Shown here piece after piece: positions 1 to 64,000 of a stretch of DNA of 64,000 nt (the first letter of the stretch is position 1; each line of letters starts with the position of its first letter). Source of the DNA: an uncultured Alphaproteobacteria bacterium (GTDB lineage: Bacteria; Pseudomonadota; Alphaproteobacteria; JAPOUT01; G958296285). The notes below the pieces were generated by a model that was given only the letters and a program-made list of their open reading frames with translations, was not told the origin of the DNA and searched no databases. The stretch is taken from positions 1,004,367 through 1,068,366 of the forward strand of contig OY282459.1 in NCBI GenBank assembly GCA_958296285.1. Direction: 5' to 3'. The translations under genes and the position numbers were made by a program.

Positions 1-90
1 AGTCCGAACCCCCACAGGCAACAACGCCAAAAAAACGCACCACCACACAATGAAAAATATCCCAAACGCTAATACAAAATCCCCAACCAC
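1..90 (-). CDS. DUF1467 family small membrane protein (partial, cut by window start)
   Basis: Reading the minus strand from a GTG at 90, the frame stays open to base 1 and gives a hydrophobic segment containing FIVWW and ending LLPVGVRT, the conserved core of the short DUF1467 membrane protein. An AGAGGAGG sequence lies about 10 bases before the GTG. It lies directly downstream of the methylmalonyl-CoA epimerase gene, where DUF1467 genes are often found in alphaproteobacteria. The C-terminus is outside the window. Function unknown. The plus strand here is extremely poor in G (see findings). Confidence 0.65.
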   Translation of the reverse strand, partial: MVGDFVLAFGIFFIVWWCVFLALLPVGVRT

Positions 91-95
91 AAACC

Positions 96-509
96 CTAAA
101 CCTCCTCTAACTCAACCAACGTCCCGCAAAAATCACGCGGATGAAAAAATAAAACAGGCTTCCCATGAGCCCCAACGCTCGGCTCGCCCGAACCAATCGG
201 ACGAAAACCCTTCGCTATCAAATCATCACGCGCCGCAATAATGTCCCCAACCTCATAACATAAATGATGCATCCCCCCCTTCGGATTGCGCTCCAAAAAA
301 GCCGCGATCGGAGAAGCCTCGCCCAACGGCGTGATCAACTCCACACACGCCGTCCCGACAAGACGAACAATCACCGTGGATACCCCCTGATCCGGCAAAT
401 CTTTCGCCTCCGAGACCTCCGCCCCCAAAATATCCCGATAAAAAGACGCCGCCGCCTCCAAATCCGGAACCGCCACCGCAACATGATTCAATCGCCCAAT
501 CCCAACCAT
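96..509 (-). CDS. mce: Methylmalonyl-CoA epimerase
   Basis: A 137-residue single-domain VOC-fold protein. It converts (2R)- and (2S)-methylmalonyl-CoA in propionyl-CoA breakdown. It begins GIGRLNHVAVAVPDL, has the metal-ligand histidines in LNHVA and MHHLCYEV, and ends with the typical FFHPRDFCGTLVELEE segment, which supports the specific call over generic glyoxalase. The start at 509 is preferred because GGGAGG lies six bases upstream; a TTG five codons earlier (524) is also in frame. It is 11 bases after the RNase J gene and probably co-transcribed with it. Codon choice is A/C-rich on the plus strand. Confidence 0.92.
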   Translation of the reverse strand: MVGIGRLNHVAVAVPDLEAAASFYRDILGAEVSEAKDLPDQGVSTVIVRLVGTACVELITPLGEASPIAAFLERNPKGGMHHLCYEVGDIIAARDDLIAKGFRPIGSGEPSVGAHGKPVLFFHPRDFCGTLVELEEV

Positions 510-520
510 AACAACCTCCC

Positions 521-2215
521 TCAACCATCATCCACGCGCTGAATGTGCAAATGCAAATACGGAATCTTGCCCCATCTCCGCCGAAACACATTCAGAATAA
601 AACGCTTCAACATCTTATGAACCGCCTCGCGCCGCCGCGTGCGCTGCTTCTCCATCAACTCAAACGCCTCGTCTATCGCGTCCAAAACATGCTCGCGCAT
701 CTCCACGCCCTCGGCATCCTCGCCCGGAATGCCGCAGAAAGAAACCATCGCCTCATCCAGCGGGAAGCCGTCCGCGTCCAACATCAGCGACACCGCAAGG
801 ACGCCGTTCTTCGCCAACTCCTCGCGCTCGCGCATGATGCCTTTGTGATCGGCGGGAAGCAGAATCTGTCCGTCCAAATAAAGCCGACCATTCCGCGCCC
901 CCCCGACCTGCGACGCCTCCCCCGGCGCCAAATGAATGATCGCCCCATTCGTAGGAACAATCGCCAACGGAACCTGCAGATCCCTCGCAAGAGACGCATG
1001 CTCCTTCATATGACGCCGCTCGCCATGAACGGGAATCGCGATCTTCGGCCGAACCCACCGATACATGGACGCAAGCTCATCACGACACGGATGCCCGGAA
1101 ATATGCAATTTCGGATCATGCTTCGGCGTCAAAACCTCCACGCCGCGCTCCGCGAGGAAATTGTAAAGACGGGCGATGTCTTTCTCATTGCCCGGAATCT
1201 CGCGCGAGGAAAAAATGACCCTGTCGCCCTCCGACATTCGCAGAACCCGATGCGTTCCCATCGCGATTCGCGGGAGCGCCGATTCCGGCACCCCTTGGCT
1301 GCCGGTGCATAAAAAGAGAATCTTGCCGCGCGCCGCCGCCGCGCCCTGCTCTTCCGACAGAAAAGGCGGAAGGCCCTGCAGATAGCCCGTATCCTGCGCC
1401 GCGCCGACAATGCGCCGCATGGAGCGTCCGGCGAGGGCGACTCGGCGTCCGTGTTTTTGGGCGGCGCGCGCGATCGTCTCAAGGCGCGCGACATTGGAGG
1501 CGAAGGAGGTGACGAAAACGCGCCCCTCGCATCCGCCGATGGCGTCATGCATCGCGCCTTCCACATCGGCTTCCGATCCCGCCTCGCCATGCTCAAAGAC
1601 ATTGGTGGAATCGCAGACCATCGCCAAGACGCCCTCCGCGCCCAATCTTTTGAGCGCCTCTTCGTCAGTCGTCTCGCCAATGACGGGATCGGGGTCTATC
1701 TTCCAATCCCCCGTATGGAGAATGTTGCCGAGAGGCGTCCTGATCGCCAGACCGTTCGGCTCGGGGATGGAATGGGTCAGCGTGATCAGTTCTATCTTGA
1801 AGGGATCAAGACGAATCCCGCTCCCCAAAGGCACGACATGCATAGGCACTCTGCCGTAGATTCCCGCCTCCAGCAGACGCGATTTGATAAGCGCCGCCGT
1901 GAAGGGGGTCGCATAGACCGGCGCTTCCAGCCGAGGCCAGAGCGCCGCCAGCGCGCCCACATGATCCTCATGCCCGTGAGTGAGAACGATGCCGAGCAAT
2001 TTGTCGCGGCGCTCTTCAATGAAAGAAATGTCCGCCATGATCAGATCCACGCCCGGCGTTCTTGTGTCGCCGAAGGTGACGCCGACATCCACGGCGATCC
2101 ACGATTCGCGCCCCTGATGCAGGATTCCGTAGAGATTGAGATTCATGCCGATTTCGCCGGCGCCGCCAAGCGGCACGAAATAAAGACCGGGATCCGAAAA
2201 ACACGCCGCGCTCAT
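521..2215 (-). CDS. rnj: Ribonuclease J
   Basis: A 564-residue metallo-beta-lactamase/beta-CASP ribonuclease acting in RNA processing and turnover in the cytoplasm. The zinc motif HGHEDHVGAL is near residue 80, a further ligand segment THSIPEPNGL near 147, the beta-CASP core follows, and the C-terminal HISGHPCRDEL and HGERRHMKEH segments hold the last motifs. The length matches the family. It overlaps birA by 4 bases and precedes mce, the usual alphaproteobacterial order. Its 3-prime portion shares the A/C-rich plus-strand bias of the window start, while the 5-prime half is balanced. Confidence 0.95.
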   Translation of the reverse strand: MSAACFSDPGLYFVPLGGAGEIGMNLNLYGILHQGRESWIAVDVGVTFGDTRTPGVDLIMADISFIEERRDKLLGIVLTHGHEDHVGALAALWPRLEAPVYATPFTAALIKSRLLEAGIYGRVPMHVVPLGSGIRLDPFKIELITLTHSIPEPNGLAIRTPLGNILHTGDWKIDPDPVIGETTDEEALKRLGAEGVLAMVCDSTNVFEHGEAGSEADVEGAMHDAIGGCEGRVFVTSFASNVARLETIARAAQKHGRRVALAGRSMRRIVGAAQDTGYLQGLPPFLSEEQGAAAARGKILFLCTGSQGVPESALPRIAMGTHRVLRMSEGDRVIFSSREIPGNEKDIARLYNFLAERGVEVLTPKHDPKLHISGHPCRDELASMYRWVRPKIAIPVHGERRHMKEHASLARDLQVPLAIVPTNGAIIHLAPGEASQVGGARNGRLYLDGQILLPADHKGIMREREELAKNGVLAVSLMLDADGFPLDEAMVSFCGIPGEDAEGVEMREHVLDAIDEAFELMEKQRTRRREAVHKMLKRFILNVFRRRWGKIPYLHLHIQRVDDG

Positions 2216-2967
2216 GCGCCCCCCCTTCCGAAAAAGACATCGCCCGTGTCTATGCGCCGCGTCTCGCCCGACGGCATCAGCAGATGAAGCGCGCCGTCAT
2301 GATCCAGCCCTTCAAATCTGCCTTCCAGCGTTTCGGAAGGAAGGCGGACAGTGATCTCTTCGCCCAGCCCCGAAACGTTGGCGAGCCATTCGCGGCGGAG
2401 GGCGGAGAAGCCGTCTTCGCCGCGCCAAATATCCAGAAGCGCGTCAAAGGCGCGGGCGAGACGCTCTAGCGCCGCTCGCGCTTTCGGCGGCGGCGAAACG
2501 AAGTCGCCGAGCGCGGCGGCGGGGTAGGGCGTCTGTTTCGGCGCGTGGGCGAGATTGATCCCGATTCCGCAAGCCACCCATGAGGCGCGGCCCCCGCTCA
2601 TATCCGATTCTAGAAGGCAGCCGGCGATCTTGCGCCTTTTGAGAAGAACGTCATTCGGCCATTTGACGCGCAAACTCTCCGAAATGTCCGAAGGCAGGAG
2701 CGCCCGCGCCGTCTGAAGAATGGCGAGCGGCGCGGCGAAAGACAATTGCGCCGCCTTCTCCGATGAGCATTCCGGACGAATGAGCAAAGTCGCGTAGAGA
2801 TTGCCTGTCGGGGATTCCCATTTTCGTCCTCTGCGCCCCCGCCCCTGCGTCTGCCGCGCCGCGGCGATCCAGACCGGCCCCGCCTCGCCTTTGATCGCCA
2901 GGGCGCGGGCGTCATCGTTGGTGCTGCCGGTCTCCTCATGCCAGATGAGGCGCGTCCCTTTGGGCAT
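2212..2967 (-). CDS. birA: Biotin--[acetyl-CoA-carboxylase] ligase (short form, no HTH)
   Basis: A 251-residue group I biotin protein ligase that adenylates biotin and attaches it to the carrier protein. The biotin/ATP-binding signature GRGRRGRKWESP is near residue 40 and KWPNDVLL near 92. The N-terminal DNA-binding domain of regulatory BirA is absent, so no repressor role is expected. The start at 2967 is preferred because GGAGGAG lies nine bases upstream; longer in-frame starts run into a 15-bp repeat and the end of nuoN. It follows nuoN closely and is probably read from the nuo operon. Confidence 0.93.
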   Translation of the reverse strand: MPKGTRLIWHEETGSTNDDARALAIKGEAGPVWIAAARQTQGRGRRGRKWESPTGNLYATLLIRPECSSEKAAQLSFAAPLAILQTARALLPSDISESLRVKWPNDVLLKRRKIAGCLLESDMSGGRASWVACGIGINLAHAPKQTPYPAAALGDFVSPPPKARAALERLARAFDALLDIWRGEDGFSALRREWLANVSGLGEEITVRLPSETLEGRFEGLDHDGALHLLMPSGETRRIDTGDVFFGRGGA

Positions 2968-2982
2968 GGCGCATCGCTCCTC

Positions 2983-3027
2983 CATCGTCATGGCGACCCT
3001 CGTCATGGCGACCATCGTCATGGCAAC
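2983..3027. repeat. Three tandem 15-bp repeats at the nuoN/birA junction
   Basis: Units at 2983-2997, 2998-3012 and 3013-3027 share the core TCGTCATGGC and differ at one to two positions. The third unit contains the nuoN stop codon. Being a multiple of three, expansion would keep the upstream in-frame extension of birA open. Confidence 0.9.
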
Positions 3028-4457
3028 CCGAGAAGCCCGCGCGCAGCCCATGCCGCAGGCTCCGACAAAAGGCGCGGCGCCAAAATGAAGCCAAGCGCGA
3101 AAACCCCGCTCGCGTAAAGAACGAAACGCGAGGACGGCGAGAGCTCCATGCGGAGCGAAATGTCGGGGTCGTCAAAATACATCAGTTTAATTATCCGCAG
3201 ATAATAATAGCTCGCAATGACGCTCGCCACAACGCCTATCACGGCGAGCCAGACAAATCCCTGCTCTATCGCGGACAGAAAAACGTAGAATTTCCCGAAA
3301 AAGCCCGCGAGCGGCGGAATCCCAGCGAGCGAAAAGAGAAGCGCCGCCAACAGAAACGCCATCGCCGGCTGCGTTTGGCTCAAGCCCGTCAGTTCCTCTA
3401 TATTCTGCGGCGCGCGGGTCTCGGCGCGGAGCGCCATCAGAGAGCAAAAGACGCCGATGATCGTCAAAAGATAAATCCCCGCATAGACGACAAGCGCGAT
3501 CAGCCCTTCCTCTCCGCCGGCGATGAGTCCGATGAGCGCGTATCCCATATGGCCGATCGCGCTATAGGCGAGAAGGCGTTTTAGATTCGCCTGCCCGATC
3601 GCCGCCACCGCCCCTAGAATCATAGAGCCGATGGCGAGGATTGTCAGAATATCTTCTCCGCCGGCATGGGGGGGCAGCGCCTCCAGCGTGAAGCGCGCGA
3701 TCAGCGCCAGCGCCGCCACTTTCGGCGCGGAGGCGAGAAAGAGAGCCACAGGCGTCGGCGCTCCTTCATAGACATCGGGCGTCCACATATGGAAAGGCAC
3801 GGCGGAGATTTTGAACGCCAGCCCCGACAGCGCGAAAACGCAGCCGATCGTCAGTCCGGCGGAGGGCGGCGCGGCGGCGATCTCCGCGAAGCCGATCCCC
3901 CCGCCAAAGCCATAGATCATGGAGCAGCCGTAAAGCAGAATCCCGGACGAGAGCGCGCCGAGAATAAAATATTTTAAACCCGCCTCGCTGGATTTGACAG
4001 AATCCCTATGCCACGCGGCAAGGACATAAAGGGCGAGGCTTTGCGTTTCTATCCCGATATAAAGCGCGATGAGATCGTTTGCCGAGATCATCAGAAGGAT
4101 TCCGACCGCGCTTAACAGAATCAGAATCGGATATTCAAAACGCCCGACCCGCTGCGTTTCCGAAAAGGCGCGCCCGATCAGAAGCGCCGCCGCGACTCCA
4201 ATCAGCGCGAGCGCCTTCATCGTGATCGCGAAAGAATCTATGACGAAACTGCCGCCGAAAATCTCAGCCCGCTCTGTCGGAAGCGTCAAAGCGGACAGGA
4301 GAGCGAGGAGCGTCAGCGCGATGGCGAGATTGGCAATCCGCCGCCCGCTCTCTTCTCTTTGGAAAACGCCCAGCATCAAGAGCGCCATCGCGCCTAGAGC
4401 GAGAAGAAGTTCGGGCAGGAAAAGCGCCAGCTGCTCCGTCAAGGAAAGCTCTGTCAT
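3018..4457 (-). CDS. nuoN: NADH-quinone oxidoreductase subunit N
   Basis: A 479-residue antiporter-like membrane subunit of complex I, one of the proton-pumping modules of the P-arm. The start at 4457 overlaps the end of nuoM as ATGA; a longer in-frame extension is Arg-rich and unlike NuoN. About 14 hydrophobic segments are visible. Conserved elements include KISAVPFHMWTPDVYEGAPTP near residue 225 (TM8 region with a key lysine) and LAYSAIGHMGYALIG near 305. It is the last nuo gene; birA follows. Confidence 0.96.
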   Translation of the reverse strand: MTELSLTEQLALFLPELLLALGAMALLMLGVFQREESGRRIANLAIALTLLALLSALTLPTERAEIFGGSFVIDSFAITMKALALIGVAAALLIGRAFSETQRVGRFEYPILILLSAVGILLMISANDLIALYIGIETQSLALYVLAAWHRDSVKSSEAGLKYFILGALSSGILLYGCSMIYGFGGGIGFAEIAAAPPSAGLTIGCVFALSGLAFKISAVPFHMWTPDVYEGAPTPVALFLASAPKVAALALIARFTLEALPPHAGGEDILTILAIGSMILGAVAAIGQANLKRLLAYSAIGHMGYALIGLIAGGEEGLIALVVYAGIYLLTIIGVFCSLMALRAETRAPQNIEELTGLSQTQPAMAFLLAALLFSLAGIPPLAGFFGKFYVFLSAIEQGFVWLAVIGVVASVIASYYYLRIIKLMYFDDPDISLRMELSPSSRFVLYASGVFALGFILAPRLLSEPAAWAARGLLGLP

Positions 4458-5995
4458 CGCTCGCTCTCTTGAAATTCGCGCGGAGATGGGAGCGCGGCTT
4501 GCGCCTCGCTTTTCGCTTTCGCCGTTTTCATGCGCTCGGCGATTCGGGCGATGGCGGGGTCTGTCATCGTGAAGATCGGTTTCGGATAAATCCCGAAGAG
4601 CAGAGTCGCCGCGATCAGAGGCGCGAAGACGAAACTCTCGCGCCATGAGAGATCGGGCATTTGGGCGGCGTCTTCGGAGGCGGGGTCTTCATAGAAAATG
4701 CGCCGATAGAGGCGAAGGCTGTAGGCAACGCTCAAAATCACGCCCAGCGCCGCCAGCGCCGCCACCGTCATGGAAACGCTAAAAACGCCGACCACGCTCA
4801 GAAACTCGCCGATGAAGCCGCTCGTCCCGGGCAGCCCGACATTGGCGAGCGTGAAGATCATAAAGACGAGCGCGAAGAGAGGCATGATGCGCGCCGCCCC
4901 TCCGAAGGCGGAAATGTCGCGGCTGTGCATTCTGTCATAGAGGACGCCGACCGACAGGAACAGCGCCGCCGACACGAAGCCATGCGACAGCATCTGAAAT
5001 ATGCCGCCCTGCAGCCCCTCCATCGTCATGGAAAACATGCCGATCGTGACATAGCCCATATGGGCGATGGAGGCGTAGGCGATCAGTTTCTTGATGTCTT
5101 CTTGGACGAGCGCAATTAAAGAGGCGTAGAGAATCGCGATCACCGAAAGCGCGAAGATCAAGGGCGCGAACTCCACCGAGGCGCTCGGAAAAATCGGAAG
5201 CGAGAAGCGGAGGAATCCGTATCCGCCCATTTTCAGAAGGATTCCCGCCAAAATGACCGATCCCGCCGTCGGCGCTTGGACATGGGCGTCAGGCAGCCAA
5301 CTATGGACAGGCCACATCGGCAGTTTCACGGCGAAGGAGGCGAGGAAGGCGAGCCAGAGCCATCTTTGCAGATCGGGCGGCAGATCGCTTTCCAAAAGGG
5401 CGGGAATGGAGGTCGTCCCGGCGCTCCAATAGATGGCGAGGATCGCCAGCAGCATCAAGAGCGATCCCAAGAGCGTGTAAAGGAAGAATTTGAAACTCGC
5501 ATAGAGTCTTTCCGCCCCGCCCCATATGCCGATAATCAGAAACATCGGAATAAGCCCGCCCTCAAAGAAAATGTAGAAGAGGACGAGATCCAGCGCGCAG
5601 AAAACGCCGAGCATCAGCGTTTCCATGACGAGGAACGCCGCCATGAAACTTTGAACCCGCTTCGTGATGGACGACCAGCTCGCCAAAATGCAAAGCGGCG
5701 TCAGCAGGGTCGTCAGCAGGATCAGCGGGAGCGATATGCCGTCAATGCCCAGCCTGTAGGCGATGACGCCGGAAAGCCACTGCCGATGCTCCATAAATTG
5801 AAACGCTTCGCCTCGCGGATCAAAATTCAGCGCGATGATGAGAGCCAGCAGAAACGCCGCCGAAGAGGTCCAAAGCGCGAGCGCTCTGGCGTTCCGATCC
5901 ACGATTTCCGCTTTCCCCTGAATGGAGAAGATCAGCGCCGCCCCGGCGAGCGGCAGGAAGATCAGAAGCGAGAGAATGGGCCAGCCTTCGGTCAT
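4454..5995 (-). CDS. nuoM: NADH-quinone oxidoreductase subunit M
   Basis: A 513-residue antiporter-like subunit of complex I. The helix-5 glutamate region appears in LMLGVFCALDLVLFYIFFEGGLIP, the conserved lysine/histidine segments in KLPMWPVHSWLPDAHVQAPT (near residue 220) and KKLIAYASIAHMGYVTIG (near 305). Length and number of hydrophobic segments are typical. It lies 6 bases after nuoL and overlaps nuoN by 4 bases. Confidence 0.97.
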   Translation of the reverse strand: MTEGWPILSLLIFLPLAGAALIFSIQGKAEIVDRNARALALWTSSAAFLLALIIALNFDPRGEAFQFMEHRQWLSGVIAYRLGIDGISLPLILLTTLLTPLCILASWSSITKRVQSFMAAFLVMETLMLGVFCALDLVLFYIFFEGGLIPMFLIIGIWGGAERLYASFKFFLYTLLGSLLMLLAILAIYWSAGTTSIPALLESDLPPDLQRWLWLAFLASFAVKLPMWPVHSWLPDAHVQAPTAGSVILAGILLKMGGYGFLRFSLPIFPSASVEFAPLIFALSVIAILYASLIALVQEDIKKLIAYASIAHMGYVTIGMFSMTMEGLQGGIFQMLSHGFVSAALFLSVGVLYDRMHSRDISAFGGAARIMPLFALVFMIFTLANVGLPGTSGFIGEFLSVVGVFSVSMTVAALAALGVILSVAYSLRLYRRIFYEDPASEDAAQMPDLSWRESFVFAPLIAATLLFGIYPKPIFTMTDPAIARIAERMKTAKAKSEAQAALPSPREFQESER

Positions 5996-6001
5996 AGCGC
6001 G

Positions 6002-7936
6002 CTAGGCTCTGAGAAGAATCCAGCTCATCAGCGCCACAAGCCCGACAATCATCAGAAAGGCGTAATGGTAGAGATATCCGCTTTGGAGTTTGACCGCGCC
6101 CCGCGTCATTTGGAGGACGCGCCGCGCCATGCCGTCCGGCCCGATGCCGTCTATCAGCCCTTCGCCGCGCTGCTGAAAGATTCGCCCGATCCCATAAGCG
6201 CCTCGCGCGAAGAGGCGATCATAGATTTCGTCAAAATACCATTTATGCAGGAGGAAGCGATAGAGAAGCACATGCTGTCGCGCGAGCCGATTCGCGCTGC
6301 CCGGACGCCTCCACAGATAGAGCGCCGCCGCGAAGCCCAAAACCATCGCCGCGAGAGGCGTGAGTTTAATAAGAAGCGGGACGTCATGGATCGCCTCAAC
6401 CATTTTGTTGTCGGCGCGGAGGGCGAAAGCGCCCCCCCAAAAATGCTCCGCGCCATCGCCAAGAAAGGCCGGAGCGAAAACCCCGCCGGCGAAAATCGCG
6501 CCCAGCGCCAAAAGCCCCAAAGGAATCAGCATGACGGGAGGACTTTCATGCGCGTTCCTCAAGATTTCGGCGTCCCCGCGATAGTCCCCATGGAACGTCA
6601 TAAAGATCAGACGCCATGAATAAAACGCCGTCCCGATCGCCGCCGCGATCAGCAGCGCGAAAATCAACGGCGCCGTCCCAACGGACGAGACCGCCGCCGC
6701 TTCTATAATCGCGTCTTTGGAGAAATAGCCCGCCGTCAGAGGAAAGCCTGTCAGAGAAAGCGATCCGATCAGCATCGCCGTCCAAGTGAGCGGGAGGGTC
6801 TTGAAAAGCCCTCCCATGCGGCGCATATCCTGCTCGTCATGGAGCGCGTGGATGACAGACCCCGCGCCTAGAAAGAGAAGCGCCTTGAAAAAAGCGTGGG
6901 TGAAGAGATGAAAAAGCGCCGCTTGATACAAGCCCAAGCCGAGCGCCGCGAACATATAGCCCAACTGCGAGCAGGTTGACCACGCGATGACGCGCTTGAT
7001 GTCGTTTTGGACGAGCGCCGCGCTCGCCGCGAAAAAAGCTGTCGCCCCTCCGACAAGGGCTGTCGCCAGCGCCGCCTGCGGCGCGTATTCGTAAAGCGGC
7101 GCGGCGCGCGCGATCAGAAAAACGCCCGCCGTCACCATTGTCGCCGCGTGAATGAGCGCCGAGACCGGCGTCGGCCCTTCCATCGCGTCAGGCAGCCATG
7201 TATGGAGCAGAAACTGCGCCGACTTCCCCATCGCCCCGACAAGCAGAAGACATCCGATCAGATTGAGCGCGCCGACTTCCATGCCTCCCGGGAGCGCGAT
7301 GGTCTGATCCCCCATTCGCGGGACGGCTTGGAAGACGGCGTCATAATCCAGCGTTCCGAAAATCATGACGATCGCCGCCATGCCGAGCAGAAGCCCGGCG
7401 TCCCCGACCCGATTGACGACAAAAGCTTTAATCGCCGCGTCATTCGGCGCGGATCGCTGATGCCAAAAGCCGATCAGAAGATAGGAGGCAAGCCCGACTC
7501 CCTCCCATCCGACAAAGAGCTGCAGGAAATTCGGCGCGGCGACCAGCAGCAGCATCATAAAAGTGAAAAGGCTCAAATAGGCGAAGAAGCGCGGGCGAGA
7601 CGGATCCTCATGCATATAGCCGATGGAGTAAATATGGACGACCGCCGAAACGAAAGAGACCGTGAAGAACATCAGACCCGTCAGCGCGTCCAGTTGGATT
7701 CCCCAAGAGACGGAGAAGCCTTCCATCGCGATCCATGTCATGAGATGAATATCCGCCGTCTCTCCGCCGAAATTCGTCCGCATGAAGAGCATCACGGAGA
7801 GGATCGCGGCGAGGGCGACCGAAGCGGAGGCGGCAATCTCCGCCGCGCGCGCCCCGAAAAGACGCGCCGCGGGCATCGCCGCCGCCGCCCCGGCCAGAGG
7901 CAGAAAAAGCGCGAGAATCGCGATGGTGGAGGTCAA
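6002..7936 (-). CDS. nuoL: NADH-quinone oxidoreductase subunit L
   Basis: A 644-residue distal proton-pumping subunit of complex I with the long lateral helix at the C-terminus. Visible landmarks are FVGWEGVGLASYLLIGFWH near residue 140, KSAQFLLHTWLPDAMEGPTPVSALIHAATMV near 220 and KRVIAWSTCSQLGYMFAALG near 310. The C-terminal part after residue 530 carries the amphipathic segment followed by a final anchor. Spacing to nuoK is 30 bases, the largest gap in the operon. Confidence 0.97.
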   Translation of the reverse strand: MTSTIAILALFLPLAGAAAAMPAARLFGARAAEIAASASVALAAILSVMLFMRTNFGGETADIHLMTWIAMEGFSVSWGIQLDALTGLMFFTVSFVSAVVHIYSIGYMHEDPSRPRFFAYLSLFTFMMLLLVAAPNFLQLFVGWEGVGLASYLLIGFWHQRSAPNDAAIKAFVVNRVGDAGLLLGMAAIVMIFGTLDYDAVFQAVPRMGDQTIALPGGMEVGALNLIGCLLLVGAMGKSAQFLLHTWLPDAMEGPTPVSALIHAATMVTAGVFLIARAAPLYEYAPQAALATALVGGATAFFAASAALVQNDIKRVIAWSTCSQLGYMFAALGLGLYQAALFHLFTHAFFKALLFLGAGSVIHALHDEQDMRRMGGLFKTLPLTWTAMLIGSLSLTGFPLTAGYFSKDAIIEAAAVSSVGTAPLIFALLIAAAIGTAFYSWRLIFMTFHGDYRGDAEILRNAHESPPVMLIPLGLLALGAIFAGGVFAPAFLGDGAEHFWGGAFALRADNKMVEAIHDVPLLIKLTPLAAMVLGFAAALYLWRRPGSANRLARQHVLLYRFLLHKWYFDEIYDRLFARGAYGIGRIFQQRGEGLIDGIGPDGMARRVLQMTRGAVKLQSGYLYHYAFLMIVGLVALMSWILLRA

Positions 7937-7966
7937 AACCTTGCGCCCTTCGTCATGGACTTTCTC

Positions 7967-8275
7967 TCAGCCTTTCATGACGCTGATGTCGTCCACGGCG
8001 ATGGAGCCTCGGTTTCGGAAATAGACGACGAGGATCGCCAAGCCTATCGCGGCTTCCGCCGCCGCGACCGTCAGGACGAACATCGCGAAGACCTGCCCGA
8101 CAACGTCCCCCCCCCGCGCCGAGAAGCCGACAAGATTGATATTCGCCGAGAGGAGAATCAGCTCAATGGACATCAGCAGAATGAGGACGTTTTTCCGATT
8201 GAGGAAGAGTCCGAGAATTCCAATCGTGAAGAGCATCGCGGACAGGATCAGAATATGCGCCATCGGGACGGGCAT
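7967..8275 (-). CDS. nuoK: NADH-quinone oxidoreductase subunit K
   Basis: A 102-residue three-helix membrane subunit of complex I (NuoK/ND4L). The two helix-embedded glutamates of the proton path are seen in [15 protein letters not shown] and in [12 protein letters not shown]. Length is exactly typical. It starts 4 bases after the end of nuoJ. Confidence 0.97.
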
Positions 8276-8279
8276 CGCG

Positions 8280-8888
8280 TCAAAGCCCCTCGCCGGACTG
8301 AACTTTGCGAATTTCCACCGAGTCCTCGCGCTTGCGCGAGACCTGCCGCGCCGCCTCTTGACGGCGTATGCCCTCGCGCGGTCTGAGCGTCAAGACGATC
8401 GCGCCGACCATCGCGATCAGCAAAATGATTCCCGCCATTTGGAAGAAATGCGCGTAGCGCGTATAGAGGACTTCGCCCAGCCTCTCAATGTTCGGCTGAA
8501 GGATTTCGGGCGGCGGCGGCGCGGGCGCGAGCGCGACTGTCGGGAGCGCCGCCAACAGAATAAGCTCGCTCGCCAAAACGACTCCGAGCGCCAATCCGAT
8601 CGGCAGATAGTTCCAAAAGCCCTCGCGCAAAGCGACAAAATCTATATCCAGCATCATCACGACAAAAAGAAACAGCACAGCCACCGCGCCGATATAAACG
8701 ATCAGCAGAATCATCGCGAGAAACTCCGCCCCCATCAAAATAAAGAGACACGCCGCGTTGAAAAACGCCATGATCAGAAACAGGACGGAATGGACGGGAT
8801 TCCTCGCCAAAATGACTCCGCTCGCCATGGCCAGAAGCGCTGCCGAGAAAAGATAAAAGGCGATCTGCGTCAGGAGAGGGGCGAGCAT
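8280..8888 (-). CDS. nuoJ: NADH-quinone oxidoreductase subunit J
   Basis: A 202-residue membrane subunit of complex I (NuoJ/ND6) with five hydrophobic segments. The conserved segment [25 protein letters not shown] spans the pi-bulge helix. The start at 8888 is chosen because an upstream in-frame extension is basic and lies in the nuoI 3-prime region. It begins 7 bases after nuoI. Confidence 0.96.
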
Positions 8889-8895
8889 CGGCTTG

Positions 8896-9402
8896 CTATC
8901 GGTAGGGCGCTTCTTTTTTGAGATTGTCGGCGAGCGCCTCTTCCCAGCGATCGCCATTGGCGAGCAGTTTCTCTTTATCGTAGATCAGTTCTTCGCGGCT
9001 TTCGGCGGCGTAGGCGAGATTCGGTCCTTCCACAATCGCGTCCACAGGGCAGGCTTCTTGGCAGAGACCGCAATAGATGCATTTCAGCATGTCTATGTCG
9101 TATCGCGTGGCGCGGCGCGTTCCGTCCGCTTGGGCGGGGCCAGCCTCTATCGTGATCGCCTGCGCCGGGCAGACCGCCTCGCAGAGTTTGCAGGCGATGC
9201 AGCGCTCTTCGCCGTTGGGGTAGCGGCGAAGCGCATGCTCTCCGCGAAAGCGGGACGAAAGCGCGCCTCGCTCAAAGGGATAATCCAAAGTCGCCTTCTT
9301 TCTGAAAAAATAGCGCATCCCCAACAGGAAGCCCCTGATGAAATCCAAAAGCAGAAACGCCCGCAATTTCTCAAAGATTGTTCCAATCCATGAAGCCATC
9401 AT
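8896..9402 (-). CDS. nuoI: NADH-quinone oxidoreductase subunit I (two 4Fe-4S clusters)
   Basis: A 168-residue ferredoxin-like subunit carrying clusters N6a and N6b. The two binding motifs [12 protein letters not shown] (near residue 66) and [12 protein letters not shown] (near 105) are intact. The N-terminal amphipathic helix ([18 protein letters not shown]) sits against the membrane arm. The start at 9402 overlaps the nuoH stop as ATGA; the next codon is also ATG. Confidence 0.97.
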
Positions 9403-10406
9403 GCCCCTCCTCGTAAGATGATGAGAGCGCTCGCCGTCAGCGCCACCATCAGCAGCGAGAGCGGCAGGAAGACTTTCCAACCCAGACGCATTAACTGATC
9501 ATAGCGGTAGCGCGGGACGATCGCTTTTACCATAGCGAAGAGGAAGAAGATAAAGAGCGTCTTCAAGAAAAACCAGAAAAATCCGGGCAGCCAATTGAAA
9601 GGCGCGATGTCCAAAGGCGGCAGCCATCCGCCGAGAAAGAGAGTCGTCGCCATCGCGCACATCAGGATCGCCGCGGCGAGCTCCCCGATCATAAAGAGCA
9701 GATAGGGCGTGGAGGAATATTCCACCATGAAGCCGGCGACCAATTCCGACTCGGCTTCAGGGAGATCAAAAGGCGGGCGGTTCGTCTCGGCGAGCGCCGA
9801 GATGAAGAAGAGGACAAAGGCAGGGAAGAGCGGAAAGATAAACCACATATCCTTCTGCGCCATGACGATCGCCGAGAGATTGAGCGAGCCCGCCGCCAGC
9901 AGCACGCATACGATGATGAAGCCGATGGAGACTTCGTAAGAGACCATCTGCGCGGCGGATCGCAGCGCCCCCAAAAAGGCGTATTTGGAATTGGACGCCC
10001 ATCCGCCCATGATGATCCCATAGACGCCCAAAGACGTCAGCGCGAAGAGATAGAGGATTCCCAGATTGATGTCGGCGAGCGCCCAGCCCTCGGCGAGCGG
10101 CACGACAGCCCACGCGCCCAGCGAAAGCGTGAAAGTGATCAGAGGCGCCAAGAGAAACACGACCTTATTCGCGCCGTCAGGAATGATCGGCTCTTTGAAG
10201 AGGAATTTCAGAAAATCCGCGACAGACTGCAAAAGTCCGAACGGGCCGACGACATTCGGACCTCTCCGCATCTGCACGGCAGCCCAAACTTTGCGATCCA
10301 TATAAAGCGCGAAGGCGAGGAAGATCAGCAGACCGACAAGAATCGCCGCCCCATGCGCGACAATCCATAGAAAGGGGATTCCAACCTCTGTCAGGAAAGC
10401 GGTCAT
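9399..10406 (-). CDS. nuoH: NADH-quinone oxidoreductase subunit H
   Basis: A 335-residue membrane subunit forming the quinone chamber of complex I. Landmarks are [21 protein letters not shown] near residue 35, YEVSIG near 160, and [28 protein letters not shown] near 208, the acidic loop facing NuoB/D. The start at 10406 overlaps the nuoG stop as ATGA; the upstream extension is part of the nuoG tail read in another frame. Confidence 0.97.
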
Positions 10407-12529
10407 TCGGCGGCAGCCCTTCTTTCTTCCTGTCTCATGCGGCTGCATGCCGCCATTGTCCGCGAGGCTCGCGCGACAGCGTTGGTCAGGTAGAAATCTT
10501 GGACGGCATAGAGGAAAGGCGCGTCTGTCAAGCGGGGCGGGGTTTTAGGGTTTTTCTCTTTGGCGATCTTCTTTTTGGCGGGAAGAACGGGGGCGGCGGG
10601 GGCGGGGGTTTCGTCTATTTTGGCGAGGCAGGGCGCGTCCTTCCGCATGGCGCGGCGGAGTTGGACGGGATCGTCATAGGAGAGCGGCATGTCCAAACGC
10701 TCGGCGAGGGCGTGAATGACGCGCCAATCCTCCCGCGCCTCTCCGGGCGGAAAGACGACCAGCCGACCTTCTTGCGCGCGCCCTTCGGTATTGACCCAGA
10801 GGGCGTTTTTCTCCGACCATGCCGCGCCGGGCAGAATGAGATCGGCATGGCGCGCGCCCCTGTCGCCATGCGAACCCTGATAAATGACGAAACTTTTGGC
10901 GAGAGCGTCCATATCCAGCGCGTCCGCATGGAGGAGATAGACCAGATCCATCGCGCCATTCTTGGAGGCGGCTAGGATTCCCGATGCGTCCAGCCCGCCA
11001 TCCTCGGGGAGGAATCCCAAATCCAAAGCGCCGACCTTCCCCGCCCCGATATGGAGGACATTGAATCCGTTCCAATCCTTGCCGAACATGCCGGTCTTTT
11101 TGGCGAGGTCTCTGGCGGCGGCGAAGATCGCCGCGCCGTCTGGTCGGGCGAGCGCGCCGATGCCCAAAATCAGCATCGGACGCTTCGCGGCTTTGAGTTG
11201 TCGCGCGAAGGGGCTTTTGCCATTGACGAGATCGGCGAGCGCGGCGGGCGTTTCGCCGAGCCATGCCGCGTCATAGGTGAGGTCGGTTTTTTGCCCTAAT
11301 GCGCCGATCGGGAAGCCGCCCTTCAGCCACCGCCGACGAATCCGCGCATTGATGATCGGCGCTTCCAAACGCGGATGGCTTCCGATCAAAAGAAGCGCGT
11401 CCGCTTCGTCTATGCCGGCGATGGTCGTGTTGAAGAGATATGTCCATCGGGCATTTTTCAGATCGTCAGGCGGAAGCGCCGCCCCCCCCGCGCCCCCCGC
11501 CGCCTCCTCCAGACGGCAGTCCAAATGGGGAGAGGCGAGCGCCGTCATCAAGTCTTTGAGCGCCTTGACCGATTCGGCGCAGGCGAGGTCTCCGGCGAGC
11601 GCGGCGATTTTCTTCGGATCGGATTTTTTTACGCGATCGGCGGCTATCCGCAGCGCCTCGTCCCACGAGACAGGGCGCAGGCGATTCTGATCATCGCGCG
11701 CATAGGGGCGATCCAAGCGCTGATTCTTCAGCGCGTCATAGGCGAAGCGCGTTTTATCGGAAATCCATTCTTCATTGATCTCCTCATTCAAGCGAGGAAG
11801 GACGCGCATGACTTCGCGCCCTCGCGCGTCCGCGCGGATGTTGGAGCCGACCGCGTCCATGACGTCCACAGTCTCCACCGATCGCATTTCCCAAGATCGC
11901 GCCGTGAAGGCGTAAGGCTTGGAGGTCAGCGCGCCGACAGGGCAGAGATCAATGATATTGCCGGAGAGTTCGGAAGTGATCGTCTGTTCCAAATAGGGCA
12001 TGATTTCCATATCTTCGCCGCGCCCCAGAGCGCCGATTTCCGCCGCGCCGGCGACCTCGCTGGCGAAGCGGACGCAGCGCGTGCAATGAATGCAGCGCGT
12101 CATAATCGTTTTGACGAGAGGGCCCATATCCTTGTCTTGGACGGCGCGTTTATTTTCGGAGAAGCGGCTGCGATCCAATCCATACGCCATCGCCTGATCC
12201 TGCAGATCGCACTCGCCGCCCTGATCGCAGATCGGACAATCCAGCGGATGGTTGGCGAGCAGGAACTCCATGACGCCTTGTCGGGCGCGGCGGACTTTCT
12301 CGCTGTCTGTCCGCACGATCATGCCGTCCAGCGCCGGAACGGCGCAGCTGGCGGTCAGTTTCGGCTGCTTCTCCACCTCCACCAGACACATGCGGCAATT
12401 GCCGGCGACCGACAGACGCTCATGGTAGCAGAAGCGCGGGATTTCCACGCCCGCCGCCTCGCACGCTTGGATAAGCGCCGTCCCGGGCGGCACGTCCAGT
12501 TTCTTTCCATTGATCGTCAGAGCGGGCAT
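10403..12529 (-). CDS. nuoG: NADH-quinone oxidoreductase subunit G
   Basis: A 708-residue iron-sulfur subunit of the peripheral arm. Residues 1-80 form the 2Fe-2S domain ([15 protein letters not shown]); the His-Cys cluster motif [14 protein letters not shown] is near 105, and 4Fe-4S cysteines follow in CIHCTRC and CPVGAL. The remainder is a molybdopterin-oxidoreductase-like domain without cofactor. An Ala/Pro/Lys-rich linker (about residues 630-670) precedes the C-terminal tail. The start at 12529 is 2 bases after nuoF. The longer in-frame extension upstream is Arg/Pro-rich and rejected. Confidence 0.97.
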
Positions 12530-12531
12530 GA

Positions 12532-13839
12532 TTATTCGGCGGCGGCGCGGGGGCGGTCGCGGTCGCCGGCGCGGGCGGAAAATTCGCGGATGCGCTCTTC
12601 CATCAGCGGACGAAAATGCCGTATCAGCCCTTGAACAGGCCATGCGGCGGCGTCTCCGAGACCGCAGATCGTATGGCCTTCAATCCTGCGCGAGACATCC
12701 AGAAGCGCGTCTATTTCGGCGCTTTCGGCGTTTCCTTGCGTCATTCGGGTGAGGATTCGCCACATCCAGCCCGCGCCTTCGCGGCATGGCGTGCATTGTC
12801 CGCAGCTTTCATGGCGGTAGAAATGCGCGATGCCGGCGATCGCCGCGATAATATCCACGCTTCTGTCCATGACGATCACCGCGCCTGTGCCGAGCGCGGA
12901 ATCCGCATCTTTGAGAGAGTCAAAATCCATGCGGACAGTGTCGCAGATTCTCTTCGGGATCAACGGCACGGAGGATCCGCCGGGGATGACGGCGAGCAGA
13001 TTCTCCCATCCGCCGCGCACGCCGCCCGCATAGGTTTCTATCAGATCGCGGAGCGGGATTCCCATCTCCTCCTCCACGACGCATGGCTTTTCCACATGAC
13101 CCGAAATGCAGAAGATTTTCGTGCCTGTATTATTTTGGCGTCCGAGTCCGCCGAACCACGCGCCGCCGCGCCGAAGAATTTCGGGCACGACCGCGATCGT
13201 CTCAACATTATTGACCGTGGTCGGCGCGCCATAGAGTCCCATCAGAGCGGGGAAGGGCGGTTTTAGGCGCGGCATGCCCTTCTTGCCTTCCAGACTCTCT
13301 AGGAGGGCGGTCTCCTCGCCGCAAATATAAGCGCCGGCGCCGTGATGGATATGAACCTCCAAATCCCATCCTGACGAGGCGGCGTTTCTGCCCAAGAGTT
13401 TCGCGGCGTAAGCTTCGTCTATCGCCTTTTGGAGAATCTCGCGCTCCGCGATGAACTCGCCGCGAATATAGATGTAGCAGCAATGCGCGCCGCAGGCGCG
13501 GGCGGCGTAGAGGCAGCCTTCCAGCAATTTATGCGGCTCGCGGCGCATGATGTCTCTGTCCTTGCAGGTGCCGGGCTCGGATTCGTCAGCATTGACGACC
13601 AGATAATGCGGCGCGTCTCCTTCTTTTTTCGGCATGAAAGACCATTTCAGCCCCGCCGGAAAGCCCGCGCCGCCGCGTCCGCGAAGCCCTGAAAGTTTGA
13701 CTGTCTGGGTGATCCAGTCTCCGCCTTTCTTGACAATCTTGGCGGCGTTCTTCCAATCGCCCCGCGCCCGCGCCGCCTTCAGAGACGCCGCGCCTTCGCC
13801 CGAAAGATTGGCGAAAATGCGATCTTTATCGGCGAGCAT
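12532..13839 (-). CDS. nuoF: NADH-quinone oxidoreductase subunit F (NADH-binding)
   Basis: A 435-residue subunit binding NADH, FMN and cluster N3. The NADH/FMN glycine-rich segment [16 protein letters not shown] is near residue 50, [15 protein letters not shown] near 85, [20 protein letters not shown] near 165, and the 4Fe-4S motif [12 protein letters not shown] near 345. Length is typical. It overlaps nuoE by 14 bases. Confidence 0.98.
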
Positions 13840-14365
13840 CGGGCTTTCCCTTTCGCGCGAGGGCGTCTATCAGTTTTTCCAGCGCTTCGGGGGTCAGAGT
13901 CTCGTGATAGACCTCGCCGATTTGCGCGACCGGCGCGCCGACGCAAGCGCCCAGACATTCCACCTCCTGCCAGCTGAAAAGACCGTCTGTGGAAACCGCG
14001 CCTTCCTCGCCGATCCGCGCGCGGCAGATCTCTCTGAGCGCCTCCGCGCCGCGAAGCCAGCAGGAGATCGTGCGGCACAGCTGAAGATGATGACGCCCGA
14101 CAGGCGACAGTTGAAACATCGTATAGAAACTCGCCACTTCTAAGGCGCGCATCGGCGGCATGTTGAGAATCTCGGCGACATGGCGAATCGCCGGCTCCGG
14201 AAGCCATCCGCCATGCTGTTCTTGCGCCCGCCAAAGAAGCGGGAGAATCGCGCTCGCCTCGCGCCCTTTCGGATATTTGGCGATTTGCGTTTTCGCCCAA
14301 GCGGCGTTGTCCTTCGTGAAGGCGAAATGATCGGGCTGCTCGTGATGGGGCAGTCGGGCGGTCAT
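13826..14365 (-). CDS. nuoE: NADH-quinone oxidoreductase subunit E
   Basis: A 179-residue thioredoxin-fold 2Fe-2S subunit (cluster N1a). The cluster cysteines are in CRTISC (near residue 92) and CLGAC (near 132), the conserved C-x4-C and C-x3-C pairs. It overlaps nuoD by 4 bases and nuoF by 14 bases. Confidence 0.97.
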
Positions 14366-15585
14366 CGGTCAATCTCGCCGAAGACGATGTCCAGCGATCC
14401 CAAAATGGCGGAGAGATCGGCGAGCATATGCCCCTCGCTCATCGCCGAGATCGCTTGGAGATGGGGAAAGGAGGGCGCGCGAATCTTGCAGCGATAGGGC
14501 ATGTTGCCGCCGTCCGAGACCAAATAGACGCCGAACTCGCCCTTCGGCGCTTCCACCGCCGCATAGACCTCGCCGGCCGGGACGTGATAGCCCTCGGTGA
14601 AGAGCTTAAAATGATGGATCAGCGCCTCCATAGATCGCTTCATCTCATCGCGGCGCGGCGGCGTGATTTTGTGATCCGGCGTTTGGACGTCGCCTTCGGG
14701 CATTCCGCGCAGCGTCTGCTCCATCAGATGGAGCGATTGGCGGCACTCTTCCACCCGCGCCAAATAGCGATCATAGCAGTCGCCATTCTTGCCGATTGGG
14801 ATGTCAAAATCCAATTCGGGATAGCATTCATAAGGCTGACTCTTTCTGAGATCCCAAGCGATGCCGGATCCCCGAAGCATGACGCCGGAAAAGCCCCACG
14901 CCTGCGCCTCCTTCGCCGAGACTGTTCCGATATCCACATTGCGCTGCTTAAAAATGCGGTTCTCGGTCAGGAGCTCTTCTAGATGATCCATCATGTCGCG
15001 GCATGGCTGGCAGAAGGCGATCATGTCGCGGATGAGATCGGGCGGCAGATCGCGGGAGACGCCTCCGGGGCGGATGTAAGCGGCGTGCATCCGCGATCCG
15101 CTCGCGCGCTCATAGAATCCCATCAGTTTCTCGCGCTCTTCAAAACCCCAGAGCGGCGGCGTCAGCGCGCCGACATCCAGCGCTTGAGTCGTGATGTTCA
15201 ACAGATGACTCAAGAGGCGTCCGACCTCGCTGAAGAGAACGCGGATATATTGGGCGCGGCGGGGAATCTCCATCTCCAGCAGCGCTTCCGCCGCCAGCGC
15301 GAAGGCGTGTTCCTGATTGATCGGCGCGACATAATCCAGCCTGTCAAAATAGGGGACGGCTTGCAGATAGGTCTTATGCTCAATCAGTTTCTCCGTTCCG
15401 CGATGAAGGAGTCCGATATGCGGATCCACATGACGGACGACTTCCCCGTCCAATTTCAAAATCAGACGCAGCACGCCATGCGCCGCCGGATGCTGCGGTC
15501 CGAAATTGATCTGAAAGTCGCGCCTTTCGCCTTCGGCGTCTGACGCTTCGGGCGCGGCGGGCGCGAGTTTTTCGCTCTTGGTCAT
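14362..15585 (-). CDS. nuoD: NADH-quinone oxidoreductase subunit D
   Basis: A 407-residue 49-kDa-type subunit forming the quinone site with NuoB. It carries [15 protein letters not shown] near residue 27 (quinone-site histidine region) and ends DIVFGEIDR, the canonical C-terminus of this family. The start at 15585 overlaps the nuoC stop as ATGA; the longer in-frame extension is nuoC sequence in another frame. An acidic/Ala-rich N-terminal extension of about 20 residues precedes the conserved domain. Confidence 0.97.
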
Positions 15586-16229
15586 TTTGGCTTCTCCCGC
15601 TCGGCGTCTGAGTCTGTGGCGGGGCGCGCCGGGCTGTCCATGCCTTCCCATGGGCTTGTGAAGTCAAAGCGCCGATATTCCTGCGCGAGCCGCACAGGCT
15701 CATAGACGACCTTTTTCTGCGCGTCATCGTATCGGACTTCCGTGAAGCCCGTCAGGGGGAAATCCTTGCGGAGGGGATGTCCTTCAAAGCCGTAATCGGT
15801 GAGGATGCGGCGCATATCGGGATTGTCGGAGAAGCGGACGCCGTAGAGGTCAAAGACTTCGCGCTCATACCATGCGGCGGCGGGATAGACGGCGATCGCG
15901 GAGGGGGCTTCCTCCTTTTCGGCGATTGGCGTCTTTAGACGAAATCGCGCATTCTGCGTCATGCTGAGAAGGTGATAGACGAGATCAAAACGCTTCTCGC
16001 GCTCGGGATAATCCACGCCGCAGAGGTCTATCAGGATCGTGAAGGCGCAGGACGGGTCATCGCGGAGGAATTTGAGAATGGCGGGGATGTTTTCTCTTTT
16101 CGCTTCGGCGGTCAGGGTTGGGGATGCCGGCGTGTCGGGGGCGATTTCTAGGCGCGTGAAGTTTTTCTTCATGCGGGCGAGGATATGGCTCCGCAGATCC
16201 TCGTAGAGTTGGAGGCTTTCGGCGCGCAT
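15582..16229 (-). CDS. nuoC: NADH-quinone oxidoreductase subunit C
   Basis: A 215-residue 30-kDa-type peripheral-arm subunit. The family signature is seen as [23 protein letters not shown] followed by [14 protein letters not shown] (residues about 120-160), and [10 protein letters not shown] lies near 70. nuoC and nuoD are separate genes, unlike the fused form of enterobacteria, consistent with an alphaproteobacterium. Confidence 0.97.
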
Positions 16230-16235
16230 GGGGTT

Positions 16236-16775
16236 TTATCTTTCTATTGTTCCTGTGCGGCGGATTTTCTTTTGGAGTTGGAGGATTCCGTAGAGGAGGG
16301 CTTCGGCGGTGGGCGGGCAGCCCGGCACGTAGATATCCACCGGCACGATTCTGTCGCATCCGCGGACGACCGAATAGGAGTAGTGGTAATATCCGCCGCC
16401 ATTGGCGCAGGAGCCCATAGAGATGACGTATCGGGGTTCGGGCATTTGGTCATAGACTCGGCGGAGGGCGGGCGCCATTTTGTTGGTGAGGGTTCCGGCG
16501 ACAATCATGACATCGGATTGTCTGGGCGAGGCTCTGGGGGCTGCGCCGAATCGTTCCATATCGTATCTGGGCATGGAGGCTTGCATCATTTCCACGGCGC
16601 AGCAGGCGAGTCCGAAGGTCATCCACATGAGGGATCCTGTTCTTGCCCAAGCGATGAGGTCGTCTGCGGCGGCGACGAGGAAGCCTTGCTCGGTGAGCGC
16701 TTGCAGCGGATCATCCGCTTGGAGCGGATCGGCTGCGCGGAGGGGATTCTTTATTGGCGCGGGCGCGGTTTTCAT
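16236..16775 (-). CDS. nuoB: NADH-quinone oxidoreductase subunit B (cluster N2)
   Basis: A 179-residue PSST-type subunit that holds the terminal cluster N2 and passes electrons to quinone. The tandem cysteines are in [10 protein letters not shown], and the other ligands in [11 protein letters not shown] and [11 protein letters not shown]. The start at 16775 overlaps the nuoA stop as ATGA, matching the habit of this operon; in-frame ATGs at 16781 and 16802 are alternatives. The N-terminal tail has a short repeated DPLQA. Confidence 0.96.
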
Positions 16776-17137
16776 TGCCATTCTAGTGCGCCTTTTTTCC
16801 ATTCATAGATGAAGCCGATGGTGAGGATGGCGAGGAAGATCATCATAGAGGCGAAGCCGAAGAATCCGATTGTGTGGAAGGCGGCTGCCCAAGGGAAGAG
16901 GAAGGCGACTTCCAGGTCAAAGATGATGAAGAGGATCGCGACGAGGTAGAATTGGACGTTGAAGGGGATTCTTGCGTCATCAAAGGGTTCGAATCCGCAT
17001 TCATAGGGTTTGAGTTTATTTTCGTCTGGTTTTTTGGGCGCGATGATGAAGGGGATGATGAGGAGCGCGGAGCCGATGATTCCTGCGAGTGTGAGGAAGG
17101 TAAGGATAGCGAGATATTGTGAGAGGAAGTTGGTCAT
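16772..17137 (-). CDS. nuoA: NADH-quinone oxidoreductase subunit A
   Basis: A 121-residue three-helix membrane subunit, the first gene of the operon. The conserved loop [22 protein letters not shown] (near residue 45) is intact, followed by [12 protein letters not shown]. The start at 17137 is chosen because upstream in-frame residues are Pro/Thr-rich and lie over the promoter. The plus strand here is strongly C-poor, as is typical on the left of a repeat in this window. It contains one of the very few TCGA sites in host genes (about 16986). Confidence 0.96.
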
Positions 17138-17171
17138 GGGGGTTTGTGTTTTGGGGGTTTGGGATGGCGGG

Positions 17172-17199
17172 AGTATAGAGCTGTTGGTTTTGAGCGCAA
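17172..17199 (-). promoter_or_regulatory. Probable promoter of the nuo operon
   Basis: On the minus strand TTGCGC (17199-17194) and TATACT (17177-17172) are separated by 16 bases and lie about 35 bases upstream of the nuoA start. Sigma-70-like by inspection only. Confidence 0.55.
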
Positions 17200-17230
17200 G
17201 AGACAAGTGATGCGTGGGCGTTTCAAAAGA

Positions 17231-17377
17231 AGGGGGGTTTGGGGGGCTAGCCCCCCAAGAAAAACCAAGCGGCGCGGAGCGCCGCTACAGGTCGGCGGGC
17301 GTGGCGAAACGAAGCGAGCGTTAGAGAGCGAGAAAGCCCGCCGATCCCCCTGCTCGCAGGAGCTCTTGTAAGCAGGG
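17231..17377. repeat. Mosaic palindromic repeat R1
   Basis: It combines the A module (a GGGGGG-TTT block followed by GGGGGGCTAGCCCCCC), a small GCGGCGC/GCGCCGC hairpin, and the B module: GGTCGGCGGGC at 17290 pairing with GCCCGCCGATCC near 17336 around an inner segment with GAAGCGAGCGTT. It ends in the F module around GCAGGAGCTCTTG. It lies between the divergent nuo operon and the coiled-coil gene and forms the left edge of the defence-gene island. Confidence 0.85.
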
Positions 17378-17412
17378 GCTGGGGTTTTCTCGTTTTCTCT
17401 TTTTCGGAGAGA

Positions 17413-17441
17413 TTGCGGGCGGAGAGAAGAAGCGCTACAAT
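17413..17441 (+). promoter_or_regulatory. Promoter of the coiled-coil gene, copy 1
   Basis: TTGCGG (17413-17418) and TACAAT (17436-17441) with a 17-base spacer, followed by a GAGGA site and ATG at 17466. The same promoter is conserved upstream of copy 2 at 29436-29464, although the adjacent spacer has changed slightly, which supports function. Confidence 0.65.
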
Positions 17442-17465
17442 CACGCAACCACGAGGAAATGAATC

Positions 17466-17789
17466 ATGAGCCTTGTTGACGTCTACGACGCCCTCAAAGA
17501 AGCGAAGGTTAGCGACCAGAAAGCCGCTGCCGCCGTGAAAGCCATAGAAGCTGTCCGCGAGGAAGCACGGTTGCGGCGCATAGAGGAACGAATCGGAGAA
17601 GTCCGAGTTGACATGGAAAAGGGCTTCGGAGAAGTCCGCGCTGAGATCGGAGAACTCCGCGCCGACATGGAAAAAGGCTTCGGAGAACTCCGCGCCGAAA
17701 TGAGAAGCGAAATACTTCTCTTGAAATGGATGTGCGGAGGGATCCTAGGTCTTATGGCGATGGCTTTCATCCGAATAATGTTTGGATAA
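17466..17789 (+). CDS. Small coiled-coil, membrane-anchored protein (DUF1640/CCDC90-like), copy 1
   Basis: A 107-residue protein. Residues 1-30 match the DUF1640-type head (VYDALKEAKVSDQKA), residues 35-80 are a charged heptad coiled coil built from repeats of GEVRAEIGELRADMEKGF, and residues 87-106 are a single membrane helix ending FIRIMFG. No catalytic residues are evident. Family members are thought to be membrane-anchored oligomers, but bacterial function is unknown. A paralogue lies at 29058-29411 with homologous DNA from the upstream hairpin to about 25 bases past the stop, as if copied as a cassette. The coil repeats differ in number between copies. Confidence 0.7.
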   Translation: MSLVDVYDALKEAKVSDQKAAAAVKAIEAVREEARLRRIEERIGEVRVDMEKGFGEVRAEIGELRADMEKGFGELRAEMRSEILLLKWMCGGILGLMAMAFIRIMFG

Positions 17790-17861
17790 AGTCTCACTGC
17801 CGCAAGCCCCGCGAGGTTTTTTCCGCTTTCTCTTTTTCGGAGAAATCGCGGCATGTCGCGC

Positions 17862-17867
17862 TATAAT
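17862..17867 (+). promoter_or_regulatory. Minus-10 element of the methyltransferase gene
   Basis: A perfect TATAAT 41 bases before the chosen start. The preceding CTCTTTTTCGGAGA block resembles the block upstream of the coiled-coil gene promoter, but no clear minus-35 with normal spacing is visible. Confidence 0.45.
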
Positions 17868-17907
17868 GCGATTCGCCTCCAAATCGCTCGCGGAAATACC
17901 TCCAACC

Positions 17908-19512
17908 ATGTCAAAAAATCCAGAACTTCTCACATTAGAAGAAGCGAGCCTCTTCGCCTCCAAACTGCTCGGCAGAGAAGTGACGCAGTCCAATATCGGC
18001 TATCTCGTCCAATATGGCAGAGTGCGAAAAAGCGGCGTCAATGGCGGCACAGCCGTCCATGCGAGAGAGCTGGAAAACTATTATCGGAATCAGATACGCC
18101 CCCAAGAAAAACGCTGGAAAGAAAAACTCGGAGACGATCTCAACTGGCATCTCTCTTTCACCGAATATCGGGAAGCCGAAAGGACGAAACATGTCCATCG
18201 GCTGCATCCCTATAAGGGCAAATTCATCCCGCAACTCGTGGAGTATTTCCTAGACAGCCGCACGGACTCTTTCAAGAAAGAGGCTTGCTTCAGAGAGGGC
18301 GATATCGTTCTAGATCCCTTCTGCGGCAGCGGGACGGCTTTGGCGCAAGCCAATGAGCTCGGCATGCACGCGGTCGGCGTGGATGTCTCGGCGTTCAACG
18401 CCCTGATCAGCAATGTGAAAATCGGGAAATATGATGTGAATCGGATTGAATCGGTCTTTCTCCGCCTGACCGAATCTTTACGAGAATTCCGAAAAGACCG
18501 CGAATATCTTCAGTTTGACGCGGAACTGACGGATCGCTTGAAAGCGTTTAATCAGAAATTTTTTCCGTCTCCCGATTATCGCCGCGCCGTCAATCAGGGG
18601 AAAATCCCGGAACGTCTTTATGCGGCGGAGAAGCTGAAAGGGTTTCTGCCCGTTTTTGACGCGCTTGTTCGGCGATATGGCGTTGAGGTCGCGCCGCGCG
18701 GCGGGCGCTCTTTCTTGGATCAATGGTATGCGCCGTCTGTCAGACGGGAGATGGATTTTCTGTTTAAGGAGATGAAAGAGATTCGCCATGCCGAAGTGAA
18801 GAAACTCGCGGCGGTTGTTTTAAGTCGGGCGATTCGCTCATGCCGCGCCACGACTCATGCCGATCTCGGAACGCTGAAAGAGCCTGTCGCGCGTCCCTAT
18901 TATTGCAAGAAGCATGGGAAGGTCTGCAAGCCGATTTTGTCTGTTTTTGGGTGGTGGCGGCGCTATTGCGAAGACACGTGCCAGCGTCTCCGCGAGTTTG
19001 ACGCTTTGAGGACAGAGACGCGTCAGCGCTGTTTGGTCGGCGACAGCCGGACGATAGACATCCCTGCCGCTCTGAAGAGAAAAGACAGAGCGCTTGCTGA
19101 TTTGGTTGCCTCTAGGAAGATCAAGGGCATTTTTTCCAGTCCGCCCTATGTTGGCTTGATAGATTATCACGAGCAGCATGCCTATTCTTACGATCTCTTT
19201 GGTTTTTCTAGGCGGGACGGTTTGGAGATAGGTCCGCTTTCTCGGGGGCAGGGGCTTGAGGCTCGGCTTTCTTATGCGCGTGAGATTGCTCGGGTTTTGG
19301 TGAATTGTCGGCGATTTTTGGTTGAGGATTTTGACATATTTTTGGTTGCCAATGACAAATATGGTTTATATCCGCGCATTGCTGATGATTCTGATATGCG
19401 GATTGTTCGTCAATATCGGCGTCCTGTTTTGAATCGGGTTGAGAAGGATCGCATGGTGGCTTATTCGGAGTCCATTTTTCATCTTAAGGCGAATGTTTGC
19501 GCTGTTGCATAG
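17908..19512 (+). CDS. DNA methyltransferase (SPPY type, N4-cytosine or N6-adenine)
   Basis: A 534-residue amino-methyltransferase. An N-terminal region (about 1-65) with LTLEEASLFASKLL looks like a small DNA-binding or helper domain; the SAM motif DPFCGSGTALAQA is near residue 132 and the catalytic SSPPYVGLIDYHEQHAYSYDLF near 410, so motif I precedes motif IV (beta-like order). The start at 17908 is used because an in-frame ATG at 17782 lies upstream of TATAAT. Neighbours are a HEPN-like protein and an Mrr endonuclease, suggesting a restriction-modification role. It contains no TCGA, unlike those neighbours, so it may have resided longer in this genome. The target is not predictable. Its stop codon falls inside repeat R2 and the last 400 bases are G/T-rich. 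Confidence 0.82.
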   Translation: MSKNPELLTLEEASLFASKLLGREVTQSNIGYLVQYGRVRKSGVNGGTAVHARELENYYRNQIRPQEKRWKEKLGDDLNWHLSFTEYREAERTKHVHRLHPYKGKFIPQLVEYFLDSRTDSFKKEACFREGDIVLDPFCGSGTALAQANELGMHAVGVDVSAFNALISNVKIGKYDVNRIESVFLRLTESLREFRKDREYLQFDAELTDRLKAFNQKFFPSPDYRRAVNQGKIPERLYAAEKLKGFLPVFDALVRRYGVEVAPRGGRSFLDQWYAPSVRREMDFLFKEMKEIRHAEVKKLAAVVLSRAIRSCRATTHADLGTLKEPVARPYYCKKHGKVCKPILSVFGWWRRYCEDTCQRLREFDALRTETRQRCLVGDSRTIDIPAALKRKDRALADLVASRKIKGIFSSPPYVGLIDYHEQHAYSYDLFGFSRRDGLEIGPLSRGQGLEARLSYAREIARVLVNCRRFLVEDFDIFLVANDKYGLYPRIADDSDMRIVRQYRRPVLNRVEKDRMVAYSESIFHLKANVCAVA

Positions 19513-19664
19513 AAGCTGAAGGTGAAGGGGGGTTTGGGGGGCTAGCCCCCCTTGAGAAGGGGGGGGTCGGGGGAACCCCCCGAAAGCGCGTGGGTGGGTG
19601 GGAAAAGAGCTTTTGCGCAGTGAGCGTAGCGAACAAGCAAAAGCGACCCACCCACGCGCCCCTG
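19506..19664. repeat. Mosaic palindromic repeat R2
   Basis: It begins with the D module (GCATAGAAGCTGAAGG), then the A module with GGGGGGCTAGCCCCCC, a GGGGG-AA-CCCCC hairpin, and the C module: GCGTGGGTGGGTGGG at 19588 pairing with CCCACCCACGCGCC near 19647. The D module supplies the TAG stop of the methyltransferase gene. It is cut at its right end by a 15-bp direct repeat. Confidence 0.85.
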
Positions 19665-19679
19665 CTAACCACATAACTA
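19665..19679. repeat. 15-bp direct repeat, left copy
   Basis: CTAACCACATAACTA, exactly repeated at 20365-20379, 700 bases away. The pair brackets the HEPN-like gene and the left copy interrupts the expected end of R2, suggesting a target duplication or attachment sites. Confidence 0.85.
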
Positions 19680-19705
19680 AGTCACGATAAGCATGGAAAG
19701 TAAGT

Positions 19706-20287
19706 TTAATCCATGTGAAAGCCCAAACCTTTGAGAATTACGCAACTAACCTTCTTGTCCAATGATTTTGTAGCTCCAGTCACCCCTTGTTGTGAGCCGA
19801 AAGGACTAAAGTCCGCAGCCTCACGTACAGCATCATGGTATAACTTTGTATATTCCATAATCTTAAGAAGAGCTTCAGTTACTTGGGCATCTGAAACTCT
19901 CATGCCGTGCATAAGCTTGTCTCTAACCTGTTGCGCCAACTTTATTTTCTCAGCCGCATTTTTTGGGAAATCCTTTGAGAAAACAGTTTCATAGGAATCT
20001 TGAAATTTCTCGCGTGTCATATGAGTCGAGTCCATGGCTTGCTTAGCCATATAGGCATCCACAGCATAAGTTTTTCCCTCCGCCTGCACCCCATAAGTCT
20101 TTCTAAGGCCTATATAGAGAGACGTAGTGTGCGCCCATTCCACTCTATAAAACATATAGGTAAGAGCTAAACGCAGATCTTCAATCTTCTCAATTATTTC
20201 CGGAAACTGCCAGAAGTGATCTCGAACCTCACTCGGCAATTTTTCATACCGTTCTCGAAGAAGATCTTGAGCACTTTTGCGCGGCAT
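19706..20287 (-). CDS. HEPN-like protein of unknown function
   Basis: A 193-residue, largely helical protein of no family I recognise with certainty. Near residue 120 the segment QQVRDKLMHG fits the R-x4-H motif of HEPN ribonucleases (compare the common RNKxAHG form). Such proteins are often RNA-cleaving toxins or defence effectors. It lies between a DNA methyltransferase and an Mrr endonuclease and is convergent with the former. TCGA occurs about three times, far above host density, and base composition is lower in GC, both pointing to recent transfer. It is bracketed by a 15-bp direct repeat. The HEPN call rests on one motif and the helical look only. Confidence 0.5.
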   Translation of the reverse strand: MPRKSAQDLLRERYEKLPSEVRDHFWQFPEIIEKIEDLRLALTYMFYRVEWAHTTSLYIGLRKTYGVQAEGKTYAVDAYMAKQAMDSTHMTREKFQDSYETVFSKDFPKNAAEKIKLAQQVRDKLMHGMRVSDAQVTEALLKIMEYTKLYHDAVREAADFSPFGSQQGVTGATKSLDKKVSCVILKGLGFHMD

Positions 20288-20364
20288 AAATCTCTAATCC
20301 CTCGCATTTCCCTCCGATTAGCTTGTCATTCATTCTTATCGCGTTTATGACAACACCGTCAAGC

Positions 20365-20379
20365 CTAACCACATAACTA
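20365..20379. repeat. 15-bp direct repeat, right copy
   Basis: Identical to 19665-19679. It lies in the 207-base divergent region between the HEPN-like gene and the Mrr gene, which otherwise holds the promoters of both and no gene. Confidence 0.85.
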
Positions 20380-20494
20380 TAAGAGCAGGAGCTCTAACAA
20401 CGCGAAGGCACTCTAGTTTGACCCTCTCCCAAATGTCATGTTAGCACTTAAGAGAGATTTCAACCAATGCTAGACATAAGGAGGAAAGAACATC

Positions 20495-21403
20495 ATGCCA
20501 ATCCCACCTCAAGACAATTTAGCCGCTGCCTTGCTTAGCCTAATTGGAGATGAGAAAGAGCATCGTATCCGTGATCTTTTTGACCCTTTAGCAAGGCATT
20601 TTGATCTCACAGAAGACGATTTGCGAGAAACCATTAAATCCGGGGAGTCAAGATTTAAGAAGTCTACCCAGTGGGCAGCCTTCGCCCTACGCCAAGCAAT
20701 GTTTGCAGAGGCAGCGGGGCGAGGCTCTGTCAAAATCACTGACATGGGCAAGAAAATTCTTCAGGAAAACCATAAGGGGCTTGATTTAAAAATCAGGCAG
20801 AATTTGATATACAGTGAAAATCGTGACAGCGCGGATAAATCCGAAGAGACTCTCTCACTAGAGAATAGGAAAGAAAATGCCTTGCCCGACGATAGAGTTG
20901 AAGAGGCGCTTGCAGAAATAAATGATGCCTTAAAACAGGACATCATATCTGCTGTGCGTTCTTTGGGGACTACTCCTCAAGAAAAAGGAGCAGCCTTTGA
21001 GAGGTTAGTCTTAAATCTTCTTGAAAAAATGGGTTATGGCTCTCCTCACCACCTTGGCCGCTCGCACGATGGCGGCGTGGATGGCGTTATGTATCGGGAC
21101 GCCTTTGGACTTGATCGCATCTATATGCAAGCCAAATGTTTTGATGAGACACGGGTCGGAAAAACACCGATAGAAAGTTTTATTGCTGCCCTTGATCGAA
21201 AGAATGAAAGCAAGGGTATTTTTATCACATCTTCCAATTTTGAGAATCCAGCAAGAAAAACAGCTGAGAACGCTAACAAGCGGATTATTCTAATAGATGG
21301 CGATAAGCTGGCTGAGCTGATGATAAAGCATGACATAGGCGTCAGAAAGAAAAGCTGCATCATTATCAAAGAGATTGATGAGCAGTGGTTTGAGGATATC
21401 TAA
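20495..21403 (+). CDS. mrr: Mrr-family type IV restriction endonuclease
   Basis: A 302-residue protein. Residues 1-105 are an Mrr N-terminal winged-helix domain (LLSLIGDEKEHRIRDLFDPL and a TDMGKKIL end), a charged linker follows, and residues 150-290 are the Mrr catalytic domain: FERLVLNLLEKMGYG (Glu), DGGVDGVMYRD (Asp) and MQAKCF (Gln-x-Lys), the D-E-QxK nuclease centre. Mrr enzymes cut methylated DNA, or act as the nuclease of a restriction system. It has a good AGGAGG site. With the upstream methyltransferase it could form a restriction-modification pair, or be an independent defence. Low GC and a TCGA near 21196 suggest transfer. Confidence 0.85.
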   Translation: MPIPPQDNLAAALLSLIGDEKEHRIRDLFDPLARHFDLTEDDLRETIKSGESRFKKSTQWAAFALRQAMFAEAAGRGSVKITDMGKKILQENHKGLDLKIRQNLIYSENRDSADKSEETLSLENRKENALPDDRVEEALAEINDALKQDIISAVRSLGTTPQEKGAAFERLVLNLLEKMGYGSPHHLGRSHDGGVDGVMYRDAFGLDRIYMQAKCFDETRVGKTPIESFIAALDRKNESKGIFITSSNFENPARKTAENANKRIILIDGDKLAELMIKHDIGVRKKSCIIIKEIDEQWFEDI

Positions 21404-21433
21404 AAATCTCCTGCCACTCAATGGCTCTCACAA

Positions 21434-21571
21434 TGCAGGGGGGTCGGCGGGCTTCTCGCGGGCTTGCGCTGTCGCGCTACGCCCGCTTCGTTGCGCCACG
21501 CCCGCCGACCTGTAGGCTGCCTCACGGCAGCCTTGTTTTTCGCGGGGGGCTAGCCCCCCACACCCCCCTTC
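21434..21571. repeat. Mosaic palindromic repeat R3
   Basis: The B module opens with GGGGGGTCGGCGGGC and closes with GCCCGCCGACC, followed by a GGCTGCC/GGCAGCC hairpin and the A module GGGGGGCTAGCCCCCC. It sits between two convergent genes, and DNA to its right becomes G-poor at once. Confidence 0.85.
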
Positions 21572-21583
21572 ACACAAAGAGCC

Positions 21584-22480
21584 TCACGCCTCCTCAATGC
21601 GGAAAATCAAACCATCAGGGCCGCGAATGTAAAACCATCCCCCCCCACTCAAACCAGACAAAATCTCAACCCCACGATGCTCCAAAATCGCGCGAGCCTC
21701 CTCTATGTCATTCTCTATCGTAAAACCCAAAATCACCCCAGAAAACCACACGCTCTCCGAAGCCCACAACTCTAAACAAACATCAGGAAACGACCCGCCG
21801 CCAGATACCACAAAACGCCGACCACCATCAGAGCCATAAGACCCCAATAAACCTCCAGACCGCATAACACCACTCCGCGAAACCATCCCATCCGCACGAA
21901 ACCCTAAACGATCCGAATAAAACTCACGCATCTCCGATATGTCCATCTCATCAGACGCCGAAAGCAAAACCGAGCGAATCCCCGTGATCCGAATCTGCTT
22001 CTTCTTGCGCATCGGACGCGGCAGAACCTCGCGCGGCGGCTCAAAAATCTGCATCAGAAATCCGTTCGGCTCGCGGAAGTAAGATCGCTTGCCAACACGC
22101 TTCTCCTGCACATCGTCCATGAAGGGAATGTCGCGCGCCTCATAAGCCTTGCGAGCCTCAGCCAGATCGGCGACCTGAAAGCCGAAAATGTGCCGCCGCC
22201 GCAATTCAGGCGAAAGAGTCGCCCGAGACGACGCCAAAACCAACTCCTGTCCGGACGGCAGAAGGAAACTGGAAAAGCCGCCGCCGCGATTCCAAAAATC
22301 CATGTCCAAATTAATGACGAAAAACCGCTCCGCATAGGGCTGAACCCCAACAGGAATCACAAAACGCGACGCCCCTTGGATGCGGGTCTGCGGACTGAGT
22401 TCGGGAAGCGCGCCGTCATCTTGGCGATCGGCGATGCCGAGCGCGATCAGAATGGCGGCGAGAAGCGCGAAGCGCAGCAT
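21584..22480 (-). CDS. Two-domain VOC (glyoxalase-fold) protein with signal peptide
   Basis: A 298-residue protein. Residues 1-17 form a hydrophobic N-terminal segment (LRFALLAAILIALGIA) suggesting export. Two VOC halves follow: one ending SYFREPNGFLMQIFEP near residue 150 and a second ending WFYIRGPDGLIFRIEE at the C-terminus. Substrate unknown. It is followed on the same strand, after three bases upstream, by cytochrome b561, so both may be co-expressed. The 3-prime part of the gene is A/C-rich on the plus strand, the 5-prime part balanced. Confidence 0.7.
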   Translation of the reverse strand: MLRFALLAAILIALGIADRQDDGALPELSPQTRIQGASRFVIPVGVQPYAERFFVINLDMDFWNRGGGFSSFLLPSGQELVLASSRATLSPELRRRHIFGFQVADLAEARKAYEARDIPFMDDVQEKRVGKRSYFREPNGFLMQIFEPPREVLPRPMRKKKQIRITGIRSVLLSASDEMDISEMREFYSDRLGFRADGMVSRSGVMRSGGLLGSYGSDGGRRFVVSGGGSFPDVCLELWASESVWFSGVILGFTIENDIEEARAILEHRGVEILSGLSGGGWFYIRGPDGLIFRIEEA

Positions 22481-22483
22481 GGT

Positions 22484-23035
22484 TTAGCGGCGAGGGATTT
22501 CGGCGCCGAGCATGCGTTTGAGCGTATAGTCTTTATCGGCGAAGTGATGCTTGAGCGCCGCGCCGGCGTGGAGGACGATGAGAGCAAGGAAGGCGAAAGC
22601 TCCGATTTGGTGGGTGTAGAGGGCTGTCCAGGCGAGCGGCGGATATTTCCCGACTGGCCCGATTTCCAGGAGTCCGAAGAGCGGCAGGGTTGAGCCGAAA
22701 CTGAGCGACATGATCATGCCGGAGATTGGCATCAGCAGCGAGAGTGTGAGCAGGCTGATATGGGTATATTTGGCGAGGCGGACTTCCCAATCTTTGTGGG
22801 GCGCGGCGGGTTTGAGGAGTCCGTTTTTCCCACGCCACGCGATTCGCGCGAGGATCAGGAAGAAGAGGAGGAGTCCTGAGGATTTATGGAGGAAGTAGAG
22901 GGTATCCTTGAGGGGGCTTTTTGGGAGTTCGTGCATATAGACTCCGACAGCGAGCATCGCGAGGATGCTGACGCCGATGATCCAATGGAGCGCGATAGTT
23001 AGGGGCGCGAGTTTGTGGTGGGTGTCTGTTTTCAT
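22484..23035 (-). CDS. Cytochrome b561 family membrane protein
   Basis: A 183-residue four-helix dihaem cytochrome b (YceJ/CybB type) of the inner membrane that could oxidise quinol or superoxide. Candidate haem histidines are in TIALHWIIG, LHKSSG, YTHQIGA and VLHAGAALKHHF. The start at 23035 is chosen over one 12 codons upstream in a Lys-rich stretch. Its 5-prime end is G/T-rich on the plus strand, just left of the helicase island. Confidence 0.88.
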   Translation of the reverse strand: MKTDTHHKLAPLTIALHWIIGVSILAMLAVGVYMHELPKSPLKDTLYFLHKSSGLLLFFLILARIAWRGKNGLLKPAAPHKDWEVRLAKYTHISLLTLSLLMPISGMIMSLSFGSTLPLFGLLEIGPVGKYPPLAWTALYTHQIGAFAFLALIVLHAGAALKHHFADKDYTLKRMLGAEIPRR

Positions 23036-23110
23036 GTTGGGGATTTTGTCGGATTTTTTTTGAGTTTTCAAGCTTTTGTGAGGGGGCTTTCTTAAAGAAC
23101 CTGCGAAAGG

Positions 23111-25735
23111 CTACGACTCGAGATCGTCCAAAGATTCGCGTGTTTCGCCCGTTTCCGGATTCCAATAAACCTTATACCATTCGTCTCCGACCTCTTTAAT
23201 ATGCTCTGCTGGCATACGTTGTTTTACTGGTGAATATGTAATCCGTTCTGGCAAATTTTTGTATAGATACTCCAATCGCACATCGCCTCCTTGGTCAATG
23301 AGCTCATAGTCAGTGATTTCAATATCTCTGAAAATACCCTTATATTCGTAAGCGACAACGCTTCCTTTCTTGTATACAAGAAGCCATCCTTTAGGCAGGC
23401 TAGCATCTTGAACAGAGATGCTAGAGCCATCCTCTTTTTGAAGTTGTTCAAACCATCTCTGCAAGTTGGAAACGATATCATTAGAAAGAAGGTCACTTTT
23501 CTCGAGTCTACTGAGAAGATCATCGAATCGCCGATAAGCAGGTTCTGTCAGTCGTAAACTCCCATGTGTAGAATCAAAAAGCACGACTGCATCGGTAATA
23601 AAATTACGCCGACCATTTTCCTGGATAAGCGCGATGTTTGTAGCTACAGCATAAACATCTTGGGGGGAGATGCTGTATTCCCTTAACATGAGCTCGTGGA
23701 AAGCGGACGCGACCTCACCTTTGACGCCTTCTTGTCTAAACCACTCCTCGGCGATCCGCATGACAACGCCAGTTGTACGAAAGTCTCGTGTTTTAGGAGT
23801 CATGCTCGGTTTTTCTACCCGCAAATCTCTATAGAATTTCCGCTCGCCGATCTCGCGGAAACCTTCCACTCTTTCATTGATTTGCAAATGGCATTCCGCA
23901 AGAAAACCATTTTTACCCATGAGACACTGCCCATTGACAAGGCCATCCCGAGAAAGACTCAGGTTAACGAAAGTGCGTATCATGGGTTTGGGGTACATGG
24001 GAGATTCCGTGCGGGCAACCCGAATCTCCCTTTCAAAGGAAGTGTTTCTCCATTCAAGAACACGCCATCCTTGCCCTTTATGCAAGTAAATCGCCCAAGG
24101 GAATGCTTCCCGTATCGCTTGTTGTAGACTGAGCTGAGCGACAGAAATACGACTGCCGCCGGGTGCACTGCGCCCGTGAACAACCTTAAAGCTTTCTTCG
24201 GGACTGTTTCGCAGGGGAAAGTTAAGGTGAGGTGAATCACCTCCTATTCTGTTGATTGAGTCGAACTCTCTGGGTCGTGCGGATGGACTGCCTGGATAGG
24301 AAAAATCAAAAACATCTTCAAAACCATCGGGCCACGACACGAATCGCGGCACCCGTTTTTTGTCCCTTCCCCTAAGCATGTCCAACTCATCTGATAGACA
24401 AAGCGCATGGGCAAATTGCATGAATCTGTTAAAAATATACAGATAGGACGGTTCCACAGACTCCTCATAGTAATCCCCCAGCGTTGTACCAAAACGGCTG
24501 AAAACATCAGGCTCAGCAAGGATTCCGAAACTCCCTGGTTGTTGTCTGCCAACGCGACCCAATCTTTGCCGAAACGACTTTCGAGAAATTGGAAGGTGGA
24601 CATTGAGTCCGACGTTCAAATGCCCAATATCAATGCCGAGTTCAAGTGCTGAAGTGGATATAACGCCTTGCAGACTCCCATTGCGCAGAGCATTTTCTAT
24701 TTCGGCGCGATCGTAGGGTTCGTAGCCGCTCCTGTAAGGCTTTACGCTGTCGCGGTCGACTTTCACGGAAAGGCGCTCCGCGCCCTGACGTGAGTCGATG
24801 AATGTTATGAAACTGCCGTCGTCGGACTCGTCAACCAGCTCACTCAAAAGCTGACTCAAATTTTGAGTTAGATTCAAAGGAATCGTCGTTTCTTCTATGT
24901 CGGCGTCGTTTTTTAAGCAGATATGGAAGATTGATCGGGGACAGGTTGGCGATCCATCTTCTTCTTCCCCAATCGTGATAAACTCTAGTCCGGTGAGAGC
25001 CTGAAGGTGCTTGTCGGGGGCACGGATTGTCGCGCTAGCAGCTATAACCTGCGGTAGCGAGCGTTTAGACTCAGATTTGGCGAGAGCGCAAGCAACGCAT
25101 AAACGGCGGAATAGATAAGCAAAGTTGCTCCCAAATATGCCTTCCAGAACGTGCGCCTCGTCAATCACGATAAGCGACACTCGCGCGAGAAAGTTCCGAT
25201 GTGCCGGATTTGAGACTTCACGGAGCAGCCAAGCTTGGCAAATATCGGGGGTCATCAGCGCAATGCGCGCGCTTTTCAGTTTGTCGGTTCGTTCTTGTGG
25301 TGGTTTAATGGAGCCATCAATCTTTTGGATTGCGCCGCTTCCCATGCCTGCCAATTTGGCTATCCTACGCCAAGATTTCAGCTGATCCCCCGCTAACGCT
25401 CTTTGCGGATAGAAAATGATGGCAACAGCTTCATCATCATTATCCATCATGCGGAAAGCGGCGGATTGGAAAATGAGCGATTTGCCAGATGCTGTTCCTG
25501 TCGCAATGACAATGTTCTTTCCTTGCGCCGCCGCTTCCATCGCTTTTGCCTGATGCAGCCACAGCTTTCCTTGGAGCTGGCTGTCGTTCATTAGCCAGCG
25601 CCCAACAGCGCCACCATGATAAGAATCAGGTATGGGGGCAGTGCGCTCTTCTCGGGGCGGGATATCCAACCTATCCACGCAGGAAAGCTCATCGGAATCT
25701 ATCAGACGATTAAAGACTTCTAGGATATCTGCCAT
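23111..25735 (-). CDS. SF2 DEAH-box helicase, MrfA/YprA-like
   Basis: An 874-residue helicase. Motif I is ATGTASGKSL near residue 75, motif II VIDEAHVLEG near 190, motif III ASATIRAP near 235, motifs IV-VI in the second RecA domain with STSALELGIDIGHLNVGLN and QRLGRVGRQQPG near 375-400. The C-terminal 400 residues carry no cysteine cluster that would clearly mark DUF1998. MrfA-type enzymes work in DNA repair; related helicases occur in phage-defence loci. About six TCGA sites, lower GC and unlike codon use mark it as foreign. It starts 43 bases past the 3-prime end of tRNA-Asp, a classic integration position, but no integrase is present. Start at 25735 follows GGGAGG; an ATG seven codons earlier is possible. 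Confidence 0.82.
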   Translation of the reverse strand: MADILEVFNRLIDSDELSCVDRLDIPPREERTAPIPDSYHGGAVGRWLMNDSQLQGKLWLHQAKAMEAAAQGKNIVIATGTASGKSLIFQSAAFRMMDNDDEAVAIIFYPQRALAGDQLKSWRRIAKLAGMGSGAIQKIDGSIKPPQERTDKLKSARIALMTPDICQAWLLREVSNPAHRNFLARVSLIVIDEAHVLEGIFGSNFAYLFRRLCVACALAKSESKRSLPQVIAASATIRAPDKHLQALTGLEFITIGEEEDGSPTCPRSIFHICLKNDADIEETTIPLNLTQNLSQLLSELVDESDDGSFITFIDSRQGAERLSVKVDRDSVKPYRSGYEPYDRAEIENALRNGSLQGVISTSALELGIDIGHLNVGLNVHLPISRKSFRQRLGRVGRQQPGSFGILAEPDVFSRFGTTLGDYYEESVEPSYLYIFNRFMQFAHALCLSDELDMLRGRDKKRVPRFVSWPDGFEDVFDFSYPGSPSARPREFDSINRIGGDSPHLNFPLRNSPEESFKVVHGRSAPGGSRISVAQLSLQQAIREAFPWAIYLHKGQGWRVLEWRNTSFEREIRVARTESPMYPKPMIRTFVNLSLSRDGLVNGQCLMGKNGFLAECHLQINERVEGFREIGERKFYRDLRVEKPSMTPKTRDFRTTGVVMRIAEEWFRQEGVKGEVASAFHELMLREYSISPQDVYAVATNIALIQENGRRNFITDAVVLFDSTHGSLRLTEPAYRRFDDLLSRLEKSDLLSNDIVSNLQRWFEQLQKEDGSSISVQDASLPKGWLLVYKKGSVVAYEYKGIFRDIEITDYELIDQGGDVRLEYLYKNLPERITYSPVKQRMPAEHIKEVGDEWYKVYWNPETGETRESLDDLES

Positions 25736-25777
25736 AGCAACTTTTCCTCCCTGCAACTATTTTACGACTCCATGAGG

Positions 25778-25855
25778 TGGCGGGAGTGACGGGACTCGAA
25801 CCCGCGACCTCCGGCGTGACAGGCCGGCGCTCTAAACCGACTGAGCTACACCCCC
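25778..25855 (-). tRNA. tRNA-Asp (GTC)
   Basis: Folds by eye into a complete cloverleaf: acceptor GGGGGTG with CACTCCC, D-arm GCTCAG...GAGC, anticodon stem CCGGC/GCCGG with loop CTGTCAC (anticodon GTC), T-arm with GGTTCGAGTCC, discriminator G and an encoded CCA. The T loop contains one of the unavoidable TCGA sites. Confidence 0.96.
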
Positions 25856-25952
25856 CATCTCTGCCTTTGTCCTATTCTGATAATGCGCCGCGCCGCGCCG
25901 CCCGTCAATGAGGAAGTTGAATCAGCTATAGTAGGCATCAACTCATGCAAGA

Positions 25953-26165
25953 AAAGGGGGGGGTGCGGGGGGTGCGACACCCCCCGCAAAAAACAAGGCG
26001 GGCATAGCCCGCCTATTGTCTCTTGCGAGCAGGGGAGGTCGGCGGGCTTCTCGCAGGCTCGCGCTACGCGCTTCGCCTGCTTCGTTGCGCCACGCCCGCC
26101 GACCCTAGCGGGCTTCGCCCGCTCGGTTTTTCTTGGGGGGCTAGCCCCCCAAACCCCCCTCAACA
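25953..26165. repeat. Mosaic palindromic repeat R4
   Basis: Contains GGGGGGTGCGACACCCCCC, a GGCGGGC/GCCCGCC hairpin, the B module (GGTCGGCGGGC to GCCCGCCGACC), a GCGGGC-TTC-GCCCGC hairpin and the A module GGGGGGCTAGCCCCCC. It lies between tRNA-Asp and aroF (divergent). Together with flanking bases it fills the 372-base space 25856-26227; nothing coding is seen there. Confidence 0.85.
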
Positions 26166-26189
26166 GGAGCATGTCATGCCCCTCTTAAC

Positions 26190-26218
26190 TTGCTAACACC
26201 CAACGCCCGCGCTATAGA
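26190..26218 (+). promoter_or_regulatory. Promoter of the DAHP synthase gene (apparently leaderless)
   Basis: TTGCTA (26190-26195) and TATAGA (26213-26218) with a 17-base spacer. The ATG at 26228 lies only nine bases after the minus-10, so transcription would start at or within a base or two of the start codon. No Shine-Dalgarno is visible. Confidence 0.65.
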
Positions 26219-26227
26219 ATCCCCACT

Positions 26228-27601
26228 ATGCCCAAATGGTCTCCAAATAGCTGGCGAAACAAACCTATCCGCCAAGTCCCACAATACCCCAACAAATCCA
26301 CGCTCCAAAACGTGGAAAAACAACTCGCTAACTTCCCCCCACTCGTCTTCGCAGGCGAAGCCAGAACCCTCCTCAATAACCTCGCCCAAGTCGCCAAAGG
26401 CAAAGCCTTCCTGCTCCAAGGCGGAGACTGCTCCGAAAGCTTCGCAGAACACTCCGCAGACAATATCCGCGATACCTTCCGAGTCCTCCTCCAAATGGCA
26501 GTCGTCCTCACCTTCGCAAGCCGACTCCCAGTCGTCAAAATCGGACGCATCGCAGGGCAATTCGCTAAACCCCGATCCGAACCCACCGAAACCAAAAATA
26601 CCAAAACTCTCCCCTCTTACCGAGGCGACATCATCAACGATATCGCCTTTGACGAAACCGCCCGAATCCCCGATCCCGATCGCCAAATCAAAGCCTATCG
26701 GCAGTCGGCTTCCACGCTGAACCTGCTGCGAGCCTTCGCGCAGGGCGGATACGCCGATCTCCATTTCGTCCATAGATGGAATCTCGGCTTCGTCGGCGAG
26801 AGCGCCGAGGGGCATCGCTACAGCCAGCTCGCCGACAGAATCACAGAGGCTCTGGACTTCATGCAAGCCTGCGGCGTCTCCTCCGAGACCGCCCCGCAGC
26901 TTCGCGCCGTGGAGTTCTACACGAGCCACGAGGCTCTGCTCTTGGGCTATGAGCAGGCGCTGACCCGCACCGATTCCATGCTCGGCGGATATTACGGCAC
27001 CTCCGCCCATATGCTCTGGATCGGCGACAGGACGCGGCAGATAGACGGCGCGCATGTGGAGTTTTGTCGCGGCATTGAGAATCCGTTGGGCTTGAAGTGC
27101 GGGCCTACGCTTTCTTCTGACGAGTTGTTGCGCTTGATAGACATTTTGAATCCGAAGAATGTTCCTGGTCGTTTGACTCTGATATGTCGTTTTGGTTCGG
27201 AGCGTGTTGGGGATCATTTGCCTGGGCTCATTCGCGCTGTGATGCGCGAGGGTCGCGCGGTGGTATGGTCGTGTGATCCGATGCATGGCAACACGATTAA
27301 GGCGTCCAATGGATATAAGACTCGTGAGGTTGGGAGCGTGATTTTGGAGGCGCGGCGGTTTATGGACATTCATCGCGCGGAGGGGAGTTATGCCGGCGGC
27401 GTTCATTTAGAGATGACGGGTCAGAATGTGACGGAGTGTTTGGGGGGTGGGCAAGCGATATCGGAGGCGGATTTGTCTAGTCGGTATCATACGCATTGTG
27501 ATCCGCGGTTGAATGCGACTCAGGCTTTAGAGTTGGCGTTTTTGTTGGCTGAGGAGATTGCTCGCGGACGTTCTAGCGAGACAGCTCGCGCCGCCCTTTA
27601 G
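26228..27601 (+). CDS. aroF: Class II 3-deoxy-7-phosphoheptulonate (DAHP) synthase
   Basis: A 457-residue plant-type DAHP synthase, condensing PEP and erythrose-4-phosphate as the first step to aromatic amino acids. Conserved segments are [12 protein letters not shown] near 60, [16 protein letters not shown] near 105, [19 protein letters not shown] near 255, KCGP near 285 and DPMHGNT near 345. Monocistronic between repeats R4 and R5. Base use is striking: 26281-26340 has 24 C and 5 G, while 27421-27480 has 26 G and 7 C, so synonymous choice flips along one gene. Confidence 0.95.
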
Positions 27602-27612
27602 TGCGCTCCCGT

Positions 27613-27780
27613 TGAGGGGGGTGTGGGGGGCTAGCCCCCCACGAAAAACAAGGTTGCCGTAAGGCAACCTACGAGTCGGCGGGCGTGGCGAAACGAAGCG
27701 GGCGAAGCCCGAAGGGCAAGCCCGCGAGAAAGCCCGCCGACCCCCTGCAATTAAAATATAAAGGGCGCGTCAGCGCCCTT
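27613..27780. repeat. Mosaic palindromic repeat R5
   Basis: A module GGGGGGCTAGCCCCCC, a GGTTGCC/GGCAACC hairpin, B module (GTCGGCGGGC at 27675 to GCCCGCCGACC near 27733), then a perfect hairpin AAGGGCGC-GTCA-GCGCCCTT at 27761-27780. The final hairpin could act as a terminator for aroF. Confidence 0.85.
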
Positions 27781-27879
27781 GAATTCAAAAATCGCGTATG
27801 TCATAATACGACTTGGTCGGTTCGCCGAATCTCTATCCATGGGTGAAGGTGAACTAACCAATCGGGCGACGATGCCGGC

Positions 27880-27955
27880 ACTGATAATTCAGGTGGAAAG
27901 AACCCGGAGATTCGAATCCGGGAGTATCGTAGGTTCAAATCCTACCAGTTGCACG
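27880..27955 (+). other. tRNA-like sequence with T-arm, unresolved
   Basis: A perfect T-arm (27929-27945: GTAGG, TTCAAAT, CCTAC) is followed by CAGTTGCA, as at a tRNA 3-prime end without CCA. Before it is a second hairpin, CCCGGA/TCCGGG at 27903-27922 with GATTCGAA in its loop, which could be a long variable arm. I could not find a matching 5-prime acceptor strand or a convincing anticodon arm. It may be a tRNA relic or part of another structured RNA. The rest of 27781-28238 is AT-rich with no supportable gene. Confidence 0.3.
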
Positions 27956-28086
27956 TGCATTGTCGTCTTGATTGCACCTGCAAGATTAAAGAAAACCTGC
28001 ATATAAGTCAAGGAATTTATAAAAGCAAAAGTTTCTCCCGCACTGTAAACTGCAGAAATTTACGTAGGTACGAACCTCTTATGAGT

Positions 28087-28105
28087 CTGGTAAAAAATTT
28101 ACCAG
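28087..28105. repeat. Perfect inverted repeat
   Basis: CTGGTAAA, three bases, TTTACCAG. It lies in the AT-rich non-coding stretch downstream of the TPR gene (minus strand). Could be an operator or a weak hairpin; no T-tract follows. Confidence 0.5.
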
Positions 28106-28238
28106 CCTTAACTTGAAGCGGGGTTCTTGTAGAGCAAATAAGGAGTCGCCCAAAGGTTTCCCTCTATTTCTATAAGTCTTTACCTCTATTTTTTAACTTC
28201 TATCATGAACTCCTGTGGGCAGGAGGCGGCCGGCTTTT

Positions 28239-28883
28239 TCACCGCAATGATCGGAGATAGTGTTGCCGCAATGATCGGAGAAATTTCATGCGCTCCCGCT
28301 TTGGCATTTCTCGGATCAGCATCACTATGCCACACTCATAATAGGCTATGAGAAGAGTCGGATCCAGCTCCATCGCCTTGTGATAATCGGCAATCGCGAA
28401 ATCAAGGTTGCCTTTGTGGTAATAAACCTTGCCTCGATTGTAATGGGCTCTAGCGAGATTCGGGTCAAGATTCGAGTTCAGTTCTCTAGCTTTATTGTAA
28501 TTCTCGATCGCGAGGTCATATTCGCCCTTTAGCAAGTAAAGACTGCCCCGATTGTAATAGGCATCGGCATAGTTCGGATTTAGCTCTATCGCCTTGTTAT
28601 AATCGACGAGTGCGAGATCACATTTGTCCCTTCCGAAGTAAAGATTGCCCCGATTGTAATAAGCTACGGCAAGATTCGGGTTTAGCTCTAACGCCTTATT
28701 ATAATCCTCAATAGCAATTTCTATATCATTACATCTCTGATAAGCATCACCACGATTAACATAGATTTCAGCAAAGTTCGGTTTCAGCTTTATCGCTTTC
28801 GTGAAGAAAGCGATAGCTTCCTCCAAGCGTCTTGCTTGCAGACGCTTTAAGCCTTCCTCAAAATGTTCTTTGGCACTTGGCAT
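28239..28883 (-). CDS. Tetratricopeptide repeat (TPR) protein
   Basis: A 214-residue protein built of about five 34-residue TPR units, each with the typical AYYNRGNLY...A...YNKAIELNPN pattern. It has no signal peptide, so is likely a cytoplasmic scaffold for protein contacts. A basic tail (KRERMKFLRSLRQHYLRSLR) contains a repeated LRSLRQHYLRSLR-like element. TCGA occurs about four times in 645 bases, a density far above the host genes, and codon use is AT-richer, so it is probably acquired. It sits inside a repeat-bounded island with the second coiled-coil gene. Partner unknown. Confidence 0.8.
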   Translation of the reverse strand: MPSAKEHFEEGLKRLQARRLEEAIAFFTKAIKLKPNFAEIYVNRGDAYQRCNDIEIAIEDYNKALELNPNLAVAYYNRGNLYFGRDKCDLALVDYNKAIELNPNYADAYYNRGSLYLLKGEYDLAIENYNKARELNSNLDPNLARAHYNRGKVYYHKGNLDFAIADYHKAMELDPTLLIAYYECGIVMLIREMPKRERMKFLRSLRQHYLRSLR

Positions 28884-28954
28884 AGAGCGAAAGTCCTCCC
28901 GGTTTGTTTCAAGAGAAATATAGAACCCACTCGGATAATCCTCAGCTCATGCGA

Positions 28955-29033
28955 GCTGGGGAGGTCGGCGGGCTACGCCACGAGTGGCTTCTCGCGGGCT
29001 TGCCTTCGGCTTCGCCTTCTCTATCGGATGACC
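28955..29033. repeat. Truncated repeat R6 (part of a B module)
   Basis: GGAGGTCGGCGGGC followed by a divergent inner part (CTTCTCGCGGGCTTG) but no matching closing arm. It runs to the point where homology with coiled-coil copy 1 begins, so it may be a junction remnant. Confidence 0.6.
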
Positions 29034-29057
29034 TCGCGGGGCTTGCGGTAGTGAGAC

Positions 29058-29411
29058 TTATCCAAACATTATTCGGATGAAAGCCATCGCCATAAGACCT
29101 AGGATCCCTCCGCACATCCATCTCAAGAGAAGTATTTCGCTTTTCATTTCGGCGCGGATCTCTCTGATCTCAGCGCGGACTTCTCCGAAGCTTTTTTCCG
29201 TGTCGGCGCGGAGCTCTTTGATCTCAGCGCGGACTTCTCCTATCTCAGCGCGGACTTCTCCTATCTCGACTTTTAGCTCTCCGATGCGCTCTTCTATGCG
29301 CCGCAGCCGTGATTCTTCACGGACAGCTTCTATGGCTTCTACGGCGGCAGTGGCTTTGGCGTCATCCACATTCGCGGCTTTGAGGGCATCATAGACGGCA
29401 ACAAGGCTCAT
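29058..29411 (-). CDS. Small coiled-coil, membrane-anchored protein (DUF1640/CCDC90-like), copy 2
   Basis: A 117-residue paralogue of the protein at 17466. The head (VYDALKAANVDDAKA), the heptad coil and the C-terminal membrane helix ending GLMAMAFIRIMFG are conserved; the last 24 residues are nearly identical. The coil is longer by about ten residues through an extra GEVRAEI-type unit. The promoter, Shine-Dalgarno region and about 25 bases after the stop are also conserved, showing duplication of a whole transcription unit. Flanked by B-module repeats on both sides. Confidence 0.7.
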   Translation of the reverse strand: MSLVAVYDALKAANVDDAKATAAVEAIEAVREESRLRRIEERIGELKVEIGEVRAEIGEVRAEIKELRADTEKSFGEVRAEIREIRAEMKSEILLLRWMCGGILGLMAMAFIRIMFG

Positions 29412-29435
29412 GGTTCATCTCCTCGTGGTTGCGTG

Positions 29436-29464
29436 ATTGTAGCGCTTCTCCTCTCCGCCCGCAA
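29436..29464 (-). promoter_or_regulatory. Promoter of the coiled-coil gene, copy 2
   Basis: On the minus strand TTGCGG (29464-29459) and TACAAT (29441-29436), 17 bases apart, the same as copy 1. Confidence 0.65.
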
Positions 29465-29524
29465 TCTCTCCGAAAAAGAGAAAACAGGAAAACGGGAAAA
29501 CCCCAACCGCCCATGCTCGCAAGA

Positions 29525-29765
29525 GCTCACGCGATGCAGGGAAGTCGGCGGGCTTTCTCGCTCGCTAACGCTCGCTTCGTTGCGCCACGCCCGCCGACTA
29601 TTCGGGGGGATTCCCCCCGATCCCCCCTTTTTCTTGGGGGGCTAGCCCCCCAAACCCCCCTTCACCTTCAGCTTCTATGCATTAGTTCCCCTGCGGCAAA
29701 AACAAGCGCCTATCCATGAAAAAGATGCCTGTCGCGGCAGCGACCCCCCCAAACCCCCCTCAACA
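29525..29765. repeat. Mosaic palindromic repeat R7
   Basis: F module, B module (GTCGGCGGGC to GCCCGCCGAC), a GGGGGGA-TT-CCCCCC hairpin, A module GGGGGGCTAGCCCCCC, then D and E modules in reverse (CTTCAGCTTCTATGCATTAG and CCTATCCATGAAAAAG). The E part (29709-29743) is the reverse complement, with one difference, of the end of the methyltransferase gene at 50053-50087. With flanks it fills the space 29412-29783. Confidence 0.85.
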
Positions 29766-29783
29766 AGAGCGCGGCAGAACTCC

Positions 29784-30794
29784 CTAAAGCTTCACCAACA
29801 TCTTGCCAAAATTCGCCCCCGTAAATAAATTCATGAACGCGCGCGGAGCATTCTCTATCCCCTCCAATACCGTCTTCCGAGACTTAACCTTCCCATCACG
29901 AATCCAGCCGCCCATATCCCGCATGAAATCCGGCAGCATGTCCGAATGCTGCAACACAATGAAACCCTGCATCTTCAAACTCCGCCCAACCGCCAAAATC
30001 AAATTGCTCGGGCCAGGCTCAGGCGCGCGATTGTTATACTGCGAAATCATCCCGCATAACGCAATCCGACCCATCGGACGCATATGATACAACGCCGCCT
30101 CCAAATGCGCGCCGCCAACATTCTCAAAATAAACATCTATCCCCTTCGGAAACGCCTCGCCAACAGCCGCGTTCAAATCACCAACCGCCTTATAGTCAAT
30201 CACCCTGTCCGCGCCAGCCTCATCCCGAAGCCACGCGCACTTCTCCGAACCGCCAGCGCTCCCAACAACATAACAGCCCTTCGCCTTCGCAATCTGACAC
30301 ACAACAGAACCCACAGCCCCCGCCGCCGCCGATACAAACACATTCTCGCCATCTTTCAACTCGCCAACCCGAAGCAATCCAGCATAAGCGGTCAAACCCG
30401 GCATTCCAAGCGTCCCCAAAAAATCTTCCAACGGCGCGATATTCCCATCCACCGCCTGCAGACCCGCGCCATCCGAGACGAAATGCTCGCGCCAGCCCAT
30501 CATGCTGTTCACATGAGACCCCTCAGGAAAAGACGAATTCCGCGACTCCACAACCTCGCCAACCGCGCCGCCCTCCAAAGCCTTGCCAATCTCAAAAGGC
30601 GGAATATAACTCTCAACCTCCATCATGCGCCCGCGCATATACGGATCCACCGACATCCACAGATTCCGAACCAGAATCTGTCCATCGCCAATAGGGCCGA
30701 CATCCGCCATCCCCATTTCAAAATCCGACTGTTTCGGCATGCCGTCAGGACGCGCCGCCAACCGAATTTCCTTGCTCTTCACTGCTCCAGCCAT
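29784..30794 (-). CDS. NADP-dependent MDR-family oxidoreductase (CurA/prostaglandin reductase-like)
   Basis: A 336-residue zinc-independent medium-chain reductase that probably reduces the C=C bond of enones or enals with NADPH. The N-terminal catalytic domain has MSVDPYMRGRM near 47; the Rossmann motif FVSAAAGAVGSVVCQIAK is near 150 and FENVGGAHLEAAL near 222. No zinc-ligand cysteines. It follows a close paralogue by 11 bases, so the two likely form an operon from a duplication. The plus strand is very G-poor, as is usual just right of a repeat. Confidence 0.85.
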   Translation of the reverse strand: MAGAVKSKEIRLAARPDGMPKQSDFEMGMADVGPIGDGQILVRNLWMSVDPYMRGRMMEVESYIPPFEIGKALEGGAVGEVVESRNSSFPEGSHVNSMMGWREHFVSDGAGLQAVDGNIAPLEDFLGTLGMPGLTAYAGLLRVGELKDGENVFVSAAAGAVGSVVCQIAKAKGCYVVGSAGGSEKCAWLRDEAGADRVIDYKAVGDLNAAVGEAFPKGIDVYFENVGGAHLEAALYHMRPMGRIALCGMISQYNNRAPEPGPSNLILAVGRSLKMQGFIVLQHSDMLPDFMRDMGGWIRDGKVKSRKTVLEGIENAPRAFMNLFTGANFGKMLVKL

Positions 30795-30805
30795 GATAAC
30801 CCTCC

Positions 30806-31816
30806 CTAAATTTTCACGATCCGCTTGCCGATATTCTCGCCATGCAGCAGACCAATCAACGCTTGAGGCGTCTTTTCAATCCCCTCCACAATGTCTTCGG
30901 GGACGGCAAGTTTCTTCTCCGCGATCCAAGAGGCTACGCGCCCGTCCGCTTCGGCGAGCCGCGCCGCATAGTCCATGACGATGAAGCCGCGCATCTCCAA
31001 ACGCTTGACGACAAGGAGACCCGGAATGCCTCTCGGCCCCGGCGTCGGCCCCGGCGCGGCGTCATATTGCGAGACCGCGCCGCAGCAGACGACCCTGCCC
31101 CTCTCATTCATCAGAAAAAGCGCCGCCTCCAAGACTTCGCCGCCGACATTGTCAAAATAAAGATCAATGCCATTCGGACAAGCCTCTTGAAGGGCGGCGA
31201 AGAATCTCTTGTCTCTGTGGGAGACGGCGGCGTCCAGTTTGAGAGTCTCTGTGAGATAGGCGCATTTTTTGTCAGACCCCGCAATCCCGACAACCGTCGC
31301 GCCCGCCATTCTCGCCATCTGCGCCGCCAAAGAGCCGACCGCCCCCGCCGCCGCCGACACAAGAACGACATCGCCGGGCTTCGGGCGACCAATATCCATC
31401 ATGCCGAAATAGGCGGTGCGCCCAGTGATTCCATAGGCGCTCAAGAGATGCGTCAGAGGCTTCATCGCTTTTCGGCGCATCAGCGATCGGGCGGGGACGA
31501 CAGCGTAATCCTGCCAGCCCATATCGCCCTCCACGAGCGCGCCTTCAGGCAGAGACGGATCGCGGCTCTCTATGACCTCGCCCAGCAGCAGACCCGGCAT
31601 GACAACCCCCGCATCCACTTCGCTCCGATAGGTGCGCCCCTGCATCCATGCGCGCATCGCGGCGTCTAAAGAAATATAAAGACCCTTGACGAGAACCTCG
31701 CCCACTTTCGGCTCGGGGACATCCTCCTCGCGCAGCTCAAAATGCTCCGCGCCGATCTTCTCGGCGGGCTTCTCTTTCAGATAAATCCGCTTGCGCTTCG
31801 CCACGTTCCGCGACAT
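30806..31816 (-). CDS. NADP-dependent MDR-family oxidoreductase, paralogue
   Basis: A 336-residue reductase of the same family as its downstream neighbour. It has ISLDAAMRAWM in place of the VDPYMR segment, LVSAAAGAVGSLAAQMAR near 157 and FDNVGGEVLEAALF near 228. Equal length and matching motif positions indicate gene duplication with divergence. Upstream, 45 bases away on the same strand, is a solute:sodium symporter that may import the substrate. Confidence 0.85.
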   Translation of the reverse strand: MSRNVAKRKRIYLKEKPAEKIGAEHFELREEDVPEPKVGEVLVKGLYISLDAAMRAWMQGRTYRSEVDAGVVMPGLLLGEVIESRDPSLPEGALVEGDMGWQDYAVVPARSLMRRKAMKPLTHLLSAYGITGRTAYFGMMDIGRPKPGDVVLVSAAAGAVGSLAAQMARMAGATVVGIAGSDKKCAYLTETLKLDAAVSHRDKRFFAALQEACPNGIDLYFDNVGGEVLEAALFLMNERGRVVCCGAVSQYDAAPGPTPGPRGIPGLLVVKRLEMRGFIVMDYAARLAEADGRVASWIAEKKLAVPEDIVEGIEKTPQALIGLLHGENIGKRIVKI

Positions 31817-31860
31817 AGGATCCTCGCCCTCCCGCTATTCCGCTCCGCTTCTCTCGGGAT

Positions 31861-33306
31861 TCAAGCAGGGTCGCCCTTTCGGCGCAAGAGGATTTTTGGC
31901 GCCGTCAGCAAAAGCCACGCCCCATAGAGCAGCAGCGCCGCGAGAATGCCCGGCATCGCCTCATAAATCGCGTCCTGCAAACCGAGTTCGCGCCATGCCA
32001 GCATCGCCGCCAAGCCCGTCAGCATCATCAAGAGAACGATAAAGCGCGGAGGACGTCCGCCGAAAACATAGACCAACAGAACAGGCGTGAAAGCGCTCGC
32101 CAAACCCGCCCACGAAAGCAGAACGATCGTAAAAACATTGTCCCGCGCCGCGAGAGCGATCCAAAGCGCCGCCGCCGCCATGAAAAGAATGCTGATCCTG
32201 TCGCGGCGAATGTCCAGCCTCCGCCCAGAAGGCAGAAGATCGCGCGAGATGGCCGCGGAGCAGCTCAGAAGCTGCGAGTCGGCGGTGGACATCGTCGCCG
32301 CGAAGAGCCCGGCGAGCATCAAGCCGGCGAAAATCTCAGGCAGGAGCGCGATGCTCAAATTGGGGAGGGCGAGCTCGGGATCAAAAGAATCGCTTTCCGG
32401 AAGAAGAACCCGCGCCGCCAATCCGCAGGCGATCGCGAAAGCCGCGAAGAGAATGTTCCAACTATAATAATAGAGCCGTATGCGGGGCATCTCGGCGGCG
32501 GAGCGCATGGACATGAACCGCGCCATGATATGAGGCTGTCCCGACACGCCCAAACCTCCAAAAGCGAAGCCCGCCACAAAAAGCAGCGGCGAGAGAAAAA
32601 CCCCAAGACCAATCCCCGTATCATAGGGCAGAATCTCCATATAGTCCGGCGAGACCTCATAAAGCATGGAAAGAAACGCCGCCGCGCCCCCCATATGATC
32701 AATCGCCGAGAAAAGAAGAAAGCCCATAGAGCCGATCATGATCACGGATTGCGCCGTGTCCGTCCAAATGGAGGCGCGCAAGCCTCCCGCCCAGCAATAG
32801 AGCGAGATGATGCAGGCGCCGAGGACGGCGCCGGCGCTCTCATGCCATCCGAACAGAACTTCCAGCGCTTTGCCCCCCGCTTTGAACTGCGCGGCGGCAT
32901 AGACGCCCAAAAAGACCACGGTCAGCAAACTCGCCAAGATTCGGATTTCTCGCCGCTCCTCGCCGTGCCAATGGCTGAGGAGCGCCGCGTAGGAGAAAAC
33001 GCGCCGCCGCTCCGAAACTTCGCGGACGCGCCGATAAATGCGCAGCGAAGCCAAATAATCGCCGAAAATGAAGCCCCATTGCAGCCACATCCATTTCAAG
33101 CCCCCGGCATAAACCGCGCCGATCATGCCGATGAACATGAAGCCGCTATTGTTCGTGGCTGCCGCCGAGAGGCTCGTCAAGAGAGGCGGGATGGATCGCC
33201 CGGCGAGGAGATAGTCTTCCATCGTCCCTTTGGCGCGGGACGCCGACCACATCCCAACAGCTAGGAAAAAGAGCAGAAACCCGACAAAACTCACAATAGC
33301 CATCAA
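31861..33306 (-). CDS. Solute:sodium symporter (SSS/PutP family)
   Basis: A 481-residue inner-membrane transporter with about 13 hydrophobic segments. The family core is seen in AGRSIPPLLTSLSAAATNNSGFMFIGMIGAVYAGG (residues 35-70) and YCWAGGLRASIWTDTAQSVIMI near 165; ATMSTADSQLLSCSAAISRDLL near 325 holds the sodium-site serines. It is closest in look to proline permease PutP, but the substrate is not certain. Probably co-transcribed with the two reductases downstream. Confidence 0.85.
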   Translation of the reverse strand: MMAIVSFVGFLLFFLAVGMWSASRAKGTMEDYLLAGRSIPPLLTSLSAAATNNSGFMFIGMIGAVYAGGLKWMWLQWGFIFGDYLASLRIYRRVREVSERRRVFSYAALLSHWHGEERREIRILASLLTVVFLGVYAAAQFKAGGKALEVLFGWHESAGAVLGACIISLYCWAGGLRASIWTDTAQSVIMIGSMGFLLFSAIDHMGGAAAFLSMLYEVSPDYMEILPYDTGIGLGVFLSPLLFVAGFAFGGLGVSGQPHIMARFMSMRSAAEMPRIRLYYYSWNILFAAFAIACGLAARVLLPESDSFDPELALPNLSIALLPEIFAGLMLAGLFAATMSTADSQLLSCSAAISRDLLPSGRRLDIRRDRISILFMAAAALWIALAARDNVFTIVLLSWAGLASAFTPVLLVYVFGGRPPRFIVLLMMLTGLAAMLAWRELGLQDAIYEAMPGILAALLLYGAWLLLTAPKILLRRKGDPA

Positions 33307-33389
33307 TGAGACTCCTCGCGCGGCGGTATCTTTCTATAGAGGCGGGAGCGGGGTTTTGTCCAGCTTGGTCGCGCCGCCGCCGGAGATGC

Positions 33390-33395
33390 TATAGT
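33390..33395 (+). promoter_or_regulatory. Minus-10 element of nadE (apparently leaderless)
   Basis: TATAGT ends six bases before the ATG at 33402 and no Shine-Dalgarno is present, so the transcript likely starts at the start codon. TTGGTC at 33365-33370 could be a minus-35 with a 19-base spacer. Confidence 0.5.
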
Positions 33396-33401
33396 CGCGC
33401 C

Positions 33402-35045
33402 ATGACGAAACCGCGCGCGCTCAATATCGCCATCGGGCAGCTGAACCCGACAGTCGGCGACATCCACGGCAACATCCAAAAGACCTTGCGCGCTCATAAA
33501 GTCGCCGCGCAAGGGAAAGCCGATCTTCTCCTTTTGAGCGAGTTGTTTCTGTCGGGCTATCCGCCCGAAGACCTCGTGCTGCGCCCCGCCTTCATGGAGG
33601 CGGTGGAGAGCGGGCTCGCGGAACTCGCCGAGGCGACCCGCGCCATGCCCGCCATTCTGATCGGCGCGCCGCTCAAAGGCAAGAAAGCGCTCTACAACGC
33701 CGCCTTCCTTCTCAAAGACGGGGACATCGCCGCCGCGCAGAAAAAAACGCGCCTCCCCAATTATGACGTCTTTGACGAAAAACGAATCTTCGCGCCCGCC
33801 AACAAATCCGTCCCGATGACGCTGAAGGAGGTCTCCATCGGCGTTCTGATTTGCGAGGATATGTGGAAGAAAAATCCGGCGAAAATGCTCAAGAAGCAAG
33901 GCGCGGATCTCTTTCTCGTGCTGAACGGCTCGCCCTTTGACGCCGAGAAGCAAAAGACTCGCCTCCTCTACGCCCGCGACAGAGCCAGAGAAACGCGCCT
34001 CCCTCTCCTCTATGTGAATCAGTGCGGCGGACAAGATGAGCTCGTCTTTGACGGCGCGAGTTTCGCGCTTCACGGGAACGGCAAAGTCGCCGCCAAACTC
34101 GCCGCTTTTGAGGAAGCCATCGCCTTCATCTCATGGACGGAAGAGGAGGGTTTCGCGGCGAAAGACGCGCCTTTCGTCTCATGGGCGGAGGGGGAGGAGG
34201 CGAACTATCTCGCCATTATGATGGGCTTGCGCGATTATGTGGAAAAGAACGGCTTCCCGGGGGTCGTGATGGGCTTGTCGGGCGGGATAGACAGCGCGCT
34301 CGCCGCCGCGCTCGCCGTGGACGCGCTCGGACCAAAACGCGCGCGCTGCGTCATGCTGCCCTCCGCCTATTCTTCCGAAGCCAGCCTGCGAGACGCCGCC
34401 GATTGCGCCAAACGGTTGGGCGTTCAGACTTCCACGCTCGCCATCGCCGATGCCGTCAAGGCGCTTCAGGATTCGCTTCCCGAATCGGAGAAAAGCGTCG
34501 TGGAGGAGAATCTTCAAGCGCGGGCGCGGGGCGTTCTCTTGATGGCGCTCTCCAACATGTCCGGCGAGATGGTTCTGACGACAGGCAACAAGTCCGAAAT
34601 GTCGGTCGGATACGCCACGCTCTATGGCGACATGAATGGCGGCTTCAATCCTCTCAAAGACATCTACAAAATGCAGGTCTATGATCTCGCGCGCTTCCGA
34701 AACGCCAAGAAGCCGAGAGGCGCGATGGGGCCGGACGGCGCGGTCATTCCGGAGGCGATCCTGACGAAAGCCCCGAGCGCCGAGCTAAAACCCGATCAGC
34801 GCGATGACGATACGCTTCCGGTCTATCCCATTTTGGACGATATTCTCAAGCGCCTCATTGATGATGAAGAGGATAAGAGCGCGATCATAGAGGCGGGGCA
34901 TGACGCGCAGACAGTCGCGCGCGTCATGGATCTTGCGCGGCGCGCCGAATATAAGAGGCGGCAGGCGCCGCCGGGCGTGAAGATTGGCCCGCGATCTTTC
35001 GGACGCGGGCGGCGCTATCCGATCACCAACGGCTTCCGCGACTAG
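33402..35045 (+). CDS. nadE: Glutamine-dependent NAD+ synthetase
   Basis: A 547-residue two-domain enzyme making NAD from deamido-NAD with glutamine ammonia. Residues 1-270 are the nitrilase-type glutaminase with catalytic Glu in LLSELFLSGYPPEDL, Lys in KKTRLPNYDVFDEKR and Cys in VLICEDMW. Residues 280-547 are the synthetase with the P-loop GLSGGIDSALAAALA near 293. The start at 33402 replaces a longer Arg-rich extension that spans the promoter. It forms an operon with gltX 11 bases downstream. Confidence 0.96.
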   Translation: MTKPRALNIAIGQLNPTVGDIHGNIQKTLRAHKVAAQGKADLLLLSELFLSGYPPEDLVLRPAFMEAVESGLAELAEATRAMPAILIGAPLKGKKALYNAAFLLKDGDIAAAQKKTRLPNYDVFDEKRIFAPANKSVPMTLKEVSIGVLICEDMWKKNPAKMLKKQGADLFLVLNGSPFDAEKQKTRLLYARDRARETRLPLLYVNQCGGQDELVFDGASFALHGNGKVAAKLAAFEEAIAFISWTEEEGFAAKDAPFVSWAEGEEANYLAIMMGLRDYVEKNGFPGVVMGLSGGIDSALAAALAVDALGPKRARCVMLPSAYSSEASLRDAADCAKRLGVQTSTLAIADAVKALQDSLPESEKSVVEENLQARARGVLLMALSNMSGEMVLTTGNKSEMSVGYATLYGDMNGGFNPLKDIYKMQVYDLARFRNAKKPRGAMGPDGAVIPEAILTKAPSAELKPDQRDDDTLPVYPILDDILKRLIDDEEDKSAIIEAGHDAQTVARVMDLARRAEYKRRQAPPGVKIGPRSFGRGRRYPITNGFRD

Positions 35046-35056
35046 TTATTTTTGAG

Positions 35057-36388
35057 ATGGGCGGAAAAGATGAAATCCGCGTTCGCTTCGCGCCTTCGCC
35101 GACAGGCTATTTGCATATCGGCAATGCGCGGACGGCTCTGTTGAATTTTCTTTTCGCGCGGCAGGGAGGCGGGCGCTTTTTCCTCCGCATTGACGACACC
35201 GACAAAGCCCGCTCCGGCGAGGATTATGTCCGCGCGATCAAAGAGGATTTGCGCTGGCTCGGAATCGTCGCTGATGAGACGGCGCGGCAGTCTGAGCGCA
35301 TGGCGCTTTATGATCGCGCCGCCGAGACTCTCAAAGAGCGCGGATTTCTTTATCCCTGCTATGAGACGGAGGAGGAGTTGGCGCTCAAGCGGCGCGCGCT
35401 GATTGCCGCGAAGAAGCCTCCGATTTACGATCGCGCCGCGCTCAAACTTTCAAGCGCCGAGCGCGCCGCGAGCGAGAGGGCGGGCAGGGCGTCTTATTGG
35501 CGGTTTCGTCTTTCTGGCGAAGTTCGTTTTGTGAAGGATTTGATCGCCGGGGAGATTCGCGTGGATTTGGCGAGTCAATCGGATCCGGTTCTCATTCGGC
35601 GGGACGGGCGGTTTCTTTATCATTTGCCGTCTGTTGTGGATGACATGGATATGGGGATCAGCCATGTCATTCGCGGCGAGGATCATCTGACGAACAGCGC
35701 GGCGCATTGCGAGATTGCCGAGGCGTTGGGGGGCGCGCCTCCGTTTTTCGGGCATCATGGTTTGATCGCGGACAGTTCGGGGCGCAGTTTTTCCAAGCGG
35801 ATGGGCGATGCGAGTTTGCGATCTTTGCGCGAAGAGGGCGTGGAGGCTGAGGCGCTTCGGCGGTTTTTGTCGGGCTTTGGGGGTGATGGGGGTGATGGGG
35901 GGTTGTTTCGGTTGGGGTCTGTTTCGGGCGGGGTTTTGCGTTTTGATCGGCGGCGGTTGGCGGCGCTGTCGGAGTCTGTTGTGCGGGGGATGTCGTATGA
36001 GGCGGCGCGGCCTCGTCTTGCGGCGCTGGGCGTGGGTGGGGGCGCGGCATTTTGGGATGTGGTCTCGGGCAATTTGGCGAGCATGGCGGATGCGGTGTTG
36101 TGGTGGCGGGTTGTGAGTGGCGAGGTTGAGTTGGTTGTTTCTGATGGGGATTTAGATTTTGTGGCGGTTGCGGCGCGTCTTTTGCCGTCTCCGCCGTGGG
36201 GCGAGGGGGTATGGGGTGATTGGACGGCGCGGGTGGGTATGGAGACGGGTCGGCGGGGTCGGGGTTTATTTTTGCCGTTGCGGTTGGCGTTGACGGGTTT
36301 GGCGGAGGGTCCGGACATGGCGCGTTTGGTTTTGTTGATGGGGCATGATCGGGTTCGGTTGTGTTTGGAGCGGGCTTGCTCGCGCTAA
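35057..36388 (+). CDS. gltX: Glutamyl-tRNA synthetase
   Basis: A 443-residue class I synthetase charging tRNA-Glu. The HIGH motif is in SPTGYLHIGNARTA near residue 14 and the KMSKS equivalent is SFSKRMGD near 245. The C-terminal anticodon-binding part is shorter and less typical. Alphaproteobacteria often have two GluRS genes, one working with tRNA-Gln; which one this is cannot be told here. The 3-prime half is extremely G/T-rich (36241-36300: 28 G, 9 C), giving many Gly, Val, Trp and Leu(TTG) codons just before repeat R8. Confidence 0.94.
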   Translation: MGGKDEIRVRFAPSPTGYLHIGNARTALLNFLFARQGGGRFFLRIDDTDKARSGEDYVRAIKEDLRWLGIVADETARQSERMALYDRAAETLKERGFLYPCYETEEELALKRRALIAAKKPPIYDRAALKLSSAERAASERAGRASYWRFRLSGEVRFVKDLIAGEIRVDLASQSDPVLIRRDGRFLYHLPSVVDDMDMGISHVIRGEDHLTNSAAHCEIAEALGGAPPFFGHHGLIADSSGRSFSKRMGDASLRSLREEGVEAEALRRFLSGFGGDGGDGGLFRLGSVSGGVLRFDRRRLAALSESVVRGMSYEAARPRLAALGVGGGAAFWDVVSGNLASMADAVLWWRVVSGEVELVVSDGDLDFVAVAARLLPSPPWGEGVWGDWTARVGMETGRRGRGLFLPLRLALTGLAEGPDMARLVLLMGHDRVRLCLERACSR

Positions 36389-36389
36389 A

Positions 36390-36786
36390 AGAAGGGGGGT
36401 TTGGGGGGGCGGCGAGCCGCCGCGGGCATTTTTTGCATGGATAGGCATTTTGGGTTTGCCCCAGGGGGAACTATTGCATAGAAGCTGAAAGTGAAGGGGG
36501 GTTTGGGGGGCTTGCCCCCCAAGAGAAGGGGGGATCGGGGGGAATCCCCCCGAAAACGCGTGGGTGGGGTGGGGGAAAAAGCTTTTATGAGCGAGCGAAG
36601 CGAAGCGAATAAAAGCGACCCCACCCACGCGCCCCCTGCTCGCAAGAGGTCTTTTAGCAGGGGGGTCGGCGGGCTTTCTCGCTCGCTAACGCTCGCTTCG
36701 TTTCGCCACGCCCGCCGACTTTCGGGGGTTTCCCCCGAACCCCCTTTTTTCAAGGGGGGCAAGCCCCCCTTGACCCCCCTTTCTTA
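36390..36786. repeat. Mosaic palindromic repeat R8 (largest set of modules)
   Basis: Contains in order: a GGCGGC/GCCGCC hairpin, E (CATGGATAGG), D (CATAGAAGCTGAAAG), A (GGGGGGCTTGCCCCCC), a GGGGGA-TT-CCCCC hairpin, C (GCGTGGGTGGGGTGGGG to CCCCACCCACGCGCC), F, B (GTCGGCGGGC to GCCCGCCGAC), GGGGG-TTT-CCCCC and a final GGGGGGCAAGCCCCCC. It fills the space between gltX and cimA; no gene seen. Confidence 0.88.
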
Positions 36787-36812
36787 AGGCAGACTAATCC
36801 ACCAAAATACGC

Positions 36813-36818
36813 TATCAT
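36813..36818 (+). promoter_or_regulatory. Minus-10 element of cimA (apparently leaderless)
   Basis: TATCAT ends eight bases before the ATG at 36827 in the context ACGCTATCATCCCCAACC, without a Shine-Dalgarno; the layout mirrors aroF and nadE. Confidence 0.45.
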
Positions 36819-36826
36819 CCCCAACC

Positions 36827-38500
36827 ATGCAAAAAGAACGCCTCTACATCTTCGACACAACCCTCCGCGACGGCCAACAAGCCCACGGCGTGGACTTCAG
36901 CGTCCAAGAAAAAAATACCATCGCCAAAATGCTCGACAACCTCGGAATAGACTACATAGAAGGCGGATACCCAGGCGCAAACCCCACCGATACCGCCTTC
37001 TTCCATAAACCCCCAAAACTCAAAACAGCCCGCCTCACCGCCTTCGGAATGACAAAACGACCAGGACGATCCGCCGAAAACGACCCCGACCTCTCCGAAA
37101 TCCTCAACACATCCGCGCCCGCCATCTGCCTCGTCGCCAAAAGCTGGGACTTCCACGTCCATACAGCCCTCGCCATCAGCCTCAAAGAAAATCTGGACAA
37201 TATCGCAGAATCTATCCAAACCACCGCCGCCAAACGCAAAGAACCCATGATGGACGCCGAACACTTCTTTGACGGATACAAAACCAACCCCCAATACGCC
37301 ATGCAATGCCTCCACGCCGCATTGGACGCAGGCGCGAAATGGATCATCCTCTGCGACACCAACGGCGGAACCCAACCCCACGAAATCTCCGAAATCGTCT
37401 CCAAAGTCTGCGAAAAAATCCCCGGACAACAAATCGGAATCCACGCCCATAACGACACCGAACAAGCCGTCGCCAACTCCCTCGCCGCCATCCGCGCGGG
37501 CGCTAGACAAATCCAAGGCACAATCAACGGACTCGGAGAACGATGCGGAAACGCGAACCTCGTCAGCATCCTCCCAACCCTCCTCTTTAAGAAAAGCTTC
37601 CATGAACGCTTCCAAACCGCCATCACCGCCGCCAAACTGAAAGACCTCACCCTGTTCTCCCGAACCTTTGACGACCTCCTCAACCGAAGACCGAACCCCT
37701 ACGCGCCCTATGTCGGACAATCCGCCTTCGCCCATAAAGGCGGAATCCACGTCTCCGCCGTCCTCAAAGACCCCCGAACCTACGAACATCTGCCGCCCGA
37801 AAAAATCGGCAACCGCCGCGAAATCCTCGTCTCACGACAGGCAGGCAAGTCCAACATCCTAGACAGCCTCGCCGCCGCAGGCATCAAAGCCGAGCCAAAA
37901 GATCCCCGCCTCGCCAAACTGCTCGCCCATATCAAAGAGCGCGAGCATCTGGGATACGCCTATGATGACGCCAACGCATCCTTCCGAATCCTCGCCGAAA
38001 GCGCCTTCGGACGAATCCCAAACTATTTCACAATCCCCTCCTACCGCGTCATCGTGGAGCGCCGAAACAACGCCCAAGGCAAACGCATCACCGTCGCCGA
38101 AGCTGTCGTCAAAACCCATATCGCAGGCGAGGAATATATCGGCTACGGCGAAGGAAACGGACCCGTCAACGCTCTGGATCACGCCCTGCGAGAATCTCTG
38201 CGCCTCTATAAGCGCCCAATCTCCGATCTGCGCCTCCTGGATTATAAAGTCCGAATCCTCACCTCAGGAACCGAAGCCGTCACGCGAGTCGTCATAGAAA
38301 GCGCCGGCGGCAGCGGAGCAAGCTGGCGCACCGTCGGAATCTCGCCCAATATCGTGGAAGCCTCCTTCCAAGCGCTCCGCGACAGCGTGCTGTTCAAATT
38401 CCTCGCCGAGAAGGTCGCGCCCCGCGGTGAAAAACCCGGAAAAACCGAAAAGACGCCAAAAACCCTAAAAAAGCAAAAAAAACGCCCTCATCAGCCGTAA
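36827..38500 (+). CDS. cimA: (R)-citramalate synthase
   Basis: A 557-residue enzyme joining pyruvate and acetyl-CoA to citramalate, a threonine-independent route to 2-oxobutanoate and isoleucine. The HMGL-like catalytic barrel starts FDTTLRDGQQAHGVDFS near residue 8, has metal ligands in GIHAHNDTEQAVANS near 203 and GERCGNANL near 235. A communication region and LeuA-type regulatory dimer domain follow (after about 400). Length and the ending match CimA better than 2-isopropylmalate synthase. A Lys-rich tail is odd. The 5-prime half is very G-poor (37081-37140: 30 C, 9 G) and two of the rare TCGA sites lie in its first 110 bases. Confidence 0.93.
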   Translation: MQKERLYIFDTTLRDGQQAHGVDFSVQEKNTIAKMLDNLGIDYIEGGYPGANPTDTAFFHKPPKLKTARLTAFGMTKRPGRSAENDPDLSEILNTSAPAICLVAKSWDFHVHTALAISLKENLDNIAESIQTTAAKRKEPMMDAEHFFDGYKTNPQYAMQCLHAALDAGAKWIILCDTNGGTQPHEISEIVSKVCEKIPGQQIGIHAHNDTEQAVANSLAAIRAGARQIQGTINGLGERCGNANLVSILPTLLFKKSFHERFQTAITAAKLKDLTLFSRTFDDLLNRRPNPYAPYVGQSAFAHKGGIHVSAVLKDPRTYEHLPPEKIGNRREILVSRQAGKSNILDSLAAAGIKAEPKDPRLAKLLAHIKEREHLGYAYDDANASFRILAESAFGRIPNYFTIPSYRVIVERRNNAQGKRITVAEAVVKTHIAGEEYIGYGEGNGPVNALDHALRESLRLYKRPISDLRLLDYKVRILTSGTEAVTRVVIESAGGSGASWRTVGISPNIVEASFQALRDSVLFKFLAEKVAPRGEKPGKTEKTPKTLKKQKKRPHQP

Positions 38501-38647
38501 AAAGACAGAATTTCGCAAGAGGCTCTTTACCTTTTCGCAAGAGTTTGGTCTTATTAACCTTAAGGCAGGAGAGGAGGAGAGCCTCTACGGGGCGAGCCTC
38601 TCTTGGCTTCTCTTGGGCGCTTTCGCATCATGGCGAGGGAGAAAATT

Positions 38648-39661
38648 ATGTATCGCATCTTGCTTATCGGTCTGGGGATCGCGCTCGCCGCCATCGCCGG
38701 AATCTATATCTATATCCAAAGCGGAGACTCGTCTGAGCGCATCGCCCAAAAAACGAAACCCGCTCCGCCGCGCCAATCTTGGCAAGCTTCGCCGCCCTCG
38801 CCCTCTTCGCAAAGCCCGCAATCCTCGCCCGCCGCGCCAAGCGCCGTCATCCACCCCACGATAGACCATGTCCGCATCGCCAAAGACGGCATGGCCGTCA
38901 TTTCGGGATACGCGCAGCCCGCTTCCGACAATGACCTTCTTAACCGCGACAAAACGCTCGGCAGCGCCAAAGCCAACGCGCAGGGCGCTTGGACAATCCT
39001 GATAGAAAAACCGCTCAAGCCCGGCGAACTCTCTTTGCGGATTCGCTCGCGCTTGACGAATGGCGAAATCCTCTTCTCGCGGCAGAGTCTGGCGATTGTC
39101 GTGCCGGCGCGCGAATCCCAAAGCGAGGCGCTCGCGCTCGTCAGCGAGCCCGGCAAGGCGAGCCGAGTCGTCCAAAGCCCGGATCAGGGCATCGCCACCG
39201 AAATGGGCGAGCTCCTCGTGGAAAATATAGATTATGACGATAAAGGGCGCGTCATCGTCTCGGGGCGCGCCGACAAAAACACCGTGATCCGAGCCTATAT
39301 GGACAATCGCTATATCGGCGAAATCGGCGTGGACGCCAAAACCGAAAGCTGGGAACTGGTCTCCGAAGACGCCATCGCCCCCGGAATCTACACGATGCGC
39401 GTGGATCAGGTGGATGACACAGGCACTGTCCTCGCCCGCCTCGCTCTGCCCTTCAAGTTCGCCTCCCAAGAAGAGATCGCCAAACTGCGCGACAATCCGG
39501 GCAATGTCATGATACAGCCAGGCCACAATCTTTGGACTATCGCGCGCAATCTCTATGGCAAAGGCGTTCTTTATACGGTCATTTATCTGAACAATAAGGA
39601 TCGGATTCTTGATCCCGATCTGATCTTCCCGGGGCAGGTTTTCACAACGCCCGATCTTTGA
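38648..39661 (+). CDS. LysM-domain envelope protein with bacterial Ig-like region
   Basis: A 337-residue protein with an N-terminal membrane anchor or signal ([19 protein letters not shown]), a Pro/Ser/Ala-rich linker (about 30-75), Ig-like beta regions (about 80-270: [17 protein letters not shown] near 205) and a C-terminal LysM domain ([26 protein letters not shown] to [10 protein letters not shown]), which binds peptidoglycan. The start at 38648 has GAGGGAGA upstream; an ATG six codons earlier is possible. This architecture is common in alphaproteobacteria, but its role is not settled. Confidence 0.85.
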
Positions 39662-39678
39662 GAGAGGGCAGTCGTCTC

Positions 39679-40425
39679 GTGTCTCCCGCTGATTTTCTAT
39701 CGCCGATCCACAGGGAAGGCTATCCGTTTCTAGCGATTTTCCTCGCCGTGACGGCGATCGCCTTTATGCTCTGGGAGCCTCTTGGCTGGCTCGGAACTGT
39801 GCTGACGGCTTGGTGCGCCTATTTCTTCCGCGATCCGCCGCGCGTGACGCCGGAGCGGCAAGGCTGCATCGTCAGCCCGGCTGACGGAATCATCCTCGCC
39901 TGCGACAAAGCTGCGCCGCCTCCCGAAATCAATATGGGCGGCGCGCCGCATCACCGCGTCAGCATCTTTATGAGCGCCTTGGACTGCCATATCAATCGCG
40001 CCCCTGTCGCCGGCACAGTGGAAAATCACGTCTATCGCCCCGGACTTTTCTTCAACGCCTCCCTTGACAAAGCGAGCCAGCATAATGAGCGCTGCTCGCT
40101 CCATATCCGAACCGATGACGGCAGCGACATCGCTGTCGTGCAAATCGCCGGACTGCTCGCGCGCCGAATCGTCAATTGGGGCGGCGAAGGACGCCATCTC
40201 AAAATCGGCGAGCGCTTCGGAATGATCCGCTTCGGCAGCCGCGTGGAACTTTATCTGCCTCTCTCCATGACGGTGCTGGCGCTGCGCGGGCAGACCGTCA
40301 TCGCCGGCGAGACTGTCCTCGCCCACGCCGCGCAAGCCGCCGAAAAACGCAGCCGCCCAAGCCCGAAACCATCGCCGTCCAACGCCGGCAAGAGGAGCCA
40401 GAAAGATGAAATTGCGGGGATCTAA
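39679..40425 (+). CDS. psd: Phosphatidylserine decarboxylase proenzyme
   Basis: A 248-residue short-form enzyme converting phosphatidylserine to phosphatidylethanolamine at the inner membrane. The N-terminus has one membrane segment; the pyruvoyl-forming self-cleavage site is [11 protein letters not shown] near residue 190, with Gly-Ser as the cut. Conserved FRDPPR and VSPADG lie near 50-70. The GTG at 39679 is preferred because AGAGAGGG lies upstream; a TTG at 39658 is also in frame. It overlaps pssA by 20 bases, and the two enzymes act in sequence. Confidence 0.95.
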
Positions 40426-41320
40426 ACTCCATTTGGTCTCTTCGGGAGGCGGGATGCGCGGACGGATCGGCACATTTCCGCTTCGCCGTCTGGTTCCGCT
40501 CTCGGTGACTCTTTTCGCGCTTTGTCTTGGTCTGACGGCGATTCGTCTGGCGATAGAAGGGCGGTTTGACTTGGCGGTCGGCGCGATCATTTTGGCGTGC
40601 GTCATGGATTTCTTGGACGGGCTTTTGGCGCGTCTTCTGAAAAGCGCCTCCAAATTCGGCGCGGAGCTGGATTCTCTCGCCGACTGCCTCAATTTCGGAA
40701 TCGCGCCCCCGATGCTCCTCTATCTCTGGACGATGGACGGTCTCGGCAATTTCGGATGGATCTGCGCTCTCTTCTACGCGATTTGCTGCGCTCTGCGGCT
40801 CGCCCGCTTCAACACCGATTTGGACGAGAAAGGGAAATCGGCGGCGGCGCAGGCTTGGGAAAGCGCCTATTTCATAGGCGTCCCGGCGCCGTCCGGCGCC
40901 GGGCTGGTTTTGATCCCCTTTTATCTTCATTTTTTGGGCGTGATTCCGGGGATGGTCGCCGCGCCGGCGTCCGCCATTCTCTGCATCGCGGTCGGGCTTT
41001 TGATGGTCAGCCGAATTCCGACCTTCTCGCTCAAGACCACGACCCGAATCCGTCCCGATTTGGTTCTGCCGCTGCTCCTGATGATCGCCTTTCTAGGCGC
41101 GGTGATCGCCAATTATCCGTGGATGTCTTTCACGGCGATGGCGCTGCTCTATATCGCCGTCATTCCGATCTCCGCCGCCTCCTATGGACGCGCCCGCGCC
41201 GCCGCCGCCAGCATGGAAGAAAGCCGCCAGACCCCCGCGCCCGCCGCGCCGCCCTCGTCGCCCCCCGCCCCCGAGCAGAAAAGCGCAGGCGGCGGCTCTG
41301 ACAGAAGCAAGAGCGCCTAA
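40406..41320 (+). CDS. pssA: CDP-diacylglycerol--serine O-phosphatidyltransferase
   Basis: A 304-residue membrane enzyme making phosphatidylserine from CDP-diacylglycerol and serine. The CDP-alcohol phosphotransferase motif D-G-x2-A-R-x8-G-x3-D-x3-D is intact in [19 protein letters not shown] plus SLAD (near residue 70). About eight hydrophobic segments; the C-terminal 35 residues are Pro/Ala-rich. It overlaps the end of psd and is convergent with the efflux operon. Confidence 0.95.
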
Positions 41321-41337
41321 CTTAAAACTGTTCCAGC

Positions 41338-44300
41338 CTATTCGGCAGGCTGAGGCTCGGCAGGACGCCGCTCTTTCAAAGACCCAACAGACCCAAAATG
41401 ACGGCCGATAAACTCGCGCGCCACTTGCGGCGCGGCGAGCATCACGGGAATCAGAATCAGCGTGATCATCGTGGCGAAGGCGAGACCCGAAATGATCGCT
41501 GTCGCCATCTGATACCACCATGCCGCCATCACGCCGCCCAGAGCAATCTCGCGCGTGAAAAGATTGATGTTCAACTGAGTCGCCATCGGCAGAAGACCGC
41601 AAATGGTCGTGATGGTCGTCAGCAGAATCGGGCGGAAGCGCTGTCCGGCGGTGCGCAGAATCGCCTCAAATTTGTCCGAGAACTCCAAAGAGAGCCGGTG
41701 ATAAGTGTCTATCAGAACAATGCTGTTATTCACGACAATGCCGGCGAGCGCGATGATCCCCGTCCCGGTCATCAGAATGCTGAAAGCCTGCCCGGTGATC
41801 AGCATCCCCAGCATCACGCCAAAGACCGAAAGAATCACGGTGGAGAGAGTCAAAAAGGCATGGTAGAAACTGTTGAACTGCGTCACCAAGATGATGAACA
41901 TCAGGAAAAGCGCGCCGACCATCGCGTTTCGCAGAAAAGCGCCCGATTCCTCCTGCTCCTCATTCGCGCCGCGAAAGCGCCAAAAAATGCCGGCGCGCGG
42001 GAAATCCTGCTTTTCCATCCACGCTCTGATCTCTTTCATTTTGTCGTCCGCCAGAATCTTCTTGCCGGTCTTCGGATTGATGTCGGTGCGCATCAGGATT
42101 CGCATTCTCGGAAGGGCATCCACGCGCTCCAGCGTATCCACGCGCGCCGCCGGAACGCGCGTGACGAAATTGCTCACCGGCAGAGGTCCCTGCGGGGTCG
42201 GAATCCGAAGGGCGTCCAGCTGATCCAAGACGCGCCCGTCCTGCGGGAAGCGGAGGCGGATATCCACCTCCTCCTCGGCGTCGTCGGGGCTGTAGGTTCC
42301 CATCAGCACGCCTGTCGTCACGAGCTGCACGACTGTCCCGACTGTCACGACATCCACATTGTAATAGCCGACCCGCTCGCGATCTATTTCCAGCGCCCAC
42401 TCCACGCCGGGCAGAGGCAGCGTATCCTCAACATCTATGATTCCGGGAACTGTGTCCAAATGGGCGCGGATCGTCTTGGTGGCTTTGGTCAGGGCGGCGC
42501 GGCTTGTTCCGCGCAGTTCTATTTGGATGTCTTTGCCTGTCGGCGGCCCGCTCGCTTCTTTGGCGATCTCGGTGTGGATGCCCGGAATCAGCGCCGCACG
42601 GCGTCTGATTTCGTTGAGAATGACATCGCTCGCGCGGCGCGTCTCATAGGGCGCGAGCTCAAAGAAAATGGAGGCGATCTGATCGGCGGGCGGCTGGCTC
42701 CTGCCTCTGCCGCTGCCGCGCGTGGCGGGCGGCCCTATTCTGTTGACGACATTAATCACGCCATCGGTGGAAAGCACGATGCGCTCCACCTCATCCACCA
42801 GATCGCGCATATCCTCCAGCGACAGATTGCCCCGCGCCCGCACAGTGACTGTCGCGCGATCCACTTCGCCATCCACCGAGAAGAGGACGCCATTGTTGAA
42901 ATTGGAATAGAAGAAAAAGATGCTGACGAGAATCGTGAGCATCCCCGCCAAAACGAGGAGAGGGCGGCGCAGCAATTTGTCCAAAAAGCGGACATAGCGT
43001 CCGGTGATTCCGCTTAACGCGCGGATGTCGCCGCCCGTCCCGGCGAGGCTGCTGAGCTGATCGCGCTCGCGCTTATCGGCGACCGTCTTGCCCATCCGCG
43101 CGCCGATTGTCGGCAGGAAGAAGAGCGCCACGATGAAAGAGGCCGACAGCACCAAAATCACCATCATCGGCAGATAGCTCATAAAGCGTCCCGAGACGCC
43201 GGGCCAGAGGAGGAGCGGCAGAAACGCCGCCAGAGTCGTGGCGGTGGAAGAGGCGATCGGCCAAAACATGCGCTTCGCCGCGAGCGCGTAAGCCTCGCCC
43301 TTCGGAAACCCCTCCGCCATTTTGCGATCGGCATATTCCACGATCACGATCGCGGCATCCACCAGAAGCCCCACGCAAAAGACCATGCCGAACATCACCA
43401 TCATATTGATCGTCATGCCCATCAGCGAGAGGATCAGGAAGGCGATCATGAAAGAACTCGGAATCGCGAAGCCGACCAAACTCCCAGAGCGCAAGCCTAG
43501 CGCGCCGACCACGACAATCATCACCAAGACGACCGCCGCCAAAATGGAACTCTGAAGCCAATCCAGCGCGCGGAAAATCCAAACCGACTCGTCCAGCGAG
43601 TAATCGATATGAATGGAGGAGGGCTTGTCTTTGGTCGCCTCATCCACCAAATGGCGTATCGTGCCGGTCATCTCTATGATGTTCGCGCCTAGACGCTTCC
43701 GCGCCTGCAGAATCACGGCGGGGCGTCCGTTGAAGCGCGCCAAAGTGGAGGCGCGCTTATAGGTGCGGCGGATTTCGGCGATGTCGCGCAGACGCACCGT
43801 GCCTTCCTCGGTCGTGGCGATCGTCAGATCCAACAGATCGTCCCGCGTCTCAATCAAGCCCGGCACTTTGACGGCGAAGCGTCCGCGATCCGATTCCAGC
43901 GCGCCTGCCGGCACGAGCTGGTTGTTTCGCCCGACAATCCCCAAGACCTGCCCCATATCCAAATCATGGGTTTCCAACTGAGTCGGATTGATGACGACCT
44001 CCAACAGATCTTCGCGCTTGCCGTCCACATCCACCTCCAAGACGGAGGGGATGGCTTCTATGAGATTTTTCAGCCTGTCGGCATAGCCGTAGAGGGTGCG
44101 GCTCGGCACGTCTCCGGAAATCACGACAAAGATCGCCGGGAAGGTCGCCGTGTTGAACTCCGTGACGACAGGCTCTTCGGCGTCTTCCGGCAGTTCGGCG
44201 CGGGCGATATCGGCTTTGTTCCGCACATCGGAGAGGACTTTGTCCTTGTCAAAACTCACGTCAAATTCCAGCGCGATGCCCGCGTGGTTCTGCGCGGCGA

Positions 44301-44550
44301 CGCTGGTGATTTCCTTCAAGCCCTCCAAACTTCTGAGTTCGCGCTCCATCGGACGCACGAGCAGCCGCTCCGAATCTTCAGGCGAGATGCCGGGATAGGG
44401 AATGGAGACATAAACGAAGGGAATCGGAATGTCGGGATCGGATTCGCGCGGCAGCGAAAGATAAGAGACGACCCCCGCCCCAACCATGACGAGCATTAAT
44501 GTCAGAGTCGTCCTAAAGCGCGCGATGACGTTGTCAATGAGAGCGTTCAT
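41338..44550 (-). CDS. RND-family efflux pump, inner-membrane subunit
   Basis: A 1070-residue proton-driven transporter. Twelve membrane helices and two large periplasmic loops are apparent. The relay region FCVGLLVDAAIVIVEYADRKM is near residue 390; SFMIAFLILSLMGMTINMMVMFG is TM4-like and TGTGIIALAGIVVNNSIVLIDTYHR near 935 is TM10-like. The relay aspartate pair typical of HAE1 pumps appears as one Asp (LVDAAI), so the subfamily is uncertain; substrates could be hydrophobic compounds. It overlaps the adaptor gene by 4 bases. No outer-membrane TolC gene is adjacent. One rare TCGA at about 43603. Confidence 0.92.
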   Translation of the reverse strand: MNALIDNVIARFRTTLTLMLVMVGAGVVSYLSLPRESDPDIPIPFVYVSIPYPGISPEDSERLLVRPMERELRSLEGLKEITSVAAQNHAGIALEFDVSFDKDKVLSDVRNKADIARAELPEDAEEPVVTEFNTATFPAIFVVISGDVPSRTLYGYADRLKNLIEAIPSVLEVDVDGKREDLLEVVINPTQLETHDLDMGQVLGIVGRNNQLVPAGALESDRGRFAVKVPGLIETRDDLLDLTIATTEEGTVRLRDIAEIRRTYKRASTLARFNGRPAVILQARKRLGANIIEMTGTIRHLVDEATKDKPSSIHIDYSLDESVWIFRALDWLQSSILAAVVLVMIVVVGALGLRSGSLVGFAIPSSFMIAFLILSLMGMTINMMVMFGMVFCVGLLVDAAIVIVEYADRKMAEGFPKGEAYALAAKRMFWPIASSTATTLAAFLPLLLWPGVSGRFMSYLPMMVILVLSASFIVALFFLPTIGARMGKTVADKRERDQLSSLAGTGGDIRALSGITGRYVRFLDKLLRRPLLVLAGMLTILVSIFFFYSNFNNGVLFSVDGEVDRATVTVRARGNLSLEDMRDLVDEVERIVLSTDGVINVVNRIGPPATRGSGRGRSQPPADQIASIFFELAPYETRRASDVILNEIRRRAALIPGIHTEIAKEASGPPTGKDIQIELRGTSRAALTKATKTIRAHLDTVPGIIDVEDTLPLPGVEWALEIDRERVGYYNVDVVTVGTVVQLVTTGVLMGTYSPDDAEEEVDIRLRFPQDGRVLDQLDALRIPTPQGPLPVSNFVTRVPAARVDTLERVDALPRMRILMRTDINPKTGKKILADDKMKEIRAWMEKQDFPRAGIFWRFRGANEEQEESGAFLRNAMVGALFLMFIILVTQFNSFYHAFLTLSTVILSVFGVMLGMLITGQAFSILMTGTGIIALAGIVVNNSIVLIDTYHRLSLEFSDKFEAILRTAGQRFRPILLTTITTICGLLPMATQLNINLFTREIALGGVMAAWWYQMATAIISGLAFATMITLILIPVMLAAPQVAREFIGRHFGSVGSLKERRPAEPQPAE

Positions 44551-46103
44551 GATTCGGCGCCCAAAGCGTCGCTGGCGGATTGTCTTTCTGTCGCCGGGGT
44601 TGTCGCGGCGGGGGCGAGGGGCGGGGGCGCGTCAGGAGTGGGGGGCGTGGGCGTGGCGACAGGAGCGGCAGTCTCGGCGGGGATGGCGGGAGCGGGAGGC
44701 GCGGGCGCGGCGACAGGCGCGGGCGGCGCGGGGGCGGCAACAGCAGGCGCGGGGGCGGCAGGGGCGGCGACAGCAGGAGCGGGCGCGGCGACAGGAGCAG
44801 GGGGCGCGGGCGCGGCGGATGGCTCGGGTTCGGCGGGAGCGGCAGGGATAGCGGGCGCGGCAGGAGTGGCGACAGGAGCGGCAGCCGATGCGGCGGGCGG
44901 TTCAGGCTCGGCGGCGAGATCGGATTTCAAGAGTTCCTCCTCGGCGAGTCCGACCTGCACGCCATCGCCGACATATTCCTGCCCGACCGTGATCAGCCGC
45001 GCCTTTCGCGGCAGTCCGGCGATCCAAACGGCTTCGCCTTCGCCCGAAATGATCTCCACTTTTTGGAAATGGGCGATATTGTCTTTGTCCAAAGTGCGGA
45101 CGCCGATCTCGCCGTCATCGCTCAAGCCCAAAATGGCGGGCGGAATCTTATGGACAGGCACGCGCTCGCTCGGAATATGAATCTCGGCGGTCATGCCCTC
45201 GCGCGCCTTGTCCGGGATGCTCTCCGCTTCCATCTCTATGCGGAAGGTTCGGGTTCGGCTGTCGGCGACGCTGGAAATATAGCGGAGTCTGCCTTCTATG
45301 CGGCGTCCATCCTTGAGGATCGCGTAGGCGGGCATGTTCAGCTGAAGGCGATGGAGATCGCGCTCCGAGACCTGTCCCGCCGTCACGAAGGGCGACAAAT
45401 CTATGACGGTGGCGCAGGGCGCGCCCGGATTCATATAGTCGCCTTTCTCCACATGGAGATTTTCCAAAAAGCCGTCAAAAGGCGCGACAATGGCGATGTT
45501 CTCCAGATCCATTTGGCTTTTCTTCAGACGCGCCTCGGCATTGTGATAGGCGGCGCGCGCCTGAGCGAGCTGAGTCGGCGCGCGATGCCCCTGCGCCGCC
45601 AATTTCTCCGCCGCCTTCAACTCCAAACGGCGGAGCGCCATCATCGCTTCCGATTCCTCGCGCGATTCCATCCGCGCATCCACCGACAGCAGACACAGAG
45701 ACGTCCCCTGCGAGACCTCCACGCCTTTTTCCAAAGGCACCGCCGCGACTGTGCCGACAGTCTCGGCGCGGACGGTCACTTTCCGATCCGCCTCGGTGCG
45801 CCCGCGAATGACAATCTCGCGCTGCCGCATCACCGCCACGCTCTCGCGGAAGCGCACGGCGGGAAGATTGGATTTCGCCGAAAAACCGTCCGCCATGACA
45901 GAGGCGGAATCGTCCGCTTTGAAGATTCCGGAGAGCATCCATATCCCGGTCAGCAGCGCCACCGAAACCGCCGTCAGATAGGAACCCCGAACAGGCAAAA
46001 ACTTTCGCGCGGCGGCGAGGGATTCGCGGAATCGCTTAATGTCTTGGATTTTCATGTCCGCAGCCCGCCGCAAAAAAAACGCATGACGCGATTTTCCCTT
46101 CAT
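44547..46103 (-). CDS. RND efflux periplasmic adaptor (MFP) with Pro/Ala-rich tail
   Basis: A 518-residue adaptor. A membrane anchor (SYLTAVSVALLTGIWMLSGIF) lies near residue 45; the lipoyl/biotinyl-like half RGRTEADRKVTVRAETVGTV, a helical hairpin (about 155-200) and the second lipoyl half (IVAPFDGFLENLHVEKGDYM near 210) follow, then beta-barrel parts. Residues about 400-510 are a low-complexity Ala/Pro/Val tail of repeated APAPPAPVAA-like units, unusual for an adaptor and perhaps a spacer through the periplasm. The start at 46103 follows GGGAG and AAGGGGG; ATG at 46055 is an alternative. Confidence 0.88.
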   Translation of the reverse strand: MKGKSRHAFFLRRAADMKIQDIKRFRESLAAARKFLPVRGSYLTAVSVALLTGIWMLSGIFKADDSASVMADGFSAKSNLPAVRFRESVAVMRQREIVIRGRTEADRKVTVRAETVGTVAAVPLEKGVEVSQGTSLCLLSVDARMESREESEAMMALRRLELKAAEKLAAQGHRAPTQLAQARAAYHNAEARLKKSQMDLENIAIVAPFDGFLENLHVEKGDYMNPGAPCATVIDLSPFVTAGQVSERDLHRLQLNMPAYAILKDGRRIEGRLRYISSVADSRTRTFRIEMEAESIPDKAREGMTAEIHIPSERVPVHKIPPAILGLSDDGEIGVRTLDKDNIAHFQKVEIISGEGEAVWIAGLPRKARLITVGQEYVGDGVQVGLAEEELLKSDLAAEPEPPAASAAAPVATPAAPAIPAAPAEPEPSAAPAPPAPVAAPAPAVAAPAAPAPAVAAPAPPAPVAAPAPPAPAIPAETAAPVATPTPPTPDAPPPLAPAATTPATERQSASDALGAES

Positions 46104-46181
46104 GCCCCCTTATGCTCCCTCACGCCATCATTTCGCAAGAAAGCGATTTTGTCTAGCTGTAATTCTTCAGCCGCGCGGGCG

Positions 46182-47162
46182 CTAGAAATCTTGGCGGCGG
46201 CGCGTCAGCCAGTCCGTCATCAGCCGATTGAGCTCGTCAGGACGCTCCTGCTGCGTCCAATGTCCGCAATCGGCGATGATATGTTTCTCCAAATCGGGGA
46301 CATATTTTTCCATGCCCTCCGCCATTTCGGGCGTCAGCACGATATCGTCCGCCGCCGAGATCATCAGGGACGGAGCGCGCGCCTTATCTTCAATATGCGC
46401 GCTTCTTTCCCAGTTCCGCGTGAAATTCCGATACCAATTGATTCCGCCCTCATAGCCTGTGGCTTCATAGGCTTCACGATAGACCGCCTGCTCTTCCGGG
46501 GTCAGAAGGGATTCGCCGCCCCATGTCGCCTCGTCCGCTCGGAAGCGCTTCATGAAGGCGAGATTCTTCGCCTCGGCCGGGAGTTTGTCATATTCGGCGC
46601 GCGAGATCGGAGTCCGATACCAAAAGCGGACGGAGCGCGCGACATCCTCCTCTAGGATTTTTTCCGCCTCGCCATATTTTTGGAAAAAGACGATATACAT
46701 CTCGTCCCCATAGGCTTCGCGCATCGCGGCGATCGGCTCGCGGGTCAGTCTCGGAATGAAGGGCGTATTGACGCCGATGATGCCCGCCACTCTGTCCGGA
46801 TGGCGCAGAGGCATCTGCCAAGCGACAATCCCGCCCCAATCATGTCCGCAGAAGACGGCTTTGGGGAGTTCCAGCGCGTCCAACAGATTGACGAGATCGG
46901 CGGTCAGATTCTCCATATCGTAAAGAGGCACGGCGGCTTCGCCTGACGGCGCGTTTTTGGGCGCGCCCGTTTTGCCGAAGCCTCTTTGGTCGGGCGCGAT
47001 CGCCCGAAAGCCCGCCTTCGCCAAAGCCGGCAGCTGACGCCGCCAAGAATAGGCGATCTCTGGAAAGCCATGACACAGAATGACGGGAAAGCCTTCGCCC
47101 TCCTCATAGACGGCGATGCGAAGCGCATCGGTCTCCACATAATGGGGTTTGGGAAAACTCAT
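46182..47162 (-). CDS. Alpha/beta hydrolase, epoxide-hydrolase-like
   Basis: A 326-residue enzyme of the epoxide hydrolase group. HGFPEIAYSWRRQ near residue 31 forms the oxyanion hole; the nucleophile Asp is in CGHDWGGIVAW near 106; a cap domain follows with a likely tyrosine in SVRFWYRTP; the acid is in SAADDIVLTPEMA and the histidine in DCGHWTQQERP near 300. An Asp nucleophile (not Ser) favours epoxide hydrolase or haloalkane dehalogenase; the sequence context fits epoxide hydrolase. It lies 6 bases after the TraT-like gene on the same strand. Confidence 0.86.
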   Translation of the reverse strand: MSFPKPHYVETDALRIAVYEEGEGFPVILCHGFPEIAYSWRRQLPALAKAGFRAIAPDQRGFGKTGAPKNAPSGEAAVPLYDMENLTADLVNLLDALELPKAVFCGHDWGGIVAWQMPLRHPDRVAGIIGVNTPFIPRLTREPIAAMREAYGDEMYIVFFQKYGEAEKILEEDVARSVRFWYRTPISRAEYDKLPAEAKNLAFMKRFRADEATWGGESLLTPEEQAVYREAYEATGYEGGINWYRNFTRNWERSAHIEDKARAPSLMISAADDIVLTPEMAEGMEKYVPDLEKHIIADCGHWTQQERPDELNRLMTDWLTRRRQDF

Positions 47163-47168
47163 CGGCGT

Positions 47169-47918
47169 CTAGAAGATCCCGCTGATCGCCGAGACGAGAT
47201 TCTCTTTCAACGGCGGGAGCGCTTCTTCCATTGTCAGGTTGACGCGATGGGCGGAGGAGAGGATTCGCGTCCGATAGCGTTTGCGGTCGCTCTTTCTGCG
47301 TCCTCTCTCAATCTCTCCGCCGCCCTCGCCCTGCCGCACGACACGGCGCGAGCGCACCGAGACGGTCTCGCCTTTCGCGGCAGGCTCCGAAATCTGCAGA
47401 TCGGTGATGACCGAGAAACGCGCATCCTCCACCGACCAATCCACGAGCGCCGCGCCGATCGCGACAGCCGTTCCGATTATGAGACTCGTTTCGTCGCTGG
47501 CGTCAAGCGCGTCCGCGAGCGTGCCGGCGAGGATTCCCGTCACAATCGGCGAGCCGAAGCCCTCCTCAAAGACCGCCTCCGCCGCATTCTGCGAGGTCTC
47601 TCCGACAAAGCGCACATTGCATTGAAGCCAATAATAAGCCTCTTCGGGATTGTCGGTGATGCGATAGCCCTTCGCGGCGATGCCGCTCTTCACCTGACGC
47701 TCAATGTTAAAACCCCTCTGCGCCGAACTGTTCTTGACCGAAACATAGACGATCCGCTTCTCAGGCGCGACCGGGTCTAGGAAGACGGTCTCGGACAATC
47801 GCGTTTCCAGCTCCAAATCGCTGCCGGTGATCGCCAGATAAATCGCCGCGCAGCCTCCGAGCAGAGACAAGGACAAAAACGCGAAAGAGCAGCGCGCGAA
47901 ACGCGACAGAGACGACAT
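47169..47918 (-). CDS. TraT-like outer-membrane lipoprotein (complement resistance family)
   Basis: A 249-residue lipoprotein. The lipobox LLGGC puts the lipidated Cys near residue 23. The whole length resembles plasmid TraT: SETVFLDPVAPEKRIVYVSV, then AYYWLQCNV, a Gly/Ala-rich region, VEDARFSVITDLQISE and the ending TRILSSAHRVNLTMEEALP. In F-type plasmids TraT gives surface exclusion and serum resistance. Here it is chromosomal, with no conjugation genes near, and seems co-transcribed with an epoxide hydrolase. Compared with TraT, the glycine-rich hydrophobic middle is retained. Confidence 0.85.
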   Translation of the reverse strand: MSSLSRFARCSFAFLSLSLLGGCAAIYLAITGSDLELETRLSETVFLDPVAPEKRIVYVSVKNSSAQRGFNIERQVKSGIAAKGYRITDNPEEAYYWLQCNVRFVGETSQNAAEAVFEEGFGSPIVTGILAGTLADALDASDETSLIIGTAVAIGAALVDWSVEDARFSVITDLQISEPAAKGETVSVRSRRVVRQGEGGGEIERGRRKSDRKRYRTRILSSAHRVNLTMEEALPPLKENLVSAISGIF

Positions 47919-48054
47919 GGCTTTCTCCAATGGCGAGATTATTCTACGCTTCTGATATTCTAGAGCGAAAGGCGAGGCGCTTCAAGCCCGTCCATCTAGA
48001 CGAGAGCCGAACTTCGTGATAGATAGCGGGGAAATCCCTCAACAGAAGGTTTCT

Positions 48055-49438
<1,384 letters not shown>

Positions 49439-49448
49439 GGAGGTTTCT

Positions 49449-50084
49449 ATGGGTTTTTATGACAGATGGATTTTGCCGTCCATTGTGGATTTGGGTTGCG
49501 GGACGAAGCCTGTTTCCAAGCAGAGGGCGAAGATTGTGCCGTTGGCGGAGGGGCGCGTTTTAGAGATTGGGTTTGGGTCTGGGCGGAATTTGCCTTTTTA
49601 CGATGCGGCGAAGGTTGAGCGCGTTTGGGGATTGGATCCGTCTGAGGGGATGCGGCGGATTGCGGCGCGGAGGCTTGTGGCGGCGGGGTTGGAGGTTGAG
49701 ATGCTGCCGATGCCGGGCGAGGAGATTCCGTTGGATCGGGCGAGCGCCGACACGATTTTGATGACGTATAGTTTATGCACGATTCCGGATCCGTTGCGGG
49801 CTTTGGCTGAGATGGCGCGGGTTTTGAGGGTTGGGGGGCGGTTATTATTTTGCGAGCATGGGGTTGCGCCGGATGAGGGGGTTCGGAGGTGGCAGGGTCG
49901 GATTGCGCCGTTATGGGGGGCGTTGTTTGGGGGTTGTCGTTTGGATCGGGATATTCCTGGGCTTTTGGGCGCGGGGGGTTGGGGTATAGAGAAGATGGAG
50001 ACGATGTATTTGCCTGGGACGCCTCGGATTGCGGCGTATAATTATTGGGGTTCGTCGCTGCCGCGACAGGCATCTTTTTCATAG
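49449..50084 (+). CDS. Class I SAM-dependent methyltransferase; C-terminus made by a repeat
   Basis: A 211-residue methyltransferase with motif I VLEIGFGSGRNLPFY near residue 38, an acidic LDPSEGM and a motif IV/V region ADTILMTYSLCTIPDP. It resembles the METTL7/UbiE-like group; substrate unknown. It follows the reductase by 10 bases. The last ten codons (SSLPRQASFS) and the TAG stop lie in the E module of repeat R9. Other copies of this module read CATGGATAGG, whereas here it reads CATAGATAGG, and that base change creates the stop. Base use is strongly G/T-rich (49561-49620: 23 G, 8 C). Confidence 0.82.
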   Translation: MGFYDRWILPSIVDLGCGTKPVSKQRAKIVPLAEGRVLEIGFGSGRNLPFYDAAKVERVWGLDPSEGMRRIAARRLVAAGLEVEMLPMPGEEIPLDRASADTILMTYSLCTIPDPLRALAEMARVLRVGGRLLFCEHGVAPDEGVRRWQGRIAPLWGALFGGCRLDRDIPGLLGAGGWGIEKMETMYLPGTPRIAAYNYWGSSLPRQASFS

Positions 50085-50456
50085 ATAGGAGTTTGTTTTT
50101 GCCGCAGGGGAACTAACGCATAGAAGCTGAAGGTTAAGGGGGGTCAAGGGGGGCTTGCCCCCCTTGAGAAAGGGGGGGGTCGGGGGGAATCCCCCCGAAA
50201 GCGCGTGGGTGGGTGGGAAAAAAGCATTTGCGAGTGAAGCAACGCGAAACGAGCAAATGCGACCCACCCACGCGCCCCCTGCCCGCAAGAGCTCTTGAAT
50301 AGCGGGCTTGCGCCCGCTTGGTTTTTCAAGGGGGGCAAGCCCCCCTTGACCCCCCTTAACCTTCAGCTTCTATGCGTTAGTTCCCCTGCGGCAAAAACAA
50401 ACTCCTATCCATGAAAATAATGCCCGCGGCGGCTCGCCGCCCCCCCTTGACCCCCC
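50053..50456. repeat. Mosaic palindromic repeat R9, with 88-bp inverted arms
   Basis: Left arm 50080-50167 (E, D and A modules) is nearly a perfect reverse complement of right arm 50326-50413. Between them lie GGGGGGA-TT-CCCCCC, the C module (GCGTGGGTGGGTGGG to CCCACCCACGCGCC), F, and GCGGGC-TTGC-GCCCGC hairpins. It ends with GGCGGC/GCCGCC. It separates two convergent genes and is the most symmetrical member of the family. Confidence 0.9.
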
Positions 50457-50469
50457 TCTTTGAGAGATT

Positions 50470-51978
50470 CTAAACAGGCGTCTCCACACGAACACTCGGC
50501 GGCGCAGGCGGCGCGCCCCTCCGAGCCCCAACAGACCGCGATATCAACGGCTGCAAATCATCACCCCGATTAAGAGTCAAAACATAATCATAATCTATCT
50601 TATCCCCCAACCGAACCAACTCACCCCCATCTGCCGGAACAACAAAAGAAAAACGATGCTCCACAATAGACTGCCTGTTGTCTAAAGCCATATGCCCAAC
50701 GCCATCCAACGACAGCGAACCCCGCACAGGCGCGCGACTCACAAGACTCACCCGCATCGCCCCTTTAGCATCACGCGAAACGCTAAAACGATGCCGACCA
50801 TTCTCCCGCGTCAAAAGACCAACATTCGTCATCCCCGCGCCCAACGGCAAACGAATGTTCCCCTCTCCCGTCTCCAACAAAATATCCCGAGACGCCGCCG
50901 CGGACGACATCAAATTCCTCCCCACAGAAGACGTCAAAAGAGAAGCAAGCCGCGCCGCCTGCTTCGCATTCCCATCACACTGCTCCAACAAAACCGATTT
51001 ATGCAAAGCAAGATCGTCATCCCTATCCAACCTCATATCGCCGCGCCTCCCAAAAGACACCGAACATTCCCCATTCCGAACCCCCGTGGAAAAAGCCGAG
51101 GGAATCGTCTCCTGATCCCTCAAGCGAATCGGATCATCTTTCTTCGTCAAGAACTCGCCATGCGCCTCCATCAAGGCAGGATCAGAAATCTTCCCGCCGC
51201 CCGCCGCCCGCCGCGCCGAAGACAAAGCCGCGACGCCCTCCATCACCGCCAAATTGCGGCGGCGAATCTTCTCCTCCGAGCCAATATAGCCCTCCGCCTT
51301 CTGCTGAACGTCATAACCCCGCGCGGTCAGTTCGGTCAGAGCGAACTCGTTCAATTTGTTCAATTTCCGCCCCATATCCGCCATCTGCCGCTGGACAAGA
51401 GCCGTCTCCTGAGGCGTCTTGCCGGCAAGATTCGGCAGACGCTGATCGCGCCCGGCGAAAGACAGCGCCCCGCGCAAATTCTCCAACTGTCCGCCCTCAA
51501 TCTTGCGATGCAGCCTGTAAAGCTGCATGTCGCTCATCTTGCCGGTGATCTCCTTCAGCGCGCCCTCCACATGCTCGCCGTGAGATGACGAATCGTCTCG
51601 GCTGCCATGCGCGTCAGCGATATTTTGGAGCGCCGGCAGAATCCGCTTCGCATTCGCGCCGCGCCGCATGATCAGACCAACAAGAATGTTCGCGTCTCTA
51701 TTCTCGGTCGGAGAGGCGGACTTATGCTCCCCATAAGGCGTGCGCGTGATGCCTCGGCTGAAGAGCGAGCGGAAGGCGTAAGAAATGGCAAGCCATCGGG
51801 TTGAGCGCCGCCGCGGCGTCTCCGCGGACGAAACCGCCGCTCTTCTCCGCGCCTTAGAAGTTCGCGTCCCAGATGCTTTAGACGTCCGCGAGGGCATATC
51901 CACGCGACCGATATTCTCGCTCATCGCCTTGAGCGCTTGATTTTGGGGAGCTTTTGCCGTTTCTCCAATACGCGACAT
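50470..51978 (-). CDS. Hypothetical protein with basic N-terminus
   Basis: A 502-residue protein I do not recognise. Residues 1-75 are rich in Arg, Ser, Thr and Ala (MPSRTSKASGTRTSKARRR) and have no signal peptide. Residues about 120-250 look helical, with QLYRLHRKIEGGQLENLRGAL and RQMADMGRKLNKLNEFALTELTARGYD; the rest is mixed beta (GSLSLDGVGHMALDNRQS) and ends PPAPPSVRVETPV. The start at 51978 has AGGAG eight bases upstream; an open extension to 52503 overlaps the divergent nnrU gene and is rejected. The modular build without enzyme motifs could suit a structural or secreted protein, but this is a guess. Its 3-prime half is G-poor on the plus strand. Confidence 0.7.
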   Translation of the reverse strand: MSRIGETAKAPQNQALKAMSENIGRVDMPSRTSKASGTRTSKARRRAAVSSAETPRRRSTRWLAISYAFRSLFSRGITRTPYGEHKSASPTENRDANILVGLIMRRGANAKRILPALQNIADAHGSRDDSSSHGEHVEGALKEITGKMSDMQLYRLHRKIEGGQLENLRGALSFAGRDQRLPNLAGKTPQETALVQRQMADMGRKLNKLNEFALTELTARGYDVQQKAEGYIGSEEKIRRRNLAVMEGVAALSSARRAAGGGKISDPALMEAHGEFLTKKDDPIRLRDQETIPSAFSTGVRNGECSVSFGRRGDMRLDRDDDLALHKSVLLEQCDGNAKQAARLASLLTSSVGRNLMSSAAASRDILLETGEGNIRLPLGAGMTNVGLLTRENGRHRFSVSRDAKGAMRVSLVSRAPVRGSLSLDGVGHMALDNRQSIVEHRFSFVVPADGGELVRLGDKIDYDYVLTLNRGDDLQPLISRSVGARRGAPPAPPSVRVETPV

Positions 51979-52137
51979 GCGCCGTCTCCTAAACCCCTCC
52001 CATTTCGGCTTTCTACATGGTTTCTCTCGCAGCGCCTCTTCTCTTTTTTTCTCTTTTGCGTGAGACGGCGCGACTCTTCCCCCGATGCCGAATCCGTGAT
52101 AGAGTCGCGCCGCGCTTGACCGAAAGATGGAGGGAAA

Positions 52138-52836
52138 ATGGATATCGCCGCGCTTCTCTTGGCGTCTGCCTTTTTTATCGGGATTCATTTGGGGATCGCC
52201 GGGACGTCCCTGCGCGATCGCTGCGTGAATCTGCTTGGCGAGCGCGTCTATCAGGGGCTTTTTTTCGCCGCCTCGCTTGTCGGGATTTCCGCGCTCTGCA
52301 TCGCCTATGGCGCGGTCTCCGAGAGCGGAGGCTTTTGGTGGCAGCCTCCGCAATGGCTTCGCGCTGTCGCGCCGATTCTCGGACTCATCGCGCTTTTCTT
52401 CGGCGTGCTCGGCTTGCTGACGCCGAGTCCGACCACCGTCGGCATGGAATCCACGCTGAAGAAGCCTGACGCCGTTCAAGGCATTTTGCGCATCACGCGG
52501 CATCCTTTTCTATGCGGAGTCGCGCTTTGGGCGGCGTTCCATATGCTTGTCGCGCCGACAACCCCCGCCCTTATCCTTTTCGGGACGCTGCTGATCGTGG
52601 CGCTCGCCGGTCCCGCCTCCATAGATCGGAAGCGCCTCAAAACGCATGGCGGGGACTATCGCGCTTTCGCCGACAAAACCTCCATCACGCCCTTTCTCGC
52701 GGTCGTCCTGCGGCGGAACAGTCTTCAGATCAAAGAGATTCCTTGGTGGCAGTGGCTTGCTTTGATCGTGGTTTTTGTGGCTGTTCTCGTGCTTCATCCT
52801 ATTCTGTTCGGCGTATCCGCCGCGCCGCCGCTCTAG
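52138..52836 (+). CDS. NnrU family membrane protein
   Basis: A 232-residue inner-membrane protein with about six hydrophobic segments. The family signature is RITRHPFLCGVALWAAFHM near residue 122, as in NnrU and isoprenylcysteine-methyltransferase-like proteins. NnrU was linked with nitric-oxide metabolism in rhizobia, but its function remains unclear and no denitrification genes are present here. The start has GGAGGG upstream. Divergent from the hypothetical gene at 50470-51978; probably co-transcribed with two SDR genes. Confidence 0.88.
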   Translation: MDIAALLLASAFFIGIHLGIAGTSLRDRCVNLLGERVYQGLFFAASLVGISALCIAYGAVSESGGFWWQPPQWLRAVAPILGLIALFFGVLGLLTPSPTTVGMESTLKKPDAVQGILRITRHPFLCGVALWAAFHMLVAPTTPALILFGTLLIVALAGPASIDRKRLKTHGGDYRAFADKTSITPFLAVVLRRNSLQIKEIPWWQWLALIVVFVAVLVLHPILFGVSAAPPL

Positions 52837-52845
52837 AGGAATCTT

Positions 52846-53580
52846 ATGCAATCCGTCAAAGATATGGTCGTGATGATCACCGGCGCCAGTTCCGGCTTCG
52901 GCGCGGAGACCGCGAAACTGCTGGGCGCGAAAGGCGCGAAACTCGTCTTGGGCGCGCGGCGCGAAGATCGCCTCAAGGCGCTCTGCGATGAGATCGGCGA
53001 GAACGCCGTCTATAGCGTCTGCGACATCACGAAGAAAGAAGACGCGCTCGCGCTCGCCGGCAGGGGGCTCGACTCCTTCGGCAAAATCAACGCGCTCGTC
53101 AATAATGCCGGAATCGCGCCGAATGCGGCTCTTTCCAAAGGCACGGTGGAAGATTGGGATCAGATGATTGACGTCAATATCAAAGGCGTTCTTTACGCGA
53201 TCCATGCCGTTCTCCATCACATGATGGAGCGCGGCTCCGGGACGATCGTCAATATATCTTCGGTGGCGGCGCTGCGCGTTCTTCCGAGCGCGGCTGTCTA
53301 TTCGGCGACCAAATCCGCCATCCGCGCCATTTCTGACGGTCTGCGGATGGAGACCGGCGGAAAGATCCGCGTCAGCTGCGTCTATCCCGGCGCTTTCGCG
53401 ACCGAGATTCTGGATACGATCACCGATCCGGATGTCGCGGCGTGGTTGAAAAAAACGGGCTTTAACAAAATCGCCGGCGATCCGAGACAAGTCGCCGAGG
53501 CGATCGTCAGCGTGTTGGAGCAGAATCCCGAACTTTCGCTGAGCGATGTCGTGATTCGTCCGACAGCGCAGGCTTTTTAA
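52846..53580 (+). CDS. Short-chain dehydrogenase/reductase, tandem copy 1
   Basis: A 244-residue NADP-dependent SDR of the YdfG-like group (hydroxy-acid or serine dehydrogenase). Cofactor motif TGASSGFGAETAKLLG near residue 14 with an adjacent ARRED that prefers NADP; NNAG near 85; catalytic Ser in VNISSVAAL, Tyr/Lys in YSATKSAI near 152. Nine bases follow nnrU. The next gene is a close copy. Confidence 0.9.
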   Translation: MQSVKDMVVMITGASSGFGAETAKLLGAKGAKLVLGARREDRLKALCDEIGENAVYSVCDITKKEDALALAGRGLDSFGKINALVNNAGIAPNAALSKGTVEDWDQMIDVNIKGVLYAIHAVLHHMMERGSGTIVNISSVAALRVLPSAAVYSATKSAIRAISDGLRMETGGKIRVSCVYPGAFATEILDTITDPDVAAWLKKTGFNKIAGDPRQVAEAIVSVLEQNPELSLSDVVIRPTAQAF

Positions 53581-53596
53581 CAAAAGGGGAAAATCT

Positions 53597-54331
53597 ATGC
53601 AATCGGTCAAAGATATGGTCGTGGTGATCACGGGCGCCAGTTCCGGCTTCGGCGCGGAGACGGCGAAACTGTTGGGCGAGAAAGGCGCGAAACTCGTCTT
53701 GGGCGCGCGGCGCGAGGATCGCCTCAAGGCGCTCTGCGATAGGATTGGCGAGAACGCCGTCTATAGCGTCTGCGACATCAGCAAAAAAGACGATGCTCTC
53801 GCGCTCGCCCAAAAAGGCTTGGACTCTTTCGGCAAAATAGACGCGCTCGTCAATAATGCCGGAATCATGCCGCTCTCCTTCCTCGCCAAAGGCATGGTGG
53901 AAGATTGGGATCGCATGATTGACGTCAATATCAAGGGCGTCCTTTACGCGATCCATGCCGTTCTCAACCACATGCTGGAGCGCGGCTCCGGGACGATCAT
54001 CAATATCTCCTCCATCGCCGGCTTGCGAACCAATCCCAGCACCGCCGTCTATTCGGGAACGAAATACGCCGTCCGCGCCATCTCCGACGGTCTGCGGATG
54101 GAAACGGGCGGAAAGATTCGCGTCAGCTGCATCTATCCCGGCGCTTTCACGACAGAACTCGCCGCGAGCATCAGGGACGAGTCCGTGATTGAAGTCTTTC
54201 GCGCGCGCGGCTTTGACAAAATCGCAGGAGACGCAAAACGGGTCGCCGAAGCGATCGTCAGCGTGTTGGAGCAGAATCCCGAACTTTCGCTGAGCGACAT
54301 CGTCATTCGCCCGACAGCCCAAGCGATGTGA
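53597..54331 (+). CDS. Short-chain dehydrogenase/reductase, tandem copy 2
   Basis: A 244-residue SDR highly similar along its entire length to the gene 16 bases upstream, with TGASSGFGAETAKLLG, NNAG, and YSGTKYAV in place of YSATKSAI at the active site. The C-termini match (LEQNPELSLSDIVIRPTAQAM). Differences cluster around residues 90-110 and 165-210, the substrate-binding loops, suggesting divergence of substrate after duplication. Confidence 0.9.
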   Translation: MQSVKDMVVVITGASSGFGAETAKLLGEKGAKLVLGARREDRLKALCDRIGENAVYSVCDISKKDDALALAQKGLDSFGKIDALVNNAGIMPLSFLAKGMVEDWDRMIDVNIKGVLYAIHAVLNHMLERGSGTIINISSIAGLRTNPSTAVYSGTKYAVRAISDGLRMETGGKIRVSCIYPGAFTTELAASIRDESVIEVFRARGFDKIAGDAKRVAEAIVSVLEQNPELSLSDIVIRPTAQAM

Positions 54332-54347
54332 GCGCCTTCTCGCCGAG

Positions 54348-55358
54348 CTAGCGCGCGGGCATATAGAGTTTGCCTTCGCCGCGGCGGCGCATTTCTTCCA
54401 CGCGCGCTTTTTCGTCATAATCGGCGTAAAACTGCCCATAGTGGCGGCGGAACTCCATAATGTCGCCCTCGCGCGCCGCCAAGAACGGACGCGGACAATA
54501 GGCTTTGTTCTCCCAAATCGGAATGTCCTGCTCAACCTGACGGCAAATCTCCCGAATGATCGCCTCCGCGATGCCTCCGGAGCGCTTTTTCCCATTTCGC
54601 AGAGGCTTGAAAAAGACGAAGCGCAAATGAGTCGTCTCGGCGTCTATCGGCGTGGAGAGACCCAGCATCATCATCGGATGAATGCCGGTGAACCATTGCA
54701 CCGATTCCCCCGCGCCATAAGAGATCGTCTCAATGCCGCCCTCTTGAGTGTCGCGCGGAGTCGCCATGTCAAATTTGAGGATATTTCTGCGCTTATGACC
54801 GTCATAGACAATCTCCCAATCCGGAAAACTCGCGATCCCATGAACATAGATGAAGTGCATCGCATCCACCGAATTCTCCGCCATTTCCTGAATATGCGCC
54901 TTGACCTCCCACGAGAAGCTCCGCACTTCGCTTTTTGACCAATCCTGCATATCGTCATGCGCTTCCACCTGCCATGACGGCGCGGCGTCTTTCGGGTGAT
55001 ACCAAGCGTAGATCGCGCCGTTCCGCTCGTGGAGAGGGTAGTGGCGGAGGCGCGTCTTTTGAACGCGCGGCGGAATTGTGTCGGCATAGGGGACTTTGGC
55101 GCAAGAGCCGTCTCCGTTCCACTCCCAGCCGTGAAAGGGGCAGGCGATGGAGTCGCCCTTGACCTTTCCGCCATGCCCTAGATGCGCGCCCAAATGCGGA
55201 CAGAACGCGTCCAACAGATGCGCTTCGCCCTCTTCGCCGCGGAAAAGGACGAGATCGCGATCAAAATAACGCAGAGGCTTCACCTCGCCGCGCCCGATCT
55301 CTTCGTCAAAGGCGACGGCATACCAGCCGAAAGGCATCGGCATTGGATAGCGAGACAT
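54348..55358 (-). CDS. Rieske non-haem iron oxygenase, alpha subunit (KshA-like)
   Basis: A 336-residue oxygenase. Rieske cluster ligands are in CPHLGAHLGHGG (C-x-H) near residue 53 and CPFHGW near 74; the mononuclear iron site is in ENSVDAMHFIYVHG near 160 with a later Asp. It resembles 3-ketosteroid 9-alpha-hydroxylase oxygenases. Such enzymes need ferredoxin and a reductase; the pair at 48055-49438 is the only candidate in the window. A strong GGGAGGAAAGGAG site precedes the start. Its downstream neighbour on the plus strand is SDR copy 2 (convergent). Confidence 0.88.
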   Translation of the reverse strand: MSRYPMPMPFGWYAVAFDEEIGRGEVKPLRYFDRDLVLFRGEEGEAHLLDAFCPHLGAHLGHGGKVKGDSIACPFHGWEWNGDGSCAKVPYADTIPPRVQKTRLRHYPLHERNGAIYAWYHPKDAAPSWQVEAHDDMQDWSKSEVRSFSWEVKAHIQEMAENSVDAMHFIYVHGIASFPDWEIVYDGHKRRNILKFDMATPRDTQEGGIETISYGAGESVQWFTGIHPMMMLGLSTPIDAETTHLRFVFFKPLRNGKKRSGGIAEAIIREICRQVEQDIPIWENKAYCPRPFLAAREGDIMEFRRHYGQFYADYDEKARVEEMRRRGEGKLYMPAR

Positions 55359-55403
55359 GTCTCTTCTCCTTTCCTCCCCCTTGTCCTTTTGCCCCCTTGA
55401 CGG

Positions 55404-56327
55404 CTACAATTTCAGAACGCGCTTGGCGTTCTGATGCAGGAATTTCGGCCAGACATCCTCGCGGAGACGAATCTCGCGCAAATCCCGAAAAATCCGCTCC
55501 AGCGTCAAGCCCACCGGGAAATAGCCCGCATAGAGTATCTTATCCGAACCTCGGCTGTTCGCATAGTCCATAATCGCTTTGGGGTAGCGCTTCGGCGCGA
55601 AGGCGCTCGTGGAGTAGTAGAGGTTCGGATATTTTAGCATCAATTTGACGGCGAGCGCCTCCCAAGGCTCGCCGCCATGGCGCATGACGAATCTGAGTTC
55701 GGGGAAGAACCAGCAAACCTCGTCAATCAGCTCCACCTTCTGCGGCGCGGCAGGCACGCGCGGGCCAGGCACGCCAACGCAGCAGAAAAAGGCGATGTCC
55801 AAATCCACGCACGCCGCGTAGATCGGATACCATTTTTTGTCGTTGATCGGCGCGGGCGGCGACAAGCCGGCGGGGAAGGCGCAGACCGCCTTAATGTCAT
55901 AATCCTTTTTCAGACCTCGTATTTTGCGAACCTCCTCCATGCCTTCATTCGGATTGGCGTTGTAGTCAAAGAAGAAGCGATCGGGATTGCGCCGATTGGC
56001 GACCTTCGCCATTTCATCGCCGTCCACAAAGGTGATCATGGCGCGGGCGACATTGTATTTGTCCATCTCGCGCAAGAGCGCGTCCAGATAATCCTCTGTG
56101 GAGGGTTTTTGGGGCAGATTTTGGAAAACGGGAAGATGCTTGTAGATATATTCCGCCGGAAAACTGAATTGCTCGCGGCTTTCTTTATCCATCAGCAGCG
56201 GTTTGAGAAAATCATAGGCTCCGCCGCCTGTCGTTTTGGAGGGCAGCCCCATAAAAAGATCAATGACCTCCATGCCTTCGGGAAGCCCGATGAGGCGCGG
56301 CGGTTTTTCGCGAACATGTTCCGACAT
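55404..56327 (-). CDS. Amidohydrolase-family (Amidohydrolase_2) metal-dependent hydrolase
   Basis: A 307-residue TIM-barrel protein of the group containing decarboxylases such as ACMSD. The opening metal motif is degenerate (VIDLFMGLPS in place of D-x-H), but FVMRHGGEPWEAL near residue 215 and KILYAGYFPVGLTLERIF near 270 match the family. Because the first HxH-type ligand pair is missing, metal binding and activity are uncertain. It lies upstream of the Rieske oxygenase gene on the same strand, 45 bases apart, so both may serve one catabolic route. Confidence 0.8.
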   Translation of the reverse strand: MSEHVREKPPRLIGLPEGMEVIDLFMGLPSKTTGGGAYDFLKPLLMDKESREQFSFPAEYIYKHLPVFQNLPQKPSTEDYLDALLREMDKYNVARAMITFVDGDEMAKVANRRNPDRFFFDYNANPNEGMEEVRKIRGLKKDYDIKAVCAFPAGLSPPAPINDKKWYPIYAACVDLDIAFFCCVGVPGPRVPAAPQKVELIDEVCWFFPELRFVMRHGGEPWEALAVKLMLKYPNLYYSTSAFAPKRYPKAIMDYANSRGSDKILYAGYFPVGLTLERIFRDLREIRLREDVWPKFLHQNAKRVLKL

Positions 56328-56336
56328 GAAAACTTA

Positions 56337-57221
56337 TTAGGGGGTCTCCTTCCCTAAATGAATCTTGTATTTTTCTCCCTGCTCAATCAAGACCTTAATG
56401 TATTTTTCGTGCCTGCGCATTTTGAACAAAACGCCCTGGTTGCCTGGTCGCCAACACCAATAATCTATCATGTTTAATCCTGTGATAAACATGATGTGTT
56501 GGAGCTGACCATGGTAATAGCGTGGAATTTCTCCAGAGAGAGCTAAATCGTAAGCCCTCTCACCACATTTGATTTCAACGATTGTCTTTCCATCATTGGA
56601 TATTCCATCCAAACTTGCCCTTGCCCATGAATACTTTCTATGTTGCAGGCACGCAGATTTTACTTGGATCCCCTTCTTACTGCAATACGCATCCCTCGCC
56701 GCCGCTTCCAACATTTTTCCTTGGCGCATGGCTTCACTTTCATAGTCTCCGCCTTTCCCCGCTTTTTCATCAAGTAGCGCATCTATAGATTTCCACGGGT
56801 TTTGTTTCATGAGGACGGGAGCATCGGATGCGCCAAAGCCTCCTAGCCTCCACCGCTTCCACTCGAGCGTGCCTTGCTCCAATCTGATTTCTCTGTATAG
56901 ACTTTCCTCGGCTTCCCCTCCTCTTCTTTTTCTTTCTATGATGCTACCCGAAACGGTCGCGGCGCCCATGGCGGTCTTAACTTGACCGCTCACGGAATAG
57001 CCGTTGGCTTTGATTTCCATCGTCGCGTCAATCTCGCGCCCCATGAGTGGGACTTTCATGCTGCCCGTGAAATTCTCGCCATCCACTTTGACGTCCGTCA
57101 GCGTGACTTCGCCCTGCGCGCCTTTCATGGTGGCAGATCCGTCATCCTTAATGGTGAGAGTGAATTCCTGAGTCCCTATCGGAGACTTCACCTCCAGCTC
57201 CCAAGCGCCGACAATGCTCAT
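56337..57221 (-). CDS. Fusion: small beta-rich domain plus YqaJ/lambda-exonuclease-like nuclease
   Basis: A 294-residue chimera. Residues 1-95 form a beta-strand-rich domain (GAWELEVKSPIGTQEFTLTI) of the kind usually found as a free-standing small protein. Residues 108-294 are a YqaJ-type recombinase nuclease: EQGTLEWKRWRLGGFGASDAP, NPWKS, RASLDGISNDGKTIVEIKCG (Asp and Glu-x-Lys) and YYHGQLQHIMFITG (Gln-x-Gln-His). YqaJ enzymes are phage 5-prime to 3-prime exonucleases for recombination, often with a single-strand annealing protein, absent here. GC drops and TCGA appears (56863) in the nuclease half only. It may be a captured phage gene fused to the 3-prime end of a resident gene. Confidence 0.8.
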   Translation of the reverse strand: MSIVGAWELEVKSPIGTQEFTLTIKDDGSATMKGAQGEVTLTDVKVDGENFTGSMKVPLMGREIDATMEIKANGYSVSGQVKTAMGAATVSGSIIERKRRGGEAEESLYREIRLEQGTLEWKRWRLGGFGASDAPVLMKQNPWKSIDALLDEKAGKGGDYESEAMRQGKMLEAAARDAYCSKKGIQVKSACLQHRKYSWARASLDGISNDGKTIVEIKCGERAYDLALSGEIPRYYHGQLQHIMFITGLNMIDYWCWRPGNQGVLFKMRRHEKYIKVLIEQGEKYKIHLGKETP

Positions 57222-57475
57222 ATTCGCCCCTTTTCTGTTGAAATTTGTCCTATTAGAGAGCGCTTTAGCGCGATGGCCAAGCGTTTATCTAGGCGCTCTT
57301 GTTTTCCTCTCCGTTTTTCGCCGATGGTAGAAAAATTGGCGAGAGGAGCAAGGGAAGCATCATGAAGATGGCGCGGAGGGCAAGCGCTTGTCTGCGCCGA
57401 GTAGTTTCTGATCGCGGTGGTGATTCCGACAGTGATGGAAGAGCGGGAGAAGGACGACATCCCCGTCCCAAAAAC

Positions 57476-57841
57476 TCATTCAGACTCGTGGCAGACCGCC
57501 TCTATATTGTTGCCGTCCGGGTCTAGAATGAACGCGCCGTAATAATGCGGATGATAAATCTCGCGCAAGCCCGGCGCGCCATTATCCTTGCCGCCCGCCT
57601 TGAGCGCCGCGTCATAGAAGGCGTCCACTTCGGCGCGGTTTGCCGCGCGAAACGCCACATGAGACGGCAATTTCGTCCCATCGCCGCCGTCAATCCAAAA
57701 TTGCGGCGCGTCTTTGCCGAAGCCGCAAGCGCCGTCAAACTCCATCATCAGCTTAATGCCCAATGGCGCGAGCGCCGCCTCGTAAAACGCCTTGCTTTTC
57801 CGCAGATCTGAAACCGATCCGCCAATATGATCCAAAATCAT
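57476..57841 (-). CDS. VOC (glyoxalase-fold) family protein
   Basis: A 121-residue single VOC domain with HIGGSVSDLRKSKAFYEAALAPLG at the start, HVAFRAANRAEVDAFYDAAL in the middle and GAFILDPDGNNIEAVCH at the end, which carry the likely metal ligands (His, His, Glu). Substrate unknown. The 254 bases between it and the YqaJ fusion hold no gene I can support. Confidence 0.85.
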   Translation of the reverse strand: MILDHIGGSVSDLRKSKAFYEAALAPLGIKLMMEFDGACGFGKDAPQFWIDGGDGTKLPSHVAFRAANRAEVDAFYDAALKAGGKDNGAPGLREIYHPHYYGAFILDPDGNNIEAVCHESE

Positions 57842-57932
57842 CGCTCCCGAGCCTCCTGTTATTTTGCGCCACTATGCTATTATAGACCCGGCGCGCGAAA
57901 TATGAAAAGATTCGCGTTGGGAGGATTTTGCC

Positions 57933-58784
57933 ATGCGCCGAGGGAAGAGAAAGATTGTCCGCGCATCCGCTCTTTTGACGCTGAGCGTCTTGGCGCTCTG
58001 CGTCTCGGCGCTCTGCGTCTCGGCGCTGAGCGTCTTGGCGATGAGCGTCTCGGCGCGGGCGGCGGAAGAAATCCCTGTCCCCTGTTTGGATCGCTTTCTC
58101 TCTCTGACCAGACAGGAGGTCAAGGAGGTCGCGCTCGCCGACTGCGCCGATTCGGGCGGCGAAATCACGCGGAGCGGCGGCGCGGTGATTTGGAAGCGTC
58201 CGCGCGGCGCGTCAGGCGAGGATTCGGGCTTTTTGCGCGCCGAGAAAATCGGCGAGATCGCCGATGGCGCGGAAGCCTATCTTCTCTTTGACAATAGCGG
58301 CGGATCGGGCGTCTTCACCTTTCTCATCGCCGCGCGCCGCGAGGAGGCGCTCTTGCGAAAAATCTTGGATGTGCCCGGCGGCGATCGCTGTTCAGGAGGT
58401 CTCCGCAAAGCGAGCGTTGAGAAGGAGCGCATCCTGATAGAGCGCCGCATGACCCCCTACATGATCGCCAAGCATCTGACCGCCTTCTCCGACAGCCCGG
58501 ACGCCAAAGGCGCAGACGGCTTCACATTCTTCGGCAGAGACGATTGGCCCTATTGCGCCATCTGCTGCGTCGCCCGCCGCGAAGAGAGCTACAGCGCTTC
58601 CGGCGATTTGGAAGAAGGGGGCGATTTTTTGATCAGTCAAAAAGATCTCTACGATCAATCTCTTCGGAACGATGCCGCCGCCTGCCTGCTGCGCGCGCTG
58701 GACGCGCCTCAGGGACAGGCGTGGATTCGCCTCCGCCCCGAAGACATGCCCGCTCTCGCCGCCAAACTCGGCGAGGGCTGCTGA
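57933..58784 (+). CDS. Secreted protein with repeat-built signal peptide (DUF1176-like)
   Basis: A 283-residue protein. A basic N-terminus is followed by an unusually long hydrophobic stretch made of five 5-residue units (LSVLA, LCVSA, LCVSA, LSVLA, MSVSA) ending in ARAAEE, a plausible cleavage site. The mature part has cysteines in pairs (CLDR, ADC, CSGGL, CAICC) and GGAVIWKRPRG, resembling periplasmic DUF1176 proteins. Function unknown. Good GGAGG site before ATG. Followed by cfa. Confidence 0.68.
   Translation: MRRGKRKIVRASALLTLSVLALCVSALCVSALSVLAMSVSARAAEEIPVPCLDRFLSLTRQEVKEVALADCADSGGEITRSGGAVIWKRPRGASGEDSGFLRAEKIGEIADGAEAYLLFDNSGGSGVFTFLIAARREEALLRKILDVPGGDRCSGGLRKASVEKERILIERRMTPYMIAKHLTAFSDSPDAKGADGFTFFGRDDWPYCAICCVARREESYSASGDLEEGGDFLISQKDLYDQSLRNDAAACLLRALDAPQGQAWIRLRPEDMPALAAKLGEGC
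57981..58055 (+). repeat. Five tandem 15-bp repeats inside a signal peptide
   Basis: Units at 57981, 57996, 58011, 58026 and 58041 of the type CTGAGCGTCTTGGCG or CTCTGCGTCTCGGCG. Units 1 and 4 are identical, as are 2 and 3. They encode the hydrophobic core of the signal peptide and could expand or contract in frame. Confidence 0.92.
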
Positions 58785-58823
58785 CCGCCAATAACACCAT
58801 CACGATGAAGAGAGGAGACCATC

Positions 58824-59984
58824 ATGTTTCAGCGCCTTATGATAGAGAAATTTCTCAAAACGTTGGAGAAGACCGCTTATGGCTCGCTGCGAGTCGTCAC
58901 GCCTGACGGCAAGGTTCGCGATTTTTCGGGCGATCGCCCGGGCGCGGCGGCGAATTGCGTGATCCATGATTGGCGCGCCGTCCGCGCTCTCGCCTCCCGC
59001 GCCGATATTGGCTTCGTGGAGGCTTATTGCGAGGGATTTTGGACAACCGATGATCTTCCGGCGCTGATGCTCTTCGGTCTGCAAAATGAGGAGCCGTTGG
59101 AGCGCTATATCTATCAGGGTTTTTTGGCGCGGCTTTCGTCTCGCCTGTCCTACGCCCTCCGCGAGAACACGCGGCGGGGCAGCAAAGAGAACATCCACGC
59201 CCATTACGATTTGGGGAATGATTTCTATCGCCTTTGGCTGGATCCGAGCATGACCTATTCCAGCGCCCTCTTCCGCGAGCCAAACGAAACGTTAGAGGAA
59301 GCGCAGCGAAACAAATATGATCGCATTTTGGATCGCTGCGGCTCTTCGTCCGGGCGCGTGATGGAGATAGGCTGCGGCTGGGGAGGGTTCGCCGAGCGCG
59401 CGCTCAATCGGGGCGATTATGATTTCACCGGCATCACCATTTCCGAAGAGCAGCTCGCTTACGCGCGGCGGCGTCTTGGCGATCGCGCGAAGATTCTCAA
59501 AAAGGATTATCGCGATCAGGACGGGCGCTATGATCATGTCGTCTCCATTGAGATGTTTGAGGCGGTCGGCGAGAAATTCTGGCCCCTCTATTTTCAGAAG
59601 ACCAAATCGCTTCTGCGAGAAGGAGGCAGCGCCGTCATCCAGACGATCACGATAGCGGAGGAGTATTTTGACTTCTATCGCAAGAGCGGCGACATTCTCC
59701 GAACCTTCATTTTCCCGGGCGGAATGCTGGCGACTCTCTCGCGCTTCAAGGAGGAGGCGGAGCGCGCCGGGCTTCGCATCACCGATCGGCATAGTTTCGG
59801 CGACAGTTACGTCCGCACGCTCACCCAATGGCTGGAGAATTTTGAAGCCAAACTCCCGCAAATCCGCGAGATGGGCTTTGACGCCAGATTCATTCGCATT
59901 TGGCGTTCTTATCTCGCCGGCTGCATTGCCTCCTTCACGATGGGGCGGATGAATGTGTCGCAGTTGGAGCTGCGTCATGGGTGA
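58824..59984 (+). CDS. cfa: Cyclopropane-fatty-acyl-phospholipid synthase family protein
   Basis: A 386-residue SAM-dependent enzyme that adds a methylene bridge to unsaturated phospholipid acyl chains. HAHYDLGNDFYRLWLDPSMTYS near residue 125, SAM motif VMEIGCGWGGFAERA near 177, and the active-site SIEMFEAVGEKFWPLYF near 240 are intact. Length fits Cfa. A GAGGAGA site precedes the start. Followed by a strong hairpin. Confidence 0.94.
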   Translation: MFQRLMIEKFLKTLEKTAYGSLRVVTPDGKVRDFSGDRPGAAANCVIHDWRAVRALASRADIGFVEAYCEGFWTTDDLPALMLFGLQNEEPLERYIYQGFLARLSSRLSYALRENTRRGSKENIHAHYDLGNDFYRLWLDPSMTYSSALFREPNETLEEAQRNKYDRILDRCGSSSGRVMEIGCGWGGFAERALNRGDYDFTGITISEEQLAYARRRLGDRAKILKKDYRDQDGRYDHVVSIEMFEAVGEKFWPLYFQKTKSLLREGGSAVIQTITIAEEYFDFYRKSGDILRTFIFPGGMLATLSRFKEEAERAGLRITDRHSFGDSYVRTLTQWLENFEAKLPQIREMGFDARFIRIWRSYLAGCIASFTMGRMNVSQLELRHG

Positions 59985-60009
59985 GGCGCGTTTGAATCTG
60001 TCTTGACGC

Positions 60010-60034
60010 GCCCTGCCCCGCGGCGGGGCAGGGC
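60010..60034 (+). terminator. GC-rich hairpin after cfa
   Basis: GCCCTGCCCC, five-base loop, GGGGCAGGGC: a perfect 10-bp stem between cfa and the next gene. No T-tract follows, so it may attenuate rather than terminate. Confidence 0.55.
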
Positions 60035-60051
60035 GGGGGAGACGGGGCGTT

Positions 60052-61083
60052 ATGTCTTCTGACGCATCCATCACGTCACGGGAGCGCGCCGAAGCCTCGC
60101 GCTTGTTTCGCGCCGAAATTCTGCCGCGTCTTCAGGACTATGAGGCGGAGCGCAGGCGCGCGCTTCGTTTGGCATCCGTTCTTTTTGTTCTTTCGTGCGT
60201 TCTTTATGTCGGCGGGATTTATTTCGGCATCGCCCATGAGCCGCCGAACAATATGCAGTTTCAGCCTTGGACTTTTCTTTATGGGATTGGGAGTCCTCTC
60301 CTTTTTTATTTTCTTGTCCGCGCTCCGAGCGAGAGATTCAAAGGAGGTTTCACGGCGTTTCTTTTTAAAACTCTGGGCAAAATCCGAGGACCTCTCGCCT
60401 ATGATCCCAAGCCCGAATCTCCGAAACTTGACCCCAAACTCTTCTGCGATATGGATCTTGTGGAGGGCGAGCTTTTCAGCTCCGTCAAGAATGAGATTTC
60501 CGGCGCGCGCGGCGGCGCGTCCTTCGCCTGGGGGCGGGCGACTTTCTCGGAATATTACGCCGGAGGACGGCAGACGATCTATTACGAAGCCATGCTGATG
60601 CAAATCCAAACAGGGAAGGCTCTGCGCGGGACGATTCAGATCCGGCCTTATGTCGGCAGGATTGACGATTTTTTCACGCGTAAATTTCAAGGCATGACGC
60701 GGCTGGAGATCAATAATGCGTCTTTTGCCGAGCGCTATACGGTCTATGCCGATGACGCTCAAGAAGCCTCGGCGGTGATGACGCCGACTCTTGTTTATAA
60801 TCTGATGCTGCTCGCCGATTTTTTAGGCGAGCGGAAAGTGGATAAGCGTTATCGGTTCAAATTGTTTGATTCTTCCACGCTTGCCTTTGGTTTTTCGGGC
60901 GAGCATTTTCTGCTGGCGATTCATCTCTCGGCATGGAGCGGCGATCGTTTTCTGAAGCAGCCCGGCATCACGCGCCCTCTCGCCAAGACGGAGGAGATGC
61001 TGGTGGATCTTCTTTTTCAGATTGGGATCATTCACAAGATTGCCGATATTCTGCGCATCGGCGAGGCGCGAGGATCGTCATAG
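60052..61083 (+). CDS. DUF3137 family membrane protein
   Basis: A 343-residue protein with two hydrophobic segments near residues 38-55 and 75-90 and a large soluble C-terminal part containing FAWGRATFSEYYAGGRQTIYYEAMLM and LEINNASFAERYTVYADD followed by FGFSGEHFLLAI, the DUF3137 signature region (related to Galanin-like membrane proteins). Function unknown. GGGGGAGA is eight bases before ATG. Convergent with the flavoprotein gene. Confidence 0.8.
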   Translation: MSSDASITSRERAEASRLFRAEILPRLQDYEAERRRALRLASVLFVLSCVLYVGGIYFGIAHEPPNNMQFQPWTFLYGIGSPLLFYFLVRAPSERFKGGFTAFLFKTLGKIRGPLAYDPKPESPKLDPKLFCDMDLVEGELFSSVKNEISGARGGASFAWGRATFSEYYAGGRQTIYYEAMLMQIQTGKALRGTIQIRPYVGRIDDFFTRKFQGMTRLEINNASFAERYTVYADDAQEASAVMTPTLVYNLMLLADFLGERKVDKRYRFKLFDSSTLAFGFSGEHFLLAIHLSAWSGDRFLKQPGITRPLAKTEEMLVDLLFQIGIIHKIADILRIGEARGSS

Positions 61084-61092
61084 AATAAACGG

Positions 61093-62406
61093 CTATTTCG
61101 CCGCAAGCCTATTCGCCGCCATCCGCGCGTCAGGCAGAAGACGAAGAATGCGCCAAGCCGTCTTCGCATAGCGATAGAGCGGAGCATGGCCCGGAATGTT
61201 CAAACGACTGCGCCAAAGCCAAAATGGCATATAACGATTGGCGCGGAGCAGATTCTCTAAACTGCTGACCATGCAACTCGGCAGATGGCGCTTTTGCTCA
61301 GGATGAGGGATCACCGACCACATCGCGTTGCGCTCGGCATCGCTTAAGCGCATAGCCTCCAAATGGGCGATCACCGCGGCGCTGAAAACCTGCTGGCATA
61401 TCATCACCGATTGCAGCACAATGCGATCGGCGGAGAAGATCGGCTTCGCCTCGCGCCGCGCCAGACCGTTGGACGCGCAATCCACATAAAGCGTGTCCGA
61501 TCCGATAGAAAGAGAGCCGCCGTCAAGATGCGCCTCATTTTTGGTCAGGCGCTTCACTCTGCCCATGCGAATAATCCGCTTCACCTTTCGCAGATCGCGC
61601 AATTCGGCTTGATCCACCGTGGCGCAGCGCCACTTGCTCGGCATCACGCCCTTATCAAGGCGAAAGAGACTGCCGGCTTTTTCCAACTGCAAGAAAATGT
61701 CATCAATCGTCTCCGCCGCGATGATCGCGCGCAAATGACGCACAAATTCCATCCCAACGATAGGCGGCTGAATCATGCCGCGATTCCATAGCCACATATC
61801 GTTTGGCATAATCCATGTGATTCTTTCGGCCTCCAGCCCCTCGCTCAACAGAAAAAGAATGGCGTCTATCGCGGTCTTGCCGGCGCCGATCACGACATAA
61901 TTCTGCCGCGCCGCTTCAATGCGCGAAAGCGCGTTTGGCGGCACGACAACAGCATCCTCATCAATTTCATAGCGCGGCGGATGCGTCGCCGGCACCTCTA
62001 CGTTCATATAGGTGGCGTCCACAATTTTACGCCGCGCATCAATTTTAACAACATGATCGCGATCCCAAATGGAAGCCACGCGGCCATCGCTCTGATATTC
62101 GCTCATGGAAAGAAAATGCGCTCTGCCGCTTGCGAGAAATTTCTTCATCACGCGCTCATAATAAAAGACAATCTCGGCGCGCGAAGAGAGATCCGATCCT
62201 CCTTGCCCCAGCCGCGCGGAGTTGACGCCGTAAGCCGCCGCAGGCTGATGGAGGGCGACAAAAGGATAGGCGTCGTTCCAATGTCCGCCTGCTTTGGCGC
62301 GGCGATCCACGAGGACGAGCCGCGCCTCCGGACATTCCGAGAAAATCACATCCGCGAAAGCCATGCCCATCGCGCCCGCGCCGACGATCAAATAATCGGT
62401 TTCCAT
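61093..62406 (-). CDS. FAD/NAD(P)-binding oxidoreductase, possible monooxygenase
   Basis: A 437-residue flavoprotein with two Rossmann motifs: YLIVGAGAMGMAFADVIF at residue 4 for FAD and NYVVIGAGKTAIDAILFLL near 165 for NAD(P)H, the layout of class B flavin monooxygenases. The diagnostic FxGxxxHxxxW motif is not seen. A possible GGHWNDAYPFVALHQP element follows the FAD site. It lies 39 bases after a styrene-oxide-isomerase-like gene on the same strand, suggesting epoxidation followed by isomerisation. A start at 62424 is also possible. Confidence 0.78.
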   Translation of the reverse strand: METDYLIVGAGAMGMAFADVIFSECPEARLVLVDRRAKAGGHWNDAYPFVALHQPAAAYGVNSARLGQGGSDLSSRAEIVFYYERVMKKFLASGRAHFLSMSEYQSDGRVASIWDRDHVVKIDARRKIVDATYMNVEVPATHPPRYEIDEDAVVVPPNALSRIEAARQNYVVIGAGKTAIDAILFLLSEGLEAERITWIMPNDMWLWNRGMIQPPIVGMEFVRHLRAIIAAETIDDIFLQLEKAGSLFRLDKGVMPSKWRCATVDQAELRDLRKVKRIIRMGRVKRLTKNEAHLDGGSLSIGSDTLYVDCASNGLARREAKPIFSADRIVLQSVMICQQVFSAAVIAHLEAMRLSDAERNAMWSVIPHPEQKRHLPSCMVSSLENLLRANRYMPFWLWRSRLNIPGHAPLYRYAKTAWRILRLLPDARMAANRLAAK

Positions 62407-62445
62407 ATGACGAGCGCGCGTCATGATTTTTGCGCCGCGCTTAGG

Positions 62446-62922
62446 CTATTTTGCCCCGCGCCCGAAAATATGCGCCGCCAGCATGATGACCGCCGCTATC
62501 GTGATAAAGGCGAAGAAAAAGGCCGGCAGCAATCCGATGATTCCCGCCACATTCGTTTCTCCGAGCGGATTGTCGCCAAAGGTCAAAGCTCGGCTTGGCG
62601 CGAGCAGCGCTCCCCAATAGAAGATCGTGTTGGCATAGCCCGCGCCGACAATCATCCAAAAGAGATGACGCGCGAGACGTTCCGGGATCCGCGCCGCATG
62701 GATGACCAACGCGAAAATGATCACCATCAACCCGTTCATCAAGCCTCCCGCATGGACGCGCGCCCACGCCGCGCTGTCGCTGGGCAGGTCAATAGGGAAG
62801 ATATAGCCCGGAAATATCTCAAAGCCGCCGATCAGAATTATTCCCAATCCAAGACCGCCAAGCAATCCGAAGAGCATCACGATGGCGCCATGGCCGATCA
62901 TCCGTTTCTGCCTCTTATCCAT
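62446..62922 (-). CDS. Styrene oxide isomerase-like (StyC-like) membrane protein
   Basis: A 158-residue four-helix membrane protein. It shares the SOI pattern: GHGAIVMLFGLLGGLGLG, then GGFEIFPGYIFPIDLPS, WARVHAGGLMNGLMVI, GYANTIFYWGALLAP and ALTFGDNPLGETN. SOI turns styrene oxide into phenylacetaldehyde by a Meinwald rearrangement in the inner membrane. It lacks neighbouring styA/styB genes; its partner appears to be the flavoprotein just downstream. The natural substrate is unknown and could be another small epoxide. Confidence 0.75.
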   Translation of the reverse strand: MDKRQKRMIGHGAIVMLFGLLGGLGLGIILIGGFEIFPGYIFPIDLPSDSAAWARVHAGGLMNGLMVIIFALVIHAARIPERLARHLFWMIVGAGYANTIFYWGALLAPSRALTFGDNPLGETNVAGIIGLLPAFFFAFITIAAVIMLAAHIFGRGAK

Positions 62923-62967
62923 TGTCCCGCCTCCTTATCCATGTCCCGTGATAAATACGATGTCTCT

Positions 62968-63001
62968 ATTATAGCACAAACATTATTATAGCACAAACAT
63001 T
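62968..63001. promoter_or_regulatory. Exact 17-bp tandem repeat in a divergent promoter region
   Basis: ATTATAGCACAAACATT at 62968-62984 and again at 62985-63001, between the divergent isomerase-like and amine oxidase genes. AT-rich unlike its surroundings; each unit includes TATTAT or TTATAG resembling a minus-10, and the pair may bind a regulator. Confidence 0.55.
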
Positions 63002-63038
63002 GAGAGAATGGTTGCGAGGAGCGTGCTAGAGTTTGGGC

Positions 63039-64000
63039 ATGGGCGGCACGGATCACGAGACGCCGAAAAGCTGGGACGCGATCGTTGTCGGCGCCGGCTT
63101 TGCGGGACTGGCGGCGGCTGAAACGCTGAGCGCGGCCGGGCGATCCGTTCTTCTCCTAGAAGCCAGAGAGCGGGTCGGCGGGCGAGTCAAGCCCGCCACA
63201 ATCGCCGGACGCGCGATTGATCTCGGAGGCATGTGGATGGGGCCGACCCAAACGCGGCTCAAGAAGCGCGCCGAAAATTTCCAACTCCAAGCCTATCCGC
63301 AATACATCCGAGGCAAGACCATCACGCATCTTCTCGGCAGAACCGCGAAAGCCGAAGGCGACATAGAATATGCGCTCTTCAATATCGCCGAGCGGCTTGA
63401 TCTTGCAAGAGTCGCGCGCAAGATAGAGCGCCTCGCCAAAACCCTTCCTCTGGACGCGCCGTGGCAAGCGCGAGACGCTCACGCTCTGGATGCGATCACT
63501 CTTGAAAGCTGGCTCCAAAAAAACGCCTATGCCGAAAAGACGCGCGCCTTGATGCGCGAAATCACGAAAAGTCTCTTTTGCGCTGATACAAGCCAGCTGT
63601 CTATGCTCTTCTTTCTCTTTTATACAAAGTCGGGCGGCGGGCTGGACGTCATGACCTCGATGGGGCCGGGAGGCGCGCAGAATTTCCTCTTTGACGGCGG
63701 CGTTCATCAGCTCGCCATTAAGATGAGCGAAGCGATGGACGCGAAACTTCTGCTGAACGCGCCGGTGACCGCGATCCGATATGAAGAGACGGGCGTTTAT
63801 GTTGAAGCGCGCTCGTCTGAATGGCGCGCCAAACAGGTCATTCTTGCTGTTCCTCCGCCTCTTGCGGCGAAGATTCGCTTCTCTCCGGCGCTTCCCTCCA
63901 TCAAGGCCGGCCTTTTTCGGCGGCAGGTGATGGGATCGGTCATCAAGTTCTGGGTCGCCTATCCGGAGCCGTTTTGGCGCGAGGACGGTCTTGACGGCAT
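63039..64000 (+). CDS. Flavin amine oxidase (monoamine-oxidase-like), partial
   Basis: The frame from ATG 63039 stays open to the window end (320 codons), so the C-terminus is missing. The FAD motif VVGAGFAGLAAAETL is near residue 16, LLLEARERVGGRV near 39 and DLGGMWMGPTQTRL near 63, typical of MAO/polyamine oxidase flavoproteins. VILAVPPPLAAKIRF near 267 is a second family block. TAGAGT lies six bases before ATG, so it may be leaderless. Contains a rare TCGA at 63655. Confidence 0.9.
   Translation, partial: MGGTDHETPKSWDAIVVGAGFAGLAAAETLSAAGRSVLLLEARERVGGRVKPATIAGRAIDLGGMWMGPTQTRLKKRAENFQLQAYPQYIRGKTITHLLGRTAKAEGDIEYALFNIAERLDLARVARKIERLAKTLPLDAPWQARDAHALDAITLESWLQKNAYAEKTRALMREITKSLFCADTSQLSMLFFLFYTKSGGGLDVMTSMGPGGAQNFLFDGGVHQLAIKMSEAMDAKLLLNAPVTAIRYEETGVYVEARSSEWRAKQVILAVPPPLAAKIRFSPALPSIKAGLFRRQVMGSVIKFWVAYPEPFWREDGLDG

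Follow-up and report, generated by a model that had tools for sequence, protein, structure and literature searches.

Introduction

Nucleases of the YqaJ / lambda-exonuclease family degrade double-stranded DNA processively in the 5'-to-3' direction and assemble into a toroidal trimer. In SXT-type integrative and conjugative elements (ICEs) and related conjugative plasmids, an alkaline exonuclease is paired with an annealing protein (PMC3118119).

Here, we describe a gene from an uncultured alphaproteobacterium, located in a stretch of 64,000 nucleotides (the window), in which a nuclease of this kind is joined to a small beta-barrel. The encoded protein resembles the YqaJ / lambda-exonuclease family, with LHK-Exo (3SYY) and lambda exonuclease (1AVQ), in sequence, predicted fold and catalytic positions, but it differs by its foreign N-terminal barrel and, compared with the plasmid relatives examined, by the absence of a C-terminal region of about 100-130 amino acids. 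In contrast to the exonuclease and annealing-protein modules of phages and ICEs, its genome provides no RecT/ERF partner. By class, the chimera and the SXT-type exonuclease belong to the same broad lambda-type group; different from the SXT-type pair, the chimera is found off any recognized mobile element, is unpaired and shares 35-39% identity with its best plasmid matches. Its residues 1-93 are a member of a family of small stand-alone barrel proteins, in which the natural end has been replaced and conserved residues have changed.

The Chimeric Reading Frame and Its Junction

A single open frame of 294 codons, running from ATG to TAA without internal stops, occupies exactly the coordinates at which a sequence-only reading of the window had placed a fusion of a host single-domain protein to a phage-type nuclease. 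Its parts are as follows.

56337..57221, minus strand: whole chimeric ORF, 294 aa (open-frame reading)
56943..57221, minus strand: N-terminal beta-barrel domain, codons 1-93 (89% aa identity to a stand-alone copy; AlphaFold; family alignment)
56889..56942, minus strand: junction/linker, codons 94-111 (purine-rich, low model confidence, GC3 0.24)
56340..56888, minus strand: YqaJ / lambda-exonuclease-like core, codons 112-294 (profiles, alignment, model, foreign composition)
56880..56882, minus strand: in-frame TTG, codon 114, possible independent nuclease start, MEQGT... (sequence; LHK-Exo chain alignment)

Homology to the stand-alone barrel gene ends between codons 93 and 94, near 56942, a minor correction to the earlier placement; the join sits two codons ahead of that gene's stop. 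GC3 amounts to 0.71 in residues 1-94, 0.24 in the linker (95-111) and 0.50 in residues 112-294, compared with 0.60-0.74 in six neighboring genes. With the window genes as the only reference, the codon-use score drops across the join from a host-like 0.16 to -0.17, which is below all 14 window genes tested (0.03-0.28). The host-like base use of the first part and the foreign composition of the second, both suspected earlier, are borne out by these values. Around the foreign segment, a search for target-site duplications and terminal repeats returned only short, chance-like repeats, and neither a promoter (consensus scan) nor a non-coding RNA was detected at the chimera region.

An assembly or base-calling error could mimic such a gene, either by a chimeric junction or by an indel in the A/G-rich linker that unites two separate frames. 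The linker indeed carries A and G runs (A5, G4), and the genome possibly stems from a metagenome assembly. Yet the source genome is a single 1.73-Mb contig (93.5% complete), and within it the foreign piece of roughly 600 bp is bordered by host-like sequence at either end, unlike what a simple chimeric join would leave. In addition, the frame stays open over 294 codons, whereas stops abound in both other forward frames of the foreign segment. An artifact is therefore considered quite improbable.

The Nuclease Core

PF09588 (YqaJ) is the only Pfam match of the protein and covers residues 120-249 (6.7e-24, 85.3 bits against a cut-off of 22). NCBIfam TIGR03033 covers residues 114-260 (8.8e-33, 113.6 bits against a cut-off of 68.05), and PHROGs assigns a RecE-like exonuclease family. 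The earlier assignment to YqaJ thus holds, but the nuclease begins at about residue 112-114 and not at residue 108. Compared with solved structures, the chimera sequence matches lambda exonuclease, and a profile that includes its relatives hits LHK-Exo at 4e-50. Across 13 aligned sequences, the residues W121, R125, E172, D205, E216, K218 and Q239 are invariant, of which E172, D205, E216, K218 and Q239 are catalytic, in agreement with the previous statement that the catalytic motifs are intact. In the full-length model, most of the nuclease domain reaches pLDDT values above 90 and aligns with LHK-Exo at a TM score of 0.77-0.78 (normalized to the target, E about 1e-9). A lambda-exonuclease fold is predicted for residues 112-294; if produced, the protein would probably act as a 5'-to-3' double-strand DNA exonuclease, catalytically complete on paper.

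The nuclease could also be translated alone from the TTG at codon 114, in which case the upstream barrel frame would be open by chance and the fusion protein would be unimportant. This TTG coincides exactly with the first codon of the conserved LEQGT motif. In LHK-Exo, the chain begins with MEQRT at the same position and aligns from its residue 1, and one relative begins with MKLINLEQG. Because the codon coincides with the usual beginning of the nuclease fold, a separate nuclease product is possible. A purine-rich stretch, AGAAAGAAAAAGAAGAGGAGGGG, is present upstream, but at more than 25 nt from the TTG it is too distant for a usual ribosome-binding site, and TTG is a weak start codon. Moreover, translation from the ATG of the barrel frame would run on into the nuclease and yield the fused product anyway, which counts against exclusive initiation at codon 114. 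We therefore regard this explanation as unlikely.

The best relatives found for the nuclease are lambda-exonuclease-family genes in plasmid records (35-39% identity, E down to 9e-26), and most of the plasmid matches are to conjugative plasmids; relatives in phage records share about 31% identity. The designation as phage-type holds only in part: it suits the family, but the closest matches found point to plasmids. Four plasmid relatives that were examined have 307-333 amino acids and match in their first part, compared with 183 amino acids here, as would be expected for a captured core; their additional C-terminal region comprises about 100-130 residues. Since short YqaJ proteins of about 200 amino acids occur naturally (L010, L012), a C-terminal truncation is not certain; the length comparison is most simply explained by capture of a core fragment.

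The missing C-terminal extension is also compatible with a decaying mobile-element remnant that yields no active product. The isolation of the gene from recognized mobile-element genes, none of which was found among the neighbors scanned, fits this explanation, and so does the lack of a RecT (PF03837) or ERF (PF04404) annealing protein, the two families that were searched in the whole genome. A remnant is nevertheless improbable, because the whole frame is free of stops and frameshifts and the alignment contains every catalytic residue.

A Duplicated Barrel Gene

The genome encodes a stand-alone 95-amino acid paralogue of residues 1-93 (C1:90073-90357) with 89% amino acid identity, which confirms that the N-terminal part corresponds to a host single-domain protein. 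The stand-alone product ends with ...TVSGSRA-stop, and R-A-stop is replaced by the nuclease in the chimera. Judged by sequence resemblance, the stand-alone gene is located directly behind cytochrome bc1-operon-like genes and is followed by a gene resembling methylthioadenosine phosphorylase. The similarity between both loci exceeds the coding region.

56943..57297, minus strand: duplicated DNA segment (blastn 321/355 identical, no gaps, 90% nt)

This segment continues for about 77 bp ahead of the barrel start codon. At the paralogue locus it reaches from the final codons of a cytochrome c1-like gene, whose stop is included in the far edge (locus L002), across the barrel gene. A gap-free match of 355 bp that includes upstream DNA identifies the two barrel copies as dispersed duplicates. 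The proposed chimeric origin is supported by this paralogue, by the change in composition at the join and by the lack of a second fusion among 385 class and 398 phylum genomes.

Within codons 1-93, the two copies differ in ten residues, with dN 0.053, dS 0.117 and dN/dS 0.45, a ratio that does not by itself show a loss of constraint. The stand-alone copy carries the family residue at G44 (17 of 17 relatives), M15 (16), D75 (15), V59 (13) and K19 (10), and it is taken as the parent because these typical residues are kept there. The fused copy carries the family residue only at S54 and, weakly, at N50, and has the odd residues V44, I15, Y75 and L59 at invariant or well conserved sites. It thus looks like the more relaxed of the two copies, as far as so few sites can suggest. 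The loss of G44, M15 and D75 argues against a retained ligand-binding role.

Family and Fold of the Barrel

AlphaFold predicts an eight-stranded antiparallel beta structure for residues 1-94 (mean pLDDT 87), which is structurally complete, including the last strand. The invariant family residues G5, P14, G16, Q18, G28, G48, G74, G79, G86 and G92 are present in the fused barrel. Stand-alone N-terminal proteins, for which a search in relatives had been proposed, were indeed found, and 18 were aligned: all 18 stop 1-3 residues past the point where the fusion continues. In the family, the chain ends 1-3 residues after a final G-x; in the chimera, the frame continues for 200 codons. The window copy has no Pfam or NCBIfam entry above cut-off, and three members of the family match Pfam Calycin_like weakly (best 4e-4).

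Foldseek searches with the barrel model produced no match at E <= 0.001. The weak matches (E 0.006-0.07) include fatty-acid-binding proteins, lipocalins, a lipocalin-like Bacteroides protein and the CBASS receptor Cap15. By its predicted fold, a small-ligand role of the barrel is possible. In the most specific version of this idea, the barrel would control the exonuclease, for defense or DNA uptake, by binding a small molecule or a nucleotide signal. Cap15, a cyclic-dinucleotide-binding CBASS barrel (7n35), aligns at a TM score of 0.57-0.62 with a weak E of 0.02, but lipocalin/FABP folds are equally good. The complete barrel and the occurrence of related barrels on PLP enzymes, FGE-sulfatase-like proteins and 3-keto-disaccharide hydrolase proteins would agree with a ligand-gated nuclease. 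On the other hand, most genomes with such a barrel encode it as a separate protein, and the fused copy lacks several conserved residues. PADLOC assigned no family to the chimera, and neither a cyclase nor an effector was found among the neighboring genes scanned. A functional ligand-gated nuclease is hence highly improbable, and the earlier proposal of a ligand-targeted nuclease is not upheld, given the conserved residues lost from the fused barrel.

Related barrels were also observed on enzymes. Four loci of class relatives (L050, L051, L053 and L055, the last by resemblance only) encode SelA-like PLP enzymes with a related C-terminal barrel; a similar barrel precedes an FGE-sulfatase domain in L052 and a 3-keto-disaccharide hydrolase domain in L062. 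This type of barrel does therefore combine with enzymes. The chimera shares with these fusions the pairing of a related barrel with a catalytic domain, but the barrels are distant, the partners are metabolic enzymes with no nuclease found among them, and a common origin is unsupported.

Rarity of the Fusion

Overlapping samples were searched for the fusion: 59 relatives, and 4, 385 and 398 genomes of the order, class and phylum, respectively. Whole-protein searches of these samples revealed no second fusion, and barrels and YqaJ proteins were always encoded at separate places. With a barrel profile, relatives were detected in 18 of the 385 class genomes and 36 of the 398 phylum genomes (counts that include the own genome and weak matches at domain level), and no other barrel frame runs into a nuclease. 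A wide family, which would have refuted the earlier observation, was thus not seen in the class and phylum samples. Pattern scans, which see close relatives only, detected no fusion in 84,980 species and no relative among viral contigs; the scan of genome contigs retrieved one stand-alone barrel only. In the literature searched, no YqaJ nuclease fused to a barrel of this type was found. The chimera is most likely singular and lineage-specific, as suggested by these comparisons.

Two groups of candidates were rejected. YqaJ loci that match from query residue 82-84 reflect read-through of stops upstream of the nuclease and contain no barrel, and the long open frames at barrel matches in G730, G479 and G702 are upstream frame extensions only.

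The amidohydrolase gene next to the chimera was used to look for an empty site in relatives. No strong match was obtained in the order, and the sole match is partial and belongs to another genome of the class.

Proposed Origin of the Chimera

Alongside the observed homology of both halves, the junction, the intact motifs and the rarity in the samples, we consider it reasonably probable that the gene is a young, lineage-specific chimera of a duplicated barrel gene and a captured nuclease, with the barrel as a passenger that retains no sensing role. Homology shows that the barrel gene and its leader are present twice: one copy follows the cytochrome bc1 genes, and the other precedes an amidohydrolase-Rieske oxygenase pair; the direction of copying and the order of duplication and capture are our inference. 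A roughly 600-bp piece of a lambda-exonuclease-family gene, with a plasmid or phage as its probable source, would have been joined in frame two codons before the normal stop of the barrel gene, where the sequence junction is seen. The start codon, leader and N-terminus of the nuclease would now be supplied by the barrel copy, which most likely persists as a passenger under relaxed constraint and not as a sensor.

We lean towards the view that no joint function of the two halves has been selected. The foreign frame of about 200 codons is still open with intact motifs, which could reflect selection for the nuclease. That the chimera is expressed and selected as a unit, with a calycin-like barrel that regulates or tethers a lambda-type exonuclease, again born by duplication and mobile-element gene capture, appears very unlikely; if true, it would represent a ligand-controlled member of the lambda-type nuclease family. 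If the junction is confirmed, the passenger-barrel chimera provides a clear case of a new gene formed from a duplicated host gene and a captured mobile-element nuclease, and the steps of its formation can be followed because the intact parent gene is present in the same genome.

Genomic Setting

The chimera is followed by a metabolic gene, which starts 9 bases past its stop codon.

55404..56327, minus strand: amidohydrolase gene (PF04909)

The amidohydrolase is probably co-transcribed with the chimera, and a Rieske oxygenase gene comes next. The suggestion that the chimera is a defense or DNA-uptake factor gains no support from these metabolic neighbors, the missing PADLOC match and the lack of RecT/ERF in the genome. 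As nothing found supports such a use, the chimera matters little as a defense or uptake claim.

At a distance, window positions 17206-25855 form a lower-GC stretch beside tRNA-Asp (25778-25855) that looks like a defense island. It holds a type II-like DNA methyltransferase (17782-19512), an Mrr-type restriction endonuclease (20495-21403) and a large DEAD-box helicase (23111-25756) that is weakly similar to BREX/DISARM-type helicases.

A second duplication is located near the chimera: at window positions 52846-54331, two short-chain-dehydrogenase-like genes are arranged in tandem, and their products share 80% protein identity.
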